Shown one piece after another: positions 1 through 64,000 of a stretch of DNA of 64,000 bases; position 1 is the first letter of the stretch; each line of letters opens with the position of its first letter. The notes under the pieces are model-generated. The model saw only the letters and a program-made list of their open reading frames with translations, made no database searches and had not been told where the DNA came from. The DNA comes from Candidatus Hebobacterum abditum. GTDB taxonomy: Bacteria; Armatimonadota; Hebobacteria; Hebobacterales; Hebobacteraceae. The stretch lies in NCBI GenBank assembly GCA_029821875.1, contig JALGXW010000007.1:1-64000 (forward strand). The letters are read 5' to 3'. A program made the position numbers and the translations under genes.

Positions 1-776
1 CGCTTCACCGCATCGCCGGTGAGCACGCCATGGGTCACGCCCACGTAGATGTCCCCGACCCCGAAGCCGCGCAGCATATCCACGGTTTCTATCAAGGAGC
101 TACCGGTCGCTATTTCGTCATCAAAGCAGAGGATCGTCTTGTCCTCCACCTCGCCGACGACAGCACGCGCCTCCACCTTCCGGTCGCCGAGGCGGCGCTT
201 GTCGATGAAGGCGAGCGGGATGTTGAGGCGCGTCGCGTAGGCGCCGGCTCTGCGGGCCGAGCCCGCGTCCGGTGCCAGCGCCACGCGGTTCTGAAGGCCG
301 AGCGAGTCGAAGTAGTCGCACAAGATCGGCGTCGCTGAGAGGTGATCGGCCGGACAGCGGAAGAACCCCTGCACCTGCTCGGAGTGCAGGGTCATGGTGA
401 GGAGCCGATTGGCACCGGCCGTTACCAGGAGATCGGCGATGAGGCGGCCGGCGATGGAAATGCGCGGCATGTCCTTCTTGTCGGAGCGCGCATAGGAGTA
501 GTAGGGCACGACCGCTGTGATCCGGCTCGCGGAAGCGCCCTTCAGCGCATCTAACATGATGAGCAGCTCGACCAGGTGATCGCTCACAGGGCTGCACAGC
601 GATTGGACGACGAAGACGTCTCGCTCCCGTACGTTCTCGCGGATCTGCACGAAGATGTTGTCGTTCGAGAAACGGGAGATGTTGGCCTCGCCCAGCGGTA
701 TGCCGAGCTCGTCGCAGATGGCCTGGGCGAGCTGCGGGTTCGAGCTGCCCGTGAAGACTTTGATTTCGTCCTGCAA
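1..776 (-). CDS. prs: Ribose-phosphate pyrophosphokinase (partial, 3' end outside window)
   Basis: The product makes PRPP from ribose 5-phosphate and ATP in the cytoplasm, feeding purine, pyrimidine, histidine and NAD synthesis. About 258 N-terminal residues are visible, starting MQDEIKVFTGSSNP. They include the family core 'VVPYYSYARSDKK', the 'APDAGSARRA' segment and a PRPP loop that reads 'FDDEIATGSS', a variant of the usual DDMIDTGGT. The start is TTG at 776-774: a GGAGGG ribosome site sits 7 nt upstream inside the end of purD, and no ATG lies nearby in frame. It begins 1 nt after the purD stop, so translational coupling with purD is likely and fits a shared role in purine supply. The C-terminus is cut by the window edge. 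Confidence 0.93.
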   Translation of the reverse strand, partial: MQDEIKVFTGSSNPQLAQAICDELGIPLGEANISRFSNDNIFVQIRENVRERDVFVVQSLCSPVSDHLVELLIMLDALKGASASRITAVVPYYSYARSDKKDMPRISIAGRLIADLLVTAGANRLLTMTLHSEQVQGFFRCPADHLSATPILCDYFDSLGLQNRVALAPDAGSARRAGAYATRLNIPLAFIDKRRLGDRKVEARAVVGEVEDKTILCFDDEIATGSSLIETVDMLRGFGVGDIYVGVTHGVLTGDAVK

Positions 777-777
777 A

Positions 778-2061
778 TCACTGCCCTCCAGCGGCGCGCC
801 GGCCGATGTCGCGGCGGCAGTGCGCGCCTTCGAATGATATCTGATCGACGGCTTCGTAGGCCGTGCTGATGGCATCGGACAGCGAGTCGCCCAGCCCTGT
901 CACCCCGAGCACGCGGCCGCCGGCCGTAACCAGCCCCTCATCGGTCTCCTTGCTGGCCGCGTGGAACACCACCACGTCGTCCCGGTCGGCCAGGCCGTCG
1001 AGGCCGTCTATAAGCTTGCCCGTGTCGTACTCGCCCGGGTAGCCGCCGGAGGCCATGACTACACACACCGCGGCGCCGTTCTGCCCGGACTCGGCCGCCG
1101 GCAGATCTCCCTCAATCGCGGCCTCCAGCAGATCGACGAGGTCGCCCTTCATCGTCGGAAAGACGACCTGTGCCTCCGGGTCGCCGAAGCGGCAGTTGTA
1201 TTCCAGCAGCTTCGGGCCCTCGGACGTGAGCATCATCCCTGCGTACAGGCACCCCACGAACGGCCGCCCCTCGGCCGCCATGGCGGCGATGGTGGGCTTC
1301 AGGATGTCCTCCAGTGTGTGCTCGTACATCTCCTCCGGGAAGAGGGGCACCGGCGAGTAGCATCCCATCCCACCGGTGTTCGGCCCCGTGTCGCCGTCGA
1401 AGACCTGCTTGTGGTCCTGAGAGGCCGGCAGCGCATACAAGTGCTCACCGTCCGAGATCGCCATCATCGAGACTTCCTGGCCTTGGAGGAACTCCTCGAT
1501 CACCACCCGGCGGCCGGACTCGCCGAAGACCCCTCGCACCAGCGAGTCCGTGATCGCCTCGATCGCCTCCTCCCGCGTATGGGCGATCGTGACGCCCTTC
1601 CCGGCCGCGAGACCATCGGCCTTCACCGCCACCGGGTATGTCTGGGTGTCGAGGTAGGCGATGGCATGCGCCGGGACGTCAAAGGTCGCGAAGAATCCGC
1701 TGGGGAGATCGTGCCGAGAGAAGAAGTCCTTGCTCCAGGCCTTGCTGCTTTCCAGCACGGCCGCGGCCCGCGTCGGGCCGAAGATCCTGAGCCCGCGCTC
1801 GTGGAACACGTCCACGATCCCCGCCGCCAGCGGGGCCTCAGGCCCAGCCACCGTCAGGTCGATCTTCTCCTGGGCGGCGAAGTCCGCCAGAGCCGGCAGG
1901 TCGAGCACGGAGATGTCGACGCATTCCGCCTGCTGAGCGATGCCGGCGTTGCCCGGGGCGCAGTAGATCTTCTCCGCTCGCGGGCTCTGGGCGATCTTCC
2001 ACACGAGGGTGTGCTCGCGCCCGCCCGACCCGACGACCAGGATGCGAAGCCGTGAACTCAT
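778..2061 (-). CDS. purD: Phosphoribosylamine-glycine ligase (GAR synthetase)
   Basis: This ATP-grasp enzyme joins glycine to phosphoribosylamine, the second step of de novo purine synthesis. The 427-residue length is normal for the family. The N-terminus holds 'ILVVGSGGREHTLVWK', and further motifs include 'VAVKADGLAAGKGV' (ATP-grasp), 'QDHKQVFDGDTGPNTGGMG' and 'YNCRFGDPEAQVV' (metal/ATP site). The C-terminus, 'YEAVDQISFEGAHCRRDIG', is typical. It starts with ATG and the prs gene follows after 1 nt. It reads in the same direction as the upstream dnaB group, separated from the small membrane-protein gene by 68 nt. Confidence 0.97.
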   Translation of the reverse strand: MSSRLRILVVGSGGREHTLVWKIAQSPRAEKIYCAPGNAGIAQQAECVDISVLDLPALADFAAQEKIDLTVAGPEAPLAAGIVDVFHERGLRIFGPTRAAAVLESSKAWSKDFFSRHDLPSGFFATFDVPAHAIAYLDTQTYPVAVKADGLAAGKGVTIAHTREEAIEAITDSLVRGVFGESGRRVVIEEFLQGQEVSMMAISDGEHLYALPASQDHKQVFDGDTGPNTGGMGCYSPVPLFPEEMYEHTLEDILKPTIAAMAAEGRPFVGCLYAGMMLTSEGPKLLEYNCRFGDPEAQVVFPTMKGDLVDLLEAAIEGDLPAAESGQNGAAVCVVMASGGYPGEYDTGKLIDGLDGLADRDDVVVFHAASKETDEGLVTAGGRVLGVTGLGDSLSDAISTAYEAVDQISFEGAHCRRDIGRRAAGGQ

Positions 2062-2129
2062 CGAGAAGTCCGCCTTTCTTCGAGAACACTCTGAGGAAGC
2101 CGCCTCCGGCGGGCCCTCGGGCCTGGCCG

Positions 2130-2552
2130 CTACGTCTCGTCTTCCCCGGCAGGCCCCTCCCCTTCGCCCTCCGCCCCTGCCGACTCTGACTGCTCATCGG
2201 CCTCCCGTGAGGCCCTCAACATCTCGAGCAGCCCCTCCGCCGCCGCCTGGTGGCTCTCCCGCAGCTCCCTCAGCCGGCGAAAGGTCTCCCTCACTGCCGA
2301 GACCAGTGCAATGAGGAAGGCGGCCAGCCACACGAACAGCAGGACCTTCATCGCGATTGCCCAGCGAGGGTCCGCCGCCCCCATTTCCTGCGCTTCCTTC
2401 TGTTTCGCCAGGGCAAGCAGGAAGCCACTGAGCGCGAGGAAGCCCAGCCCGAGCCACCCGACGTAGGACCGATGCCGAAAGCCGGAAAGCCATCCGGCGA
2501 GCAGACAGATCCCGACGAAGGCGGTTAGAGCGGCGGCCGTCTGCGGGGACAT
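2130..2552 (-). CDS. Small membrane protein, unknown function
   Basis: This 140-residue protein is not one I recognise. Three hydrophobic segments are visible: about residues 5-24, 31-49 and 66-87. A basic, helical stretch (VRETFRRLRELRESHQ) and an acidic Glu/Gly-rich tail follow. An inner-membrane protein with a cytosolic, possibly coiled-coil, C-terminus is the likely topology. It starts 7 nt below the dnaB stop, with an AAAGG site just ahead of its ATG, so it probably belongs to the rplI-dnaB transcript. No catalytic motif is visible. Confidence 0.7.
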   Translation of the reverse strand: MSPQTAAALTAFVGICLLAGWLSGFRHRSYVGWLGLGFLALSGFLLALAKQKEAQEMGAADPRWAIAMKVLLFVWLAAFLIALVSAVRETFRRLRELRESHQAAAEGLLEMLRASREADEQSESAGAEGEGEGPAGEDET

Positions 2553-2559
2553 AACGCCT

Positions 2560-3939
2560 TTACTCCTCCGCCTCCACGAAGCGCTCCTCGAGGTTCTCGA
2601 AGCGCACGAACTCGTCTACCCACGCCAGCCGGACGACACCGGTCGGCCCGTTCCTCTGCTTCGATACGATGATCTCGGCGATGTTCTGGTCGGTCTCCAG
2701 GTAGCCCGCGGCCCGGAGCTCGTCCCCCCCGTAGTAGGCCGGCCGGTAGATGAATGCGACAACGTCCGCCTCCTGCTCGATCGATCCGCTCTCCCGCAGG
2801 TCGGAGAGAAGCGGACGTCTCGGATGACCCCTCGCCTCCACTGCACGGCTGAGCTGAGAAAGCGCCACCACGGGCACCCGCAGCTCGCGGGCCAGTGCCT
2901 TCAGCGATCGCGCAACCTGTGAGATCTCTTGCGTCCGGTTCTCGAAGCGCCCATAGCCTGACATCAGCTGGAGGTAGTCCACGATGATGAGGTCGAGCCC
3001 GTGCTCGGCCCGCAGCCTTCGCGCCTTGCCCCTCATCTCCAGCACGTTCATGGTCGGGCTGTCGTCGAGGTAGACCGGGGCTTTGTAGAGGCGACTGGCG
3101 GCCAGCGCGATGCGGTCCATGTCCCCTCGGTCGATGTAGCCCTGCCGGATGTTGTGCTGGTTCACGCCCGCCTCGGAGCAGAGCAAACGCAGCGCGAGCT
3201 GCTCCTTCGCCATCTCCAGGCTGAACACCGCGACCCTCTTGCTCTGCGTCCTGGCCACGCCGGCTGCGACGTTCAACGCCAGCGCGGTCTTCCCCATCGA
3301 CGGCCGCGACGCTATCACGACGAGGTCAGAGGGCTGCAGTCCCGACAGCAGGCCGTCCAGGTCTTCGTATCCGGTCAGCAGTCCCGTCCCCGGCCGGTGC
3401 GACTCCTGCATCTCGTCGATCCGGTCGTAGGTCTCGCCGAGCAGCTCTCGGATCGGCGTGAAGGCCGGGGTTATCGTCCTCTCCCCCACCGAGAAGACCG
3501 TCTGCTCTGCCCTATCCACGATCGTCTCGACGTCTTCGTCGGCGGCGTTCTGGGCGAAGCCTTGGATCTCGCTGCCCGCTCGTATGAGCGCCCTCAGCGT
3601 CGCCTTCTCGCGTACGATCCTCGCGTAGTTGAGCACGGCCGCGGCCGTGGGCGCGGCATCCTGCAACTCAATCAAGTAGGGCGTCCCGCCAACCGCCTCC
3701 AGTTGGTCGCGATTCTGCAGACGCGCTTGGAGAGTGACTACGTCGACGGGGTCGCTGTCGTTGAAGAGGTCGGTCATCGCCCGATACAGCATCTGGTGCT
3801 GTGGGCTGTAGAAATCCTCTGGCTGGAGGAGATCGACGACCCTGGCGATCGCCTCTCGCTCCACGAGCATAGCGCCCAGAGTCGCCTGCTCCGCCTCCAA
3901 GCTCTGAGGAGGAACCCTTTCAAGCAGCGGTGCGCTCAA
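2560..3939 (-). CDS. dnaB: Replicative DNA helicase DnaB
   Basis: DnaB is the hexameric ring helicase that unwinds DNA at the replication fork. The 459-residue protein has the N-terminal scaffold domain (about 12-110), a linker, and a RecA-like C-terminal ATPase. The Walker A motif 'SRPSMGKTA' lies at 211-219. 'LIIVDYLQLMSG' marks Walker B, and 'DLRESGSIEQEADVV' near the C-terminus is also diagnostic. No intein is present. The start is TTG at 3939-3937, supported by AGGAGGG 6 nt upstream, which overlaps the end of rplI. The rplI-dnaB order is a common bacterial arrangement, but rpsF, ssb and rpsR, which often precede them, are not here. Confidence 0.97.
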   Translation of the reverse strand: MSAPLLERVPPQSLEAEQATLGAMLVEREAIARVVDLLQPEDFYSPQHQMLYRAMTDLFNDSDPVDVVTLQARLQNRDQLEAVGGTPYLIELQDAAPTAAAVLNYARIVREKATLRALIRAGSEIQGFAQNAADEDVETIVDRAEQTVFSVGERTITPAFTPIRELLGETYDRIDEMQESHRPGTGLLTGYEDLDGLLSGLQPSDLVVIASRPSMGKTALALNVAAGVARTQSKRVAVFSLEMAKEQLALRLLCSEAGVNQHNIRQGYIDRGDMDRIALAASRLYKAPVYLDDSPTMNVLEMRGKARRLRAEHGLDLIIVDYLQLMSGYGRFENRTQEISQVARSLKALARELRVPVVALSQLSRAVEARGHPRRPLLSDLRESGSIEQEADVVAFIYRPAYYGGDELRAAGYLETDQNIAEIIVSKQRNGPTGVVRLAWVDEFVRFENLEERFVEAEE

Positions 3940-3954
3940 GACAGACCCTCCTCT

Positions 3955-4419
3955 CTAGGCTTCAGCTTCTTCCGCTTCGGGCTCGACCTCGATCTTGAGG
4001 GTCGCCTCGACCTCCTTGTGCAGCCGGATGTGCGCCTCGTGAGGCCCGAGCGTTCTGATGGGGTACGGGAAGGTTATGGCGCGGCGGTCAACTTGCAGCT
4101 CGTGCTCCGCCGCGAGCGCCTCCGCCACCTCCGAGTGCGTGACTGACCCATACAGCCTGCCGGCCTCGCCGGCCTTCGCCTTGAGCTTCAGCGTGATCTC
4201 CGACAGCCTCTCCCCCACCGCCTCTGCGCTGGTCGCCTCCCGCGCCTGGCGGCGCCTGATGCCGACGCGGTGGTGACCCAGGTTCTTCAGACTGCCCGAG
4301 GTCGCTGGGATCGCGAGCTTGCGAGGTATGAGGTAGTTCCGAGCGTAGCCGTCGGCCACGTTCTCCACCGATCCGGCTTCCCCCACGCCCTGGACGTCCT
4401 CCAAGAGAATGACCTTCAT
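3955..4419 (-). CDS. rplI: Large ribosomal subunit protein bL9
   Basis: Protein bL9 binds 23S rRNA near the L1 stalk base. The N-terminal domain is classical: 'MKVILLEDVQGVGEAGSVENVADGYARNYLIP' in outline, with the long connecting helix after about residue 40 and the C-terminal domain to about 148. It is followed by a short Glu/Ala tail. I chose ATG at 4419 because a GGAGG site lies 8 nt upstream and the family starts MKVILL. A GTG two codons earlier (4425) would be only 4 nt from the site. It precedes dnaB in the same transcript. Confidence 0.95.
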   Translation of the reverse strand: MKVILLEDVQGVGEAGSVENVADGYARNYLIPRKLAIPATSGSLKNLGHHRVGIRRRQAREATSAEAVGERLSEITLKLKAKAGEAGRLYGSVTHSEVAEALAAEHELQVDRRAITFPYPIRTLGPHEAHIRLHKEVEATLKIEVEPEAEEAEA

Positions 4420-4592
4420 GGACACAGCCTCCGTCTGCTACTTTCCGAGTCCCTTGTCCCCCTCCCTGGTCCGCCTGCTACAGCCGTCGCCTCCCAGCCC
4501 CGCCGGCCGGCGCGATCAACTCAATCGAAGCTGACTCAACAGGGCTCCCGGAGACCCACATGCCTTCGCTTGAGACAACTCGTTTCCTTCCC

Positions 4593-5087
4593 TCACTCCT
4601 CGTCCGATTGGGACACATCCTCCTCAGGATAGGGGAACCACGGCTCCCCTCCGATGAAGATGACCTTCCAATCCCCGTCTTCCTTCACAGTCGTGAACCC
4701 GCCCGAGGCCGGGTCCTCCACAAGCGGAACCGTGACAATCACGCGCCCGTCGATCTCCTCCCCGGCCTCCGCTGCCCCAAGATCGTAGTTGGTCGCCTCC
4801 CCGGTTTCGGCGCGCTCCAGGAACTCCTCATAGCTGTGCGCTTCGCGCGATTCGGAAGAAAGGCGTTCGTACGCCTCCTCGAAGTCCTTCCGGTAGAGTG
4901 CATCGACGTACAGCACAACCGCCTCTTCCGGGGCGGTCGCCGCCCCATCGGGCACGGGCGGCGGCGCGGGCGACGGAGCCGGAGGCGGAGGCAGGGGTGG
5001 CGATTCGGGGCCGGAGTATCTAACGTAGATAAACACAAGCGCGGCAAGGATAAGGACAAACAGAGCAACCGCCACGCGCGCCTTCAT
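4593..5087 (-). CDS. Membrane-anchored, proline-rich protein with a small C-terminal NTF2-like/DUF4878-like domain
   Basis: The 164-residue product starts MKARVAVALFVLILAALVFIYV, an uncleaved signal anchor or signal peptide without a lipobox cysteine. A proline-rich spacer covers about residues 26-50. The remaining 110 residues resemble small extracytoplasmic domains of the NTF2-like/DUF4878 type, with a segment about a 'VLYVDALYRKDFEEAYERLS' helix and a strand 'FTTVKEDGDWKVIF'. The function is unknown; the assignment rests on pattern only. A strong sigma70-like promoter (5110-5138) ends about 20 nt before the start, and rplI lies 173 nt downstream on the same strand. Confidence 0.75.
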   Translation of the reverse strand: MKARVAVALFVLILAALVFIYVRYSGPESPPLPPPPAPSPAPPPVPDGAATAPEEAVVLYVDALYRKDFEEAYERLSSESREAHSYEEFLERAETGEATNYDLGAAEAGEEIDGRVIVTVPLVEDPASGGFTTVKEDGDWKVIFIGGEPWFPYPEEDVSQSDEE

Positions 5088-5109
5088 CGAGAACCCTCCC
5101 GCCCGCTGA

Positions 5110-5138
5110 ATGGTACAGCCCGACTAGCGCGGTGTCAA
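5110..5138 (-). promoter_or_regulatory. Sigma70-type promoter for the 5087-1 gene run
   Basis: On the minus strand a perfect TTGACA (5138-5133) is separated by 17 nt from TACCAT (5115-5110). The predicted start of transcription is near 5103, about 16 nt upstream of the ATG at 5087. It may drive the anchored protein, rplI, dnaB and possibly everything to prs. Confidence 0.65.
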
Positions 5139-5201
5139 GAGAAACTCATCTGCCCTAAGCAATCGCTTTGCTGAGTTGCGTTGCGGATATTCCCGCGGCC
5201 C

Positions 5202-6062
5202 TCACCGGCCCGATACCGCGAGCCTCGTAGCCCACACCGCGGTCCCCGCAGTGATGAAGAGCGTTCGCATCTCGGGCCCGCCGAAGGCACAGTTGGCGGC
5301 CGCCTCGGGTGTCTTGATCTTGCCCAGCAGGTTCCCCTGCGGGCCGAACACATGCACACCATCGCCGGCCGTGCTGTACAGCCTGCCGGCCGCGTCGACT
5401 CGGAGTCCGTCCGGCGCGCCGGTCTCGATCGTCGCGAATACCTCGCCGCCGGCGAGTCCGCCTTCCCTTGTGAGCCCAAAGCGTCGGATGTGGTGTATGC
5501 TGGGGTCACTGTCCGCGATATAGAGAACCTGCTCGTCCGGGCCAAACGTCAGACCGTTCGGCATGGAGAAGTCGCTCGCCACCGGGGTCAGCTCTCCCGC
5601 TCCCGGGCGCAGACAGAACACGTGGTTGGCTGACTGCCCGACCTCTTCGGGCCTGATGCCGTAGGGCGGGTCGGTGAACCAGATCGTTCCGTCGCCTCTC
5701 ACGACGACATCGTTGGGCGAGTTCAGTCTCTTGCCGCGGTGGGAAGCGGCCAGGATGGCGATGCTGCCGTCTTGCTCCGTCCGAGTGAGGCGTCGGCTGC
5801 CGTGCTCGCAGGTCACGAGCCGGCCTTCGCCGTCAACGGTATTCCCGTTCGCGTGGTGGGAGGGGCGCCGCCACACGAAGTGCCCGCTGCCTTCCTCCCA
5901 TCGATAGATCGTATCAGCCGGAATGTCGCTGAAGACCAATCCCCCCTGGTACCAGGTCGGCCCTTCGGTGAACTCGAAGCCGTCCGCAATGCAGCTGAGC
6001 TCCGAGTCCGGTGCCAGCACCCGCTGGAAGTCTTCATCCACGATCTCGAACCAGTCGGACAT
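5202..6062 (-). CDS. SMP-30/gluconolactonase/LRE family protein
   Basis: This is a six-bladed beta-propeller lactonase of the SMP-30/gluconolactonase family, likely hydrolysing a sugar lactone with a divalent metal. Diagnostic segments are 'FTEGPTWYQGGLVFSDI' (metal-ligand Glu in EGP), 'LNSPNDVVVRGDGTIWFTDPPYG' (Asn and Asp ligands), 'MPNGLTFGPDEQVLYIADS' and 'PDGLRVDAAGRLYS'. The last segment contains the Asp that acts as general base in the family. I chose ATG 6062 (286 residues), because AGGAGG precedes it by 11 nt. An upstream ATG at 6101 has no ribosome site. It lies back to back with the ROK gene across a 203-nt region with an inverted repeat. Confidence 0.9.
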   Translation of the reverse strand: MSDWFEIVDEDFQRVLAPDSELSCIADGFEFTEGPTWYQGGLVFSDIPADTIYRWEEGSGHFVWRRPSHHANGNTVDGEGRLVTCEHGSRRLTRTEQDGSIAILAASHRGKRLNSPNDVVVRGDGTIWFTDPPYGIRPEEVGQSANHVFCLRPGAGELTPVASDFSMPNGLTFGPDEQVLYIADSDPSIHHIRRFGLTREGGLAGGEVFATIETGAPDGLRVDAAGRLYSTAGDGVHVFGPQGNLLGKIKTPEAAANCAFGGPEMRTLFITAGTAVWATRLAVSGR

Positions 6063-6148
6063 GTTTCTGTCAACCTCCTCCGCGGTCTCGCATACGTTCA
6101 TGTCAAGCCGCGGCAGGTCCGTGTGAAGGAATCGCCGCGCCCGTCACA

Positions 6149-6163
6149 CAATATAGCATATTG
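6149..6163. promoter_or_regulatory. Inverted repeat in divergent promoter region
   Basis: CAATAT and ATATTG form a perfect 6-bp inverted repeat with a 3-nt spacer. It is an AT-rich island in otherwise GC-rich DNA, between the divergent lactonase (start 6062) and ROK-fold gene (start 6266). It could be an operator or part of a promoter. No binding protein can be named from the sequence. Confidence 0.35.
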
Positions 6164-6265
6164 AGGTAGTGGGGGGATCTGGACAACGCCGTCGGCCGCG
6201 GCCGGCGGTTTGTACACTGTGGGATTTGCCACCCCCGACCAGGGGCAGTCGTGCAGGAGGAGTCC

Positions 6266-7675
6266 ATGAGCAGCCGTCTGCTGGGCAAGCTGGCCGAACT
6301 CGCCGAGCCCGAGGTACAGCCCGTCCTCGACGGCAACTTCCGTCCCGCCGTACTCGCGAACCAGGCCTTCCGCCGGGCTGTCGAGGATTCGGGGATGGCC
6401 GTACCGCTGCGTATTGCGCTCCGCCGCCCCGACGGTACTTCATCGCTCTATGAGACACAAGTCTTCCCCAGCGATCACTGTATGGCCCAACTAGACCTCC
6501 CGTACGCGGAGCGTCTGGTGAAGTTTCTCCTCTGGCAGAAGGGCGGCTACCAGGTGACCATCGGCGGTCCGAAACAGGTCGGGGAACACATCCGCGACAC
6601 CTACTCACCCTCCGGCGCTCGCGCCTTCGATGAGGATTTCATGGGCGAGACGACCTACGAGCGGCCATTCGAGGTCGTCATCACCGATGCCGACCGGGTG
6701 CCGCCCGCCAAGGAGGTATCCGTTCCCCTCGGCCGCCACCTCGAGGGGGCCCGGATCGGCTTCGACCTGGGCGCGAGCGACCGCAAGGTGGCCGCGGTCC
6801 TGGACGGCGAGAGCATCTTCAGCGAAGAGGTGGTGTGGGAGCCTCGCAATCAGGAGGATCCCAGCTACCACTTCGAGGAGATCATGGCCGGCTTGAAGAG
6901 CGCGGCCGGGAAGCTTCCCCGCGTCGATGCCATCGGCGGCAGCTCCGCCGGCGTCATCATCAACAACCGCCCGATGATCGCCTCCCTGTTCCGCGGCGTG
7001 CCCCGCGAGGCCTTCGATGCCAAGGTCAAGCCCATCTTCCTCGATATCGCGAAGGAGTGGGACGTCCCGTTGGAGGTCGCCAACGACGGAGACGTCACCG
7101 CGCTTGCAGGCTCTATGTCGCTCAACGACAACGCCGTGCTCGGCATTGCCATGGGCTCCAGCGAAGCCGCCGGCTACGTCAACGAGCAGGGGAACATCAC
7201 GGGATGGCTCAATGAGCTCGCCTTCGCTCCCATCGACTACCATCCCGAGGCCCCGGCCGATGAGTGGTCCGCCGATACGGGCTGTGGCGTGCAGTACCTG
7301 ACCCAGCAGGCCGTCTTCCGGCTGGCGCGGCAGGTCGGCATCGAACTCGACGAGGCGGCGCCGCTGGCCGATCAGCTCAAGTCGGTGCAGAAGCTGCTGG
7401 AGGCAGGCGACGAGACGGCGCGGAAGATCTGGGAGACGATCGGGGTGTACGCGGGATACGCCATCGCCCACTACGCCGACTTCTACACCATCAAGCATCT
7501 GCTGCTGCTGGGCCGCGTCACCTCCGGCAGCGGCGGCCCCATTATGATGGAGAAGATCAGACAGGTCCTCGCCGCCGAGTTCCCCGACAAGCAGATCAAC
7601 GTCCAGCTCCCAGACGAGAAGACGCGGCGCGTCGGCCAGGCCGTCGCCGCCGCGAGTCTGCCGGCGGTGAACTGA
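6266..7675 (+). CDS. ROK-fold (sugar kinase superfamily) protein
   Basis: The C-terminal two-thirds is a ROK-type actin-fold ATPase domain. A phosphate-1 motif 'IGFDLGASDRKVAAV' starts near residue 164. Later come 'VDAIGGSSAGVI', 'EVANDGDVTALAGS' with the probable catalytic Asp, and a GTGS-like 'AMGSSEAAGY' segment. The first 150 residues are not a winged helix, and I do not recognise them. The Cys-rich zinc motif found in many ROK repressors and kinases is absent. A sugar or sugar-derivative kinase role is more likely than a repressor, but the substrate is unknown. The start at 6266 follows GGAGG with 5-nt spacing; an ATG at 6251 has no such site. The gene stands alone, opposite the lactonase. 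Confidence 0.8.
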   Translation: MSSRLLGKLAELAEPEVQPVLDGNFRPAVLANQAFRRAVEDSGMAVPLRIALRRPDGTSSLYETQVFPSDHCMAQLDLPYAERLVKFLLWQKGGYQVTIGGPKQVGEHIRDTYSPSGARAFDEDFMGETTYERPFEVVITDADRVPPAKEVSVPLGRHLEGARIGFDLGASDRKVAAVLDGESIFSEEVVWEPRNQEDPSYHFEEIMAGLKSAAGKLPRVDAIGGSSAGVIINNRPMIASLFRGVPREAFDAKVKPIFLDIAKEWDVPLEVANDGDVTALAGSMSLNDNAVLGIAMGSSEAAGYVNEQGNITGWLNELAFAPIDYHPEAPADEWSADTGCGVQYLTQQAVFRLARQVGIELDEAAPLADQLKSVQKLLEAGDETARKIWETIGVYAGYAIAHYADFYTIKHLLLLGRVTSGSGGPIMMEKIRQVLAAEFPDKQINVQLPDEKTRRVGQAVAAASLPAVN

Positions 7676-7825
7676 CACCGCCTGGCGAAGTGTAACGCCT
7701 CACGGCTGACCTGGCGTGGACAAAGGCCGGGGTCGGGCCAACCGTCTGCAACATCGCCGCGTGTCGAGATTAGGAACGAGTGCGCAGGTCGCTGATCCAC
7801 AGGCTCCGAGGGGCTAGCTCTTGCG

Positions 7826-10579
7826 ATGGTGACAGGGCATCCTGAGACTTTCCCAGAAGACGTCGGCTTCCGGCACCCCTGGCGCCCGTACCAGGCGCGT
7901 GTCCTCACTGAACTCGAGGAGCATCTCTCCGACAACTCTTTGCACGTCGTTGCCGCTCCCGGATCGGGCAAGACCGTCCTCGGTCTGGAGGTCGTACGGA
8001 GGCTTGGGCGGCCGGCGCTAATCCTCGCGCCGACGCTCACCATTCGCGACCAGTGGGCGAGGAGGTTCGTGGCTCTCTTCGTTCCCGAGCCCTCGCCTCG
8101 CCCGTCCTGGGTTTCGACGTCGCTCGAACGGCCTGGGCTTCTCACCGTCGTCACCTACCAGGCGCTGCATGCTGCATGCGCTGGGCTCGACGATGAGGAT
8201 GAGGAACTCCCGGAAGAGGAGAGCGGCGAGCCCGAGGAGGCGGAAGACGCCATCGAGAGGGGCGCAGACGTACGCTGCCCCGCGCCGCTCGGCTCCCTGC
8301 GGGAATCCGGCATCGGCACCATCGTGCTGGACGAGGCCCACCATCTTCGCAGCGAGTGGTGGCGCACGCTCTATGCCGTCCGGCGCGCGCTCCCGGACGC
8401 CACGGTAGTTGCCCTCACCGCTACGCCGCCGTACGACGTCCCTGCTTCCGAGTGGGAGCGCTACCGCGAGCTCTGCGGTCCCTTCGACGCCGAGGTGCCC
8501 GTGCCGGAGCTCGTCCTGGCCGGGAACCTGTGCCCGCACCAAGACTACGTCTACTTCTCCGCACCCTCTTCGGAGGAGGAGGCGCAACTTCGCGCGTTTC
8601 GGGAGGACGTCGAGCGCGTGGTGACGCAGCTCATCGAGGGAGGCGAATTTGTCGCCGCGCTCCTGAAACACCACTGGCTGCAGGCGCCTAAGAAAAACAT
8701 CGAGCGCATCCTCGAGGACCCTGAGTACTTCGCCAGCATGCTCGTCTGCCTGAAGCAGGTCGGCGCACCTCTGCCGCCCGGTTCCCTCGACATCCTCGGC
8801 GTTCCCGCCGACAGACTTCCGCCGCTGACCAATGAGTGGCTGGAAACACTCCTGTCCCGGTGCGTGGCGCGAGAGAACCCCGGCCTGCCTCCGTCTGAGG
8901 CCGTGTTCGAGGAGGCGCGTCGCGATCTCACGCGCATCGGCGCGCTGGAGCGCGGCCGCGTGCGCCTCGAGACGAATACGCGCCTCGAGCGGCGCCTCGT
9001 GGCCAGCATCACAAAGCTCGACAGCATCGCCGCCATCGTCAAGCTCGAGAGCGGCGCGCTTGGCGGCGAGCTGCGGCTGCTCGTGCTCACCGACTACATC
9101 CGCGCCGCGGACATGCCCAGGAGCCGCGACGATGTCCAGCCACTCAGCCGCCTCGGTGTCGTGCCCATCTTCGAGCGCATCCGTCGGGAGGGCATTCCGA
9201 GCATACGCCTCGCCGTCGTCACAGGCTCCCTCGTGATCGTCCCGCGGGAGGCCGGCGATCGGCTGGCCTCGCTCGCGAGGGCGGCCGGCCTGGAGGCGGA
9301 CTCCATCCGCTGCTCGCCCCTGCCGCACGATGATCGATACCTGAGTGTCGCCCTGCGGGGCGGCGACCGCGGCAAGCTCGTGCGCCTGATCACCCAGCTC
9401 TTCGCTTCCGGCGACATCACGGTGCTGGTCGGCACGGCCTCGCTGCTGGGCGAGGGCTGGGACGCCCCCGCCATCAACACCCTCATCCTCGCCAGCTATG
9501 TTGGCTCCTACATGCTCTCCAACCAGATGCGCGGGCGCGCCATTCGCACCCAGCCCGACAACCCCGACAAGACGGCCAACATATGGCATCTCGTCTGCGT
9601 CGAGCCGGGGGTGCGCCGGGCCAGCGAAGACCTGGAGACGCTCGACCGCAGATTCAGGGCCTTCGTGGGCGTCGGGCTCGAAGACCCCATCATCGAGAGC
9701 GGCATCTCTCGCCTCCAGATCGACCGCCCCCCATACTCCCGGCAGGATATCGCCGGCCTCAACCGAGAGATGACCTCCCGCGCCCTGGCCAGAGACGCCC
9801 TGCGCGAGCAATGGCAGCAGGCGCTCCTGCTCGGACAGAGCGGAGTCGGCGCCGTGCAAGAGCTTCGGGCACCACCTGAGAACATCCCTTATGGCTTCGT
9901 CTTCACCAATACCATCGCCGCCCTCTGCGCCGAAGGCTTGTTCATCGGCGGCTTCTTGCTGCTCCACCTGCTGGGGGAAGTCCCCCGCGTTTGGGCCGTG
10001 TTCGACTTCTCCGCTGGGAGTCTGACCGCGATTCTGGCAATTGTCTGTCTGATCGCGGCTGTGGCGGCCCTGCCGAATCTGCTGAAGGGGCTGTGGCTGT
10101 TCCTTCGCCACGGCCCCATCGCGGGAAGCGTCAAGCAGGTCGGCGAGGCCGTTGCCGAGTCGCTGCGGCGAACTCGCCTCATCAAGACGCCTGCCTCCCA
10201 GCTCCGGGTGATGGCCAAGCGCTATCCTGATGGGACTGTGTACTGCTCGCTCAAGGGAGGAACGACGTACGAGCAGACGACCTTCCTGGACGCTCTTCAG
10301 GACGTGTTGGACCCGATAGAGAATCCGCGCTATCTGCTGCTCAGGAAGAGCGCCTTTGGACTGCTGGCGCGCACGGACTACCATGCAGTGCCCACCATCC
10401 TCGGCCGCCGTAGGTCTGATGCCGAGTGCTTCGCTCGGGCCTGGGCCAAGTACGTGGGCCGTGCTAGACTCACCTACACTCGCACCCTCGAAGGGCGTAA
10501 GATCTTGCTCAGGGCGCGCTCACAGTCCCTCTCCGCCTCCTTCATCCCCCGCTCCGAACGCGTGAGCTGCTGGAAGTGA
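7826..10579 (+). CDS. Superfamily II DEAD/DEAH helicase with C-terminal transmembrane domain
   Basis: This 917-residue protein has two RecA-like domains. Walker A 'APGSGKT' is at 44-50, DEAH at 169-172, TAT at 198-200, 'GEGWDAP' near 543 and 'QMRGRAIR' at 567-574. An acidic insert (about 121-141) interrupts domain 1. After the helicase core, two hydrophobic segments lie at roughly 694-717 and 728-752. A soluble tail of about 160 residues ends in a basic 'YTRTLEGRKILLRARSQSL' segment. Such helicase-plus-membrane proteins occur in scattered bacteria; their function is not established to my knowledge. It stands alone with about 150 nt of upstream DNA. The ATG has no clear ribosome site, so the exact start is less certain. 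Confidence 0.85.
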   Translation: MVTGHPETFPEDVGFRHPWRPYQARVLTELEEHLSDNSLHVVAAPGSGKTVLGLEVVRRLGRPALILAPTLTIRDQWARRFVALFVPEPSPRPSWVSTSLERPGLLTVVTYQALHAACAGLDDEDEELPEEESGEPEEAEDAIERGADVRCPAPLGSLRESGIGTIVLDEAHHLRSEWWRTLYAVRRALPDATVVALTATPPYDVPASEWERYRELCGPFDAEVPVPELVLAGNLCPHQDYVYFSAPSSEEEAQLRAFREDVERVVTQLIEGGEFVAALLKHHWLQAPKKNIERILEDPEYFASMLVCLKQVGAPLPPGSLDILGVPADRLPPLTNEWLETLLSRCVARENPGLPPSEAVFEEARRDLTRIGALERGRVRLETNTRLERRLVASITKLDSIAAIVKLESGALGGELRLLVLTDYIRAADMPRSRDDVQPLSRLGVVPIFERIRREGIPSIRLAVVTGSLVIVPREAGDRLASLARAAGLEADSIRCSPLPHDDRYLSVALRGGDRGKLVRLITQLFASGDITVLVGTASLLGEGWDAPAINTLILASYVGSYMLSNQMRGRAIRTQPDNPDKTANIWHLVCVEPGVRRASEDLETLDRRFRAFVGVGLEDPIIESGISRLQIDRPPYSRQDIAGLNREMTSRALARDALREQWQQALLLGQSGVGAVQELRAPPENIPYGFVFTNTIAALCAEGLFIGGFLLLHLLGEVPRVWAVFDFSAGSLTAILAIVCLIAAVAALPNLLKGLWLFLRHGPIAGSVKQVGEAVAESLRRTRLIKTPASQLRVMAKRYPDGTVYCSLKGGTTYEQTTFLDALQDVLDPIENPRYLLLRKSAFGLLARTDYHAVPTILGRRRSDAECFARAWAKYVGRARLTYTRTLEGRKILLRARSQSLSASFIPRSERVSCWK

Positions 10580-10662
10580 ATGAGACACGGGTGAAGCTCG
10601 GCGTGAAGGAGTACTCCGGCCTCGGCTAGGTCGGCACTGGCAGGAGGGAGCGGAAGCCGCGG

Positions 10663-11835
10663 CTACTCCTGTTCTTGGCTGGCCTGGAACGCCTCCCGCG
10701 CCGCCTCGTACACATCGGCGATGGGCACGCCCTTCTCCTTGGCGAGCCCGGCGCAGTCCTCGTACTCGGGCGCGACGTTCACCACCTCGCCATTCAGCCG
10801 GCCGATCTTCATTCGAACGGGGCCGTATTCCGTCTCCACCTCTCGCCACTCTCGCTCGAGGCAGCGCCGCGCCACGTCTGTCACACGCACACCAAGCGTG
10901 GTCGTCTCCCGGAATAGGATCTCGCTCAGCGCATCCACCAGGGGAGGCTCGGCCAGCACAGAGACGAGCGTGGCCGGCCGCGATTTCTTCATCACGATCG
11001 GCGTGTAGAAGACGTCGAGTGCGCCGGCGGCGAAGAGCTCATCCATCACATGGCCGAACAGCTCGGGATTCATGTTGTCGATGTTCGTCTCGATCAGCGC
11101 GAGCTGCTGCTCCCGCGGCCGGGCCGCGGCCTCGCCCAGAAACATGCGCAGAAGATTCGGATGCGGCATGTCCTTGCTGCCGGCCCCCCAGCCGATTGAC
11201 TTGATTGTCATCGGCGGCATCGCTCCGAACTCGCGGCAGGCGGTCGTGAGGATGGCCGCGCCGGTCGGCGTAACGAGTTCCTCCTCGATCGGGCCGCCGT
11301 AGCTTGGCACACCGCGAAGCAACTCCACGGTCGCGGGCGCCGGCACGGGCAGCTTGCCGTGGGTGGAGTCCACCCATCCGCCCCCCAGCGGGAGCGGCGA
11401 CGCGTGCACGGCCTCGATCCCCAGCCGGTGAAGCCCACAGAAGGCTCCGACGATGTCGATGATCGCGTCGACGGCGCCGACTTCGTGGAAGTGCACCTCT
11501 TCAACCGAATGCCCGTGCACTCGCGCCTCCGCCTTGGCCAGCCGCTCGAAGGCGCGCCTGGCCGGGCCAGTCACTTCAGCGGGCAGATCGGACTTGCCGA
11601 TGATCTCGATGATGTCGAACAGACCGCGGCGCTCGCGATTGCCCTCGGCCTTCACCACCACCTGTGTGCCAACGATCCCGCCCTTGCTCACTTCCTCGGC
11701 CCTTATCTCGTATCCCGACAGCGGCAGCCGAGACAGATCCTCACGCAGGTCCGCCATCGCGAGGCCGACATCCACCAGCGCGCCCAACATCATGTCGCCG
11801 CTGATCCCTGAGAAACAGTCCAGGTAGGCTATCAT
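10663..11835 (-). CDS. larC: Nickel-pincer cofactor biosynthesis protein LarC (nickel insertase)
   Basis: LarC inserts nickel, in a CTP-dependent reaction, into the pyridinium-3,5-bisthiocarboxylate mononucleotide that becomes the nickel-pincer cofactor of lactate racemase-type enzymes. The 390-residue protein opens with the hallmark 'MIAYLDCFSGISGDMMLGAL'. It contains the His-rich segment 'VEEVHFHEVGAVDAIIDIVG' and 'SLPVPAPAT'-type and 'ELVTPTGAAIL' motifs. It is a single continuous frame, unlike the frameshift-encoded larC1/larC2 of Lactiplantibacillus. It lies 28 nt below larB in the rpe-larB-larC run. Start ATG 11835 follows GGGGGGA. No larE or larA is in the window. Confidence 0.95.
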   Translation of the reverse strand: MIAYLDCFSGISGDMMLGALVDVGLAMADLREDLSRLPLSGYEIRAEEVSKGGIVGTQVVVKAEGNRERRGLFDIIEIIGKSDLPAEVTGPARRAFERLAKAEARVHGHSVEEVHFHEVGAVDAIIDIVGAFCGLHRLGIEAVHASPLPLGGGWVDSTHGKLPVPAPATVELLRGVPSYGGPIEEELVTPTGAAILTTACREFGAMPPMTIKSIGWGAGSKDMPHPNLLRMFLGEAAARPREQQLALIETNIDNMNPELFGHVMDELFAAGALDVFYTPIVMKKSRPATLVSVLAEPPLVDALSEILFRETTTLGVRVTDVARRCLEREWREVETEYGPVRMKIGRLNGEVVNVAPEYEDCAGLAKEKGVPIADVYEAAREAFQASQEQE

Positions 11836-11863
11836 CGTCTTCCCCCCGAACGCGTGGCCGCTC

Positions 11864-12628
11864 TCACTTCCTTCTCCTCTCGCCTCGGACGAGCACCGCC
11901 GCGAAGTACCCCGCGCCGAAGCCGTTGTCGATGTTCATCACGGCCACCCCGGCCGCGCAGGAGTTCAGCATCGTCAGCAGCGCGGACAGCCCTTCGAAGG
12001 AAGCCCCGTAGCCCACCGAGGTGGGAACGGCGATCACCGGCACCGAAACGAGCCCGCCGACCACGCTGGCGAGCGCGCCCTCCATCCCCGCCACCACGAT
12101 GATGGCTTTCGCCTGCCGCAGCTTCTCGCGGTGGCGCAGCAGCCGATGCAGTCCGGCCACGCCAACGTCGAAGACGCGCTCGACACGGCACCCCATCGTC
12201 TCCGCCGTCACCGCCGCCTCTTCGGCCACCGGCACATCGGCCGTCCCCGCGGTGACGACGGCCACCGGCTTCGCCCGCGGCGAGGGGCGCGGAGGCTTCC
12301 CGATGACGAGGATGCGCGCCTTCTCGTGCCAGGCGACGTCGGCGAATGCCTCTTTCGCGGCCTCGTACATCTCCGGACTACATCGAGTGGCGAGCGCGAC
12401 CCGGTGCCTGGCGGCGATCCGCCCGGCAATCTCCAACACCTGCTCCACAGTCTTCCCCGCGCAGTAGATGACCTCGGGGAATCCGGTGCGCAGCTCGCGG
12501 TGCGTATCGACCTTTGCGAAGCCGAGGTCCTCAAAGGGCAGCTCGCGCAGCCGCTCGACGGCATCGGCCACGGAGAGGCGCCCGGCCTTCACCTCTCGCA
12601 GCAGGCGGGCGAGCTGTTTCTCGGTCAT
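11864..12628 (-). CDS. larB: Nickel-pincer cofactor biosynthesis protein LarB
   Basis: LarB carboxylates nicotinic acid adenine dinucleotide and cleaves the phosphoanhydride, the first step of nickel-pincer cofactor synthesis. The 254-residue protein has an N-terminal segment with 'FAKVDTHRELRTGFPEVIYC' and a C-terminal AIR-carboxylase-like (PurE fold) domain. The latter carries 'VVTAGTADVPVAEEAA', 'VVAGMEGALASVVGGLV' and 'LNSCAAGVAVMNIDNGFGAG', the last with a conserved cysteine. Its ATG overlaps the rpe stop (ATGA), so the two genes are translationally coupled. Confidence 0.95.
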   Translation of the reverse strand: MTEKQLARLLREVKAGRLSVADAVERLRELPFEDLGFAKVDTHRELRTGFPEVIYCAGKTVEQVLEIAGRIAARHRVALATRCSPEMYEAAKEAFADVAWHEKARILVIGKPPRPSPRAKPVAVVTAGTADVPVAEEAAVTAETMGCRVERVFDVGVAGLHRLLRHREKLRQAKAIIVVAGMEGALASVVGGLVSVPVIAVPTSVGYGASFEGLSALLTMLNSCAAGVAVMNIDNGFGAGYFAAVLVRGERRRK

Positions 12629-13305
12629 GGCATCGCCTCGCGCAACTGCCGGACTCGGTCGGCCGCCGCCTTGGGGCGGTCTTCGTCCGGCCGGTTGTAG
12701 AAGATCGATCCTCCCGCCACGAAGTCGGTCGCTCCCAACTCGGCGAGCTCCGCGATGTTGTCGGCAGCCACACCGCCGTCGAGCAGGAGCCGTATGTCGC
12801 GCCCGCGCTCCCGGACGGCCTCTGCGATCACCTGCAGCTTGCGCTTCACTGCGGGGATGAACCGCTGGCCCGAGAATCCCGGATTGACCGACATCACGAC
12901 AGCGTAGTCCACATCATTAAGCACCCACTCGATCATCTCCAGCGGCACTCGCGGGTCCAGCGCGACCGCAGGCTGCGCCCCGAGCTCGCGGATCCGCGCC
13001 AGGGACCGCGGCAGATCTCCCCCGGCCTCCGGATGAATCGCGACTTCGTTCGCGCCGGCCTCGATCACCTGCTCCGCGATGAGGTCAGGCTTCGCGACCA
13101 TGAGGTGGGCGTTGAAGGGCAGATCGGTCAGCGGCCGGATGGCGGCCACCAGGTCGCGCCCGAAGGTGATGTTCGGGACGAAGACACCGTCCATCACATC
13201 GAAATGCAGACCGTCTACCCCCGCCTCGACAACTGCCCGGATATCCTCTGCAAAACACGTGTAGTCCGCGGCCATGACGGACGCGAAGAGACGGCCCTTC
13301 GGCAT
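12625..13305 (-). CDS. rpe: Ribulose-phosphate 3-epimerase
   Basis: This TIM-barrel metalloenzyme interconverts ribulose 5-phosphate and xylulose 5-phosphate. The 226 residues include 'FASVMAADYTCFAEDI', 'GLHFDVMDGVFVPNITFG', 'FNAHLMVAKPD', 'VMSVNPGFSGQRFIP' and 'LLLDGGVAADNIAEL', all family signatures with the metal-binding His and Asp residues. I chose ATG 13305 because GGGAGG lies 6 nt upstream; the frame stays open for 59 codons further without homology. The gene heads a run with larB and larC. The link to nickel-pincer synthesis is positional, not biochemical. Confidence 0.96.
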   Translation of the reverse strand: MPKGRLFASVMAADYTCFAEDIRAVVEAGVDGLHFDVMDGVFVPNITFGRDLVAAIRPLTDLPFNAHLMVAKPDLIAEQVIEAGANEVAIHPEAGGDLPRSLARIRELGAQPAVALDPRVPLEMIEWVLNDVDYAVVMSVNPGFSGQRFIPAVKRKLQVIAEAVRERGRDIRLLLDGGVAADNIAELAELGATDFVAGGSIFYNRPDEDRPKAAADRVRQLREAMP

Positions 13306-13586
13306 ACAAGACCTCCCTCTGTCTTGCCAATCAGGATGCGCTGCTGCGGCCCGCGCCCGGGCGATCACACCCCACACGGATCGTGGCCCCCTTCGACAGC
13401 GCTTTGACCGCGTCCTGCCCCCGCCCCCGGGGCGCCTGTGCCCGCGAGCCCCGACAGCAGGACTCGGGGTCGCTGTCGCCAATCTACTCCATGGCAGCTT
13501 GGCCGTACCCGCGCCCCAGGCGCCGGGGGCGCGTCAGCGACCTCGAGGGGGGCCGCTCACCGGCGGCTCGCCGGACAGGAGGGACC

Positions 13587-13955
13587 GTGAGCACCGCGAA
13601 GGAGATCATGGTCAGGCAGGTCGTGAGCACCAGGCCTTCCTGCACGGTGGAGGAGGTGACCCGCGTCCTCTACCATCACGGCATCAGCGGCTTGCCCGTA
13701 TGCGACGAGAACCACTGCGTGATCGGCATCGTGACCGAGGCCGACATCCTCGGCCGCACGACCGGGCAAGAGACCGTCGCCGACATCATGAAGACGCACG
13801 TCTTCACCGTCGCCGAGGAGACCCCGCTCCAGGAGATCGCGGTTCTCCTCACCGAGAAGAAGATCAAGCGCGTGCCGGTGGTGGTCGAAGGGAAGCTCGT
13901 CGGCATCGTCTCCCGGGCCGATGTCGTCAGAGCGCTCGCCGGCCGGCGCGAGTGA
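13587..13955 (+). CDS. CBS-domain pair protein
   Basis: The 122-residue protein is essentially two tandem CBS domains (about 8-60 and 66-120). Each has the characteristic 'VVSTRPSCTVEEVTRVLYHHGISGLPV'-like helix and 'GIVTEADIL' or 'GIVSRADVV' strand. Such stand-alone Bateman modules bind adenosine nucleotides or SAM and act as energy sensors. The start is GTG at 13587 with AGGAGG upstream; the frame extends further upstream but without homology. The secreted hydrolase gene follows after about 60 nt on the same strand. What it regulates cannot be told. Confidence 0.9.
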   Translation: MSTAKEIMVRQVVSTRPSCTVEEVTRVLYHHGISGLPVCDENHCVIGIVTEADILGRTTGQETVADIMKTHVFTVAEETPLQEIAVLLTEKKIKRVPVVVEGKLVGIVSRADVVRALAGRRE

Positions 13956-14014
13956 GCGTCGGCGACCACATGTTCAGACCGTTCGGCGAGGCCGCCCGAC
14001 GCGGCAGGCGGAGC

Positions 14015-16150
14015 ATGGCGAACGGCGTGATCATGCGCCTATCAGGGCAGACAGCGGGATGTCTGCTGGCGGCCGCCACGTGCGGCCTCGTCGCGGCGGT
14101 TGCAGCCATCGCCCCCGGCGCGGCGGCGCTCCCCGCCTCCTCTGTCCTCGTAGACTTCGGGGCAGACGCCGGTCCGCATCCCGGGGAGATGTCGGCCTCC
14201 GCCGCGCTCGTGCGGCCGGCGGAAGACCGAAGGGCGATGGAGCTCTGCGCGGCCGGCGAGGAGGACGCGAGCCTCACGTTGACCGCGCCGAACGGCGTGT
14301 GGGACATGTCCGCTCACGAAGCGATCTTCGTGGACATGCGAAACCCCGGCCCGGCCGACGCCGTCGTCCACGGTATCGTCGCCAACCCGGGCGCCAGCGG
14401 ATACCAGGACAGCTGCCGGGGTGTCCTCGTGCTGAAGTCGGGCGAGCAGGGCACGCTGAGGGTAAGGCTCGTCCGCCGCCCGGCCGACCCGGGCTTCGAG
14501 CCCTTCAAGCCCTTCCTCAGATACGCCAAGAACATCAATGTTCGAGACGGCACCGTTGACGTCTCCAGGATCGAGCGGATCACGATCACTATAGATGACC
14601 CGGCCCTGGGTCAGGCCGTGGAGGTCGAGCGGATCACGGCCGCGGGAGAGGGTACGTCCGAGGCGCCCGCCTTCCTCCCCTTCGTCGACGAGTTCGGCCA
14701 GTACGTCCATGCCGACTGGCCCGGCAAGGTCTACGCCGCCGCGGACTTCGCGGCACGCCGCGCGGAGGAGCTGGCCGAGATGGCCGACTGGCCCGGACCG
14801 GCCGACTGGAACGAGTATGGCGGCTGGGCGGCCGGGCCCACACTCGAGGCGACGGGCTTCTTCTACCCGACGAAGCATGAAGGCAAGTGGTGGCTGGTCG
14901 ATCCCGAGGGCAGGCTGTTCTGGTCCTATGGCCCGACTGGCGTGGGGTTCGGCGGGTGGACGCCCATCAGCGACCGCGAGCATTGGTTCCGCGAGCTGCC
15001 CGACCGGGACTCGCCTCTGGGGCAGTTCTACGGCGAAGGCAGAGGCGCACGGGACCGGTACTACAGGGGCAAGAGCTACCAGACATTCGACTTCGCGAAT
15101 ACGAACCTCTACCGGAAGTACGGCCCCGACTACGCGCAGGCGGTCTCCGAGCTGTCCCACCTCCGCCTGAGAAGCTGGGGCTTCAACACCATCGCCAACT
15201 GGTCCGACGGGAAGGTCTACCTGCTGCAAAGGACGCCCTACACCGTTGCCATTCACTTCGGCGGCCCCTGGCTTCAAGGCATCCCCGATGCCTTCGATCC
15301 CCTCTTCCGCCAGACCGTGCGGGAGCGGATGGAGCGGGAGCGTGGCCGTTCGGCCGGCGATCCCTGGTGCATCGGCTACTTCGTGCAGAACGAGCTGTGG
15401 TGGGGCTACTGGGACGACGGCCAGGCGGTGGCGCTCAGCGCGCTGAGGGCGCCCGGATCGGCGGCAAAGCAAGTGTTCGTCGCCGATCTCCGGGAGCGCT
15501 ACGAGACTATCGGTGCTCTCAACGAGAGCTGGGGCACGGACCACGAGTCCTGGGAGGCCCTCCTCGAGAGCGGCGAAGCTCCGGACCGAGAGCGCGAGCA
15601 GGTGGCCCAGGACTGCGGCGAGTTCGGCCTGAGGTTCTGCGAGAGGTACTTCTCGATCGTCCGCGAAGAGGTCAAGCGCGTCGCGCCCGACAACCTCTAC
15701 CTCGGCTGCCGCTTCCACGGCCACATCGACCTCGACCTCATCAAGATCGCGGCCAGGTACTGTGACGTCATCTCGTACAATGTCTACGGAAGGCAGCCCG
15801 GCGGGCGGCTGAATCGGTACCTCGGCGTGATCGACAAGCCGTTCATCGTGGGCGAGTTCGGCGTAGGCTCCGACCCGCGGCAGACGCCGTTCCGCGGAGA
15901 TGAGCTCAGCGTAGACCCGCAGGAGCGGCCCCGAGAGCTGACCCGCTACGTGGAGAGGGCCTTTCGGCATCCGCTCATGGTCGGCGCGCACTTCTTCCAG
16001 TACCGCGACCAGCCCATCACGGGCCGCAGCGACGGCGAGGCCGTCCTGCGGGGCTTTGTCAACACGACCGACACGCCTCACCTCGAGCTGATCCAGGCCA
16101 ACCGCAAGGCGGCCTACGAGCTTTACGAGAGGCGAGCGGCGTCGGAGTAA
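14015..16150 (+). CDS. Secreted clan GH-A glycoside hydrolase, GH50 (beta-agarase)-like
   Basis: The product is about 712 residues with an N-terminal signal peptide ('GCLLAAATCGLVAAVAAIAPGA' region). A beta-sandwich follows (about 45-210), then a TIM-barrel domain beginning near 'FGQYVHADWPGK' and 'WWLVDPEGRLFWSYGPTGVG'. The candidate acid/base is E460 in 'FVQNELWW' and the nucleophile E614 in 'IVGEFGVG', matching clan GH-A geometry. The layout resembles GH50 beta-agarases and relatives, but the substrate is not certain. The start is ambiguous: ATG 14015 has a weak GGCGGA site, and ATG 13970 or 14033 are alternatives. It ends 25 nt from the convergent pdxA-type gene. Confidence 0.8.
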   Translation: MANGVIMRLSGQTAGCLLAAATCGLVAAVAAIAPGAAALPASSVLVDFGADAGPHPGEMSASAALVRPAEDRRAMELCAAGEEDASLTLTAPNGVWDMSAHEAIFVDMRNPGPADAVVHGIVANPGASGYQDSCRGVLVLKSGEQGTLRVRLVRRPADPGFEPFKPFLRYAKNINVRDGTVDVSRIERITITIDDPALGQAVEVERITAAGEGTSEAPAFLPFVDEFGQYVHADWPGKVYAAADFAARRAEELAEMADWPGPADWNEYGGWAAGPTLEATGFFYPTKHEGKWWLVDPEGRLFWSYGPTGVGFGGWTPISDREHWFRELPDRDSPLGQFYGEGRGARDRYYRGKSYQTFDFANTNLYRKYGPDYAQAVSELSHLRLRSWGFNTIANWSDGKVYLLQRTPYTVAIHFGGPWLQGIPDAFDPLFRQTVRERMERERGRSAGDPWCIGYFVQNELWWGYWDDGQAVALSALRAPGSAAKQVFVADLRERYETIGALNESWGTDHESWEALLESGEAPDREREQVAQDCGEFGLRFCERYFSIVREEVKRVAPDNLYLGCRFHGHIDLDLIKIAARYCDVISYNVYGRQPGGRLNRYLGVIDKPFIVGEFGVGSDPRQTPFRGDELSVDPQERPRELTRYVERAFRHPLMVGAHFFQYRDQPITGRSDGEAVLRGFVNTTDTPHLELIQANRKAAYELYERRAASE

Positions 16151-16175
16151 GCAGACCAGCGGTACGGCCGCCGGC

Positions 16176-17210
16176 CTAATCGGCTCGCCTCCGCGCCATC
16201 TGCGCCGCCAGACGGATCGCTGCCACCATGCTCGTCGGGTCGGCGACACCTTGCCCGGCGATGTCGAAGGCCGTGCCGTGATCGACCGAGGTGCGGATGA
16301 TCGGCAATCCAAGTGTCACGTTCACGCCCGCCGACTTGAGGCCGCCGCCGCGCTTGGCCGCGAAGCCCACCGTCTTCACCGCGATGTGGCCCTGGTCGTG
16401 CGTCATCGCCACCACCGCATCGAACTCGCCGGCGCGGTGTCGGGCGAAGACGCTGTCCGGGGCCAGCGGTCCCGTCACCTCCATGCCCTCTCCCCTCGCC
16501 CGTTTGACAGCGGGTGCGATCTCCCGGACCTCCTCATCGCCGAACAGACCGGATTCCCCAGCGTGGGGGTTGAGGCCGGCCACCGCGATGCGCGGCACCG
16601 CGACCGCCATTCCGCGCAGTGCCTGGTGCGTGAGCCTGATCACCGTGAGCACGCGTGCCTGTGAGACAAGTTCGCAGGCCTCCCGCAGCGACACATGCCC
16701 CGTCACGTGCGACACTCGCATTTCGCCGTGCACGAGCATCATCGCGACATGGCGCACCCCACACAGCGAGGCGAGCATCTCGGTGTGCCCCGGGTGCGTG
16801 ACCCCCGCGAGTTGAAGCGCCTCCTTGCTGATCGGCGCAGTCACGATCCCTGACACGGCGCTCACCTGCGCGAGCTGGACGGCCTGCCGTATGTAGGCCG
16901 CGGCCGCCTGCCCCGCGGCCGCGCTCACCTCCGCAGTCGCGATCTCGTCGGGATCGGCATTCGCCAGGTCGAGCAGACACACAGCGGACGTACATCCATC
17001 GGCCTCCTCAGCGCTGCCGACAACCCGCGGCCTGAAACGCCGCCCGGCCGCCCCCGCCGCTCGGGCGAGCGTGCGCGAGTCGCCGATGACGAGGGCGCGG
17101 CATTCCTCGCGTAAGCTCCGGCGTGCCAGTGCTCCGATGACCACCTCCGGGCCGACACCCGCAGGGTCGCCCATCGTTACTGCAAGCAGAGGGAAGCTGT
17201 CCGATCTCAT
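16176..17210 (-). CDS. pdxA: 4-hydroxythreonine-4-phosphate dehydrogenase family protein (PdxA2 type)
   Basis: The 344-residue protein is an NAD-dependent, metal-containing oxidative decarboxylase of the PdxA family. Signatures are 'AVTMGDPAGVGPEV', 'THPGHTEMLA', 'GLNPHAGESGLFGDEE', 'MTHDQGHIAVK' and 'VNVTLGLPIIRTSVDHGTAFDIAG', with the three metal-binding histidines. Coupling to a four-carbon acid sugar kinase (ATGA overlap at 17207-17210) indicates the PdxA2 branch. That branch oxidises 4-phospho-D-threonate or -erythronate to dihydroxyacetone phosphate, rather than making vitamin B6. The start at 17210 matches the family N-terminus; the frame is open far upstream without homology. Confidence 0.92.
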   Translation of the reverse strand: MRSDSFPLLAVTMGDPAGVGPEVVIGALARRSLREECRALVIGDSRTLARAAGAAGRRFRPRVVGSAEEADGCTSAVCLLDLANADPDEIATAEVSAAAGQAAAAYIRQAVQLAQVSAVSGIVTAPISKEALQLAGVTHPGHTEMLASLCGVRHVAMMLVHGEMRVSHVTGHVSLREACELVSQARVLTVIRLTHQALRGMAVAVPRIAVAGLNPHAGESGLFGDEEVREIAPAVKRARGEGMEVTGPLAPDSVFARHRAGEFDAVVAMTHDQGHIAVKTVGFAAKRGGGLKSAGVNVTLGLPIIRTSVDHGTAFDIAGQGVADPTSMVAAIRLAAQMARRRAD

Positions 17211-18475
17211 CTTGGCTGCTCCCGGCCGACCGCACGGCCTCGCATATGGCGTATCAACTGAGGAAGCGCGTCTCGCCTGCCGGCTGCGCCGGGCTTCAGA
17301 GCCACCGGAAGGCCGTCGGCGTGGCCTTCGACAATACTGCCGGCCGCCATTCCCGGCAGCGGCTCCTCCGCCACGAGCACCACGTGACAGCCCAGTGTAT
17401 CGAGCACCGCGTGAGCTGTCGCGCCCCCGCCGACGAGGAGGGCTCCCGGCGCGTTCTGCTTCAGGACGACGAACGCGAGATGTGCCAGGTGTTCCACGAC
17501 CAAGTCCACCGGCCGCGGCGCATCGGGGAGCGGCCCGACGGCATGCACGATGGCGTCCCGCCCGGCCCGTAGCGCCGAGCCGGCCTGCGCGATGGCCTCG
17601 CCCAACTCGGGTACCGTCTCCTCCTCCCACGAGAGGCCATGGCACGGCAGTGGGATCGGCGACAGATCCTCCTCCGCGGCTGCGGCCTCCGCCTGCTCGG
17701 CCAGGCGGTGGCTTGAGCTGGCGAGCACGGCGAGCACGGGCCGCGCCCCTCCCGCCGCCGCAGCCGTCGCGCGGGCGGACGGGGGCCCTAGGAGGTGCGC
17801 CGCCACCGCTCGTGCAAGCCCACCCGATCCCGCGAGGATCGGCGCGGGGTCGAGCGTGAGTGCCGCCTCGGCTACGGCTTCGAGGTCCGAGTCGGTCTCC
17901 GCATCGGCGACGACCACGCCATCGCGACTGAGACGGTCCTTCAGCCCGCGGCCGCCTTCGCGGACCGCGTGGAGCGCGCACGAACTGATGGGGACACGGG
18001 GCCACTGCGATCGAAGCAGATCGTCGATGTGTGAGCTCTCAACCGGAGCCTGCGGGTCGCGGCCCATCTCGATTTCGGCTGCCGGGACCCCGTCCACGAG
18101 GGCCACCCCGTGCACGGTAGTCCGACCGCGGGTGGGATAGGCCGGCGCGAGGACGATCGGCCGGCCTGCTGCATCGGAGATCGCCGCGAGCTCAGCGCCG
18201 ATGTTCCCGCGGAGGTTCGAGTCCACCTTCTTGTACAGCAATCCCGTCCCGGCCCCCGATGCGGATCGGACTGCGGCGGCGACCACCTCGGAGGCCTCCT
18301 TGGGCGGTGAGCCGCGGGATTCCGTCGTGACGGCGAAGGCCGATCTGCCTTCACACAGCCGCGCCTGCTCACTAAGCGATACCGGAACGGGCCTCCCCGG
18401 CCGGACAAACGCCGCCGCGGCGTCGGCGGCGCCGGTCAGGTCATCGGCGATGATCGCTACGGGCAGTAGGGACAC
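17207..18475 (-). CDS. Four-carbon acid sugar kinase family protein (DUF1537/DtnK-like)
   Basis: This family phosphorylates D-threonate, D-erythronate or related acid sugars with ATP. The 422-residue protein has the N-terminal 'VAIIADDLTGAADAAAAFV' and the hallmark 'LYKKVDSNLRGNIGAELAAI'. The C-terminal nucleotide-binding half carries 'LLVGGGATAHAVLDTLGC' and 'ALKPGAAGRRDAL'. The start is GTG at 18475, giving MSLLPVAIIADD. It is coupled to the PdxA2-type gene, which would use its product. The pair is a known catabolic module for four-carbon sugar acids. No transporter or regulator is adjacent. Confidence 0.93.
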   Translation of the reverse strand: MSLLPVAIIADDLTGAADAAAAFVRPGRPVPVSLSEQARLCEGRSAFAVTTESRGSPPKEASEVVAAAVRSASGAGTGLLYKKVDSNLRGNIGAELAAISDAAGRPIVLAPAYPTRGRTTVHGVALVDGVPAAEIEMGRDPQAPVESSHIDDLLRSQWPRVPISSCALHAVREGGRGLKDRLSRDGVVVADAETDSDLEAVAEAALTLDPAPILAGSGGLARAVAAHLLGPPSARATAAAAGGARPVLAVLASSSHRLAEQAEAAAAEEDLSPIPLPCHGLSWEEETVPELGEAIAQAGSALRAGRDAIVHAVGPLPDAPRPVDLVVEHLAHLAFVVLKQNAPGALLVGGGATAHAVLDTLGCHVVLVAEEPLPGMAAGSIVEGHADGLPVALKPGAAGRRDALPQLIRHMRGRAVGREQPR

Positions 18476-18574
18476 GATAGGCTCGACTTCTCCGCCGGCC
18501 GCGCCTCGCCCTGCGGCAGGAGCCCGCCACCTCGCCGACGAACTGTCCCCAGGCAGTCTGAAAGGCGATGAGCC

Positions 18575-19300
18575 GTGAGCGAAGAGCTGGCCAGCCTATA
18601 CGACATTCAGCAGGCCGACACAGAGATCGCCCGCCACGAGGAGGCCCTGTCCGACCTCGACGCGGGCGCCGGTCTCGCCGCCGAGATCGAGACGCTGGAG
18701 GGCGAGCTCGGCGATGTGCGCAAGCAGCTGGAGGAGGCCGAGAACGAGAACCTGGACCGCGAGCTCGAGGCAAAGACGCTGGAGGAGAAGCGCAAGCGGT
18801 TCCAGGATCAGCTCTACGGGGGGAGTGTGCGCAACCCGCGGCAACTCACTGACCTTCACCAGGAGGTCGAGATGCTCGGCCGCGAGATTGGCAAGCTCGA
18901 GGACCGCATGCTCGAGCTGATGGAGCTGCTCGAGTCGCTGCGGGCGGGGATCTCCTCGCGGGAGCAACGCCTTGCTGAGGCAGAGACCCAGCTGGAGGCC
19001 GTGCGCGCCGAGTACGAGCGGAAGGGCGGCCGGCTCCGCGAGCGGATCGTGGAGCTCAAGGCCGAGCGAAGAGACCACGCGGCCCGCGTCGGGCCGCGCC
19101 TTTTGAAGCGTTACGAGCAGATCCGAGGCAGAGCGGGGAACCTCGGGTTGGTGAAGGTGACCGGCAGAAACTGCCTCGGCTGCATGATCGACCTCCCGCA
19201 AGAGACTGTCAAGGCCTTGCGGGCGGGCCGATCCGGACTCACTTGCGACAACTGCGGCCGCCTGCTTCTCTGGGGCGAAGGCGGCGAAGCTGAGCAGTAG
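18575..19300 (+). CDS. Zinc-ribbon coiled-coil protein (DUF164/C4-type zinc ribbon)
   Basis: The 241-residue protein has a long coiled coil (about 10-190) and a C-terminal C4 zinc ribbon. The ribbon's 'NCLGCMIDLP' and 'LTCDNCGRLLLW' motifs supply two CxxC pairs. The segment 'YGGSVRNPRQLTDLHQEV' is diagnostic of this family, which is widespread, cytoplasmic and variously proposed to act in RNA or DNA transactions. The start is GTG 18575; the ribosome site is weak. It is followed by folE2, 120 nt downstream on the same strand. Confidence 0.92.
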   Translation: MSEELASLYDIQQADTEIARHEEALSDLDAGAGLAAEIETLEGELGDVRKQLEEAENENLDRELEAKTLEEKRKRFQDQLYGGSVRNPRQLTDLHQEVEMLGREIGKLEDRMLELMELLESLRAGISSREQRLAEAETQLEAVRAEYERKGGRLRERIVELKAERRDHAARVGPRLLKRYEQIRGRAGNLGLVKVTGRNCLGCMIDLPQETVKALRAGRSGLTCDNCGRLLLWGEGGEAEQ

Positions 19301-19420
19301 CCGCGCAGCCGACCGCCCGCAATGGGCCGGTCCTTCCTTGGGGGCCGGTCTCTGCGGCAACCATACGATCCCTGGCGGGGCTGGGCCGCGCCGAGAGTGG
19401 ACGACAGCGGAGCACAACAG

Positions 19421-20233
19421 ATGAAGGACCTGGCCGCCAGCGCCGACGACCGCGGGATCACGGTCCAACGAGTCGGGGTGAAGGACGTCCACCTGCCGAT
19501 ACTTGTCAGGCGGAAGGGGGGCGGCTTCGACAGCGCGCTGGCCCGCATCGACTTCGGAGTGACCCTCCCCCACCAGTTCCGCGGCACCCACATGAGTCGC
19601 TTCCTCGATATTCTCTTCCGGTGGCGAGAGAAGCCCATCAGCAAGCCCGAGCTTGAGGAGATGCTGCGCGAGGCCTGCCAGCGACTGGAGGCCGAGCACG
19701 CCCGCGTCGACGTGTCGTTTAAGTACTTCATGAACAAGAGGTCGCCCGCCACCCAGAGCGAGAGTGCGCTGGACTATGACTGCAAGTTCGAGGGCGCTCT
19801 GGATGGCGATCAGTATCGGCTGACGACCTGTGTCGAGGTACCCGTTACCATCCTCTGCCCCTGCAGCAGGGAGATCTCCCGGCACGGCGCCCACAGCCAG
19901 CGGGCCATCATACGCGCCCGCATCCGCACGCGCCCCGAGGAGATGGTCTGGATCGAGGATCTCGTTACCACGCTCGAGCAACAGGGCAGTGCCGAGATCT
20001 ATCCTCTCCTCAAGCGCCAGGACGAGAAGTTCGTCACCGAGGCCGCCTACGAGAGCCCCAAGTTCGTCGAAGACGTCGTGCGGGACGTCGTCTCAATCCT
20101 GCGGGCCGATGACCGCATCGCCTGGTTCCAGGTCGAGTGTGAGAGCATGGAGTCGATCCACAACCACACGGCCTACGCTCTCCACGAGGAGTCGACGGTG
20201 GCCGGCAACACGGAGGCGGAGGCCAGGCCGTGA
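19421..20233 (+). CDS. folE2: GTP cyclohydrolase FolE2 (type IB)
   Basis: FolE2 converts GTP to 7,8-dihydroneopterin triphosphate for folate or tetrahydropterin synthesis and, unlike FolE, works with metals other than zinc. The 270 residues include 'RIDFGVTLPHQFRGTHMSRF', 'KRSPATQSES', the catalytic region 'CPCSREISRHGAHSQR', and the C-terminal 'FQVECESMESIHNHTAYA' with its conserved Glu and His. ATG 19421 was chosen because a GCGGAG site precedes it and the family begins here; the open frame to 19322 adds residues without homology. Its stop overlaps the next gene's GTG (GTGA). Confidence 0.95.
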   Translation: MKDLAASADDRGITVQRVGVKDVHLPILVRRKGGGFDSALARIDFGVTLPHQFRGTHMSRFLDILFRWREKPISKPELEEMLREACQRLEAEHARVDVSFKYFMNKRSPATQSESALDYDCKFEGALDGDQYRLTTCVEVPVTILCPCSREISRHGAHSQRAIIRARIRTRPEEMVWIEDLVTTLEQQGSAEIYPLLKRQDEKFVTEAAYESPKFVEDVVRDVVSILRADDRIAWFQVECESMESIHNHTAYALHEESTVAGNTEAEARP

Positions 20234-21174
20234 ATGGGAAGATCGCCATCGTCGGCGGAGCAGGACGCGTCGGATCGAACGCCGCCTATGCGCTCCAGCT
20301 CGGCGGCATCGGCGAGGAGATCGTGCTGGTGGACGTCGCCGCCGAGGCCGCTCTCGGGGAGGCGCTCGACCTCACGCACGGCCGCGCGGCGGCCGGCGGG
20401 CCGCAGATCAGCGGGGGCGACTACAGCGCGATCGCCGGCTTCGACGTTGTCGTCGTGACGGCCGGCCTCAGGCGCAAGCCCGATGAGTCGCGACTGCAGC
20501 TCATCGAGCGCAACGCCGCCCTATTCCAGGAGATCGTGCAGTCGGTCCAGGCCGTCGAGCTGGCCCCCGAGGCGATCCTGCTCGTCGTCACGAACCCCGT
20601 GGACGTCCTCACCTACCTCGCGGCCGCCGAGCTCGGCTGGCCTCCGAAGCGTACCCTCGGCCTTGGGACCGTTCTCGATACGCTCAGATTCCGCTCCCTG
20701 CTCGGCGAGGCGCTCGGCCTCAATCCATCGCTGGTTGAGGCGCTGATTCTGGGCGAGCACGGTGACTCGATGGTGCCCATCTTCTCCCAGCTCCGCTACG
20801 ACGGCCAGCCTATGGCCGAGCTGCCGGGCTACTCCGAGGAGGCCGCGCAGAGGGCCTTCGAGGCCACTCGCACCGCGGGCGCTGAGTGCCTGCGGCTGAA
20901 GGGCGGGGCCGGCTATGCGGTCGGCCTCTCGATCAGGGATGTGGTGTCCGCGATCCTGGGCGATTCGTGCGCCGTCCTACCCGTGTCCACCCTCGACGAG
21001 TCCGGGGAGTTCCACCGCGTGGCCCTCAGCCGCCCGACCCGGGTGGGGCGTGCCGGCTGGCTGGAGCACGTGCCGATCGACCTGTCGGATGAGGAGCACA
21101 GGGAGCTCGCCCGCAGCGCCGAAATCCTGCGAGAGACTCTAGCAAGCCTCCGGGCGGAGCCGTCGTCCGCCTGA
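20230..21174 (+). CDS. NAD-dependent lactate/malate dehydrogenase family protein
   Basis: The 314-residue protein has an N-terminal Rossmann fold ('IAIVGGAGRVGSNAAYAL', 'LVDVAAEAA') and the catalytic 'LGEHGDSMVP', in which H177 is the proton relay. The coenzyme-loop specificity position, equivalent to residue 102 of lactate dehydrogenases, is R82 in 'TAGLRRKPDESR'. Arg there points to malate/oxaloacetate rather than lactate, which needs Gln. The substrate is therefore probably malate, though other motifs are lactate-dehydrogenase-like. GTG 20230 starts inside the folE2 stop with GGAGG 7 nt upstream. Confidence 0.9.
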   Translation: MNGKIAIVGGAGRVGSNAAYALQLGGIGEEIVLVDVAAEAALGEALDLTHGRAAAGGPQISGGDYSAIAGFDVVVVTAGLRRKPDESRLQLIERNAALFQEIVQSVQAVELAPEAILLVVTNPVDVLTYLAAAELGWPPKRTLGLGTVLDTLRFRSLLGEALGLNPSLVEALILGEHGDSMVPIFSQLRYDGQPMAELPGYSEEAAQRAFEATRTAGAECLRLKGGAGYAVGLSIRDVVSAILGDSCAVLPVSTLDESGEFHRVALSRPTRVGRAGWLEHVPIDLSDEEHRELARSAEILRETLASLRAEPSSA

Positions 21175-21188
21175 GCTGGAGGAGAGTC

Positions 21189-21845
21189 ATGAAGATCAAG
21201 TTCCTCGGACACGCTTCCTTTCTCATCACGACCGCCGGCGGGAAGAAGATTGTGACCGATCCGTACGAGCCGGGGGGGTTCGGGGGCGCCATCGGGTACG
21301 GCCCGCTGACCGAAACGGCCGACTACGTGACCGTCAGCCACGACCATGCCGACCACAACTATGTGAAGATGGTGCCCGGCTCGCCGCGGGTGATAAAGGG
21401 AGCGGGCGAAGAGACGCACGACGGGATTCTGTTCCGTGCGCTGACCACCCATCATGACGCGAGCCGCGGCGCCGAGAGAGGTGGCAACATCGTGCGCGTG
21501 ATCGAGGCCGACGGGATCGCCGTGTGTCATCTCGGCGACCTCGGGCATGCGCTCGGCCCCGAGGACGCAACGGCCCTGTGTCACATCGATGTGCTGCTCG
21601 TGCCCGTCGGCGGGACCTTCACCGTGGACGCCAAGGGCGCGACGGCGGTCGTCGACCGGCTCCGGCCGCGCATCGCCATTCCGATGCACTTCCTCACGCC
21701 AAAGGTCGGCCTCGACATCGGGCCGGTGGACGACTTCCTCGCGGGCAAGGATCGCGTCAGGCGCGTCGGCAGCCCGGAGGTAGAAGTCACGAAGGAGACG
21801 CTCCCCGAGCCCACCGAGATCGTGGTGCTCGACCCCGCGCTGTGA
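21189..21845 (+). CDS. UPF0173-type metal-dependent hydrolase (metallo-beta-lactamase fold)
   Basis: The 218-residue protein has a metallo-beta-lactamase fold: 'MKIKFLGHASFLI', the metal motif 'VSHDHADHN' (HxHxDH), 'VCHLGDLGHALG' with the bridging Asp, and a final 'IPMHFLTPK' His. This matches the UPF0173/YtkL group, whose substrates are unknown. A GGAGGAG site precedes the ATG. It follows the dehydrogenase by 14 nt and converges with the sulfatase-like gene, with only 9 nt between stops. Confidence 0.92.
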   Translation: MKIKFLGHASFLITTAGGKKIVTDPYEPGGFGGAIGYGPLTETADYVTVSHDHADHNYVKMVPGSPRVIKGAGEETHDGILFRALTTHHDASRGAERGGNIVRVIEADGIAVCHLGDLGHALGPEDATALCHIDVLLVPVGGTFTVDAKGATAVVDRLRPRIAIPMHFLTPKVGLDIGPVDDFLAGKDRVRRVGSPEVEVTKETLPEPTEIVVLDPAL

Positions 21846-21854
21846 CGCCCGACG

Positions 21855-24224
21855 CTAGCGCAGATAGCCGAGCGATCTGAGGTGCTCTGTCAGCTCCTCC
21901 GGCAGCTCTCCGGCCGGCAACTGCTGTGCCGCACCCGCCTGGGACGCGCCGGGTGGAAGCCACACCCAGATGGCGAACTCATCAGCATCGGCCGCGACCG
22001 GCGGTTCCCCGGCCGCCAGCAGTGCCTCGGCGGCGCGGCCGATGACGAGAGGCAGCGCCGCCGGCTGCTGGCCTCTCTCGCCCAAGTGGAACTTGTCCGC
22101 GCCAACGGCCCCCTGATCCGACCGCACGGCCACAGTGATGGTTCCCTGAGGATCGTCCGGATCGAACAGCACCACCTGCGGCGTGTCGCCGGGTGGCAGC
22201 CGGATCGAAGCCCGGTGTGCGGCCGCGCTCCCGCCGGGCTGGCCCGGCTGCGCGGCGGGTTTGTGCGCCACGCTGATCGCATCGCGGTCGAGAGCTGTGG
22301 GCATGTCGAGGTAGGCGAGCGGCGCATTGGAGGTGAGCTCGATCGTGAGCTGCTGCGTGCGCGGCCCGACGACGGCTAGCCGGTAGCCCCTGGCGGCCCT
22401 CATCGCAAGGTCGGCCAACACATGCCGCATCTCGTCGAGCTGCTCCGGCGACGACTCCGCGATGCTCCGCGTCTGGCCGGGGTCGGAGGATAGGTCGTAC
22501 AGCTCCTCGTCCTGCTCGCCCCGCGACGAGATGTAGCACCAGTCTCCCTTCCGAGCCATGACCCCGGCTCCCGCGCTCTCGGAGAACACCGGCCTGTCTT
22601 CGAGCGGTGCGCCGGCAAGAACCGGCATGAGCGACCGGCCCACACAACTTGCGGGCGGCTCGGCGCCGGCCGCGTCGAGCAGGGACGGCATCAGGTCGAC
22701 GAGGGCGACCGGCTGGCGCACACGCCGGGGCGCAGCGCGAGGAAGGACGCCGGGTACGCGGACGATGAGCGGCACACGCGCCAAACTCTGGTAAGGCACT
22801 CCCCCGTGGCTCATCACACCGTGGCCGCCGAGGCCCTGGCCGTGGTCGGCGGTGATCACGATGAGCGTGTTCGCGCCCCATGGCTGACTCAGCAGCCAGT
22901 CGAAGAACAGCCTCAGGTAGCGGTCGGTGTGCAGGATCTCGCCGTCGTACAGGTCCACGATGTACTGCAGATCGGCCGGCGGAAGCTCGTCGGGATCTCC
23001 GCGCAGGGCCGCGTCCATCAGCAGTCGGGGGTCAGTCAGAGGGCCCAGGTAGCCGCGGTCGAACTCCTCGATGCGATGGGCCCACCCTTGGAAGTAGTTG
23101 TGGACCTCGTGGGTGTGAAGGAGCAGGAAGAACGGCCTGTCCGAGCCTCCCGAAAGGCGCTCCTTCACGACCGCCAACTGATTGGGCAGCATCGGCTTAT
23201 GCTTCGGGGACCAATACCAGTCGAAGCCGGCATCGAACCCGAGCGCCGGATCGAGGAACCCACCACCGACACAGGCCAGGCTCTCGTACCCCGCCGCCCG
23301 CAGCTCACCTTGGAGCGAGACGGGCATGGAGACGGGCTGCAGGAAGAGCTCCTCCTCGTCTTCGCCAGGGATGGTTATCTTCCCGACTCGCGCCCCGCAG
23401 AGGAAGCGGTAAGTCGACGTGAGCAGGCTCTGGATGGAGGGCATCGTCCACGTCGCTTGTGCGCTCGCGTCCTCGAACACTATGCCCTGCGCGGCGAACG
23501 AGTCGAGGAAGGGGCTCGTGCTGCGATCGTAGCCGTAGCAGCCGAGGTGGTCGGGCCGGAGCGCGTCAATGATGACGACAACGATATTGGGCCGCGGCGC
23601 CCGGGCCGGCACGAAGATGGCTGGGTCAAGCCAGACGGCGTGGGCCGCGATGAAGTCCTCGGGCTCCCCTTCCCGGGCCGGGCCGACCGGCTCTGTCGCC
23701 AGTTCGATCTCGACCTCCCCTTCGCCGGAGGGGGGAAGGTGGAGGACGACGGGCACCCAGTTGGTGTCGTCCTCTCCCCGCCAGCGCTTCACTTCTTCCG
23801 ACAAGAGCGTCACCGTACCGTCGTCGCTCCTCATCCGCACGCTGAAGAGGATCCCGCCGCCGCTCTTGTCCCAGCTCGAACGGGCCGCGCCGAAGGCAAC
23901 TCGAAGGCGGCCGCCCTCTGGCAGCCGGAGCTTCTGCTTCATGGCGTAGGGCGCGGGCGCGGCGATCGCTGGGAGGCGTGCATCGCGGAGCAGGATGCGC
24001 AGGTGGCCGTCAGCGCTCACTGACATGCTCGGCGGAGGCAGACCGCCCCTGAAGTTGTCGACGAAGTGGAATGCCTGCCCCGGCAGCAACTCGACCGCGG
24101 CTCCGGACTCAGCGGTCGGTGCCGGCCAGGATGGTTCGGGCGCGGACCGTTCCTCGCGCCCACATCCGAGGCATACCAGCAGGAAGGCCGCCAGCACAGC
24201 CGCCAGTGGGCATCTTGTTTGCAT
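21855..24224 (-). CDS. Sulfatase-fold lipoprotein with Thr at the nucleophile position
   Basis: The 789-residue protein starts with a signal peptide and a lipobox-like 'LVCLGC' (Cys21), so it is probably a lipoprotein. A non-catalytic beta-sandwich of about 185 residues precedes the alkaline-phosphatase/sulfatase core: 'RPNIVVVIIDALRPDHLGCYGY' in outline, then 'WTMPSIQSLLTS', 'ITADHGQGLGGHG' and 'LYDLSSDPGQTRS'. The position normally held by the Cys or Ser turned into formylglycine is T260 in the T-M-P-S motif. Classical sulfatase activity is therefore doubtful; a Thr nucleophile suggests phosphatase, phosphodiesterase or transferase chemistry. Another beta-rich domain of about 180 residues ends the protein. 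Confidence 0.85.
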   Translation of the reverse strand: MQTRCPLAAVLAAFLLVCLGCGREERSAPEPSWPAPTAESGAAVELLPGQAFHFVDNFRGGLPPPSMSVSADGHLRILLRDARLPAIAAPAPYAMKQKLRLPEGGRLRVAFGAARSSWDKSGGGILFSVRMRSDDGTVTLLSEEVKRWRGEDDTNWVPVVLHLPPSGEGEVEIELATEPVGPAREGEPEDFIAAHAVWLDPAIFVPARAPRPNIVVVIIDALRPDHLGCYGYDRSTSPFLDSFAAQGIVFEDASAQATWTMPSIQSLLTSTYRFLCGARVGKITIPGEDEEELFLQPVSMPVSLQGELRAAGYESLACVGGGFLDPALGFDAGFDWYWSPKHKPMLPNQLAVVKERLSGGSDRPFFLLLHTHEVHNYFQGWAHRIEEFDRGYLGPLTDPRLLMDAALRGDPDELPPADLQYIVDLYDGEILHTDRYLRLFFDWLLSQPWGANTLIVITADHGQGLGGHGVMSHGGVPYQSLARVPLIVRVPGVLPRAAPRRVRQPVALVDLMPSLLDAAGAEPPASCVGRSLMPVLAGAPLEDRPVFSESAGAGVMARKGDWCYISSRGEQDEELYDLSSDPGQTRSIAESSPEQLDEMRHVLADLAMRAARGYRLAVVGPRTQQLTIELTSNAPLAYLDMPTALDRDAISVAHKPAAQPGQPGGSAAAHRASIRLPPGDTPQVVLFDPDDPQGTITVAVRSDQGAVGADKFHLGERGQQPAALPLVIGRAAEALLAAGEPPVAADADEFAIWVWLPPGASQAGAAQQLPAGELPEELTEHLRSLGYLR

Positions 24225-24402
24225 TGCGCGGCGCTCCCGTCGAGCGAGAAGGGGATATGCCTATCCTTAGGCGGTGAGGCACCCTCTTCCTGCGCAGCGA
24301 GGGCCGGCGTAGCCGCATCCTCCCGCCAGGAAATGGCAGAAGGTCGCCGTGTCGACACGTAGAAGCAGTAGGTAGCTTCCGTGTGCGAGGGGGTCGGTTT
24401 CT

Positions 24403-25140
24403 GTGGAAGTGGCGTCTGGGATATACCGCGCGGAGTCTCGCAATGAGGTGATGTACGCCCTCGACTGCGGCGGCGCGCACGCCCTGGTGGACGTCGGAGG
24501 CGAGGCGGGACTCGAGGAGAAGCTGGGACAGCTGGAGACGGACGGCGTCGATCTCGCCTCCGTCGTGGCCCTTTTCATCACCCATTGTCACGAGGACCAC
24601 GCCGGTGCCGTCGCCCATCTTCGGGAGGAGAGGTCGCCCCGGGTCGTCGCCCACCGGCTTGCCTGCGAGCAGCTCCGCTACTGCCCGGCCTACACGCCCC
24701 TCGAGGGCGAAATGGTCGATTACACGGTGGACCAGGGCGACACCGTCGAGATCGGCGAGCTGTCCTTCCAGGTCCATCACATGCCCGGACATACCCCCGA
24801 CACGGTCGCCTGGCAGCTCGGTGACGGGCTTTTCGCCGGCGACATCCTCCAGTGTGACGGCACCATTGGCTGGATGGACGTGCATTGGGGCTCCTGCATC
24901 GGGGACTACCGCTCGTCTCTTCAGCGCCTGCTGCGCCTGCCCGTCAAGCACATCTACCCAGGGCACGGCGAGTGTGGAGAGCTCACGCAGGACAGCGTCG
25001 AAGAAGGGCTGCACCGCCTTGACACGCTCGCCCAGGCCGATGGTAGCCTACTGACGGTGATGGGCCGCCCGGCCCCTCTCCGCCCCGGGGACGTTCCCAC
25101 CAAGATCGTCCGCCTCCCGACCGTACTCCCCGGCGCCTGA
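24403..25140 (+). CDS. Metallo-beta-lactamase-fold hydrolase
   Basis: The 245-residue protein has the full metal-binding set: 'LFITHCHEDHAGAV' (HxHxDH), 'VHHMPGHTPDTVAW' (third His), 'LFAGDILQ' (bridging Asp) and 'IYPGHGE' (last His). This is the glyoxalase II-like branch, which hydrolyses thioesters or other esters; the substrate is not evident. The start is GTG 24403, with a G-rich stretch upstream. It lies divergent from the sulfatase-fold gene across 178 nt and 149 nt before the DUF4091 gene. Confidence 0.9.
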   Translation: MEVASGIYRAESRNEVMYALDCGGAHALVDVGGEAGLEEKLGQLETDGVDLASVVALFITHCHEDHAGAVAHLREERSPRVVAHRLACEQLRYCPAYTPLEGEMVDYTVDQGDTVEIGELSFQVHHMPGHTPDTVAWQLGDGLFAGDILQCDGTIGWMDVHWGSCIGDYRSSLQRLLRLPVKHIYPGHGECGELTQDSVEEGLHRLDTLAQADGSLLTVMGRPAPLRPGDVPTKIVRLPTVLPGA

Positions 25141-25288
25141 GCGATCGCGTCGTGGCCACTCCTGGTCGGTCTTCCGGGGAACTCGTGTGAGGTATCCGAC
25201 CGCCGAGCGGCGAACTACCCTCGCGTGCAATTGCCCCGTGCCCTCGCCATACACCTGGCGAGGAGCATGGCCTTTGCGAGGATGATGA

Positions 25289-27088
25289 ATGAGCGGCGAT
25301 CTTGTCACCGTTTGGACCATCGGCGACGGCGTCCGCGTCAATCCGGAAACCGGAGGCCCGATAGAGGAGCGGCCAGACATCCACGCGGATTACCCCTCCG
25401 GCGAGTATCGGGAGAAGAATGTCGTGTGGGACGCGTCCGAGAGCCGCGTCGTGCTCCACTCGGCCCGCAACGAATTCGTCTCCTTCCAGATCATCGTCGC
25501 GTCGGCACAACCGGTGGCGGGTGTCGAAGTGCGGCTCGACCGCCTCCTCGGCCCGGGCGGCGCGGAAATCAGCGGGCGCAATGTCGCGCTCTTCAAGGCC
25601 TGGTATGTGCGTGTCCGGCAGCCCTCGACCGGATACGAGAAGACATCCCTCGGCCCCGGATGGTACCCCGACGCGCTGCTGCCCGCGCCCACCGGAGAGC
25701 CATTGTGCCTCGACCTGCCCGATGAGAAGAATGCGATCGGTGAGTCCCACCGGCACCAAACCGTCTGGTGCGACATCTATTTGCCCCAGGAGAGGGCGGC
25801 GGCCCCGCCGGGGCTCTATCGCGGCACGCTTTCCGTGTCCTGGCCGGGCGGACAGCGTGAGCTCCAGGTCGAGCTCCGGGTCTGGGACTTCGCGCTGCCC
25901 GATGAGATCCACTGCCGCGGCAACATCTACAACAACTCCATCCAGCACATGGAACCCGATCTGGAGCTGCGCTACTTCCAGATGGCCCGCCGCCACGGCT
26001 TCCAGCCGGGCATCGTCTACTACCGCCCTGAGCTGAAGGTGGACGGCACAAAGGTGCACATAGACTGGTCGGCCTACGACGACCGCCTCATGAAGTATCT
26101 CGACGGCTCAGCCTTCACCGAGACCAGCGGCTACTGGGGACCCGGTGTCGGCCTGCCGATCGACCACATCATCCTCCCCTTCGACTGCGGCAAGAAGCCG
26201 GCCCGCCGGGGCGCCTGGCCCATCGCCATGCCCGACGGCGGCCCGACGGAGGACTTCGAGGCCGTGTGGGTGGAGACCGAGCGCCAGCTCAGAGAGCACT
26301 TCGAGGCCGACCCGCACCGGCGCCGCGTGGAGAAGATCGTCTTTCTCGAGGGCCTGGATGAGGCCTACTCCGAGGACGCCTACCAGCAGATGATCTACTA
26401 CGCCAACCTACTCCGGCGCGGCCTGGGGAAAGAGTGGTTCAAGCATCGCATCGACGGCGGCTACTCCCGGGAGGCGATGGAGAAGCTCCATCCCTACGTG
26501 GACCTCGTCATCTGCCACACCATCGCCTTCGATGCGGACAAGATCGCCCACTTCAGAGAGAAGGGCGTCGAGTCCTGGTGCTATGGCCCCATGATCTACG
26601 AGCGGCGCGAGAACTCAGCCTGTGGGTCCAACACCTTCCTCGACCTCGACCTGCTCACATGTCGCGGCCTGGCCTGGGCCACCTGGAAGCACCGCTGTGG
26701 CTACTGCCAGTGGGAGTTCGAATGGGCTGGCGACCGCGCCTGGACGGAGGCGCTCAACTGGGTCACCGAACACGTCGAATACAACGGGTCGGGCCTGCTC
26801 ATCTACCGCGGCGATGTCGTGGGCTCGCCCGATCCCATCCCGAGCATCAGGCTCAAGGCCCACCGTCGCGGATTTCAGGACTACGAGTACTTCTGGCTGC
26901 TGCAGCAGGCCGGGCGGGAGGCGGACGCCGACGAGGCCGTTGATTCAATCATCCACACCACACCGTTTGGCGAGGCCTCCATCGAGAACACGGAGATCTG
27001 GCGCAACGACCCGGAGGTGTGGGACAGGGCCCGCCTCCAGCTCGGCGAGAAGCTCCACGCCATCCTGGGCGCGCAGGAGACACGATAG
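25289..27088 (+). CDS. DUF4091-type glycoside-hydrolase-like protein
   Basis: The 599-residue protein has no signal peptide. An N-terminal beta-sandwich (about 30-210, 'VVLHSARNEFVSFQIIV') is followed by a TIM-barrel-like region ('KIVFLEGLDEAYSEDAYQQM'), then the DUF4091 signature 'PSIRLKAHRRGFQDYEYFWLL' near residue 520. Family members occur in carbohydrate-use loci and are thought to be glycosidases, but the activity is not established. The candidate acidic residues in 'LEGLDEAY' are an inference. ATG 25289 has GAGG 7 nt upstream. A UroD-family gene follows 39 nt later and is probably co-transcribed. Confidence 0.85.
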   Translation: MSGDLVTVWTIGDGVRVNPETGGPIEERPDIHADYPSGEYREKNVVWDASESRVVLHSARNEFVSFQIIVASAQPVAGVEVRLDRLLGPGGAEISGRNVALFKAWYVRVRQPSTGYEKTSLGPGWYPDALLPAPTGEPLCLDLPDEKNAIGESHRHQTVWCDIYLPQERAAAPPGLYRGTLSVSWPGGQRELQVELRVWDFALPDEIHCRGNIYNNSIQHMEPDLELRYFQMARRHGFQPGIVYYRPELKVDGTKVHIDWSAYDDRLMKYLDGSAFTETSGYWGPGVGLPIDHIILPFDCGKKPARRGAWPIAMPDGGPTEDFEAVWVETERQLREHFEADPHRRRVEKIVFLEGLDEAYSEDAYQQMIYYANLLRRGLGKEWFKHRIDGGYSREAMEKLHPYVDLVICHTIAFDADKIAHFREKGVESWCYGPMIYERRENSACGSNTFLDLDLLTCRGLAWATWKHRCGYCQWEFEWAGDRAWTEALNWVTEHVEYNGSGLLIYRGDVVGSPDPIPSIRLKAHRRGFQDYEYFWLLQQAGREADADEAVDSIIHTTPFGEASIENTEIWRNDPEVWDRARLQLGEKLHAILGAQETR

Positions 27089-27127
27089 AGCCATGACCGG
27101 CCACGCGGGCATCCACCTCGGTGACAG

Positions 27128-28195
27128 GTGAGTAGTGTGGAAGGATCGCTGGGACGTATCCGGCGAGTGATGGCCGGTGAGCGGCCGGACCGCGCGCCGC
27201 TGTTCGACCTGCTGCCCAACGACGCCGTGCTGCAGCACTTCAACGACGGCATCCCGGTCGGGATAAGCGAAGAGAAAGCGGGAGCGCGAGCCATTGCCGC
27301 CGCCATCGACGGATCCCGCGAGTCGAGCCTCGCACCCTCCGAGGAGCGCACCGAACGGACCGAAGACGGGCGCTCCATCAGGGCCGAGCGCTGGACGGCC
27401 TGGCGCGAGCGCATCGATTACGGGTCGAGCGAGGCCTACGCGGAGGCGAAGCAGAGCCAGCTCGCCCCTCGCCGCAAGTCGGCCGGAGACGCAGTGGACA
27501 CCGCCGCCTCCGACTACTACCGCCGGCAGCGCGAGGTCCGCTCCTGGTTCGGCGACGACTTCTACTACCTGATGTCAGCGCCTCACGCCGGCCTCATGGG
27601 CATCTGGGAAGAGGTCGGGCTGGAGGCCTTCAGCTACTACTTCTTCGACTGCGAGGACCTCATCATCGAGCAGCTCGATCTCAACGCCGAGCACGCCTGT
27701 CGCTGGATCGAAGGCCTTCCCCCCGACGACCCCTTCGAGGCCGTCTTCATCGGCGAGGACATCGCCTTCAAGAACGGTCCCATGATCCGGGTGAGCTGGC
27801 TGGCGCAGCACTACTTCCCGCGGCAGGCCCGCGTGTTCGCCGCCCTCCACGCCCGCGGGAAGAAGATCATCTTCCATTCGGACGGCAACCTGAACGCCAT
27901 CATGGATGGGCTTGTGGAGGCCGGCATCGACGGGCTGAACCCGGTCGAGATTTCGGCCGGCATGGATCTCGCCGATCTCCACCGCCGATACCCCCATCTC
28001 GTCTTCGCCGGCGGTATCGACGTCAGCCACCTGCTCCCTTTCGGCAACCCGCAGCAGGTGCGGGACACCGTCGTGGAGGCGATCGAGGTCACCGAGGGAC
28101 AGATACTGGTCGGTTCGAGCACCGAGGTCTTCAACATCGTCCCGCTGGCGAACTTCCTGGCCATGCGGGAGGCGGCCATGGGCTACCGATTCTGA
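27128..28195 (+). CDS. Uroporphyrinogen decarboxylase (URO-D) family protein
   Basis: The 355-residue protein has the TIM-barrel pattern of the URO-D superfamily: 'RIRRVMAGERPDRAP', 'KKIIFHSDGNLNAIMDGLVEAGIDGLNPVEI' in outline, 'LVFAGGIDVSHLLPFG' and 'FNIVPLANFLAMREA'. The His-x-Cys zinc motif of MtaA-like methyltransferases is replaced by 'HSDGN', so zinc binding and corrinoid methyl transfer are not supported. True heme-pathway HemE residues are also not obvious. It may act on a small-molecule substrate in the same pathway as the upstream DUF4091 protein. GTG at 27128 or 27137 could be the start. Confidence 0.82.
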   Translation: MSSVEGSLGRIRRVMAGERPDRAPLFDLLPNDAVLQHFNDGIPVGISEEKAGARAIAAAIDGSRESSLAPSEERTERTEDGRSIRAERWTAWRERIDYGSSEAYAEAKQSQLAPRRKSAGDAVDTAASDYYRRQREVRSWFGDDFYYLMSAPHAGLMGIWEEVGLEAFSYYFFDCEDLIIEQLDLNAEHACRWIEGLPPDDPFEAVFIGEDIAFKNGPMIRVSWLAQHYFPRQARVFAALHARGKKIIFHSDGNLNAIMDGLVEAGIDGLNPVEISAGMDLADLHRRYPHLVFAGGIDVSHLLPFGNPQQVRDTVVEAIEVTEGQILVGSSTEVFNIVPLANFLAMREAAMGYRF

Positions 28196-28229
28196 GGCCG
28201 ACCGTCGGCAGACGGTGACGGACGTCGCG

Positions 28230-28258
28230 TTGACTCAGCCGCGCCTTTCCGTTAACAT
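28230..28258 (+). promoter_or_regulatory. Sigma70-type promoter for acyl-CoA dehydrogenase-etfB-etfA
   Basis: TTGACT (28230-28235), a 17-nt spacer and TAACAT (28253-28258) form a near-consensus promoter. It lies in the 123-nt gap after the UroD-family gene, about 60 nt upstream of the dehydrogenase ATG at 28319. It is the obvious promoter for the three-gene run. Confidence 0.6.
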
Positions 28259-28318
28259 CTTCGCTGCGGCCGGATGTGTCTGAGCCAGGCCCCATTGCCC
28301 CAGGAGGCGGAGAAGTTC

Positions 28319-29467
28319 ATGGATTTCACCTTCACCGAAGACCAGACCGCGATCCTCGAAGCAGTCAAGGAGTTCTGCGAGGAGGACCTGGCCCCCAAGG
28401 CACAGGAAACCGACGAGGCCGGCGTCTGGCCCGCCGAGAATGTGAAGAAGCTGGCCGAGCTCGACCTCATGGGCATCCCCGTGCCGGAGGAGTATGGCGG
28501 CCTCGGCATGGATTTCCTCACCTGGAGCGCTGTCGGCGAGGAGCTGTCCTGCTCCTGCACCACAACCGGCGCCGTCTACGGCGCGCACGTGTTGGCCGTC
28601 GTGCCGATCATGATGTTCGGCAGCGACGAGCAGAAGCAGAAGTACCTGAAGCCGCTGGCCACCGGAGAGAAGATCGGTGCCTTCGGGCTCACCGAGCCCG
28701 GCGCCGGCTCCGACGCCGCCGCGGTCGCCACCAAGGCCGAGCTCGACGGCGACCACTACGTGCTCAACGGCAGCAAGATCTTCATCTCCAATGGCGGCGA
28801 GGCCGAGCTCTACGTCATCATCACGACCACCGATCCCTCCCGCGGCGCCCGCGGGATGACCGCCTTCATCGTCGAGAAGGGGACTCCCGGCTTCGAGTTC
28901 GGCAAGGACGAAAAGAAGATGGCCTTCCCCTCCCTGCCGAACCGCGAGCTGGTCTTCACCGACTGCCGCGTGCCCAAGGAGAACCTGCTCGGCCGGGAGC
29001 GCGGCGGCTTCCTCGTCGCCATGCGCACGCTCGGAGTCGGTCGGATCGGCATGGCCACCGGCGCGGTGGGCGTCGCCCGCGCCGCCCTCGAGGCGGCCGT
29101 GCCCTACACCCACCAGCGAGAGCAGTTCGGCCAGCCGATATCCAACTTCCAGGCCATCCAGTTCATGGTTGCGGACATGGCGACTGAGGTGGACTGCGCC
29201 CGCCTCCTCACTTGGCGCGCGGCCTGGCTCAAGGACCAGAACAAGCCCTTCGAGAAGGAAGCCGCGATGGCGAAGCTCTACGCCTCCGAGGTGGCGATGC
29301 GCACCACCACCAAGGCCGTGCAGATATTCGGCGGCTACGGCTACACGAGGGAGTTCCCGGTGGAGCGGTACATGCGCGAGGCCAAACTCTTCGAGATCGT
29401 CGAAGGCACCTCCGAGGTACAGCGCATGGTCATCGCAAACCATGTGCTTCGAGAGTTGAACAAGTGA
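28319..29467 (+). CDS. Acyl-CoA dehydrogenase
   Basis: This FAD enzyme oxidises an acyl-CoA to the enoyl-CoA and passes electrons to ETF. The 382 residues match the family length. 'GAFGLTEPGAGSDAAAVAT' and 'VLNGSKIFISNGGEA' bind FAD and substrate. 'QIFGGYGYTREFPVERYMREAK' and 'EIVEGTSEVQRMVIAN' close the active site, the Glu in EGTSE being the probable catalytic base. ATG 28319 has a GGAG site 6 nt away; an in-frame ATG at 28274 lacks one. etfB and etfA follow directly, so this is a self-contained dehydrogenase/ETF unit. Chain-length specificity cannot be told. Confidence 0.95.
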   Translation: MDFTFTEDQTAILEAVKEFCEEDLAPKAQETDEAGVWPAENVKKLAELDLMGIPVPEEYGGLGMDFLTWSAVGEELSCSCTTTGAVYGAHVLAVVPIMMFGSDEQKQKYLKPLATGEKIGAFGLTEPGAGSDAAAVATKAELDGDHYVLNGSKIFISNGGEAELYVIITTTDPSRGARGMTAFIVEKGTPGFEFGKDEKKMAFPSLPNRELVFTDCRVPKENLLGRERGGFLVAMRTLGVGRIGMATGAVGVARAALEAAVPYTHQREQFGQPISNFQAIQFMVADMATEVDCARLLTWRAAWLKDQNKPFEKEAAMAKLYASEVAMRTTTKAVQIFGGYGYTREFPVERYMREAKLFEIVEGTSEVQRMVIANHVLRELNK

Positions 29468-29508
29468 GCGTCGCTCCAGCACACGTCCCACGAGAGTTGA
29501 ACCAGTGA
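29450..29508 (+). repeat. Imperfect direct repeat at the acyl-CoA dehydrogenase/etfB junction
   Basis: The 18 bases that end the dehydrogenase gene (29450-29467, CGAGAGTTGAACAAGTGA) recur at 29491-29508 with one change (CAAG to CCAG), a spacing of 41 nt. The second copy ends on the GTGA that contains the etfB start codon. It looks like a small tandem duplication of the gene's 3' end that separated the stop from an originally overlapping start. Confidence 0.6.
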
Positions 29509-30293
29509 ACATCGTCGTCTGCATCAAGCAAGTTCCCGAAACCACCGAGGTCCGCGTCGACCCCGAGACGAATGCCCTCATTCGCGAGGGCGTCGCCAGC
29601 ATCATCAACCCCGTGGACGAAAACGCCATCGAGGCCGCGCTTCAGCTTCGTGAAGGCCACGGCGGCACGGTCACCGTCATCACCATGGGCCCGCCGCAGG
29701 CCGAGGAGGCCCTCCGCCAGGCGCTGGCGATGGGCGCGGATGAGGCAATCCTGCTGAGCGATCCGGCCTCCCGCGGCAGCGACACCCTCGCCACCTCCTA
29801 CAGCCTCGCGGAGATGGTCCGGAAGATCGGCGAGGTCGATCTCATCCTCTGCGGCAAGCAGGCCATCGACGGCGACACCGGCCAGGTCGGGCCGGGGCTG
29901 GCCGAGCGGCTGGGCATTCCGCAGGTCACCTTCGCCATCGAGCTGTCCGTCGAAGACGGCAAGCTCCGCGCCAAGCGCGTGCTCGACGACTTCTTCGAGG
30001 TGCTGGAGGTCAAGCTCCCGGCCGTCGTCACCGTGGTGAAGCAGGCCAACGATCCCCGCCACCCCGGCATGCGCAATGTGCTCAAGGCCAAGCGGGCCGA
30101 GATCACGACTTGGACGCTCGCCGACCTCGAGGCCGACCCGAAGCAGTCCGGCTTCGACGGCTCCCCCACCCAGGTCATCAGAGTGTGGCCGCCGGAGAAG
30201 CGCGGGGGCGGAAAGAAGATCGAGGGCACAAGCGAAGAGGTCGCCGAGGAACTGGCACAAGCGATCAAAGAAATGGACATCGCGGCCGGCTGA
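29505..30293 (+). CDS. etfB: Electron transfer flavoprotein beta subunit
   Basis: EtfB pairs with EtfA to carry electrons from acyl-CoA dehydrogenase. The 262 residues include 'MNIVVCIKQVPETTEVRVDP', 'INPVDENAIEAALQLRE', 'TMGPPQAEEALRQALAMGADEAILL', 'LILCGKQAIDGDTGQVGPGLAE' and the C-terminal 'RVLDDFFEVLEVKLPAVVTVV'. The start is GTG 29505, within a duplicated copy of the dehydrogenase 3' end. The C-terminal Lys/Gly-rich tail is slightly extended. etfA begins 32 nt downstream. Confidence 0.96.
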   Translation: MNIVVCIKQVPETTEVRVDPETNALIREGVASIINPVDENAIEAALQLREGHGGTVTVITMGPPQAEEALRQALAMGADEAILLSDPASRGSDTLATSYSLAEMVRKIGEVDLILCGKQAIDGDTGQVGPGLAERLGIPQVTFAIELSVEDGKLRAKRVLDDFFEVLEVKLPAVVTVVKQANDPRHPGMRNVLKAKRAEITTWTLADLEADPKQSGFDGSPTQVIRVWPPEKRGGGKKIEGTSEEVAEELAQAIKEMDIAAG

Positions 30294-30325
30294 GCTTCGC
30301 CCGGCCGCGCTGGAGACTACACGAC

Positions 30326-31516
30326 ATGGCCGTCCGTCTCATCATCGACAACTGCACCGGCTGCAAGCTCTGCCTCCGCGCCTGCCCCTACGGCGCCATC
30401 GACATCATCGACGACAAAGCACAGTTCGACGACAACTGCACCCAGTGCGGGGCCTGCGCCGCCTCCTGCACGTTCGACGCCATTCTCCTGGAGACGTCCT
30501 ACACCCCGGATGTCGATGTTGACCAGTATCGCGGCCTATGGGTCGTCGCCGAGCACCTGCACGATCAGTTCCGCCGCGGCACCTTCGAGCTGCTCGGGGA
30601 GGGCCGCCGCCTCGCCGACAAGCTCGGCGTCGAGCTGGCCGCGGTACTGCTCGGCGAGGGCGTCGCCGACATGGCGAAAGGTCTCTTCGCCCACGGCGCG
30701 GACAGGGTCTACCTCGCGCAGGATCCCGTGCTCGCGCACTACCGCACCGGCCCGTACACCGACGTCCTCTCCGGCATGATCAACCAGCACAAGCCGGAGA
30801 TCGTGCTCGTGTCCGCCACCCCGCAGGGCCGCGACCTCGCGCCTCGCGTCGCCGCCCGCCTCTCGGCCGGCCTCACCGCCGACTGCACCGGCCTCGACAT
30901 CGACGACGAGGAGCGGCTCCTCGTTCAGACGCGTCCCGCCTTCGGCGGCAACCTCATGGCGACGATCATCTCGCGGCACGCCCGGCCGCAGATGGCCACC
31001 GTCCGTCCTGGAGTGATGAAGGCCCTCGACCCCGACCCCTCCCGCACCGGGGAGATCGTCGAGATAGCGGTCCACCTCGATGAGCGGAGCGTCATCGCTA
31101 AGGTCGTCGAGACCGTCCAGCAGGAGGCCGACGGGCAGGTCAACCTCCAGGATGCGGACATCATCGTCTCCGGTGGCCGCGGCCTGGGCAAGCCGGAGCA
31201 CTTCGCCCTTATCAGGGAGCTGGCGGAGGCGCTCGGCGGGGCGGTCGGCGCCTCCCGCGCGGCCGTGGACGCGGGCTGGATCCCGGCCTACCATCAGGTC
31301 GGCCAGACCGGCCGCACCGTCCAGCCGAAGCTCTACATCGCCTGCGGCATCTCCGGCGCGGTGCAGCACCTGGCGGGCATGAGCACCGCCGACTGCATCG
31401 TCGCCATCAACAAAGACCCGGCCGCACCGGTCTTCAACATCGCCACCTATTCCATCGTCGGTGACCTTTTCGAAATCGTGCCCGCGCTGACGAAGAAGCT
31501 GCGCGAGGTGCGCTAG
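30326..31516 (+). CDS. etfA: Electron transfer flavoprotein alpha subunit with N-terminal two-cluster ferredoxin domain
   Basis: The 396-residue protein begins with a ferredoxin module: cysteines 10, 13, 16, 20 and 38, 41, 44, 48 form two CX2CX2CX3C sites for [4Fe-4S] clusters. The ETF alpha domains follow, ending in the FAD site 'VGQTGRTVQPKLYIACGISG' and 'CIVAINKDPAAPVFNIATY'. Ferredoxin-fused EtfA is known from anaerobes in which ETF links acyl-CoA dehydrogenase to low-potential carriers or electron bifurcation. That suggests an anaerobic or flexible electron route here. ATG 30326 has GGAG 10 nt upstream; the frame is open earlier inside etfB without homology. Confidence 0.95.
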   Translation: MAVRLIIDNCTGCKLCLRACPYGAIDIIDDKAQFDDNCTQCGACAASCTFDAILLETSYTPDVDVDQYRGLWVVAEHLHDQFRRGTFELLGEGRRLADKLGVELAAVLLGEGVADMAKGLFAHGADRVYLAQDPVLAHYRTGPYTDVLSGMINQHKPEIVLVSATPQGRDLAPRVAARLSAGLTADCTGLDIDDEERLLVQTRPAFGGNLMATIISRHARPQMATVRPGVMKALDPDPSRTGEIVEIAVHLDERSVIAKVVETVQQEADGQVNLQDADIIVSGGRGLGKPEHFALIRELAEALGGAVGASRAAVDAGWIPAYHQVGQTGRTVQPKLYIACGISGAVQHLAGMSTADCIVAINKDPAAPVFNIATYSIVGDLFEIVPALTKKLREVR

Positions 31517-31553
31517 TCCCGGCCCAGGGCTCGGCAGAAAGGAGTCGGGGGAC

Positions 31554-31973
31554 CTGCGCGAGGGACGTTTCGGCACAGCGATCAACTGCATGGACGGCCG
31601 CGTGCAAGAGCCGGTCGCCGCGTGGGTGAAGGCCAATCACTCCGTGGACTTCGTCGACACGGTGACGGTCGCCGGGCCGGACAAGGTGCTGGCGGAGGCG
31701 CGCCCCACCCGGTCGGGGCGCTGGCGGCGGCGCTTGGGCCAACAGGTGGCCGAGGAGATCAGGTCCCGGGTCGCAATCTCGGTCGAGGCGCACGGCTCGA
31801 AGGTGGTGGCGGTGGCGGGGCACGACGACTGCGCTGGCAACCCGGTCTCCGAGGAAGAGCATCGCCGCCACATCCTCCGGGCAGTGGACACGGTCCGCTC
31901 CTGGGGCCTCGGCGTGACGGTCGTGGGGCTGTGGGTCAACGCCGACTGGCAGGTCGAGGTCGTGTCCCGCTGA
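31554..31973 (+). CDS. Carbonic-anhydrase-like small protein, probable non-canonical start
   Basis: The protein resembles a truncated beta-carbonic anhydrase. 'TAINCMDGRVQEPV' carries the Cys and Asp/Arg of the CxDxR zinc motif, and 'VVAVAGHDDCAGNP' supplies HxxC. The only in-frame ATG (31590) begins just after the zinc Cys, and no ATG, GTG or TTG lies between it and the etfA stop. Homology starts earlier, so I place the start at CTG 31554, 9 nt after an AGGAG site. It follows etfA by 37 nt. Whether it hydrates CO2 is unknown; it may be a metal-binding relative. Confidence 0.65.
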   Translation: MREGRFGTAINCMDGRVQEPVAAWVKANHSVDFVDTVTVAGPDKVLAEARPTRSGRWRRRLGQQVAEEIRSRVAISVEAHGSKVVAVAGHDDCAGNPVSEEEHRRHILRAVDTVRSWGLGVTVVGLWVNADWQVEVVSR

Positions 31974-31994
31974 ACCGCGCTCGGGGGCCTCGCG

Positions 31995-32726
31995 TCACGC
32001 GACCCGCGAAAGCTCCTCCTCGATTCTCCCACATAGGTGGGAGACAATCGCCTCCCTCAGCCGCTCGCCCAACTCCGGTGAGGCCTGCTGCGGGAGGTCG
32101 TCGCTGAAGTGATAGGTTCCCCGCGGCGACCTGAATCCCCAGGGATTCTCGCGATACTCGTACGTATACGGTATCTCGACCTCGCCGCGGAACTTGTCCA
32201 TCTGCACCAGGTCCGGCCGGACGGCCATCATCAGCGACGTCTCATACGTGTCTCCGTGGTCGGCCTCGCACGGGAACCCGCTGAGGTCCACTCCCTCGTA
32301 CTCGGGCTGCGCGATGATTCGAACTGAACTTCGGGCCATATACTCGTTGGCCGCCTCCGTGATCGTCTCCACCTGGTAGGGCCCGTAGTGTCCGGTCAGC
32401 AGCACGATCAGCTTCGCGCCCATCTTCTCCAGGTTCTCGAAGAACTCGGTCAGGATCCGCTTCACCAGGTCCTTGCTGAAGGTGATGGTGCCCAGCATCT
32501 CATCATAGCCGACGACGCCGAACCAGCTCTGCGGCAGCAGGATCGCGCCCGACGCCTCCGCCAATCGCTCGGCGATGCCGCGCATCTTCAGCGCGTCGGT
32601 GCCCAGCGGCAGGTGATCTCCGTGCCACTCCAAGATGCCGGTCGCCAGTATGACCACCGGTTTCTCCTCCATCGCGGCCTCGAACTCCGCCGGCGTCATC
32701 TCCTCCGCCTTGAACTTCCGCGCCAT
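31995..32726 (-). CDS. Creatininase family protein
   Basis: The 243-residue protein belongs to the creatininase amidohydrolase family. 'GILEWHGDHLPLGTDALKMRGIAERL' in outline holds the metal-binding Glu, His and Asp (usual form EQHGPHLPLGTD). 'LLTGHYGPYQVETI' and 'CEADHGDTYETSLMMAVRPDL' supply the rest of the dinuclear site. The family includes creatininase, formamide-type amidohydrolases and mycofactocin MftE; none is specifically indicated. It converges with the carbonic-anhydrase-like gene and diverges from the DUF981 gene. Confidence 0.9.
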   Translation of the reverse strand: MARKFKAEEMTPAEFEAAMEEKPVVILATGILEWHGDHLPLGTDALKMRGIAERLAEASGAILLPQSWFGVVGYDEMLGTITFSKDLVKRILTEFFENLEKMGAKLIVLLTGHYGPYQVETITEAANEYMARSSVRIIAQPEYEGVDLSGFPCEADHGDTYETSLMMAVRPDLVQMDKFRGEVEIPYTYEYRENPWGFRSPRGTYHFSDDLPQQASPELGERLREAIVSHLCGRIEEELSRVA

Positions 32727-32948
32727 CTATCTCTCCTCCAGAGCGATCTGCCCTGCCCCTCCGCCACCCATCAGCAGCCCTCGCAGTCGTCTGTTTCTCC
32801 ACGGAGACGGCGAAGCATCTTGTGGCCGCGAGCGACCAAATCCACGCCGTCCGCGCAAGTGGCCGCCGAGGCGGCGCCGAAACCAGCCGCCGCGACCGCG
32901 CCCACTGGCGAGGCCGAGAGAGCGCAAGAACCCGGACGGGGGATCGGC

Positions 32949-33539
32949 ATGTTCATCGACTACATCACGCTGCTGCTGCTCAACATGGTGGCCGGGTACT
33001 TCCTGCTGAGCCTGTACATCTACCGAGGTCTGGACGATCCACTGCATCCGCGCTGGGCGCCTGGCTTCGCCATGGTCGGGCTCATCGCACTTGTATTTGG
33101 CACACACATGACGGCCACCTGGCCTGTCATCGGGCCCTACAACTCGGCCTATGGCGAGATGTCGGTGCTGTTCGGCGTGGTCTTCCTCGGGGCCGCGCTC
33201 GCCATCTCTCGCGGCTGGAGTCTCACCTCCGTGACCATCTTCGCCTTCTTCGCGGGCGGGGCCGCGGTGCTGCTCGGAGCGCGGATCATAGATCTGCAGA
33301 TGACGCAGATGCCCCTGATGTCGGGCGCGGGCTTCATCCTGTCCGGCCTCGGCGGGGTCTTCGCGGCCCCCACTCTGGTCTGCCTTCGAGGAAGCCGTTC
33401 TTGGCGGTCACTTGGCGCGCTGGCGATGCTGGGCGCGGCCGCCATCTGGGCCATTACCGCCGGCCTCGCCTACTGGGGCCACATGGAGAGTTTCGGCAGG
33501 TGGGTGCCGCTGTCGATGCGCGGCGCGGGCGGCGAGTAG
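32949..33539 (+). CDS. DUF981 family membrane protein
   Basis: The 196-residue protein has about six hydrophobic segments: near 6-21, 37-54, 66-87, 93-112, 121-143 and 155-175. 'FGTHMTATWPVIGPYNSAYGE' in outline is typical of DUF981 (COG3374), a family of predicted membrane proteins of unknown role. ATG 32949 was chosen because the recognisable sequence begins there; upstream in-frame codons are proline/alanine-rich and not homologous. A G-rich stretch provides the ribosome site. Confidence 0.82.
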   Translation: MFIDYITLLLLNMVAGYFLLSLYIYRGLDDPLHPRWAPGFAMVGLIALVFGTHMTATWPVIGPYNSAYGEMSVLFGVVFLGAALAISRGWSLTSVTIFAFFAGGAAVLLGARIIDLQMTQMPLMSGAGFILSGLGGVFAAPTLVCLRGSRSWRSLGALAMLGAAAIWAITAGLAYWGHMESFGRWVPLSMRGAGGE

Positions 33540-33543
33540 CCGC

Positions 33544-34308
33544 CTACATTCTCACCGGCAGCTTCCGGGCGCGCAGGTACTGCTTCACCTGCCGGATGGT
33601 GAACTCCCCGAAGTGGAACACCGACGCGGCCAGCACGGCCTGCGCATGACCCTCCGCGACGGCCTCGTAGAAATGCTCCAGCTTCCCCGCCCCTCCGCTC
33701 GCGATGACCGGCAGCCCGGTTGCGTCGGCGATGCCGCGGGTGAGCACCAAGTCGTAGCCGTCCTTCGTGCCGTCGGCCCGCTTGCTCGTCGGCAGGAGCT
33801 GCCCGACCCCGAGATCGGCCATCTCTTTGGCGAACTCGACCGCGTCCTTGCCGGTAGCGGTGCGGCCGCCGTCTATGTAGACCTCACGCTTCGAGGGGAG
33901 CGCCTCGTTCTCATCCGCGTCTATGGCCACCATGATCTTCTCGGAGCCGACCTCCGCCACCGCGCCTCTCACCATCTCCGGATCGCGGAAGGCCGCGCTC
34001 GAGATGGAGACACAGCGTGCGCCTGACGCCAGCGCCTGCTCCACGTCCTCCAGCGATTTGATCCCGCCCCCAACCGTCAGCGGCACCCTCACGACCCCGG
34101 CCACTCTCTCGAGCACACCGAACATCGTCCGCCGCTTCTCAACAGTCGCGGTGATGTCGAGGAAGGCGATCTCGTCGGCCCCTCCCTCGGAGTAGGCCGT
34201 GGCCGCCTCCACCGGATCGGCCGCGTCGATGAGGTCCACGAAGTGCACCCCCTTCACGACGCGGCCCCCCCTCATATCTAGGCATGGTATCACCCGCACG
34301 AAATCCAT
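33544..34308 (-). CDS. hisF: Imidazole glycerol phosphate synthase subunit HisF
   Basis: HisF is the cyclase that, with the HisH glutaminase, makes IGP and AICAR in histidine synthesis. The 254-residue TIM barrel has 'RVIPCLDMRGGRVVKGVHF' with catalytic Asp11, 'PLTVGGGIKSLEDVE', 'VAIDADE' with the second catalytic Asp, 'TSKRADGTKDGYDL' and 'PVIASGGAGKLEHF'. A short AGGGA site precedes the ATG. It lies 36 nt below an aldo/keto reductase gene. No other his gene is in the window. Confidence 0.96.
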   Translation of the reverse strand: MDFVRVIPCLDMRGGRVVKGVHFVDLIDAADPVEAATAYSEGGADEIAFLDITATVEKRRTMFGVLERVAGVVRVPLTVGGGIKSLEDVEQALASGARCVSISSAAFRDPEMVRGAVAEVGSEKIMVAIDADENEALPSKREVYIDGGRTATGKDAVEFAKEMADLGVGQLLPTSKRADGTKDGYDLVLTRGIADATGLPVIASGGAGKLEHFYEAVAEGHAQAVLAASVFHFGEFTIRQVKQYLRARKLPVRM

Positions 34309-34344
34309 TTCCGTTCCCTCTCTCGCTCCAAGTACCGCCCCGCG

Positions 34345-35325
34345 CTAGGACAGGGCCTCGCGGATGAACGCCAGATCGTCCTCGCTCAGTTTCCGCCCGG
34401 CCGCCGAGACGTTGACCTCGGACTGCTGCGCATTGCGAAATCCCGGTATCACGCAGGCCACGTTCGGGTGGCCGAGCACGAAGTTCAGCGCCACCGCAGC
34501 CAGGTCTTCGATGGTCGGGCCGAAGCGCGACTTCACCTTCTCTAACTTCGGCTTCAGCGCCGACAGGCCTTCCTTGGTGAAGGCCGGATTGCCGCGCCGA
34601 TTGTCTCCCCGCTCGAACTGTGGCGGGTTGTTCGGGTCGAACTTGTCGAGCAACAAGCCCTGGGCAAGCGGGCTGAAAGCAACCAGCGCCAGCCCGTGCT
34701 CCTCCATCAGCTTCTGCATCCGCGAGCCCGGCCGGATGAACCCGTCGTGGAGCGCGCTCGACCCGGTCTGGAGCACGTGCGGCTGAACGACGGGTACCAG
34801 CCGCTCGAAGTCCTCCTCCGAATAGGCCGACTGGCCCTTGAACCGCACCTTCCCCTGGTCCACCAGGTCGTTCATCACCGCCACCGCATCCTCCAGATAG
34901 CGATCCCCCTCGCCGAAGTCGCCATGATGGAAGTAGTAAAGGTCGATGTAGTCGCGCCGCAGGTTGATGAGCGACTGCTCGCATTGATGGCGGATGTGGG
35001 CCGGCTCGTAGGCGTGGTCGGCCGTGCCGGGAAACCACCCCACCTTCGTCGCGATGACGACATCGGTGCTTCGCACGCCGAGGCGGTCCAGCGCCCTGGC
35101 CAGCATCCTCTCGGCGCGGCCTTTGCCATAGGTGTCCGCGTTGTCGAAGTGGTTCACTCCCGCGTCGAGCCCGGCCTTGACTCCGGCCGTGATCTCGTCC
35201 TCGTCGGGATCGGCCCAGCCGTCGGGCTCCCCATCATAGCTCCAGTTCTGGCCGCCCATCGTCCAGCACCCGAAGCTGATCGCCGACACCTCCATATCCG
35301 TCCTGCCAAGCTTCCTGTACTCCAT
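34345..35325 (-). CDS. Aldo/keto reductase
   Basis: The 326-residue NADPH-type aldo/keto reductase has 'MEYRKLGRTDMEVSAISFGCW', the catalytic Asp/Tyr segment 'HFDNADTYGKGRAERMLARAL', Lys in 'VIATKVGW', and the His-containing 'DYIDLYYFHHGDFG'. The C-terminal 'NVACVIPGFRNAQQSEVN' binds the cofactor. It is a distinct paralogue from the one at 59389-60315. It is upstream of hisF on the same strand and divergent from the phosphoesterase gene across about 100 nt that contain the palindrome TTGCTCAGCAA (35351-35361). Confidence 0.92.
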   Translation of the reverse strand: MEYRKLGRTDMEVSAISFGCWTMGGQNWSYDGEPDGWADPDEDEITAGVKAGLDAGVNHFDNADTYGKGRAERMLARALDRLGVRSTDVVIATKVGWFPGTADHAYEPAHIRHQCEQSLINLRRDYIDLYYFHHGDFGEGDRYLEDAVAVMNDLVDQGKVRFKGQSAYSEEDFERLVPVVQPHVLQTGSSALHDGFIRPGSRMQKLMEEHGLALVAFSPLAQGLLLDKFDPNNPPQFERGDNRRGNPAFTKEGLSALKPKLEKVKSRFGPTIEDLAAVALNFVLGHPNVACVIPGFRNAQQSEVNVSAAGRKLSEDDLAFIREALS

Positions 35326-35427
35326 GGTTACCGATCCTCAACTGTCATGGTTGCTCAGCAAGTATAGCAGAAGAGACAGGATCTTCGCCGCGGCCGTCTG
35401 CCCCGGGAGTACAGGGAAGGCCTCAAG

Positions 35428-36369
35428 ATGCCGCCTTGCTCCCGAACACAGGTCTCCGCGCACCCGCCGCCGAAGTTGGGGACCGCTGTGGAGTGGAGGA
35501 AACGATTGCTGGAGAGATCGGAAGCCGAATGCCCAGAGCCCCTCTCCTTCGGCCTCATCGCAGATGTCCAGTACGCGGACCAGGACGCATGGAAGCGGCG
35601 TCACTTCAGGGAGGCGATCCACAAGCTCGAAGAGTGCGTCGCAGACCTGAATACCCGCGAGCTTGACTTCACCATCCAGCTTGGCGACATCGTGGACGAG
35701 GGCGCCGACAGCTTGGATCGCGTGCTCGCGGCGTATGGCAGGCTCGACATGCCCACCTACCATGTCCTCGGCAACCACGACTTCGTCCTGCCGCGACCAG
35801 AGCTGCTGGACAAGCTGCGGATGGACCGCGCCTACCACAGCTTCTCCCGCCGCGGCTGGCGCTTCATCGTGCTCGACGCCCAGGACCTCGGGGTCGGCTA
35901 CGGCTGGTCGGAGGAGAGCGACAACTACCGGCGCGGCGCGGAGATGCTCGAGCGGCTCCGACAGCAGGAAGCCGCGAACGCCGAGGACTGGAACGGCGGC
36001 ATCGGCCCGGAGCAGACGGCCTGGCTCGAAAAGACCCTCCGCGAGGCGGCCGCTGTGGGCGAGAAGTCGATCATCTTCTGCCACATGCCAATCCTGGCGG
36101 AGGCCGCGGATCCCGGCCTTCTGCTCTGGAACCACGAGGAGATGGTGAAGGTGCTGGAGTCCACCGGCTTGGCCGCGGCCGTTTTCGGCGGGCACGATCA
36201 CGACGGCGGCTGTGCCTGCCGGAATGGCATCCATTACATCACCGTTCAGGGAATGGTCGAGTCGCCCGAGAGGAACGCCTACGCTGTCGTCACGCTCCAC
36301 GAAGACCGGATTATCATGGACGGCATCGGCGACGTTCCCGACCGCGTCCTCCCCCTTCCAGGCGCTTGA
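35428..36369 (+). CDS. Calcineurin-like metallophosphoesterase
   Basis: The 313-residue protein carries the dinuclear metal motifs: 'FGLIADVQYAD' (DxQ in place of DxH), 'QLGDIVDEG' (GDxxD), 'HVLGNHDF' (GNHD), 'IIFCHMPIL' and 'VFGGHDHDGG' (GHxH). The DVQYAD form is typical of Mn-dependent ADP-ribose/CDP-alcohol diphosphatase-like enzymes, so a nucleotide-diphosphate substrate is plausible. ATG 35428 has GGGAAGG upstream; GTG 35488 is an alternative, because the conserved part begins after residue 30. A terminator-like hairpin follows the stop. Confidence 0.88.
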   Translation: MPPCSRTQVSAHPPPKLGTAVEWRKRLLERSEAECPEPLSFGLIADVQYADQDAWKRRHFREAIHKLEECVADLNTRELDFTIQLGDIVDEGADSLDRVLAAYGRLDMPTYHVLGNHDFVLPRPELLDKLRMDRAYHSFSRRGWRFIVLDAQDLGVGYGWSEESDNYRRGAEMLERLRQQEAANAEDWNGGIGPEQTAWLEKTLREAAAVGEKSIIFCHMPILAEAADPGLLLWNHEEMVKVLESTGLAAAVFGGHDHDGGCACRNGIHYITVQGMVESPERNAYAVVTLHEDRIIMDGIGDVPDRVLPLPGA

Positions 36370-36379
36370 CCTGCCGCCT

Positions 36380-36403
36380 GGAGCCTGCTACCATTCAGGC
36401 TCC
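36380..36403 (+). terminator. Hairpin downstream of the phosphoesterase gene
   Basis: GGAGCCTG and CAGGCTCC form a perfect 8-bp stem with an 8-nt loop, 10 nt after the stop codon at 36369. There is no T run after it, so it may be a weak terminator or an mRNA end stabiliser. Confidence 0.4.
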
Positions 36404-36482
36404 ATGAGCGAAGCTCCGCGAGCGGATACCTATAGGCCGACGTACGAAGGGACGGCCTGCCTCGTCCTTATCGTTGCTGCCT

Positions 36483-36559
36483 GGCCTGTGGGGCCGCCCG
36501 CCGCCTAACGCCACACAGGACGAGCGGATGAAGCCACAGGCCAGCGAGGTCTGTGGCTT
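36483..36559 (+). promoter_or_regulatory. Possible attenuator before the tandem methyltransferase genes
   Basis: A 9-bp perfect hairpin, AAGCCACAG (36531-36539) with CTGTGGCTT (36551-36559), is followed by a moderately T-rich stretch 44 nt before the ATG at 36603. An upstream segment GGCCTGTGG (36483-36491) is exactly complementary to CCACAGGCC (36534-36542), which overlaps the first arm of the hairpin. The two pairings exclude each other, as in terminator/antiterminator switches. CTCGTCCT (36461-36468) and AGGACGAG (36517-36524) could close a further 8-bp helix. A 34-codon frame (36404-36508) covers the upstream arm. The evidence is complementarity only. Confidence 0.4.
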
Positions 36560-36602
36560 TCTGCATTTCCTGGTCCCGGAGGGGGCCAGAGAGGAGCCAG
36601 CG

Positions 36603-37361
36603 ATGGCATGGTACGAGGAGTTCTTCGGCGAAGACTACATGCGGTTCCATCTGTGCGGCGGCGAGCGTGAAGAAGGGCGCGCGCAGAGCGAGTGCGACTT
36701 CGTCATCTCGGCGCTCGAGCTTCAGCCCGGAGCCCGCGTCCTTGATCTTTGCTGCGGGCAGGGACGCCATGCCGTCGAGCTGGCGAAGCGCGGCTTTCGC
36801 GTGACGGGGTTCGATCTGTCGGAGTACTTGCTGGACCTGGCAAGAGAGCGTGCGGCGAAGGCGGAAGTCGCCTGCGAGTTCGTCCGCGGCGACATGCGCG
36901 AGATTCCGCGGGAGAACGAGTTCGAGGCGGTGCTGAACCTGTTCACCGCCTTCGGCTACCTGGAGACAGACGAGGAGGACGAGAAGGCGCTCCGGGCGGT
37001 CGCGCGGTGTCTGCGCCCGGGCGGAGGAGCTTTCTTCGACTTGTGGAACCGCGATCGCTCGGCGCGGAACTTCCAGCACAAGGACTGGTACGAGCACGAA
37101 GGGCATATCGTGTTGGACCAGCGGGAGTGGGACTGGCTGAACGGGCGCATGAACATGACGCGCATGATCGTGGCGCCCGATGGGCAGCGGCGCGAGCTGG
37201 CGTTCACCTTGCGCGCCTATACGCACCCCGAGATCGTCGGCATGTTGAGGCGAGCGGGCCTGGAGTGGGAACGGAGCTACGGGGACTTCGAAGGCTCCGA
37301 ATACGGCGAGGGATCGCACCGGATGGCGGTTGTGGCGCGGAAGCCGGAGGAGGCGCACTGA
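36603..37361 (+). CDS. SAM-dependent methyltransferase (class I)
   Basis: The 252-residue protein starts MAWYEEFFGEDYMRFH and has the class I Rossmann motif 'RVLDLCCGQGRHAVELAKRGF', then 'VTGFDLSEYLLDLA', 'FVRGDMREIP' and 'FEAVLNLFTAFGYLETDEED'. It belongs to the common small-molecule methyltransferase group with unknown acceptor. ATG 36603 has a GAGGAG site 6 nt away; the frame extends upstream without homology. Its TGA overlaps the next gene's ATG (TGATG), so the two methyltransferases are coupled. Confidence 0.9.
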   Translation: MAWYEEFFGEDYMRFHLCGGEREEGRAQSECDFVISALELQPGARVLDLCCGQGRHAVELAKRGFRVTGFDLSEYLLDLARERAAKAEVACEFVRGDMREIPRENEFEAVLNLFTAFGYLETDEEDEKALRAVARCLRPGGGAFFDLWNRDRSARNFQHKDWYEHEGHIVLDQREWDWLNGRMNMTRMIVAPDGQRRELAFTLRAYTHPEIVGMLRRAGLEWERSYGDFEGSEYGEGSHRMAVVARKPEEAH

Positions 37362-38011
37362 TGGGCTGGCAGGATCTCTGGCAAGACCCGAAGGTGCGTG
37401 AGCGGTGGGAGGCGATGCCGCCGCTGCCTGAGGCGGTGGACATGGCCGACCGCTTGGGAACCGAAGGCGGCCGCCGCGTCATCGACATCGGCTGCGGCCT
37501 CGGCCGCCATACCGTCTATCTGGCCGCCCGCGGCTTCGAGGTCACGGCCACCGACAACGCGCCCGCTGCTCTTGCGGCCTGCAAGGCCAACCTGGAAGAA
37601 GCGGGCCTCACGGCGAACGTCATCGAGACCGAGATGACCCACTATCCGTTCCCTGACGGCCATTTCGACGGCGCGCTCGGCTCGCACGTGATCCACCACA
37701 CGGACCGTGCCACGCTCGAACGCATACTAGGGGAGATCACGCGCACCCTCGCGCCGGGTGGCTACTTCGTCTGGGTGACGCCGACGCCGCGCCACATGTA
37801 CTGTGGCCGCGGCACCGAGATCGAGCCCGGCACATGGGTCGACCCAGATCATCCCGAGGGAGCGATCCCTCACCACTACTCCACCGAAGAAGAGGTGCGC
37901 GAGCTGCTCCACGCCTATGACATCCTCTCCCTCCACGAGCATGAGTGGAAGGAGGGAGAGAGCAGCAGGTTCCACTGGCGCCTCCTCGCCAGAAAGCGAG
38001 TCACGCAATGA
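37361..38011 (+). CDS. SAM-dependent methyltransferase (class I), second of a pair
   Basis: The 216-residue protein starts MGWQDLWQDPKVRERW and contains 'RVIDIGCGLGRHTVYLAARGF', 'VTATDNAPAALAACKANLEE' and 'FDGALGSHVIHHTDRATLERIL'. It is only distantly related to the preceding methyltransferase, so this is not a recent duplication. The ATG overlaps the upstream stop and its own stop overlaps the GNAT start (ATGA). Such tight coupling suggests that the three proteins act in one modification pathway. The substrate is unknown. Confidence 0.9.
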   Translation: MGWQDLWQDPKVRERWEAMPPLPEAVDMADRLGTEGGRRVIDIGCGLGRHTVYLAARGFEVTATDNAPAALAACKANLEEAGLTANVIETEMTHYPFPDGHFDGALGSHVIHHTDRATLERILGEITRTLAPGGYFVWVTPTPRHMYCGRGTEIEPGTWVDPDHPEGAIPHHYSTEEEVRELLHAYDILSLHEHEWKEGESSRFHWRLLARKRVTQ

Positions 38012-38487
38012 GCGACGATCCTCGCATACGAGAGGCGACACTCGAAGACCGCGCGGCCATCGGCCGCCTGTGGCAGGAACTGATGGCGTTCCACGAGGAC
38101 TACGATAAGCGCTTCCGCCATATGAAGCAGGACGCGCTCGATACCTGGCTCCAGCACCTGGATGAGTGCATGGCCGACGACGACCATATCATCCTGGTGG
38201 TCGAGGCCGGCGGAGAACTCGTCGCCTTCGCCATGGCCAGGCCGGGCGAGGACCCGCCTGTGTTCGACGTCCCGCCGCACATATTCGTCACCAACTTCTC
38301 GGTGGCCGCCCGATGGCGCCGCCGCGGTCTGGGCCAACGCCTCTTCGAGGCGATTGCAGAGCGCGCCCGCACGCGCGGCTTCGGCGAGCTCCGCCTCTCC
38401 GTCGCCGCCGAGAATCCCATTTCCAGCGCCTTCTGGCGGGAGATGGGCTTCGAGGCCCACGCGGTGCATATGCGCAAGGGGTTGTAG
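38008..38487 (+). CDS. GNAT family N-acetyltransferase
   Basis: The 159-residue protein has the GNAT fold: an N-terminal 'IREATLEDRAAIGRLWQELM', the acetyl-CoA P-loop 'VAARWRRRGLGQRLFEAIAE' (R/QxxGxG/A), and 'LRLSVAAENPISSAFWREMGF'. The acceptor is unknown. It is translationally coupled to the methyltransferase pair. Downstream, the same frame continues after the stop into a short sigma-factor-like fragment. Confidence 0.92.
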   Translation: MSDDPRIREATLEDRAAIGRLWQELMAFHEDYDKRFRHMKQDALDTWLQHLDECMADDDHIILVVEAGGELVAFAMARPGEDPPVFDVPPHIFVTNFSVAARWRRRGLGQRLFEAIAERARTRGFGELRLSVAAENPISSAFWREMGFEAHAVHMRKGL

Positions 38488-38508
38488 GTCTATCTCGCAG
38501 CGCGCAGC

Positions 38509-38580
38509 CCGTTGCTGTGGCTATCCGCCAGCGCGGTCAAAAGCCGACTCCATCGGGTCCGCGCTAAGCTGCGAAGGGAG
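38509..38580 (+). pseudogene. Fragment resembling the end of sigma region 4
   Basis: The 24 codons translate to a stretch containing 'SASAVKSRLHRVRAKLRRE', close to the recognition helix of ECF sigma region 4.2 (compare 'IGTLKSRLHHAHRILVERL' in the intact sigma gene nearby). Nothing else of a sigma factor precedes it. The frame runs straight on into the receiver-like protein. It is either a decayed sigma-gene 3' end or a short N-terminal extension of the next gene. Confidence 0.35.
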
Positions 38581-38589
38581 ATGCTGAAC

Positions 38590-39048
38590 ATGATGTCCGA
38601 TAACGAGGAGGCTTCCCTGGGAGCATCGGATGGCGAGCCCTGGAGGCTGAGGACGGTTCTGCTGGTCGAGCCGGAGGAGGAACTCCGAGGCGCGCTCCTC
38701 GCTGCGCTGAAGGCGGCTGGCTACGAGGTGCTGATGCTGCCTACCGGAGAGGCGGCCCTCGGAGCGATCGACCGCGGGGAGGGGCAGTTCCTGCTTCTCG
38801 ACAAGCACTGCGGCGAGCCACACTGGACGGAGGCACTCGCACTCGTGCAACTCGCCGCGCGTAGGGGAAGGAACGTGCCTGTCGGCGTCTTCGTCGACGC
38901 CGAGAGAGAACGAGACGTCTTCCTCGCGTGGCAGTGTGGCGCAGACTTCTGCCTGACTCGTCCCCCACACGCTGCCGAGGTCGTCGAGATGGTGACGCGG
39001 GTGGCGAAGGCGTGGGCAGAGGAAGGGGCAAAACGCTCAGGTCGATGA
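38590..39048 (+). CDS. Degenerate response-regulator receiver-domain protein
   Basis: The 152-residue protein is a single CheY-like domain: 'TVLLVEPEEELRGALLAALKAAGYEV' in outline, a probable phospho-acceptor Asp in 'QFLLLDKHCGE', and a final 'ADFCLTRPPHAAEVV'. The acidic pair of the metal site is Glu rather than Asp-Asp, and the conserved Lys before Pro is Arg, so phosphorylation may be lost or altered. No output domain is present. ATG 38590 has GGGAG 9 nt upstream; 38581 is possible. It directly precedes the ECF sigma and compact RNA polymerase genes, and may be part of their regulation. Confidence 0.75.
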   Translation: MMSDNEEASLGASDGEPWRLRTVLLVEPEEELRGALLAALKAAGYEVLMLPTGEAALGAIDRGEGQFLLLDKHCGEPHWTEALALVQLAARRGRNVPVGVFVDAERERDVFLAWQCGADFCLTRPPHAAEVVEMVTRVAKAWAEEGAKRSGR

Positions 39049-39151
39049 AGTGATCGGCTTTGTGAGGCGTCTGGAAGAGCTCTGGCCTGAAGAACTTCGG
39101 CCGCAGTGAACCTTTTGCCCCGAGACCGTGTCCTTGGGATTGAGGGTGTTG

Positions 39152-39715
39152 ATGGCCGACCCTGGGGTGGACCTCATCCGCCGCATCCAGCACGGCGACG
39201 AAGCGGCCTTGGCTGACCTCATGGCCCAGCACTCCGGGCTGCTCCGGATCCACTTGATCCGCTACGTCGGCCCGGCCGACGCAGAGGACATGCTCCAGGA
39301 GGTCTGGCTTCGCGTCTGGGACCGCGCCCACCAATGGGATGGACGCGGGCGGCCGCTGGCCTGGCTGCTGGCCATCGCCACGAACATCGCCCTGAACCAT
39401 CTGCGCGGACGGCGACGGACGGTAGCGCTCGACGACCTGGTCGCGGAGGAGCCGTGGGAGACTCCGGCGTCTATGTCGGAAGCGTTCCTTCCGGGGCCGG
39501 AGGAGCAGGCCGTCTGGCGAGGAGAGTTGGACCGGACGCTCGCCGCCATGGCCGACCTCCCGGAAGACAAGGAGGCGGCGCTTCGCCTCGTGAGGATCGA
39601 GGGATACACGATTCGGGAGGCGGCCGAGCTGCTGGGGGTCCCCATCGGCACACTCAAATCCCGGCTTCACCACGCGCATCGGATACTGGTGGAGCGACTG
39701 GAGGAAGAACCGTGA
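39152..39715 (+). CDS. ECF-type RNA polymerase sigma factor coupled to a compact RNA polymerase
   Basis: The 187-residue protein has sigma region 2 (about 22-90: 'EDMLQEVWLRVWDRAHQWDG', 'PLAWLLAIATNIALNHLRGRRR') and region 4 (about 128-182: 'LRLVRIEGYTIREAAELLGVPIGTLKSRLHHAH' in outline). No region 3 is present, as expected for group IV sigma factors. ATG 39152 follows GAGGG; GTG 39128 is an alternative. Its stop overlaps the start of the fused beta/beta-prime gene (GTGA), so the two proteins are made together. The natural inference is a dedicated sigma for that polymerase. No anti-sigma gene is recognisable, though the receiver protein or the downstream permease could signal to it. Confidence 0.93.
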   Translation: MADPGVDLIRRIQHGDEAALADLMAQHSGLLRIHLIRYVGPADAEDMLQEVWLRVWDRAHQWDGRGRPLAWLLAIATNIALNHLRGRRRTVALDDLVAEEPWETPASMSEAFLPGPEEQAVWRGELDRTLAAMADLPEDKEAALRLVRIEGYTIREAAELLGVPIGTLKSRLHHAHRILVERLEEEP

Positions 39716-42700
39716 GTGCGAAGACCGAGAACATCCACGTGCGGAGCTTCCGGGAGTTCGTCCAAAGACGTCTTCCGGAGGCACTGGGGCAAGTGGTTGT
39801 GTTGACGGACTACACGGCCGAGTGGGCCGGGGATGGGACGGGGTGTGTCAGCTTCTCCGTGGGGGAGAACGGCCCGCGCATCGCGTTCGACCAGTTGCCG
39901 TTCCCCCGGCACGACGGAACCTTCGACTGTGGGAGCGGACGTGTCGTGGTGATGACGGCAAGCAGCAGCAACCTGGAAGAGGCTGAGATCAAGGCCGTGG
40001 GTGAGCAGCTGATGGACGTGATCGCACCTCGACTTGCGGCGCCGCCGGAGGGCGTCGAGCCGGAGGAGGCGATGCTGCGCGCGTGGTTCCCGCTGGACAA
40101 GTGGTTGTGGGAGTTCATTCTGGAAGGGAACGCGAGCGCGCAGTGGCTGGATGACATCAACCCGATTGCGAGGGAGACGCATCTTCGCCGCATCTGGGTG
40201 ATGGATCCGGACCTATCGTTTCACGCGTCGCAGATCGGGAGGGCTTGTAGCTTCGAGACGCCGGAGGGGCCGAACTGCGGGCGCGTGCTGACGCTCGCGA
40301 GGGGCGCCAGCGTGAGGGACGGCAGGATCGTGCCAGCCGCGGGTCGGGACGAGGACACACTGGGCCTGAGCGCGAGCCTGGTTCCCCTGCTGTGTCACAA
40401 CGACCCGAATCGGCAACTCATGGGCGCGAACATGATCCGGCAGATGGTCCCGCCGGACGAGCCCGAGGCGCCGCTCGTGCAGTCTGGACTGGAGCCAGAG
40501 GACGGGAGCGCGTGGCTCGGCCGCAATCTCCTGACGGCCTTCTGCTACTGGAAGGGAATGAACTACGAGGATGCCATCGTGGTGAGCGAGTCGGCGGCGA
40601 GGAAGCTGGCGTCGAGGCCCTGGGGGCTCGAGGTCGGGGACAAGCTGGCGAACCGGCATGGGTGCAAGGGCGTGGTGGGTGCAGTGCTGCGGGACGATGA
40701 TATGCCGCACCTGCCGGACGGACGCCCGGTGGAGTTGGTGTTCGATGCGATGGGACTGCATTCGCGCCTGAACTTCGGACAGGTCCTGGAGGCGACGTTA
40801 GGGCTGATCGCGGAGAAGCGGGGGCAGCCGGAGATAGCACCCCCCTTCCGCAGGACGACCCCGGGGGAGTTGCACGCGATGCTGCGGGGCGCGGGGCTGC
40901 CAGAGTCGGGGCAATTCACGCTGCGCGATGGGAAAGACGGTTCGGAGCTGGAGGAGCTGACGACGGCAGGCGTCGTGTACTGGGGGCGACTGGTGCACCT
41001 TGCGCGAGCGAAGATCCACGCCGTGGGGGCCGGCGAGGCGAGCGAGTTCCACGGCCAGCGGACCGGCAGCATGGAGTATGAGGCGCTGAAGGCGGCCAGA
41101 GCGCAGAAGAACATTCTCGACGCGTACGGGACGCGGGCGGTCTCGCCCGAGCAGTCCCAGGACCTGGCGGCCGGCGTTGCCAGTGGCTTCCTGGCGGAGG
41201 CGGCGGAGGCGCCCTCGCCGCTGTTCCGGCGTGCGCAACGGGCGCTACGGGCAGCGATGATCGAGCTGGCCTACGAGGATGGCGAGGTGAGAGTCGGCTG
41301 GGCAACTCCGACCCCGAGCGACGTCGAATTGGCGGAGCCCGTCGAGCATACGTGGCAGCCCGAGCGGATGCTGACACATGTGGGGCCAAAGCCGCTGGGC
41401 GATGACGGAGCTTACGATCGCGTCCTCGCTGCCAACGACCGCTTGCGTCAAGCCACTCGGGCGGGGAGCGGCGAGGCGTCGGAGCCCGCGCGGCAGTCGC
41501 TTCGTCAGGCTCTGGAGGCGCTGTTCGAGCGACTGGAGACGCGGAGATCGTCAGGTAGTCCGCTTCCGCCGCCAGGGGGTTTCGACACCTGTGCGGTGGA
41601 GTTCTCCACGCGGAGCCTGTTCACGGGACGGTCGGTACTCGCGCCAGGATACGGGTTGAGGCTGGGTCAGGTGGGTCTGCCGGAGGACATCGCGTGGCCG
41701 CTGTTCGGAGCGCTGGTGGCCAGCCAAGTGGGGGCCGAGCACACCGCCGAGCGAGGCTATCGAGTCAAGCGGGCAATCGAGCGCGCGATGCAAGCGAGCA
41801 TGATCGTCATCAACCGCGCTCCGACCTTGGAGCCGACGTCCGTCACCGCCTTTGAGCCGGTAATGGCGCCGGGGAACGCCATTCTGCTGCACCCGCTCTG
41901 CTGCCGGCTGTTCAATGCGGACTTCGATGGGGACCAGGCGGCGGTGTGGCTGCCAGTGAGCAGGTCAGCGCAGGCAGAGGCGCGGGAAAGGCTGAGCCTG
42001 ACCGGACACCTGCAGCGCGACCCCACCGTCGTCGTGGGGCATCTCGCGCCGGGGCACTCCCTCCTGGCGGGGTTGGCCTGCGCGCTGGAGTCGGCGGAGG
42101 GACGGGCCGCATTCGAGGCGGCCTGGCCGACGGATTGTGAGGGGCCGGTGGAGCCACTCACGAGACCTAAGCTCGTCGCGGCCCTGCTGGGCGTGATGGA
42201 GGCGCTGGGACCGGAGCGGCTTCTCGATCTCGTCGAGCGGCTGTACCGCATAGGGGACGCGTGGGCGACGAAGTCGGGGGCCTCGCTCAGTCCGTTTGTG
42301 GGAGAGGCGCTGACGCTGCCCCGTCCTCCGACCTCGGAGGCGGGGCCGGCCTGGCACGCGTATGCGTCGATGGTGGAGGAGGTGATCTCCTCGCGAGGGG
42401 AGAGTGACCCGACACTGCGGGCGCCGCTGCGAGCCGTGCGGAGCGGTGCGCGCGGATCGGTGCACCACCTGAGGGCCCTGGTCGGCCCGCTCGCCCTGGC
42501 CGACCCATATGAAACCAATACGCCGGCGACCCATGGCTACCGAGACGGCCTGACCGCGGCCGAGCTGTGGCCTGTGGTGAGTCGATCAAGGCGCAGCCTC
42601 CAGGCCATCTGGCAAGCTCAGGAACGGCGGGCCGCGGGCCCGCCGTCCGCAGAGAGTGGAAGCGTATTGCGGCGGGCGATGGTGGCGAGCCGTCCCGGCC

Positions 42701-42801
42701 GCGTCTTCGCCGAGGCTGCCGAGAACGGCGAAGTCGATCCGCTGACCGGCCCCGACGTGCGGCTGTGGGTCGGCCTGCTCCCGCTGCACGAAGGAGAATA
42801 G
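39712..42801 (+). CDS. Compact single-chain RNA polymerase: fused beta and beta-prime core
   Basis: The 1029 residues align by eye with RpoB, then RpoC. Beta part: 'HDGTFDCGSGRVVV' (68-80), 'NPIARETHLRRI' (150-161), 'FETPEGPNCG' (181-190), 'LMGANMIRQMVP' (236-247), 'NYEDAIVVSE' (284-293), 'GDKLANRHGCKGVVG' (309-323) with K311 and K319 matching E. coli K1065/K1073, and 'GQRTGSMEYEAL' (448-459). Beta-prime part: clamp-helix-like 567-612, 'FTGRSVLAPGYGLRLGQVGLP' in outline (637-657), 'NRAPTLEP' (701-708), catalytic 'NADFDGDQ' (735-742; D737, D739, D741), F-loop 'SGARGS' (911-916), bridge helix (about 940-990). The beta flap (about 200 residues in E. coli), the trigger loop and the beta-prime zinc ribbon are missing. 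GTG 39712 has GGAGG 7 nt upstream and overlaps the sigma stop. All key catalytic residues are kept, so activity is plausible. A housekeeping polymerase is excluded by size. Confidence 0.93.
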   Translation: MSAKTENIHVRSFREFVQRRLPEALGQVVVLTDYTAEWAGDGTGCVSFSVGENGPRIAFDQLPFPRHDGTFDCGSGRVVVMTASSSNLEEAEIKAVGEQLMDVIAPRLAAPPEGVEPEEAMLRAWFPLDKWLWEFILEGNASAQWLDDINPIARETHLRRIWVMDPDLSFHASQIGRACSFETPEGPNCGRVLTLARGASVRDGRIVPAAGRDEDTLGLSASLVPLLCHNDPNRQLMGANMIRQMVPPDEPEAPLVQSGLEPEDGSAWLGRNLLTAFCYWKGMNYEDAIVVSESAARKLASRPWGLEVGDKLANRHGCKGVVGAVLRDDDMPHLPDGRPVELVFDAMGLHSRLNFGQVLEATLGLIAEKRGQPEIAPPFRRTTPGELHAMLRGAGLPESGQFTLRDGKDGSELEELTTAGVVYWGRLVHLARAKIHAVGAGEASEFHGQRTGSMEYEALKAARAQKNILDAYGTRAVSPEQSQDLAAGVASGFLAEAAEAPSPLFRRAQRALRAAMIELAYEDGEVRVGWATPTPSDVELAEPVEHTWQPERMLTHVGPKPLGDDGAYDRVLAANDRLRQATRAGSGEASEPARQSLRQALEALFERLETRRSSGSPLPPPGGFDTCAVEFSTRSLFTGRSVLAPGYGLRLGQVGLPEDIAWPLFGALVASQVGAEHTAERGYRVKRAIERAMQASMIVINRAPTLEPTSVTAFEPVMAPGNAILLHPLCCRLFNADFDGDQAAVWLPVSRSAQAEARERLSLTGHLQRDPTVVVGHLAPGHSLLAGLACALESAEGRAAFEAAWPTDCEGPVEPLTRPKLVAALLGVMEALGPERLLDLVERLYRIGDAWATKSGASLSPFVGEALTLPRPPTSEAGPAWHAYASMVEEVISSRGESDPTLRAPLRAVRSGARGSVHHLRALVGPLALADPYETNTPATHGYRDGLTAAELWPVVSRSRRSLQAIWQAQERRAAGPPSAESGSVLRRAMVASRPGRVFAEAAENGEVDPLTGPDVRLWVGLLPLHEGE

Positions 42802-42871
42802 CGAACTCGCCAATGGTCGCCGACGATAGGTACGCGAAGGAGGCCTTCGGCCGCCGCAGAAGTCGCTGGCC

Positions 42872-43642
42872 ATGAACGCGCCCTCTCAGCGCGGGTGGTT
42901 TGCGGATCTCCTCGACAACCCCATCCTCAGGCGGGAGGCGGTGCCTCGCATCATCCGCCGAGCCAGCCCCAACATTCGTGCCATGCTGGCGGTTCTCGCC
43001 TTGGGCGGCTCCTTCGTCCTCGGCGCGTATCTCACCGCCATATCCGACGCAGGGGTCTTGGCGGCGATAGCCATCGCCGCCGTGTCTGCATGGAGCGGCC
43101 TTTCGCTGTTGGTAGCGGCCTTCAGTTCCTCTCGTTCAATCGCTCAAGAGCGCATGTCCGGCACGTGGGACGCGCTCATCATGTCGCGCCTGGGCGGCAG
43201 GGGAATCGTTCTCGGGAAGCTGCTCGGCACGCTCCTTCCGCTGTGGACCGTGGGCGTCATCCTCTTACCGATGGTTCTGCTCCTCCTCGCTGCGAGCTGG
43301 GCGAACTGGCCCTGGGCTGCGCGGGAGATCCTCTATGCCATACTCGCGGCCTATGGATTGGCGATAGGAGGCGGCACTGCCGCTGCCTCTCTGGGCCTCT
43401 ACTGCTCGATGAGGTGCCGTACCGTCGCCTCCGCGCAGTTTCTGATGATCGTGCTCGGCGTCATCATCACGATGGTCGCGCAGTTCGGCTCCATCATGGC
43501 CACGTTTCCCGTGCTCATACTGGACAGCCCAATTCCCTATGTGGTCATCCACGGCACACTGCTGCTGCTTCCGGGGTTCCTGATGCTGGTGGACCTGCTG
43601 ACGCGCTTCAACACACTCGAACGGTACCACCGCAGGAGTTGA
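42872..43642 (+). CDS. ABC-2-type transporter permease
   Basis: The 256-residue protein has six hydrophobic segments, roughly 37-56, 62-85, 118-145, 152-178, 185-208 and 215-240. It contains the ABC-2 permease signature region 'SIAQERMSGTWDALIMSRLGGRGIVLGKLLG' in outline. No ATP-binding subunit is next to it. It lies 70 nt after the compact RNA polymerase gene on the same strand and may be its co-transcribed partner or target. A 20-codon frame (42813-42875) overlaps its ATG. No good ribosome site is adjacent, so the exact start is uncertain. Confidence 0.82.
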   Translation: MNAPSQRGWFADLLDNPILRREAVPRIIRRASPNIRAMLAVLALGGSFVLGAYLTAISDAGVLAAIAIAAVSAWSGLSLLVAAFSSSRSIAQERMSGTWDALIMSRLGGRGIVLGKLLGTLLPLWTVGVILLPMVLLLLAASWANWPWAAREILYAILAAYGLAIGGGTAAASLGLYCSMRCRTVASAQFLMIVLGVIITMVAQFGSIMATFPVLILDSPIPYVVIHGTLLLLPGFLMLVDLLTRFNTLERYHRRS

Positions 43643-43697
43643 GGCGGGAACGCGGCGAACTCGGGGGGCCGGTTGCCCCGCCACCAGGGGCGACCTC

Positions 43698-45350
43698 TCA
43701 GCGCCCCTGTACCTGCGCCCTCGCCTCCATCACCGACAGAGGAGGCCAGGGGGTCTCGTAGAGGATCATCGTCGTCTTGCCACCCGTGAAGGGATCCTGG
43801 ACCACGGCCGTGACCACCGGTGTGAGCAGATCGGCCCGCTGCGAGAGGTCGGGGAAGTCGGAGGGCCGGATGGCAAGGTGGGAGGGCCGCGCCGCGTCGA
43901 GATAGGCGAGCAGGTTCGTGTCGGGCGCGCCGGGGCGCGTCAGGTACTCCAGCCCCTCCCCAGAGATCGTGCCGCCGAGGTCGACCATCCGCCTTCGCGA
44001 GAAGAAGCCTATCGCGCCCACCTCCCGGCTGGCGATGGAGGCGTCGGCGGCGACGTGATCGGCCGCCCAGCGCCCGATGCATCCCTGCAGATCGCTCACC
44101 TTCCTGACTCTGAACCCGTGCTCGTTCCAGGCATATCGATGCCCTATGATGAGGATCAAGAACACGAGCGCGAGCCCCAACCCGATGGCCGCCGAGAGGA
44201 CGAGGCGAAGGCCTCTCGCTGGCCGCCTCGTCAGAAGCCTACCGAGGCCCCGGTGGCCCGGGAAGAGGCCGCACGCGGCGAGGACCGCGACGATCGGCGT
44301 GAGATAGGCGGCGGTGTAGATGCCATTGCTCGGCCCTGCCTGCAGCCACATCACCCAGGGCAGGACGACCACGGCCAGCGGGATGAGCAGTATGAGGAAG
44401 CTAGGATACCTGGACCCCTGCCGCATCGAGGAGATGAGAGCAATGGGCGCGCCGGCCAGGGCCGCGAGAAACAGGAGTGGGTTGTCGAGCCAGAGCCCGT
44501 CGAGCGTCGCGCCCGCCCAGGTCCAGAGGCCTGTCAGGCGCAGCGACATCTCAGGCTGCTGCCAGAGGGGACCGCCGGACTGCGCGTTGTAGACGACGAA
44601 GGGGGCGACCAACGCGACTGCGCCGCCGAGCTCCGGAACGCTCCTCAGCACCCCGCCGCGCAGGCGTTCTCCGGGCTTCTCACGGACGAGCGACGTGAGC
44701 CCTCGGTCGATCACCAGCAGCGGAAGCAGCAACCCGAGCTCCGGCCGGCTCAACGCGGCCAGGCCAACGGCCACCGCGCCCAGCGCCCGCTCGTAAACCG
44801 ACCCGTTCCAGCCAAGAGCATGCCAGTGAAGGGCCGCCATCACCATAAGCGCCGCCCACGCGGCCTCCGTCCCGCTCAGCCCCTCTGCCGTCAGGCGCGG
44901 GCTCGCGGCGACGAGAAGCCCGGCAACAAACGCGAACCGCCAGTCTCCCAGCAACGCGAGAGTCACGTGCCATGCGAGGTAGGCCATGAGGATGACCGAG
45001 AGGACTCCCAGAAGCTTCGCAGTCGTGAGGAACTTCCCGGTGAAGAAACCAATGAACGCCAGCGCGGCGATCCAAGACGAGCCCGCCGCGCCCGCGGCCG
45101 GAACTCCTGGGTTGAAGCACAGTCCCTCGCGAGAGGCGAGGTTCCGCGCAAACACCGCCCTGGCCCAGGCGGCGTCGGACGGGAAACCAAAGCCGCCGAC
45201 GAGATGCCACCACTCCGAGATCGCGTAGACCATCGCCAGAAGCACGACCAGGGTGGCGAAGAGGACGAAGCTGGCGAGTGTCGCGCCCGGCGGCGCAGGG
45301 ACCGTCGGCGACTTAGGCTGGCGTCCGGTGCTGGCGGCGTCTATGCTCAT
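43698..45350 (-). CDS. Polytopic membrane protein, glycosyltransferase GT-C-like
   Basis: The product is about 550 residues with some ten or more hydrophobic segments and a soluble C-terminal domain of about 130 residues ('RWAADHVAADASIASREVGAIGFF'). The first loop after TM1 has 'FGFPSDAAWARAVFARNLA', and the layout is like ArnT/PMT-type (GT-C) glycosyltransferases acting on lipid-linked sugars. I do not see a certain family motif beyond acidic residues in that loop. ATG 45350 is chosen; the open frame upstream adds 17 residues. It lies below the second sulfatase-fold gene, separated by a hairpin-rich 90 nt. Confidence 0.72.
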   Translation of the reverse strand: MSIDAASTGRQPKSPTVPAPPGATLASFVLFATLVVLLAMVYAISEWWHLVGGFGFPSDAAWARAVFARNLASREGLCFNPGVPAAGAAGSSWIAALAFIGFFTGKFLTTAKLLGVLSVILMAYLAWHVTLALLGDWRFAFVAGLLVAASPRLTAEGLSGTEAAWAALMVMAALHWHALGWNGSVYERALGAVAVGLAALSRPELGLLLPLLVIDRGLTSLVREKPGERLRGGVLRSVPELGGAVALVAPFVVYNAQSGGPLWQQPEMSLRLTGLWTWAGATLDGLWLDNPLLFLAALAGAPIALISSMRQGSRYPSFLILLIPLAVVVLPWVMWLQAGPSNGIYTAAYLTPIVAVLAACGLFPGHRGLGRLLTRRPARGLRLVLSAAIGLGLALVFLILIIGHRYAWNEHGFRVRKVSDLQGCIGRWAADHVAADASIASREVGAIGFFSRRRMVDLGGTISGEGLEYLTRPGAPDTNLLAYLDAARPSHLAIRPSDFPDLSQRADLLTPVVTAVVQDPFTGGKTTMILYETPWPPLSVMEARAQVQGR

Positions 45351-45382
45351 CTGTGAGTAGCGATTGTACCCGCCACCGGCCA

Positions 45383-45429
45383 GGCGGTCAACCGGCGGCA
45401 AGGCGGAGAGTTGACCGCCGCTTGCCGCC
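45383..45429 (-). terminator. Overlapping hairpins between sulfatase-fold and GT-C-like genes
   Basis: GGCGGTCAA (45383-45391) and TTGACCGCC (45411-45419) are perfectly complementary. GGCGGCAAGGCGG (45394-45406) pairs with 45415-45429 with a 2-nt bulge. The second arms overlap, so only one hairpin can form at a time. They sit just after the sulfatase-fold stop (45441). They could be a terminator or a switch for the following gene. There is no clear T run. Confidence 0.4.
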
Positions 45430-45440
45430 TATCACCACGC

Positions 45441-46811
45441 TTAGCCCACCGAGGCCGATCCCATCTCATATCTTCCCTGGAGTCCCTTGATCTCGCGAAC
45501 AGGAGCGCGGAAGAAGTATGGCCCGAAGTGCGACGCCAGGCGCCGCGCCTCGTCGGGATGCTCGTCGATGACGTTGCGACGCTCCCGTGGGTCGTCCTCG
45601 AGGTTGAAGAGCTCGTCGGGCTCGCCCTCTGGACGCCGCACATAGGACCACACGTCATCGCGCACGCATCTCTCCTGCCCCGGGTGGTACCCGGAGATCA
45701 CGGCCTGACGGTGGATGTCGGAGTCGCCCTCGAGCACGGCGCGGAAGGAGCGGCCGTGCATGCCGGCCGTGTCGCTCTTCATGTCGAGCAGATCGAGGAT
45801 GGTCGGCAGCATGTCGTGGAACTGCACGAGCGCCTTCGTCTCCCGGCCGCCGTTGCGGCCGCCCGGCAGCCTCACCAGGAAGGGGCACTTCAGCAGCTCA
45901 CTGTGCATGCGATCGGCGCCCTTGAGGAACTTGTCGTGGTCGCCCAGTGGGTGTCCGTGGTCGTTAGTGATGACGACAATCGAATCCTCGAGATACCCAA
46001 GCTCCGCCATCGCCTCGAAGAGCCGGCCGAAACAGTCGTCCACGAAGGCCACCTCCCCGGCGTAGAGGCCGCGGATGAGCCGCACCTCCTCCGGCGAGGC
46101 CCACTCCCCCATCGAGCCGCCCATCGGCATGATGATCCGCGGCCCGGAGTAGCTTGGGTCACCGTAGGTATCCCAGCGAGCCGGGGGGTCCCAGGGCTCG
46201 TGCGGGTCGAAGGAGTCGATCCACAGCATGACCCTCTCGTGGCCGCGGTTGGCGCGCAGCCACTCGATGCTCTGATCGACGACCTGCGCGGGGAACCAGT
46301 GCGACTCCTCCGTGAAGTCATCGGTGTTGGCGAGGAACTGCCCCACCCGCGCCCGCCATGTGGCGTCGAAGTTCCCGTTCACGTACCCATCGACGTTTCG
46401 CCGGCTGGGCGACGAGACATAGGGGTCGTACTCCTGCCCGCGCACCCAGCGGTAGGCGCGGAAGCCCCGATGGTAGTTCATCCCCGGCGCCCGGTAGTGA
46501 TAGGTGTCGGAGATCAGCCCTCCCACATAGCCGCGGCCGCCCAGGATCTGTGCGATGGTGATGTCGGTCTCGCGCAGCGGCTCCCAGCTTCGGAAGGGCA
46601 GCGTCCACTGGCCAGTCATCAGCGCGAGCCGCACCGGCATTGTCGGCAGCCCCTCGGGATAGGCGTTGTGAAAGACGATGCAGTCCTCGGCGAACTTGTC
46701 GAGCTTGGGCGTCTTGCAGGCGGGCACGTCCTCGAACGGCCCGTTGCCGCGGTTGTACAGGCTCACGTGGTCTTGTCTCAGGCTGTCGAGCACGATGACG
46801 ATGACGTTCAT
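45441..46811 (-). CDS. Sulfatase-fold hydrolase with Thr at the nucleophile position
   Basis: The 456-residue protein has no signal peptide. It shows the alkaline-phosphatase/sulfatase core: 'MNVIVIVLDSLRQDHVSLYN' with metal Asp9, 'EGLPTMPVRLALMTG', 'IDSFDPHEPWDPP', 'VVITNDHGHPLGDHDKFLKG' and 'LFNLEDDPRERRNV'. The formylglycine position of the CxPxR motif is T57 (T-M-P-V-R), while the Arg is kept. Formylglycine cannot be made from Thr, so this is unlikely to be a classical sulfatase; a phosphate or phosphonate ester substrate is plausible. ATG 46811 has AGAGG 4 nt upstream. Confidence 0.87.
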   Translation of the reverse strand: MNVIVIVLDSLRQDHVSLYNRGNGPFEDVPACKTPKLDKFAEDCIVFHNAYPEGLPTMPVRLALMTGQWTLPFRSWEPLRETDITIAQILGGRGYVGGLISDTYHYRAPGMNYHRGFRAYRWVRGQEYDPYVSSPSRRNVDGYVNGNFDATWRARVGQFLANTDDFTEESHWFPAQVVDQSIEWLRANRGHERVMLWIDSFDPHEPWDPPARWDTYGDPSYSGPRIIMPMGGSMGEWASPEEVRLIRGLYAGEVAFVDDCFGRLFEAMAELGYLEDSIVVITNDHGHPLGDHDKFLKGADRMHSELLKCPFLVRLPGGRNGGRETKALVQFHDMLPTILDLLDMKSDTAGMHGRSFRAVLEGDSDIHRQAVISGYHPGQERCVRDDVWSYVRRPEGEPDELFNLEDDPRERRNVIDEHPDEARRLASHFGPYFFRAPVREIKGLQGRYEMGSASVG

Positions 46812-46995
46812 GTCACCTCTCCGGTCGATATCGTCTCCTCGTTCTCGGCCGACGCCCCGCGCACCTACCGCCGCCGCGGGACCAGAGAGGAGAAGCTGGC
46901 GGTGGCAAGCGGGACCGACCATGAGAAGCGGCCGGCTCTCCGATGCGGCTGTGAGCTGCACGGGGGAGGCGGGCGGCTGGATGTGCGGCCGGCCC

Positions 46996-47544
46996 CTAGA
47001 GTATCCGGGCGAGGCGGAGGAGGGAGTCAGGATCGAGCTCGTTGACGTCCTCAATGTCGTAGCGGTTCCCCTCGGCATCGGTTACCAGAACGCGAGACCG
47101 GCCGAGGTAGATGACGTTGTCGCGAACGTCGCGAAGCGTGACCTGTCGCAGGCCGCGGTCGGTGTCGAACTCACACACCTGGACGCCAGAGTAATCCCGG
47201 ACCGAGAGGATGGCGAAGACCTTCGCATACAGGTAGCGGCGTTCCAGCTCGGCCTCGACGATGGCATGTGAGTGGGGGTCAAGCCGGTGCCAGTTGCGGA
47301 GCAGGCCGAACTCCTTGCCCATGGCGACGCTGCGCTCCTTGGGCTCCACTCCGCGGACGGAGAGGTAGCGTTCCAGGTCGCTGAGGGGATGGGAGCGCAT
47401 GAACATGGGGGTGAGCACAGTCAGCTCGTCGGCGATGGTGCAGTAGACGCGCCCGTCCTCGCCGCGCCACACACGCACCTCCTCGGGATCGAGGTAGCGC
47501 AGCTCGAGGGACGACGCCTCCTGCACTCCTTGTCGCTTATCCAT
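46996..47544 (-). CDS. DUF1854 protein paired with an ABC exporter
   Basis: The 182-residue protein matches the DUF1854 pattern: 'LRYLDPEEVRVWRGEDG', 'PMFMRSHPLSDLERYLSVRG', an 'EAELERRYLYAKVFAILSVRDYSGVQVCEFDTDRG' core (in outline) and 'RVLVTDAEGNRYDIEDVNELD'. Members are found next to ABC transporters of the type below, some named as associated with cyanophycin metabolism. No cyanophycin gene is in this window. Its ATG lies inside the end of the ABC gene (8-nt overlap), so translation is coupled. Confidence 0.85.
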   Translation of the reverse strand: MDKRQGVQEASSLELRYLDPEEVRVWRGEDGRVYCTIADELTVLTPMFMRSHPLSDLERYLSVRGVEPKERSVAMGKEFGLLRNWHRLDPHSHAIVEAELERRYLYAKVFAILSVRDYSGVQVCEFDTDRGLRQVTLRDVRDNVIYLGRSRVLVTDAEGNRYDIEDVNELDPDSLLRLARIL

Positions 47545-49744
47545 CAATGGCCCCCACCATAGAGGTGCGGCGGTGGATGTCGAGCAGCTTTGCGTAGACG
47601 CCCTTCTTTGCCCTGAGTTCGTCGTGGGTGCCGGACTCGACGATGCGACCTTCGTCGAGCACGAGGAGCTTGTGGGCGTTGCGGAGCGTCGAGAGCCGGT
47701 GGGCGATGGCGAAGGTCGTGCGGCCCTCGATGAGGCGGCCGATGGCCTCCTGAATCTGCTGCTCGGTCTCCAGGTCAACGCTGGCGGTGGCCTCGTCGAG
47801 GATGAGGAGCGCCGGGTCATGGAGGATCGCGCGGGCGATGCAGACACGCTGCTTCTCCCCGCCGGAGAGGCGGTTGCCGCGCTCGCCGACCTGCTCGTCG
47901 TAGCCGTCGGGCTTGCTGATGATGAAGTCGTGGGCGTTGGCGATCTTCGCGGCGGCCATGATATCCTCGGGTGTGGCCTCCGGCTTGGCGTAGGCGATGT
48001 TCTCGGCGACAGTGCCGGAGAAGAGGAACGGCTCCTGGAGCACGACGCCGAGCTTCCCGCGATAGGACCAGAGGGACACGTCCCGCAGGGGGACGCCGTC
48101 GACGAAGATCTCTCCCTCATCGGCGTCGTAGAACCGGCACAGCAGGTTGATGATGGTGCTCTTGCCGACACCGCTCTTCCCGACCAGGCCCAGCATCTGG
48201 CCGGGCTTGACCTTGAACGAGATGTCCTTGAGGACTTGCTGGTGCTTCTCGTAGCCGAACCCGACGTTGCGGTACTCTACCTCGCCGTCGATCTCCTCCA
48301 GCTCGACCTCGCCTCGGGACTGCTCGCTCTCCGACTCGGCGTCCAGCACCTCGAACACGCGCTCGGCGGCGGTGAGGGCGCGGGTGATCCACTGGGTCGA
48401 GTGACCGAGGAACTCGAGCGGATGCTGGACCATCGCCAGATAGGCAAGGAAGGCGACGATCATGCCCAGGGTGATGCCCCCGTACATATGGAGCATGCTC
48501 CCGAAGTACCAGACGAGGAGCGATCCGCTCCCGATGATGAGCCACATCAGGGGGAAGAACGTGCCGGCAGTCGCGTCTGCGTAGACACCGGCGGCGCGCA
48601 GGTCGTCGTTGCGGAACTGGTAGCGCCCGATCTCGGACTGCTGCTGGGAGAAGGCCTTCGTGACCTTCACGCGACCGAGGGCATCGGAGACGAGCCCGTG
48701 GAATCGCCGCATCCGATACCACCAGTTATGGAACGCGCGCCGGAGCAGCCGCCAGAGCTTGCGCACGAGGATGAAGAGGATGGGCAGCGGGACCATCGCA
48801 ATAAGCGCGAGCTTCCAGTTCATGGCGAGGAGGACCACGCTCACGGCGACGATAGTGACAACGTTCACCACCAAGAACGGGAGCGCGAAGGCGAGCAGGT
48901 CCTGAATCCCGTTGGCGTCCTGGGTCAGCCGCGAGATGATGGTGCCTGTCGGATGGTGGTCGTAGTACCGCATGGACAGCCACTGGAGGCGCTCGTAAAG
49001 CTGGGCGCGGATGTCGAAGCTGATGCGCGCGCCGAGCCAGGCTGCGATCCGGTTGCGCCAGATCTCCATGCCGGTGTGGGCGAGGCCCGCAGAGGCCAGG
49101 CCGAGCACGAGCCAGATGACCAGGTGGTAGTTGGTCCCGAGGGTGAGCACACGGTCCACAAGGAGCATCGTCAGGAACGGAGGGACCATCCCAGCGACTA
49201 TGGAGCCGACCATGAGCGAGCCGATGAGCACCATGCGGCCGGTGTAGGGCTTGGTGAGTCCCAGCAGGCGCCTCAGCGTCGCTCCCTTACGCAGGCACCG
49301 AGGACAGACGCGAGTATACTCGCCGAGGAAGAGACCGCAGGTCGCGCATCGCGTCGCGCGCTCGTCCACCTCGGGAAGCGGCTTGCCTTCGATGAGAGCG
49401 TCGAGTTGGATGCGCACGCGGCCGAAGGCGTCGGACATGGCGTGGCTGAAGGAGATCAGGTCCTCCCGCCTCCCGTCCACGACCGCCCGGAGGGCGGCCC
49501 CGCCCACCAGTGTCTCGATCTCGACCTTGCTGACATCGGCGAAGGGCAGATCCTTCAGCAGTGCCGGCCTCTCCCCATCGGAAGAGAAGACGAGGAGGCG
49601 ATCATCGGCGAGCGCGAGGAACTGCTCTCCGAAGTTGCCGTCCGGAGCCAGATCGCTGAAGGCGACCAGACGTATGTCGGCGGCGGGTCGAACGCCCTCC
49701 ACCGCCTGTCGCACGTCTTCAGGTATGTGATTGGACTCGGCCAT
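47537..49744 (-). CDS. ABC transporter, fused permease and ATPase, with N-terminal PH-like and zinc-ribbon domains
   Basis: The 735-residue half-transporter has an N-terminal domain (about 20-115) that looks PH-like, then a C4 zinc ribbon (C133, C136, C147, C150). A six-helix exporter membrane domain follows (about 165-450), then the ATPase: Walker A 'GKSGVGKS' ending near 529, 'LSGGEKQRVCIARAI', and 'LLILDEATASVD'. The N-terminal extension and the DUF1854 partner define an exporter subgroup found in some cyanophycin loci; the substrate here is unknown. ATG 49744 has AAGG 9 nt upstream. A good promoter lies about 355 nt upstream, giving a long leader. Confidence 0.92.
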   Translation of the reverse strand: MAESNHIPEDVRQAVEGVRPAADIRLVAFSDLAPDGNFGEQFLALADDRLLVFSSDGERPALLKDLPFADVSKVEIETLVGGAALRAVVDGRREDLISFSHAMSDAFGRVRIQLDALIEGKPLPEVDERATRCATCGLFLGEYTRVCPRCLRKGATLRRLLGLTKPYTGRMVLIGSLMVGSIVAGMVPPFLTMLLVDRVLTLGTNYHLVIWLVLGLASAGLAHTGMEIWRNRIAAWLGARISFDIRAQLYERLQWLSMRYYDHHPTGTIISRLTQDANGIQDLLAFALPFLVVNVVTIVAVSVVLLAMNWKLALIAMVPLPILFILVRKLWRLLRRAFHNWWYRMRRFHGLVSDALGRVKVTKAFSQQQSEIGRYQFRNDDLRAAGVYADATAGTFFPLMWLIIGSGSLLVWYFGSMLHMYGGITLGMIVAFLAYLAMVQHPLEFLGHSTQWITRALTAAERVFEVLDAESESEQSRGEVELEEIDGEVEYRNVGFGYEKHQQVLKDISFKVKPGQMLGLVGKSGVGKSTIINLLCRFYDADEGEIFVDGVPLRDVSLWSYRGKLGVVLQEPFLFSGTVAENIAYAKPEATPEDIMAAAKIANAHDFIISKPDGYDEQVGERGNRLSGGEKQRVCIARAILHDPALLILDEATASVDLETEQQIQEAIGRLIEGRTTFAIAHRLSTLRNAHKLLVLDEGRIVESGTHDELRAKKGVYAKLLDIHRRTSMVGAIDG

Positions 49745-49931
49745 AGGTCTGCACCTTGGTGAGCGTCAAACGGAACAAGCAGAGACTGAAAAGGAACGAG
49801 ATGAAGTACGTTCCGCGCGGCGGTCCACGCCCATCGCCCTCGCGCCCGTGCGCGCAGGCGGTCGCGTCGGGCAGCCGCCCCCGGCGCCTCTCAGCGCCCG
49901 GGCCGCCCGATGCCGCCGCTGTGTGGCTGTG

Positions 49932-49955
49932 TCAGTTAGTGAGCAGCTTCATCAT
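49932..49955 (-). CDS. Possible 7-residue leader peptide of the ABC transporter operon
   Basis: The frame encodes MMKLLTN. It follows GAGGGGGAG, with 4 nt from the G-rich core to the first ATG, stronger than many ribosome sites of real genes here. It lies between the predicted promoter and the ABC gene, followed by GC-rich hairpins. It may be a translated leader for attenuation or a chance site. No codon run hints at the signal. Confidence 0.3.
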   Translation of the reverse strand: MMKLLTN

Positions 49956-50107
49956 TGGTCTCCCCCTCGCTGGCTGGGGATCCAAAAGGAGAAACGCGCC
50001 AAACCTGCACCATCCGGTCCCCCAGATGGCTAGGAGCAGGCGCGTCGAGGGCTGAACTCGCGGATTCCTGCCAGAGCCTATGGTTTTGTCGCTGGTCAGC
50101 CGTGCAG

Positions 50108-50137
50108 AATATACCTCATTCGGCCGATCTGTGTCAA
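50108..50137 (-). promoter_or_regulatory. Sigma70-type promoter upstream of the ABC transporter operon
   Basis: On the minus strand TTGACA (50137-50132), an 18-nt spacer and TATATT (50113-50108) make one of the best promoters in the window. The predicted transcription start is near 50100, giving an RNA leader of about 355 nt before the ABC gene. Confidence 0.65.
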
Positions 50138-50210
50138 CCCCTGATGGTGGCCAGATTCGGCCCTGCCCCCGCCCACAGGACCTCCGCCGCATGCCCGCAC
50201 CAGACATGAC

Positions 50211-50239
50211 TCGGGCGGGCCACCCAGCGGCCCGCCCGA
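50211..50239 (-). terminator. Strong hairpin after ftsK
   Basis: TCGGGCGGGCC (50211-50221) and GGCCCGCCCGA (50229-50239) form a perfect 11-bp stem with a 7-nt loop, 35 nt past the ftsK stop. There is no T run in the direction of transcription, so termination strength is uncertain. It separates ftsK from the next promoter. Confidence 0.5.
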
Positions 50240-50273
50240 TCGCGTTTCCCCCTCGGCGCAACTGCCCGCCCTC

Positions 50274-52670
50274 CTACTCGTCCTCGTAGTCCTCCGGCTC
50301 TTCGGAGTCGTCGAAGTCTTCTTCTTCGTCCGCCTCTTCCTCGTCGTCAAGCTGGCCGGAGCGCGCCAGCTCTGCGATGCGGTCCGCCGGCGTCCCGTAG
50401 ACCTCCCTCGGCTTGCGCCCGTCGTGGGGGCCGACGTACCCCCGCTCCTCCATCATATCGATCAGTCGCGCGGCGCGGGTGTAGCCGAGCTTGAACTTCC
50501 GCTGAAGCATCGAGGCGGAGGCGTGCTTCGTGGCGAGCACGAAGTCCAGCGCCGTCTCGAACATCTCGTCCTCGACACCGTCCTCCTCGCCCTTGCTCAA
50601 CACTATCGAGCCGGCGCTCTCCAGCGCGCCCTTGGCGTAGTGCGGCTGCGCCTGCTTCTTGAGGAACTCCACCACCTCGTTGAGGTCGCGCTCGCTGATG
50701 TAGGCCCCCTGGAGCCGCACCGGCTTGCCGGTCGGCGCGTCGAGCGGAAGAAACAGCATGTCTCCCGATCCGACCAGCCTCTCCGCGCCGTTGATGTCGA
50801 GGATCGTCCGGGAGTCGACCTGTGAGGCCACCGCGAAGGCGATGCGGGAGGCGATGTTCGCCTTGATCGTTCCCGTGATGACGTTCACTGATGGCCGCTG
50901 TGTGGCGACCACGAGGTGGATGCCCGTCGCCCGTGCGAGCTGCGCGAGCCGGCAGATGGAGGTCTCGAACTCGGTCGCCGCCTGCATCATCAGGTCGGCC
51001 AGCTCGTCCACGACGATGACCAGGTAGTACATCGGGTCCATGTCGTCGTCCATCCGGGCGCGCTCGTTCCACCCCTTGATGTTGCGGGTGCCGACATCCG
51101 CGAACTGCGAGTAGCGCAGCTCCATCTCCCGGATCGCCCAACGCAGAAGCCCGGCTGACTCCTTCGCGTCGTGGGCCACCGGCGCGGCCAGGTGGGGAAT
51201 GCCCTCGAACAGGCTCAGCTCGACCCGCTTCGGGTCGATCAGCAGGAACTTGACTTCATCGGGCCTCGCCCGGAAAAGGATGGACGTAATCAGCGAGTTG
51301 AGGCTGACGCTCTTGCCGGAGTTCGTTGCACCTGCAATCAGCAGGTGCGGCATGGTGGCCAGGTCGGCCATCATGGGGGTGCCGGAGATGTCTCGGCCGA
51401 GCGCGAACGCGACTTTCGACTTCATCCGCTGCGCCGCCGGCGAGCCCATGATCTCCCGCAGGTGGACGAAGGTCACCTCGGGGTTGGGCACCTCGATACC
51501 GATGACGCCCTTGCCCGGCACCGGGGCCTCCACCCGGACGGCCAGCGCCTTGAGCGCGTAGGCGAGATCATCGGCCAGGTTGGTGATCTTGCTCACCCGC
51601 ACTCCGGGTGGCAGCATGATCTCGTACCGCGTGACCCGCGGGCCGCGCTCGACATCGACCACATGGGCATCGATGCCGTAGCTCCCCAGGGCCTCTTCGA
51701 GCGTATCGCGGCTGGCGAGCGCCTCCCGCTCCGCTTCCTCTGACGAGGGAGGCTCGGTGAGGAGATCAAGCCCCGGAAGCTCGAAGTTCGCGTACTCCGG
51801 ACTGGGCTCGCGGGACTCGTCCACCTCCGCCCCCGCACCCGAGTCGAGCAACTGCAGGCGCGGAGAACCACCCTTGGGGGCTGGCTCGTCCTGAGGCTCC
51901 TCCTCCTCGGCCTCGGAGGGGATCGGGTGAGGCGGCTCCACCTTGCGCCGCCTGCGGCGTGGCTGCTGCGGAGGTGGCAGGGGGGCCGGCCCGCGCACGC
52001 GTGGGATTGCCCACGCGCTCACGGACCATCCAGCCCTTGCCACAGAGCGGACCATCGATACGGCGGCACAGAACAGCCCCGCCAGCGCGCTCGTCGCAAC
52101 TCCTCCGATGAAGCGCATCACCCAGGCGCCCCCGGACATGAGGGTGACCAGCGGCGTGTCGCTGATATACCCGACGGCCCACAGCCCGGCCAGGGAAAGG
52201 ATCAAGATGCTGACGCCCGGTCCGAACAGCGGCCGAAGCATCTCCGCCACCAGCACCCCGAGCAGCCCGCCCGGCTCGGAGGCGAAGGCCCTCCCAAGGA
52301 CCCCACTGCTCGGAAGGGCCAGCTCCCAGATCGCCAGCATGAGCCACAGCAGAATCCCGAACCCCGCCGCGAGGCGGCCGAAATCCACCCTCTCCCAGCG
52401 GAGAACCATGACGGCCCCAAGGATCAGCAGGGCCACGGAGATCAGGAATGCGCCCACCCGTCCGGCCAGGTAGCTGAGCCCGTGGTAGAGGACGGGCGCG
52501 ACCAGGCCCGACTCTCGCGCCGCGCCCAGCAGCAGCACGATCCCGAGCGCGAAGAGCCCCAGCCCGATCACCTCGTACCGGAGGCGCCGCCGGGGCTCGA
52601 CCGCCTCGACCGCGAAACGCCTGGGCAGTCGCACTGCGCCGGCTGCCCCCATCTGCGAGCGATCTCTCAT
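50274..52670 (-). CDS. ftsK: DNA translocase FtsK/SpoIIIE
   Basis: FtsK pumps DNA at the division septum and helps to resolve chromosome dimers. The protein (798 residues) has four or five N-terminal membrane segments (about 30-190) and a Pro/Glu-rich linker. The motor contains 'GVIGIEVPNP', Walker A 'AGATNSGKS' (446-454), 'LLIDPKRVELSLFEGIPHL' and 'VVDELADLMM'. The C-terminal winged-helix gamma domain has 'ASASMLQRKFKLGYTRAARLIDMMEERGYVG' in outline. An acidic tail ends it. ATG 52670 has GAGAGG 9 nt upstream; the frame is open for 34 codons before it without homology. Confidence 0.95.
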   Translation of the reverse strand: MRDRSQMGAAGAVRLPRRFAVEAVEPRRRLRYEVIGLGLFALGIVLLLGAARESGLVAPVLYHGLSYLAGRVGAFLISVALLILGAVMVLRWERVDFGRLAAGFGILLWLMLAIWELALPSSGVLGRAFASEPGGLLGVLVAEMLRPLFGPGVSILILSLAGLWAVGYISDTPLVTLMSGGAWVMRFIGGVATSALAGLFCAAVSMVRSVARAGWSVSAWAIPRVRGPAPLPPPQQPRRRRRKVEPPHPIPSEAEEEEPQDEPAPKGGSPRLQLLDSGAGAEVDESREPSPEYANFELPGLDLLTEPPSSEEAEREALASRDTLEEALGSYGIDAHVVDVERGPRVTRYEIMLPPGVRVSKITNLADDLAYALKALAVRVEAPVPGKGVIGIEVPNPEVTFVHLREIMGSPAAQRMKSKVAFALGRDISGTPMMADLATMPHLLIAGATNSGKSVSLNSLITSILFRARPDEVKFLLIDPKRVELSLFEGIPHLAAPVAHDAKESAGLLRWAIREMELRYSQFADVGTRNIKGWNERARMDDDMDPMYYLVIVVDELADLMMQAATEFETSICRLAQLARATGIHLVVATQRPSVNVITGTIKANIASRIAFAVASQVDSRTILDINGAERLVGSGDMLFLPLDAPTGKPVRLQGAYISERDLNEVVEFLKKQAQPHYAKGALESAGSIVLSKGEEDGVEDEMFETALDFVLATKHASASMLQRKFKLGYTRAARLIDMMEERGYVGPHDGRKPREVYGTPADRIAELARSGQLDDEEEADEEEDFDDSEEPEDYEDE

Positions 52671-52863
52671 GTGCCCGAACCTCTCGTACCCTGCAATTGA
52701 ACGCTGGCTTGACGCGCCGCCGAGGCGACGACGACCGCCCGCGGGAAGGGGGCGCCCGCGAGTGCGCGGCACAGTGAGTTACCACGTCTGCGGCCGCGAG
52801 GACAAACGCCGAGGTGGGGGCATGGGCAGGAACCCCTCACAGCGGCTGCTGGCCGGGAGCAGG

Positions 52864-53991
52864 CTACACGATCTGCGGGAACAGCCCCGAGTTCAGCTTC
52901 GCGTGATAGTCCCGTGCCCTCGGGGCGTGGCCGCAGGTGTAGCAGCCGCATCCCTCGAGTTCATGCCCCAGCTTCGGCAACCTGAATGCCTCCCGGCGGA
53001 AGGCGCTATAGGCGGGGGAGAGCCAGATGTCTCTGAACTGCTTCTGTGTTGCGTCACCCACGACGCGCCGAGAGACACCGCACGGGTCGACCCCACCGTC
53101 GGCGAGGACGCGGCAGAAGAAGTGGGCAACATAGCACGGGGTTTGTCCGAAAACGCCCCTCGACCACTCCGCGCCCTGCGTGTAGCTCAGGTAGTGCCGG
53201 GCATTGGTCGTGAGACCCGCCTTATCGAGCATGGCCTGTGCGAGGTCCATCCGCAGACGCACTTCGCACTCCTCTTCCGGTGATAGAGCCAGCTCGCGGC
53301 TGGCTTCGTTGATCCCGAGCGGCGCGAACTCGACGTTGTTGAGCCCGAGTTGGATTGCCTCTTCTGCGATGTCCGTTATCTCGCTCCAGTTGTCCCTCTG
53401 CACGATGAACGAGACAGAGATGCCCGGCTTCGCCGCTTCACGCCGAGCGCGGCTTCCTCTCAGATACCTGAGCATCTGGACGATGCGAGAGCGTTCGCCC
53501 ACCGGCCCGGCGGTGATCCGACGGTGAGTCTCATCGGCAGCGGAGTTGAGGCTGACGTTGAGGGAGTCGAGGCCGATCTCGACGAACGCGTCGCACATCT
53601 CTGGGGTCAACCGACTCCCATTTGTGATCAACACGCAGTGAATCCCGGCGGCCTTGACGTACTGCAGCATCTCGAGCGCGTCGGGATGGAGAAGCGGCTC
53701 GCCAGTACCGCCAATGTCGAGCCGTTGTGTCCCCATCTCGCTGAACTGATCGATGAGGCGCTCGAAGCACTCCCTCGGCAGCACGTGGTTGCGGTGCTGC
53801 TTCGGGAGCCGGTTGGAGTGCGCCCAGCACATCCCACAGCGGTAGTTGCAGTGCTCCGTGATGCCGATCTGCACCCACGAAGGACCCGGCCTCAAGGCGA
53901 CCCCGGCTCGCAGCCGCCTGCCCATCAGCCGTCTGCGGGTCCCCCGCTTCAGTTGCCCCGCGACACGGAAGCCTACAGCGCCCAACCCCAT
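52864..53991 (-). CDS. Radical SAM protein with SPASM-like C-terminus
   Basis: The 375-residue protein has the radical SAM motif 'EHCNYRCGMCW' (CX3CX2C), 'DIGGTGEPLLHPDALEML', 'VLITNGSRLTPEM' and 'SLNVSLNSAADETHRRI'. The C-terminal region 'CYVAHFFCRVLADGGVDPCG', with 'CGCYTCGH' further on, probably binds one or two auxiliary Fe-S clusters. This layout is common in peptide-modifying and cofactor-maturing enzymes, but no precursor peptide is recognised next to it. ATG 53991 has GGGGGGA 7 nt upstream. The gene is divergent from the large glycosidase. Confidence 0.9.
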   Translation of the reverse strand: MGLGAVGFRVAGQLKRGTRRRLMGRRLRAGVALRPGPSWVQIGITEHCNYRCGMCWAHSNRLPKQHRNHVLPRECFERLIDQFSEMGTQRLDIGGTGEPLLHPDALEMLQYVKAAGIHCVLITNGSRLTPEMCDAFVEIGLDSLNVSLNSAADETHRRITAGPVGERSRIVQMLRYLRGSRARREAAKPGISVSFIVQRDNWSEITDIAEEAIQLGLNNVEFAPLGINEASRELALSPEEECEVRLRMDLAQAMLDKAGLTTNARHYLSYTQGAEWSRGVFGQTPCYVAHFFCRVLADGGVDPCGVSRRVVGDATQKQFRDIWLSPAYSAFRREAFRLPKLGHELEGCGCYTCGHAPRARDYHAKLNSGLFPQIV

Positions 53992-54249
53992 GGTCGTTCC
54001 CCCCTTGCTCCTGCGGCTCCCTCCCGCACCTCCTCGTGAGTCTCCGGGTGGTATGCCTGGGGGCGCTGCCGCAGTGGCATCCGGCATCTTCAAGTACCAC
54101 ATCCGCGGCCGGCCGGACAAAGCGCAGCGGCTGCGGACGGCGCACGGCCACTCAGGGTCGGTTACGGCGTCCGCAGCAGGGCTAGACGGCAGGAGACTCG
54201 TGCCACGTGTCTAAGGACTCTCGGCACGGCCGTATCGGAGGAGGAATCA

Positions 54250-57200
54250 GTGAGAAAGAGCCGAGGGCGGCGCGCCCAAGCGCCGCCTAAGTACGACATC
54301 GTCTACTCGCAGGACATCGCCACCCCCCATGTGAAGTGGGCCGAGCCCTACGCGGAAGGGCCCATCCGCGCCTTCATCATCTCCAGCGTACATGAGGGCC
54401 GAACCGTCGTCGAGCTGGGCCAGCGTATGTCGCTCGACGCCCGCGTTCTCAGCATCGACCCCCGCTGGGATGTGAACAAGTGGTGCATGGACCGCTATGC
54501 CGATTTCGATCCGCTCGCGCCCGGCGACTACAGCCGCGCCTATTCGGTACTCGAACCGGAGCTGGCCGCGAAGGCGAAGTACGACGTCATCGTCATGCAC
54601 AACATGCTCGGCTGGAACCACATGCCGGAGCGCATCCGCGACCTCATCTACCGGCGGGTCAAGCGTGGCGAGGGGCTCGTGCTCGTACACCCGCAGCTCG
54701 GGGAAAACCAGCGCGACAAGGGCCTGTGGGACCTCTCCCCTATCGTGTCCGTGCCGCCGACGCGGCTGAGTGCCGAGGGCGCGGGCATAAGCTCGGGCTA
54801 TCCCCACCCGCCCAAGGAGGCCGTCTCGGCCGAACCGTGGTCGAAGGCCGTCGACCACTACATCGTCAACGGCGTGCCCTTCGAGGCACTCCCCTACGGG
54901 CCGCTTCGACACTACATGTACCGGCTCGGAAAGGGCGCGACGGCCCTTACCACCGGCGCGAACGGCGCCCCGGTTGTCGCAGTGAAGCAGTTCGGCAAGG
55001 GCCGGGTCGTCGGCCTCGGCTACTACAACTACGCCCTCTTCCCCGAATTGGACCTTCGCCGCGGCCAGCTCGACGAGAGCTTCTGGGAGTATCTGTTCAG
55101 CCTCCTCATGCGCTCCATCATCTGGGCCGCCCGCAAGGAGCCGAGTCTTCGACTCGCCGACGTCGATGTGTCGGCGGCCCGCTTCGATCCGCCCAAGGTC
55201 GCCGACGGCGGGGCGACCATCCGGCTCCGCAGCGCCGGCCCCGCCAAGTCGGCGAAGGCCGAGGTCGCCTTCCGCAACGAACTGGGCGAGGTCGAGCGGA
55301 AGACAGCGCGCACGGTCCGCCTGGCCAAGGGCACGGCCGAGCTGCACGTCGGCCTGCCGGGCGCCTCACCAGCCGGTGGGCGGCACTTCGTGGACGTCAT
55401 GGTCAGCGTGGGTGGCAAGAAGTCTGATTGGGGCACGGCCTCCTATGAAGTCAGCCGCGAAGCGCGAGTCACGAAGGTCGTACTGGACGCGGACGCCGTT
55501 CCGGTCGGCGGCAGCATCTCTGGCCGGGCGCGCCTCGCGGGCAAGCCCAAGGGGATGACTCTAGTCTCGGAGCTCCGGGACCTCAGCGGGAGGCTGCTCG
55601 CCCGCCAGGAGAAGCAGATCCGGGCCGGCCGCGAGGTGAGCTTCCGGCTGCGCTGCCCCGATGCGTTGACGAACCGCGGCTGGGTGAAGTGCGCACTCCG
55701 CGACGCCGGCCGCCATGTGCACGAAGCGCAGGCCGAGCTGGCCCTCACTCCGCCGCGGCGCAAGTGGCAGGACTACGAGGTGATCCTGCCGTGGATGCAC
55801 GACGGCGTGTGGCCGTGGACCAACCTCGTCGAGGAACAGTTCCGCAGCTGCGGCATCACGAGCACCTCCGATACCCAGTACGGATTCCCGCTCACCGTTT
55901 CGATGCACCCGCCGGGGTTCGGCGTCTACTGGTATCGCCGGCACCCCTACCTCGAACGCAAGGACAACTACCGCAAGACCAGGGATCGCAAGTGGCTGGA
56001 GCGCGTGCCGTGCATCCACACCGACGAGTTTCGCCGCCCGGTGGCGCAGACGCTCCGCAAGGGCATCCCGCCCATCCTCAAGTACAGCCCCCTCGCCTAC
56101 TACGTCTCGGACGAGTCCTCCATCACCTGTTACGAGGATGCCCGCGACCTCTGCTGGAGCAAGGCCACGCTGGCCGAGTTCCGCAGGTGGCTGCGGCGGT
56201 GGTACCGCACCCTCGCTGCGCTCAACGCCGAGTGGGGCACCCGCTACCGGAGCTGGGATAGGGTCATGCCGGTGACCTATGACCAGGCCCAGAAGCGCGG
56301 CAACCCAGCGCCCTGGCTGGATCACCGGCTATTCATGAACACGACGCTGGCCGATGCGTTCAAGTACGCGATCGGCGTCGCGCAGAAAGTGGATCCCGAG
56401 GGCCTCGTCACCATCTCCGGCACTCAGCTTCCAGGCTCGCACAATGGCTGCGACTGGTCGAAGATCGACAGGATCGTCGAATACCTCCAGCCCTACTCCG
56501 GCGGCGGACAGGATGAGATGCACCGTTCCTTCAACCCCGACATGATCCTCACCGGCTTCACCGGCTACGCCATGTCCGGCCCGCCGCTGGAGTGGGAGAT
56601 CTGGCACCGCTTCCTCCACGGCCACCGCGGCGCCTCCATCTTCTGGGGTTACTCGATGATCGATCCCGACCTCACCCTCAACGCGCAGGGCCGCTCCCTC
56701 GGCAAGTGCTTCGGAGAGCTGCGCGGCGAGGGGCTCTCGCGGGCCATCTCCTGCCTGCGAAGGGAGCACGACAAGATCGCCATTCACTTCTCCATGGCCA
56801 GCGGCCACACGTGGTGGATTCAGGACGGGAAGCTCAAGCACAAGGACATGGAGTACGGCAGCAACACCTCCGCCGCCTTCCGCCGCTTCATCGGCAGCCG
56901 CGTCGGCTGGGGGCAGGTGTTCGAAGACCTCGGCTATCAGTACAACTACCTCCCCTACCGCGACCTGGAGAACGGCGGCCTCGCCAAGGGCGGCTACCGC
57001 GCGCTCGTGCTCCCCGGCTCCATCGCCGTCTCGGATCAAGAGGTCAAGGCGATCAGGCAGTTCGTCAAGCGCGGCGGCCTCGTCCTGGCCGACGAGATGC
57101 CCGGGCAGACAAGCGTGCACGGCAAGCCCCTGCCCGAACCTTCGCTCGCCGGCCTCTTCGCGGCCGGGAAGTATGGCCGCGGCCGCGCCGTTCTGCTCGG

Positions 57201-57903
57201 CCGCTGGCTCGACGACTACGAAGACAATCGGCTCAAGGCCAAGGCGAAGAAGCTCCGGCGCCAGATCGGGGAGGCGCTCGAAGCCTCTCGCCTCCGCCCG
57301 CGAGTCGAAGTGACGGCCGCGGGCGGCGGATTCCCGACTGCGGTGGAGCGGACGAGCTGGCGCGGCGGCCGGGTCGAGGCCCTCGCCCTGCTTAAGGAAC
57401 CCGCTGGCCGCTTCACCCAGAGCGCCGACCTCACCAACCGCTACGAGCCGATCCCCGGCATGAAGGCCTCCGAGCCGGTGCGCATCAAGCTGCCGCAGGA
57501 GGGCCACTGGTACGACGTTCGCTCGCACAAGTATCTCGGCCTTCGCAGCGAGATCAGGACCACGCTCAAGGAGGCCGACCCGAAGCTCTATGCGATGCTG
57601 CCCTACAAGGTGCAGGGCCTTTCGCTGTCTCTGAAGGGCGGACGCGCACTTGGAGAGACCGTGGCGTACGAGGCGAAGGTGCGTGCCGGAAGGGCCCGGC
57701 CGGTCCGCCACGTCCTCAAGGTGGCGGTGTTCGGCCCGGATGGCAAGAGGCACCCGCTCTACTCCGGCAACATCGATACCACCGCCGGCACGGCCAAGGG
57801 CTCCTTTCGCCTCGCGCTCAACGACCCGAAGGGCACATGGCGCATAGTCGTGACCGACGTCTTCTCCGGCAAGAAGGCAGAGAAGACGTGGAGGGTGCGC
57901 TGA
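54250..57903 (+). CDS. Very large GH42-like glycosidase with N-terminal amidotransferase-like domain
   Basis: The 1217-residue protein begins with an alpha/beta domain (about 15-285) like the glutamine-amidotransferase or trehalose-utilisation fold ('YDVIVMHNMLGWNHMPERI', 'GEGLVLVHPQLG', 'FGKGRVVGLGYYNYALFPE'). Two beta-sandwiches follow (about 295-505), then a GH42-type TIM barrel. There, 'YYVSDESSITCYEDARDLCW' puts E622 at the acid/base position, and 'AALNAEWGTRYRSW' and 'PLEWEIWHRFLHGHRGASIFWG' follow, with E781 or E783 as nucleophile candidates. A second amidotransferase-like domain and a beta-sandwich end it. No signal peptide is seen. GTG 54250 has GGAGG 5 nt upstream. The substrate is unknown. 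Confidence 0.8.
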   Translation: MRKSRGRRAQAPPKYDIVYSQDIATPHVKWAEPYAEGPIRAFIISSVHEGRTVVELGQRMSLDARVLSIDPRWDVNKWCMDRYADFDPLAPGDYSRAYSVLEPELAAKAKYDVIVMHNMLGWNHMPERIRDLIYRRVKRGEGLVLVHPQLGENQRDKGLWDLSPIVSVPPTRLSAEGAGISSGYPHPPKEAVSAEPWSKAVDHYIVNGVPFEALPYGPLRHYMYRLGKGATALTTGANGAPVVAVKQFGKGRVVGLGYYNYALFPELDLRRGQLDESFWEYLFSLLMRSIIWAARKEPSLRLADVDVSAARFDPPKVADGGATIRLRSAGPAKSAKAEVAFRNELGEVERKTARTVRLAKGTAELHVGLPGASPAGGRHFVDVMVSVGGKKSDWGTASYEVSREARVTKVVLDADAVPVGGSISGRARLAGKPKGMTLVSELRDLSGRLLARQEKQIRAGREVSFRLRCPDALTNRGWVKCALRDAGRHVHEAQAELALTPPRRKWQDYEVILPWMHDGVWPWTNLVEEQFRSCGITSTSDTQYGFPLTVSMHPPGFGVYWYRRHPYLERKDNYRKTRDRKWLERVPCIHTDEFRRPVAQTLRKGIPPILKYSPLAYYVSDESSITCYEDARDLCWSKATLAEFRRWLRRWYRTLAALNAEWGTRYRSWDRVMPVTYDQAQKRGNPAPWLDHRLFMNTTLADAFKYAIGVAQKVDPEGLVTISGTQLPGSHNGCDWSKIDRIVEYLQPYSGGGQDEMHRSFNPDMILTGFTGYAMSGPPLEWEIWHRFLHGHRGASIFWGYSMIDPDLTLNAQGRSLGKCFGELRGEGLSRAISCLRREHDKIAIHFSMASGHTWWIQDGKLKHKDMEYGSNTSAAFRRFIGSRVGWGQVFEDLGYQYNYLPYRDLENGGLAKGGYRALVLPGSIAVSDQEVKAIRQFVKRGGLVLADEMPGQTSVHGKPLPEPSLAGLFAAGKYGRGRAVLLGRWLDDYEDNRLKAKAKKLRRQIGEALEASRLRPRVEVTAAGGGFPTAVERTSWRGGRVEALALLKEPAGRFTQSADLTNRYEPIPGMKASEPVRIKLPQEGHWYDVRSHKYLGLRSEIRTTLKEADPKLYAMLPYKVQGLSLSLKGGRALGETVAYEAKVRAGRARPVRHVLKVAVFGPDGKRHPLYSGNIDTTAGTAKGSFRLALNDPKGTWRIVVTDVFSGKKAEKTWRVR

Positions 57904-57928
57904 CCCGCCCGGCCGGCCGAGCCCGCCG

Positions 57929-59347
57929 CTAGGAGCCGCCGGGCGCCACAACCTCGAGCTCGCTCAGGTTGTACCAGCCCTGGGCATCCCGCCCCTCGAT
58001 GGCGAGCCGCACCGCCGGCTCGCGAGTGAACGGATCGAGGAGGCCGACGGCCAGCCGGTATCTGCCCGGCTCGATGTCGGTTGGGATGGCGAGGTCTAAC
58101 CTCACGTCGTGGATGCCGGGAAGCCACTTCGTCACGTCAATGGGGTGAGCCGTGTCTTCGAGCATCGTCGGCTCGCCCCAGCCCCAGCCTCCCTTCCCAA
58201 TCGGCCGCAGTTGCCAGGCGACCACATAGCCGCGGTAGGGGGGTGCGACACCGATGTTGTCCCACTGGCATTGGAGAGGGAGCGCCTTACCCGCGGTGAC
58301 CCGCGCGGGGTGGGAGGCCGAGCGCAGCACCAAGCGGTAGCCGATCTTCCTCAGGAAATCCTCCACCGCACCCCACCAGCGCGGCGGGATGGGCGATGAC
58401 TTGTTGTTGAACACCGAGCAGTGCCAGCGCAGGGCCTCGCTGAAGACAAACTCGATGTCCCATCCCTCATCGGCCCAATGCTGCATGGTCCAGCAGGCCT
58501 CGAACACCACCGGCGCCTGCTTCCACGCCTCCCCCGCGCCGCCCGCGTCGATCTCCTGCTGATAGGCGTCGTTCATGTGGTTCCAGTCGGAGCTGAGGTC
58601 GCCGAGGCAGTCGGCGCGCCAGCCGGTTCCGTTCGCGACCGCGTATCCGAGCTCGTCCCCTCCGCCTATGAGCATTACCAGTGGGGTCTTCTCGAAGGCA
58701 TCGAGATACATGTCCACAAGCGCTTGCCGCACGTCGGGCGCCACGTCGACCTCGCGATCGCGGGTCAGGTAGACGAAGTAGAAGTGCCACTCTCCCCAGT
58801 GGCCAAGCGAGCGGATATCGACGTGGTCGATGTCCGGATGGCCGTCATAGCGCTTCCCGAACTCGCGCACGAGTCGACCCATGTACTCAACATAGAGAGG
58901 GTCGTTGTGGTCAGGCATCCAGTTTGTGGGGCCGGCCTCGGAGGCGTATTCGAAGCCCTCCGCGCCGAGGTCGCGGTACCACTGCGGCACGCCGCCGCGG
59001 CCGTTGGCCGGCATGAGGCGAATCGCCACCCGCTGGCCGCGTGCCCTCGCCTCCTCGATGACCTCGTCGATCACCTCCCAACGGTAGACCCCATTCTCCG
59101 GCTCGATCTTGTCCCAGTACCAGCCCCAGTAGGCGATGGTGGACTTCGGATAGCCGGCCACCTCCCCGTCAAGGCTGTTGCTCGTGGTTAACCCCATGCC
59201 TGGATTGTAGAGGACGTCATCGATCTCCCGCGGCCGCACCGTCACACGGTTGGCCTCGCCGCGGGACCCAGCCCTCGCGGGCTCAGTGGTCCAGAGACAG
59301 AGGGTGATCGTGGCCAGAACGGCGAGTCCCATGGTGCGCAGCGACAT
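57929..59347 (-). CDS. Secreted DUF4832-type glycosidase-like protein
   Basis: The 472-residue protein has a signal peptide ending about 'TEPARAGS'. Then come a TIM-barrel-like domain ('LYNPGMGLTTSNS', 'WGWYWDKIEPENGVYRWEVI', 'HVDIRSLGHWGEWHFY', 'VVFEACWTMQHWADEGW') and a C-terminal beta-sandwich ('LQCQWDNIGVAPPYRGYVVAW' in outline) typical of DUF4832. Activity is unproved; clan GH-A relatives suggest carbohydrate binding or hydrolysis. ATG 59347 has GGGGAGG 8 nt upstream. It lies 41 nt below an aldo/keto reductase gene and converges with the GH42-like gene, suggesting one saccharide-use locus. Confidence 0.82.
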   Translation of the reverse strand: MSLRTMGLAVLATITLCLWTTEPARAGSRGEANRVTVRPREIDDVLYNPGMGLTTSNSLDGEVAGYPKSTIAYWGWYWDKIEPENGVYRWEVIDEVIEEARARGQRVAIRLMPANGRGGVPQWYRDLGAEGFEYASEAGPTNWMPDHNDPLYVEYMGRLVREFGKRYDGHPDIDHVDIRSLGHWGEWHFYFVYLTRDREVDVAPDVRQALVDMYLDAFEKTPLVMLIGGGDELGYAVANGTGWRADCLGDLSSDWNHMNDAYQQEIDAGGAGEAWKQAPVVFEACWTMQHWADEGWDIEFVFSEALRWHCSVFNNKSSPIPPRWWGAVEDFLRKIGYRLVLRSASHPARVTAGKALPLQCQWDNIGVAPPYRGYVVAWQLRPIGKGGWGWGEPTMLEDTAHPIDVTKWLPGIHDVRLDLAIPTDIEPGRYRLAVGLLDPFTREPAVRLAIEGRDAQGWYNLSELEVVAPGGS

Positions 59348-59388
59348 CAGGATTACCTCCCCTCTACTTGATCGGTGCAGCGAGGACG

Positions 59389-60315
59389 CTACCAGTCTAG
59401 ATTCAGCTTGGTGAAATCTCCACCGTGGAGGCCCTGGATCCGCTGAAGCTCCTCCAGCGTCAGCCGCCCGCCGGCGGCCGCCGCGTTCTCTTCCAGGTGC
59501 TTCACCGAAGTGGTGCCGGGGATCGCGGTGCACACCCCGTCGAAGGAAAGCACGAACTGCAGCGCCGCCTGCGACCAGGTGCGGCCCGTCCCCTCGGCGA
59601 GGAACTTCACCTCCTCGAAGAGCTGTTGCCGGCGCGCCGCCTCCTCCTCGCCCCAGCGCTCCCGCGCATCGTCGAGCTTCTTCGGCTTGTCCGGGTCGAG
59701 GTCGCCCCCGAGGATCCCCGAATCCAGCGGCGACTTCACGATCACACCGACGCCCTTGCGCTCGGCCTCCGGGAAGAACCGCTCGCCCGGATCTTGATGG
59801 AACAGGTTGAATGTGATTTGCACCGAGTCCACTCCCCACCTGTCGATCGCGTCGATCCCGCGCTGTCCGCCCTCGGTGGAGAGCCCGTAGCACCGAATCT
59901 TCCCCTCCTTCTTCGCCTCTTGCAGCGCGGCCAGCAGCTCCTCGTCGTCGAGGACCGACGGGCCAGGGCTGTGGAGCTGGTAGATGTCGATGTAGTCCGT
60001 GCGCAGCCGGCGCAGGCTCTCCTGCAGCGACCGCCGCATGTGCCCCACGCTGAAGTCCTTGCCCTTGCCGGGAATGGTGCCGAACTTCGTCGCGATGATC
60101 GCGTTCTCACGATGGGGCGACAGCACCTTGCCGAGCCACTCCTCACTGCGATAGCCGCTGTAGAAGTCGGCCGAGTCGAAGAGGTTGATGCCCAGTTCCA
60201 GGGCGCGGCTGAGCAGTGGCGCGTAGTCTGCGTTCGCATCGATTCCGAGCGGACCGCACCCGAGCCCGATCTCGGACACGCGAAGCCCCGTCTTCCCGAA
60301 GTCGCGGTATTCCAT
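59389..60315 (-). CDS. Aldo/keto reductase
   Basis: The 308-residue protein has 'MEYRDFGKTGLRVSEIGLGCGPLG', the catalytic segment 'NLFDSADFYSGYRSEEWLGKVL' with Asp and Tyr, Lys in 'IIATKFGT', His in 'YIDIYQLHSPG', and 'VCTAIPGTTSVKHLEEN' for cofactor binding. In such loci the family often oxidises or reduces sugars or inositols. It is divergent from the isomerase gene at 60453 and precedes the DUF4832 gene. AGAGGGA precedes its ATG. Confidence 0.93.
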   Translation of the reverse strand: MEYRDFGKTGLRVSEIGLGCGPLGIDANADYAPLLSRALELGINLFDSADFYSGYRSEEWLGKVLSPHRENAIIATKFGTIPGKGKDFSVGHMRRSLQESLRRLRTDYIDIYQLHSPGPSVLDDEELLAALQEAKKEGKIRCYGLSTEGGQRGIDAIDRWGVDSVQITFNLFHQDPGERFFPEAERKGVGVIVKSPLDSGILGGDLDPDKPKKLDDARERWGEEEAARRQQLFEEVKFLAEGTGRTWSQAALQFVLSFDGVCTAIPGTTSVKHLEENAAAAGGRLTLEELQRIQGLHGGDFTKLNLDW

Positions 60316-60452
60316 CTCGTCCCTCTCTCGCCGTCTTGGTCGGAACTAGTCTTGGCGGCCCGGGTCCCACCTCCTTGCCTCGCGGCAGCGCGGTGAAGGG
60401 GATTGCGCTGGGGATGAGAAGTAGACTGCCAGCTTACTGGGGAGAACCGCAG

Positions 60453-61265
60453 ATGAAGATCGGCGCAATGACGACGTCGTTCCGCAAGTCCTTCGACGAA
60501 TCGCTTGAGGCCTCCGCCGCGCTGAACGTGGATGGCGTGCAGATCTGGGCGACCAACATCACCTACTACCACCCCGACCGGCCCGTCGGGGAGCTCGACC
60601 CGGACCTGACCACGGAAGAGCAGAAGAAGGCTCTGCTGGCCAAACTCGAGGACTTCGGCATGGAGATATCCGCGCTCTGCGGCGACCTCGGGCGCGGCTT
60701 TGTCACGTCCGACCACATCGAAGAAGACGTCGCCAAGACCAAGCGCATGATGGACATGGCGGCCTCGATGGGCGTGAAGGTGTTCACATCGCACATTGGC
60801 CGCATTCCCGAGGACCGCAACGATCCCGCCTACGCGACCGCGGCGGAGGCGTTGGAGGAGATCGGCGCGCACGGCGACAGTGTGGGAGTGTTTTTCGCCA
60901 GCGAGACGGGACCGGAGTCGGGGGCCGCCCTGGCGTCGTTCTTGCGGGGATTGAGAGCGAAGTCGATCCGTGCCAACTACGACCCGGCCAACATGGTGAT
61001 GGGGGGCTTCGACCCGGTACAGGGGGTCTACGATCTGGGCGACTTGATCGTCCACACGCACGCCAAAGATGGGATCGGGCCGGGGCCGAACCGCGGCGAG
61101 GTGCCATTGGGAGAGGGAGAGGTCGATTGGCCGAAGTATCTGCGCGCGCTGAAGGAGATCGGCTACGATGGCTTCCTCACCATCGAGCGCGAGGTAGGCG
61201 AAGACCCCGCGGCCGACATCGTGATAGCCGCCAAGTTCCTGCGGGAGCAGCTCGCGAAGCTCTGA
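60453..61265 (+). CDS. Sugar phosphate isomerase/epimerase (xylose isomerase-like TIM barrel)
   Basis: The 270-residue protein is an AP-endonuclease-2/xylose-isomerase-like barrel. 'MKIGAMTTSFRKSFDESLEASAALNVDGVQIW' in outline begins it. 'KVFTSHIG', 'VGVFFASETG', 'RANYDPANMVMGG', 'IVHTHAKDG' and 'LTIERE' supply the metal-binding Glu, Asp and His residues. The family epimerises or isomerises sugars, inosose or keto-acids. ATG 60453 has GGGGAG 8 nt upstream. The UroD-family gene follows in 34 nt. Confidence 0.92.
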   Translation: MKIGAMTTSFRKSFDESLEASAALNVDGVQIWATNITYYHPDRPVGELDPDLTTEEQKKALLAKLEDFGMEISALCGDLGRGFVTSDHIEEDVAKTKRMMDMAASMGVKVFTSHIGRIPEDRNDPAYATAAEALEEIGAHGDSVGVFFASETGPESGAALASFLRGLRAKSIRANYDPANMVMGGFDPVQGVYDLGDLIVHTHAKDGIGPGPNRGEVPLGEGEVDWPKYLRALKEIGYDGFLTIEREVGEDPAADIVIAAKFLREQLAKL

Positions 61266-61299
61266 CCTGCCGCCCGCGCTGCCCTTCGGTCGAGGATCC

Positions 61300-62292
61300 A
61301 TGACCAGCTACGAGATCGTCAGGCGAGCAGTTGAGTTCGAGCGCCCGGAGCGGATTCCCATCCGCTTCGCCGCGCTCGGTGTCGATGACACCTACTGGGC
61401 CGGTGTCGGGCCGGCGCCCGGCTGGCAGCCCTCAGAGCCGAACGCCGACGAGTGGGGCTGTGTGTGGGAGACGCCGCCGGAGGGCAGCGGCATCGTGAAC
61501 ATGGGCCAGCCCACAGGCCACCCGCTGGCCTCGCTCGACCAGATGGACAAGGTGTCATGGCCCGACCCGGCCGACGATGCGCGCTACGAGGTGACCGCCC
61601 GCGATCTGGAGGGCGCGGGCGACAAGTACGTGGTAGCCGGCTGTGGCTTCACCTTCTTCGAGCGCATGCACTTCCTGCACGGCATGCCGGAGCTGTTCGT
61701 GGACATGCACGAGCGGTCGGCCGACGTGCACGAGTTCGCCGACCGCGTGCTCGAGTATCCCATCGGTGTGGCGCGTGAGATCGGCAAGCGCTTCCGCGGC
61801 CGAGTGCACGGCTTCGGCATGACCGACGATTGGGGCACACAGCAGGCGGCTTTCCTCAGCCTCCCCATGTGGCGGGAGTTCTTCAAGGACCGCTACCGTC
61901 GGCTCTTCGAGGCCATCCACGACGCGGACATGCACGCCTGGATGCACTCCTGTGGACACGTCAACGAGGTCATCGGCGAGTGGATCGACTGCGGCCTCGA
62001 TGTCGTCAACCTCCAGCAGCCCCGCAACCTCGGCATCGAGGAGATCGGCCGCCGCTACCGCGGCCGCATCTGCTTCGAGAGCCTCTGCGACATCCAGGCA
62101 ACGCTCCCGAGAGGCGACCCGCAGGCGATTCGCGAGGAGGCCGCTCTGCTCCTCGACCAATGGGCGACACCGGACGGGGGATTCGTGCTCAGCGACTATG
62201 GCGACGGCGTGGCCATCGGCGTACCCGATGAGGCCAAGCGCATCATGCTCGATGCCTTCATCGAACTCGGCGCGCCCGGGTTGCGTGTCTGA
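61300..62292 (+). CDS. Uroporphyrinogen decarboxylase (URO-D) family protein
   Basis: The 330-residue protein matches the URO-D superfamily, in the branch found in catabolic loci: 'AVEFERPERIPIRF', 'HDADMHAWMHSCGHVNEVIGEWIDCGLDVVNLQQ' in outline, and 'GGFVLSDYGDGVAIGVPDE'. The 'HSCGH' segment resembles the His-x-Cys zinc site of MtaA/CmuA-like methyltransferases, so metal binding and methyl transfer are possible. A heme-pathway role is unlikely. It is in the same run as the isomerase gene and converges with another family member. Confidence 0.88.
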   Translation: MTSYEIVRRAVEFERPERIPIRFAALGVDDTYWAGVGPAPGWQPSEPNADEWGCVWETPPEGSGIVNMGQPTGHPLASLDQMDKVSWPDPADDARYEVTARDLEGAGDKYVVAGCGFTFFERMHFLHGMPELFVDMHERSADVHEFADRVLEYPIGVAREIGKRFRGRVHGFGMTDDWGTQQAAFLSLPMWREFFKDRYRRLFEAIHDADMHAWMHSCGHVNEVIGEWIDCGLDVVNLQQPRNLGIEEIGRRYRGRICFESLCDIQATLPRGDPQAIREEAALLLDQWATPDGGFVLSDYGDGVAIGVPDEAKRIMLDAFIELGAPGLRV

Positions 62293-62310
62293 GGCACGGG
62301 CGGCCTCACC

Positions 62311-63516
62311 TCAGTAACCGCCAGACTCAGCGGCCGCCGCCAGCATGGCGACGATGTTCTCGGGGGGGACCTCGGGCTGGATGTTGTGCACCTGACAGAA
62401 GACGAAGCCGCCGCCCGGCGCGAGGTCGCCTATGCGCCGCTTCACCTCTTCCCTCACCTCGGCCGGCGTGCCGCGGTTGAGCACATGTTGGGTGTCACAC
62501 CCCCCACCCCAGAAAGCGATCTCGCGGCCGAGGTCGCGCTTCAGCGCGGCCGTGTCCATCTCGGCCGCCGATACCTGCACGGGATTGAGCGCGTCGATGC
62601 CGACCTCGATCAAGTCCGGGATCGCCCACCGCACCGAGCCACACGAGTGCAGCAGCAGCGGCAGACCGCTGATCGACTTGAGATGGGAGAACAGCCGCCG
62701 CTGGTGGGGCTTGATCCGCGCCCGGTAGACCTTCGGCGACAGCATCGGCCCGGCCTGAGTACCGAGGTCGTCGTTCACAAGTATCACATCGACCAGCCCG
62801 TTCAGCGCGGGGAAGAGCGCGTTCGCCCGCTCGCAGTAGCCGTCCACCAGCTCCGTCAAGAGCGCCTCCGCGAGCTTCGTGTTCAGCAAGAGGTCGGACA
62901 TGAAGCTCTCGAACCCGCGCAGGAGCTGCCCCGCGGCCAGAATGTGGGACTGGAAGTTGAGAATCGCGGCACGACCGGAGGCATCCCGCAGTCTGCCGGC
63001 GCGGGCCGTCAGCTCCTCGATGCTCTCGTCTGCGAAGAACGGCGCGTCGAAGCTGTGAATCACATCCCGGTGCTTCGGGATATCTCCGATCGACTCGACG
63101 CCGGCCATCGGCGGGTTGACCGGATCGAAGTGAAAGCCGCTCCCCGCCCGCCGGCCGATGGCTGCGCCCGAGGCGTCAACTGCCTCCTCCGAACCATCCG
63201 GCAGCGTGACGGTCCGCCAGCCCTCCGGCACTTCACACGGGCTGCCGTCGGGAAGGCAGGCCGGACGCCAGCGGCGCGGCTCGAAGATCAGGGGGTAGGT
63301 CGCTATGCCGAAGCGTTCTTTGATCTCGTCCTCGACCAGCACGACATGCTGAAAGGGCTCGAAGACGCGGCCGCCCTCGGGCAGACCGAGGTGGCGCTTC
63401 AGGCTGTTGTAGGCCGCGGCGGTCAGCCCGGATGACTCCGTGCCGCCCAGGTCGATAGGGATCCTATCCGGCTCCCTATGGCTCAGCGCGGCGAGCACGC
63501 GCTCGCGGTCGGTCAT
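62311..63516 (-). CDS. Uroporphyrinogen decarboxylase (URO-D) family protein, MtaA/CmuA-like
   Basis: The 401-residue protein starts MTDRERVLAALSHREPDRIPIDLGGT, typical of this branch. It contains 'LPLLLHSCGSVRWAIPDLIEVGIDALNPVQVSAAEMD' in outline, 'IAFWGGGCDTQHVLNRGTPAEVREEV' and 'GGFVFCQVHNIQPEVPPENIVAML'. The His, first Cys and the later Cys in 'GGGCDTQ' can form the zinc site of corrinoid-type methyltransferases. The substrate is unknown; no corrinoid protein gene is next to it. GGAGGAGG precedes the ATG closely. It ends 18 nt from the convergent family member. Confidence 0.9.
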   Translation of the reverse strand: MTDRERVLAALSHREPDRIPIDLGGTESSGLTAAAYNSLKRHLGLPEGGRVFEPFQHVVLVEDEIKERFGIATYPLIFEPRRWRPACLPDGSPCEVPEGWRTVTLPDGSEEAVDASGAAIGRRAGSGFHFDPVNPPMAGVESIGDIPKHRDVIHSFDAPFFADESIEELTARAGRLRDASGRAAILNFQSHILAAGQLLRGFESFMSDLLLNTKLAEALLTELVDGYCERANALFPALNGLVDVILVNDDLGTQAGPMLSPKVYRARIKPHQRRLFSHLKSISGLPLLLHSCGSVRWAIPDLIEVGIDALNPVQVSAAEMDTAALKRDLGREIAFWGGGCDTQHVLNRGTPAEVREEVKRRIGDLAPGGGFVFCQVHNIQPEVPPENIVAMLAAAAESGGY

Positions 63517-63552
63517 GCCTCCTCCATCACCGGGTGTGCTTCGGCTCGGCTC

Positions 63553-63942
63553 TCAGTCGGCGGACCCGGCCTCGTCCTGTTCGGCGCCTCCGTGCCGCTC
63601 GAAGTCGTCGTAGACGACCTGGGCCCGCGCGAGGTCGGAACGCCTCACGAGAATGGCCGTCGAGGCCTCGAGCCCGAAGGTCGGGCGCAAGCCAAGAACG
63701 TCGAACGGGCTCGCAAATGGCGAGGCGTTTCGCAGCCGGCACGGGATGCCCTGTCTTGCGAGAGTGTTCTGCAGGAGCGTGGCATGGAGTTCGTCGGGGA
63801 CGACGCACAGCTCGACTTCTGCGAAGTCGCTCTGGGCCGCGGGCTCCTCGGCCGGCAGAGAGTCAACGAGTTCGGCGCCGCAGTCGGGGCACCCCGAGAC
63901 GCCGGCCGTGTACTCGAACCTGCACTGCGGGCAGAAGGCCAT
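63553..63942 (-). CDS. Zinc-ribbon plus DUF2007-like protein
   Basis: The 129-residue protein has an N-terminal zinc ribbon ('FCPQCRFEYTAGVSGCPDCG': two CxxC pairs at 4-7 and 18-21) and a DUF2007-like ferredoxin-fold domain (about 42-118, 'LHATLLQNTLARQGIPCRL' and 'ILVRRSDLARAQVVYDDF'). The family is described only as putative signal transducing. GGGAG lies 8 nt before the ATG. The last 58 nt of the window upstream show no further feature. Confidence 0.85.
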   Translation of the reverse strand: MAFCPQCRFEYTAGVSGCPDCGAELVDSLPAEEPAAQSDFAEVELCVVPDELHATLLQNTLARQGIPCRLRNASPFASPFDVLGLRPTFGLEASTAILVRRSDLARAQVVYDDFERHGGAEQDEAGSAD

Positions 63943-64000
63943 GGCAGCATCTCCCGCTGGATTCTAACAAGCCTGCTTCACCGCGGCAAGACGCTGCGGC

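Follow-up and report, generated by a model that had tools for sequence, protein, structure and literature searches.

Bacteria are taught as having one core RNA polymerase, which is reprogrammed by exchangeable sigma factors. In cellular enzymes, the clamp helices of the beta' subunit are the docking site of sigma2, and the beta flap is the normal anchor of sigma4. The housekeeping core comprises ~2900 aa in two chains. Fusions of the Helicobacter/Wolbachia type, in which beta is followed by beta' in one frame, are full-length housekeeping enzymes; this was stated in an earlier note on the present DNA and is borne out by the corresponding NCBIfam models (PRK09603 and PRK14844; 2839–2890 aa, cut-offs of 4632–5372 bits).

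Among the closest known enzymes are YonO of the Bacillus phage SPbeta and its relatives, which are single chains of ~100 kDa with both barrels and the DxDGD triad, lack a trigger loop and a flap and are small compared with cellular enzymes (PMC5467207). YonO is encoded by a phage and no sigma factor is annotated among its immediate neighbours, in line with the earlier note, whereas the family described here is chromosomal and sigma-linked. Other divergent two-barrel enzymes, some of them single-chain, are those of crAss-like phages (single chain), jumbo phages (split subunits) and the phage P23-45 (gp64/gp96) (PMC10770324, PMC7598289); PMC10770324 also mentions cellular derivatives that have fused barrels and form a clade. 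A full-text literature search found no description of a self-contained chromosomal pair of a sigma factor and a miniature polymerase.

Organization of the operon

The window (the whole stretch of DNA analysed, 64 kb) contains two overlapping genes preceded by a promoter-like element:

39107–39132, + strand: promoter-like element consisting of TGAACC (39107–39112), a 15-nt spacer and GTGTC (39128–39132); the motif is found in 20/20 operons
39152–39715, + strand: ECF-type sigma factor, 187 aa, sigma2 and sigma4 only (Pfam, NCBIfam TIGR02937 superfamily, PDB relatives)
39700–39704, + strand: Shine-Dalgarno sequence GGAGG of the polymerase gene, within the 3' end of the sigma gene
39712–42801, + strand: putative miniature single-chain beta-beta' RNA polymerase, 1029 aa, GTG start, TAG stop, overlapping the sigma stop

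The polymerase frame is open across all 1029 aa, from GTG 39712 to TAG 42801, and encodes two cores in tandem, bacterial beta first and beta' second. The Pfam domains RNA_pol_Rpb2_6 (PF00562, 6e-43), Rpb1_2 (PF00623, 1.5e-22) and Rpb2_3 (3e-8) were all found in this one chain; the profiles and the frame agree with the RpoB-type and then RpoC-type motifs read earlier in a single 1029-residue chain. The TGA stop of the sigma gene shares GTGA with the GTG of the polymerase gene, and GGAGG is located 7 nt upstream, which confirms the overlap and the ribosome site described before. A similar Shine-Dalgarno arrangement is present at other sigma–polymerase junctions, and in most relatives it is formed by codons of the Trp/Glu-rich sigma tail.

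A profile scan of genome contigs was dominated by matches to ordinary rpoB/rpoC. Both housekeeping genes were found full-length elsewhere in the genome from which the window comes (contig C37), with frames of 1277 aa (rpoB) and 1660 aa (rpoC). An Rfam search of the window gave no match.

Domain architecture of the miniature polymerase

Profile comparisons and an AlphaFold model of the chain (pLDDT 84.9, pTM 0.82) allowed us to assign the following regions:

39730–41193, + strand: beta-like half, residues 7–494 (hhalign with E. coli beta 440–1313, E 7e-67, and beta 29–173, E 9e-8)
40603–40629, + strand: flap region (E. coli beta ~840–1055) shrunk to a short turn, residues 298–306 (hhalign)
40642–40668, + strand: active-site lysines K311 and K319, GDKLANRHGCKG (position match, alignment)
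41407–41538, + strand: putative beta' clamp helices (coiled coil), residues 566–609 (profile-profile alignment with E. coli beta' 264–320, E 7e-6)
41617–41988, + strand: beta' double-psi barrel, residues 636–759, with NADFDGD (D737, D739, D741) (Pfam, hhalign, HMM, alignment)
42541–42633, + strand: bridge-helix equivalent, residues 944–974 (hhalign; helix 949–974 in the AlphaFold model)
42685–42774, + strand: C-terminal segment like the beta' C-terminal switch region (collinear with E. coli beta' ~1325–1356, E 0.05, suggestive only)

The flap HMM recognized 31/31 held-out housekeeping beta subunits and 0/16 family members. The same was observed for the lobe, zinc domain and trigger loop: with the flap included, these HMMs matched 0/16 members versus 28–31 of 31 held-out housekeeping subunits, and the trigger loop is missing between the bridge helix and the C-terminal switch-like segment. 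Judging from the profiles and the model, the beta lobe, flap, zinc domain, rim and trigger loop are deleted and the double barrels remain. The sigma-binding clamp helices and the bridge helix also appear to be retained, less securely, as neither gave a single-sequence HMM match and both were seen only in profile-profile alignments and in the AlphaFold model. In this model, a helical hairpin (567–583/587–609) is located at the clamp-helix position; hhalign revealed that the N-terminal half of the bridge-helix equivalent resembles the E. coli bridge helix. Of the sigma-contacting features of sigma-dependent polymerases, the chain probably carries the clamp helices for sigma2 and lacks the flap for sigma4.

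Like housekeeping RpoB/RpoC, the chain includes the same barrels, the fork/ETPEGPN region, the NADFDGDQ and SGARGS motifs and, by profile comparison, the clamp helices. It differs from them in being one chain, in the domain losses listed above, in being extra to rpoB/rpoC and in forming a separate clade. Its best NCBIfam equivalog score was 208 bits versus the 896 required, and the models of the full-length fusions gave ~192 bits. Membership in the YonO-like group was rejected, since the chain is clearly bacterial-type (hhalign E 7e-67 with beta and ~1e-46 to 1e-48 with beta'); similarity to YonO was found only around DxDGD (blastp E 0.33, hhalign E 0.14), and P23-45 gp64 likewise has only the DxDGD region in common with the chain.

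Catalytic residues and selection

The residues D737/D739/D741 and K311/K319 are located where the earlier note had placed them. The Asp triad is invariant in 19/19 loci that reach it, K319 is Lys in 18/18 alignment rows and K311 is Lys in 16/18 and Arg in two rows from a single genus; apart from this Arg, no homologue lacking the catalytic Asp and Lys residues, which had been named as evidence against the proposal, was found. Both marks of a two-barrel RNA polymerase, a beta' barrel with DxDGD and a beta barrel with two basic active-site residues, are present. The miniature chain probably carries out template-dependent RNA synthesis.

Among the 20 homologous loci, 17 contain intact full-length frames, two are cut by contig ends and one (G251) is interrupted at codon 411 by one in-frame TAA, which may be a base error in the draft genome. 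A disrupted frame, another observation that would have spoken against the proposal, was seen neither here nor in the 17 intact homologues. In close pairs, dN/dS was 0.10–0.17 for the polymerase and 0.10 for the sigma factor; by this sequence measure, both are under purifying selection. Taken together with the number of intact frames, this exceeds by far what chance would give. Recoding via an internal TGA in G009 and G011 was considered and rejected, as those ORFs end at their own stop.

The probable dedicated sigma factor and its putative promoter

The sigma factor was assigned to the ECF type, as it has sigma2 (Sigma70_r2, 1.5e-15) and sigma4 (Sigma70_r4_2, 7e-12) without sigma1.1 and sigma3 (Pfam, NCBIfam). 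Its PDB relatives are SigH, SigW and RpoE, with which it shares the two domains, an ECF-like promoter motif (GAAC ... GTC) and, possibly, autoregulation; unlike them, it represents a separate subfamily whose genes were found only alongside the miniature polymerase. A comparison of neighbours found no conserved anti-sigma gene next to the operon. An alternative start, GTG 39128, lies on the -10 element of the putative promoter, which favours ATG 39152 as the start.

The survey of homologues proposed in the earlier note revealed the same sigma subfamily directly upstream of the miniature polymerase in 20/20 loci, and the two genes overlap or abut in most of them. Among 291 genomes of its own phylum, the subfamily occurs only at the 17 miniature-polymerase loci and is separated by a sharp gap in score (226–297 bits, next best ordinary ECF ~156 bits). 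Distances of the sigma factors and polymerases are correlated (Mantel r 0.91, 0/5000 permutations), and, as far as sequences tell, the two proteins are co-evolving.

The element (T/C)GAACC-N14/15-GTGTC was found just before the sigma gene in all 20 family operons. GAAC and GTGTC are invariant across them, while dinucleotide shuffles yield 0.03 of 20, and the -10 ending in GTC agrees with the ECF/sigmaE -10 (PMC7598289). This common promoter-like motif suggests autoregulation of the operon. In the 20 genomes, the exact motif had 91 matches versus 37 for reversed-pattern controls; inspection of ~20 motif regions showed that exact matches outside the operon were mostly within genes. With up to one mismatch, 92 matches versus 83 reversed controls were found in G032 and G045, with no clear enrichment. 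Neither search detected a regulon beyond the operon itself.

Distribution and phylogeny

Homologues, 35–58% identical, were found in 17/291 genomes of Armatimonadota, the phylum of the source genome, and in 3/301 Chloroflexota; the samples of Planctomycetota, Actinomycetota and Acidobacteriota contained none. The source genome's own congener is without the operon. No family member was found in phages, plasmids or the best 80 viral contigs. In the tree, the family forms one clade outside both cellular and viral enzymes, monophyletic across the two phyla, with the Chloroflexota pair nested among Armatimonadota sequences, and all members have the same domain deletions. An ancient paralogue, as the earlier note had suggested, fits this topology, subject to the caveat of long branches.

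Ordinary chromosomal genes flank the operon, and both flanks are syntenic when G032 and G045 are compared. No mobile-element or phage genes were found beside it, and no other neighbour genes were conserved between distant members. An upstream receiver-like gene was dismissed as a third component, since all that turned up was a weak remnant in G010 that did not reach significance. The two-barrel enzymes of viral contigs, ~2000-aa chains or split pairs of ~900+1000 aa without a sigma factor, lie outside the family clade; a viral ORF of 1008 aa, considered as a relative, turned out to be the central part of a ~2000-aa fused chain.

Proposed mechanism and alternative explanations

We consider it likely that the two genes constitute a second, self-contained sigma–polymerase pair beside the housekeeping enzyme. 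The ECF-type sigma factor would dock on the clamp helices that the ~110-kDa chain has kept and direct the chain to (T/C)GAACC-N15-GTGTC promoters, the first of which would drive the sigma–polymerase operon itself, so that the system, once triggered, should amplify its own expression. The chemistry would be that of standard two-barrel enzymes, with the Asp triad and two basic residues. As the lobe, flap, zinc domain, rim and trigger loop are missing, elongation is expected to proceed without the usual control by pausing, backtracking and RNA cleavage, by analogy with YonO, where this has been shown. Because the beta flap is absent, the sigma factor must contact the chain in a way that departs at least in part from the canonical one. 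The dedicated transcription machine with its own sigma proposed in the earlier note is thus supported, none of the refutation tests that were run having refuted it; enzymatic activity, binding of the sigma factor to the chain and autoregulation are deduced from sequence, and the target set is presumably very small or degenerate. Counted against the proposal were the missing flap, the clamp and bridge helices missed by single-sequence HMMs, the motif not clearly enriched elsewhere and the Arg at K311 in one genus.

The sigma factor could instead serve the housekeeping polymerase, with the miniature chain made from the conserved promoter as a sigma-independent effector polymerase for transcription under stress, for making primers or antisense RNA or for RNA-templated synthesis. 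The loss of the major sigma4 anchor, the ordinary ECF appearance of the sigma factor and the activity of lone two-barrel chains elsewhere (YonO, PMC5467207) are consistent with this. However, the exclusive one-to-one pairing, tight co-evolution and kept clamp helices point to direct partnership, and ordinary ECF sigma factors occur freely without such a partner; we regard this explanation as improbable. Slightly better placed, while still unlikely, is an origin from a phage or plasmid polymerase, domesticated or mobile to this day, that captured a sigma factor and spread by horizontal transfer. This concerns origin and is compatible with a second system. The patchy distribution, including the absence from the congener, the nested Chloroflexota pair and the deep position outside cellular enzymes speak for it. 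On the other hand, no relative of comparable size or with a sigma factor was found in phages, plasmids or the best 80 viral contigs, the flanks are chromosomal and syntenic and the closest sequence similarity of the chain is to bacterial beta/beta' rather than viral enzymes; the mobile-element origin raised earlier thus found no backing. The stop in G251 could be cited for a pseudogene or for an rpoB-rpoC fusion in decay; this reading is refuted for the family by the intact frames, the low dN/dS and the identical deletions in all members of a clade spanning two phyla, and is very improbable here.

The chances are about even that the operon represents a kind of cellular transcription system of which the searched literature holds no description. 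In it, a single-chain polymerase without flap and trigger loop and a sigma factor serving no other core would form an orthogonal pair that amplifies itself and works beside the housekeeping enzyme. Such pairs would be located on the chromosomes of at least two phyla and possibly derive from a separate lineage, split off before the diversification of the known bacterial enzymes. A second core of this kind on the chromosome, paired with a sigma factor of its own, would break the one-core rule. It would also provide a small natural model of the minimal needs of a sigma-dependent polymerase (no flap, lobe or trigger loop) and could be put to use as an orthogonal tool for expression. Thanks to the conserved promoter, the idea lends itself to a direct test in a cloned operon.

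Organization of the Operon and Its Putative Promoter

The operon consists of two genes preceded by a putative promoter element:

39107–39132, plus strand: putative promoter element, the window copy of the motif found in 20 of 20 operons
39152–39715, plus strand: sigma gene, 187 aa, sigma70 regions 2 and 4 (Pfam)
39712–42801, plus strand: miniature polymerase gene, 1029 aa, single chain

The overlap of the sigma stop and the polymerase start described in an earlier note was confirmed: the GTG start of the polymerase lies within GTGA, and GGAGG is located 7 nt upstream of it. The claimed succession of beta-type and beta'-type parts in one chain was recovered using Pfam (PF00562, 6e-43; PF04565, 3e-8; then PF00623, 1.5e-22); none of the NCBIfam polymerase models reached the cut-off with the window chain. 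The genome-wide check proposed in that note recovered normal rpoB and rpoC (1277-aa and 1660-aa frames, both on another contig) in this assembly of 4.3 Mb and 103 contigs, which is 95% complete; therefore, the miniature chain is an additional polymerase.

All 20 operons of the family carry (T/C)GAAC(C/T/A)-N14/15-GTGTC just upstream of the sigma gene, with GAAC and GTGTC invariant, and dinucleotide-shuffled versions of the same upstream stretches contained the motif in a mean of 0.03 of 20 cases. The motif resembles ECF promoters; the sigmaE -10 element is given as G-12-T-C-10 in a review (PMC7598289). Its position ahead of sigma suggests that the operon may be autoregulated. No convincing regulon was found: exact matches elsewhere were few and those inspected were mostly intragenic, and relaxed matches were not enriched relative to a reversed-pattern control in two genomes (G032 and G045).

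A weak ABC-2 permease-like membrane protein is encoded downstream of the operon (42872–43642) and is not conserved in relatives. Directly upstream of the promoter, frame 38488–39048 has a sigma4-like start (SASAVKSRLHRVRAKLRREML) and runs on, stop-free, into a stretch that weakly resembles a receiver domain (PF00072, 6e-5, below the cut-off). A possible short remnant resembling this protein, not significant, lies 5' of the operon in another genome (G010, locus L186).

Anatomy of the Polymerase Chain

Two methods agreed on the anatomy: profile–profile alignment to E. coli, and domain HMMs checked against housekeeping subunits that had been held out as controls. Domain HMMs revealed both barrels and the beta core (approximately residues 218–263) in 16 of 16 members and the fork region in 12, while the beta lobe, beta flap, beta' zinc/N-terminal domain and trigger loop were detected in none of the 16. 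In the alignment, about nine residues stand in place of the flap region in E. coli terms, and the rim helices and jaw are missing. The beta' clamp helices, which are the sigma2 docking site in known holoenzymes, were recognised by profile–profile comparison (E 7e-6), and in the AlphaFold model of the chain (pLDDT 84.9, pTM 0.82) this region folds as a helical hairpin. The bridge helix was likewise supported by the profile alignment and the model, the single-sequence HMM being negative. A resemblance of the extreme C-terminus to the beta' switch segment (E 0.05) is suggestive. The best Foldseek matches in the PDB were all bacterial-type beta subunits.

The predicted conservation of catalytic residues held for the metal-binding aspartates (D737/D739/D741), which are invariant across the family, but only in part for the active-site lysines: the first (K311) is replaced by Arg in two genomes of one genus (G070 and G108). 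Their loci (L195 and L225) read GDRLSNRHGAK at the beta-barrel site, and the Gly after the second lysine (K319) is replaced by Cys.

Distribution and Phylogeny

A survey with the polymerase protein revealed single-chain homologues in 17 of 291 Armatimonadota genomes (the window's genome counted) and in 3 of 301 Chloroflexota genomes sampled; samples of 294 Planctomycetota, 297 Actinomycetota and 199 Acidobacteriota yielded none. Both genes are missing from the closest relatives within the window's genus and family. No match in phage and plasmid records spanned 80% of the miniature polymerase, and none of the best 80 viral contigs carried this sigma, the polymerases there being either single fusions of roughly 2000 aa or pairs of separate subunits. 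These two abundant two-barrel classes on the viral contigs (L086–L165) comprise fused chains of approximately 1850–2500 aa versus split pairs with the beta' gene (~900 aa) located 5' of the beta gene (~1000 aa); one fused chain (L164) is interrupted after ~1000 aa.

In a tree of 559 conserved columns, the miniature chains formed one clade (SH-aLRT 99) outside all sampled housekeeping bacterial enzymes and outside the viral ones, and Armatimonadota rpoB/rpoC formed a clade separate from other sampled phyla. The depth of the miniature clade is uncertain because of long branches and skewed composition, but the family did not arise by recent duplication of the host rpoB/rpoC. Two Chloroflexota members (G561 and G603) were nested inside those of Armatimonadota, which is consistent with transfer between phyla.

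Sigma–Polymerase Pairing

The proposed sigma adjacency proved general: at 20 of 20 loci the polymerase gene directly follows a sigma gene of the same orientation, and the junctions overlap or abut at most of them. A family sigma profile recovered exactly the 17 polymerase loci from the 291 genomes (226–297 bits; next ECF sigmas ~156 bits); it was built from these very loci and is biased toward them, though the gap is still wide. Between members, the pairwise sigma distances were correlated with the polymerase distances (r = 0.91; reached in 0 of 5000 permutations). At the sequence level, the pairing is obligate. No neighbour besides sigma is common to distant family members; between G032 and G045, a conserved gene block flanks the operon on both sides. 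In close pairs, dN/dS was 0.10–0.17 for the polymerase and 0.10 for sigma. The polymerase at locus L224 (G251; 68–3160, minus strand) has a lone in-frame TAA at codon 411 and is otherwise intact, reflecting either a nonsense change or a draft-genome base error.

Proposed Mechanism and Comparison with Known Systems

We infer RNA polymerase activity, pairing with sigma and the targets as follows. Both proteins would be made from one mRNA via coupled translation. Sigma would dock on the predicted clamp helices, the main puzzle being what anchors sigma4 when the flap is missing, and would lead the chain to GAAC...GTGTC promoters. Since the operon's own promoter is among the predicted targets, a positive loop would result. 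Given the loss of the trigger loop and flap, the best functional guide is YonO, the single-chain RNA polymerase of Bacillus phage SPbeta, which has no trigger-loop homology and shows processive elongation with little pausing, lower accuracy and no RNA cleavage (PMC5467207). This parallel would concern mechanism, not family membership; the similarity of YonO and P23-45 gp64, a phage two-barrel enzyme, to the miniature chain is limited to the DxDGD region.

Phages and plasmids are known to encode two-barrel polymerases as single chains, and some bacteria have full-length beta–beta' fusions. One paper (PMC10770324) refers to a clade of fused-barrel cellular derivatives. The open-access full texts searched contained no description of a chromosomal miniature polymerase with a dedicated sigma. 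We consider the case for ranking the sigma-dedicated miniature enzyme as a new kind of system to be evenly balanced. Full-length housekeeping rpoB–rpoC fusions beyond the textbook examples were also found at two loci (L023, a 2881-aa frame from Bryobacterales, and L054).
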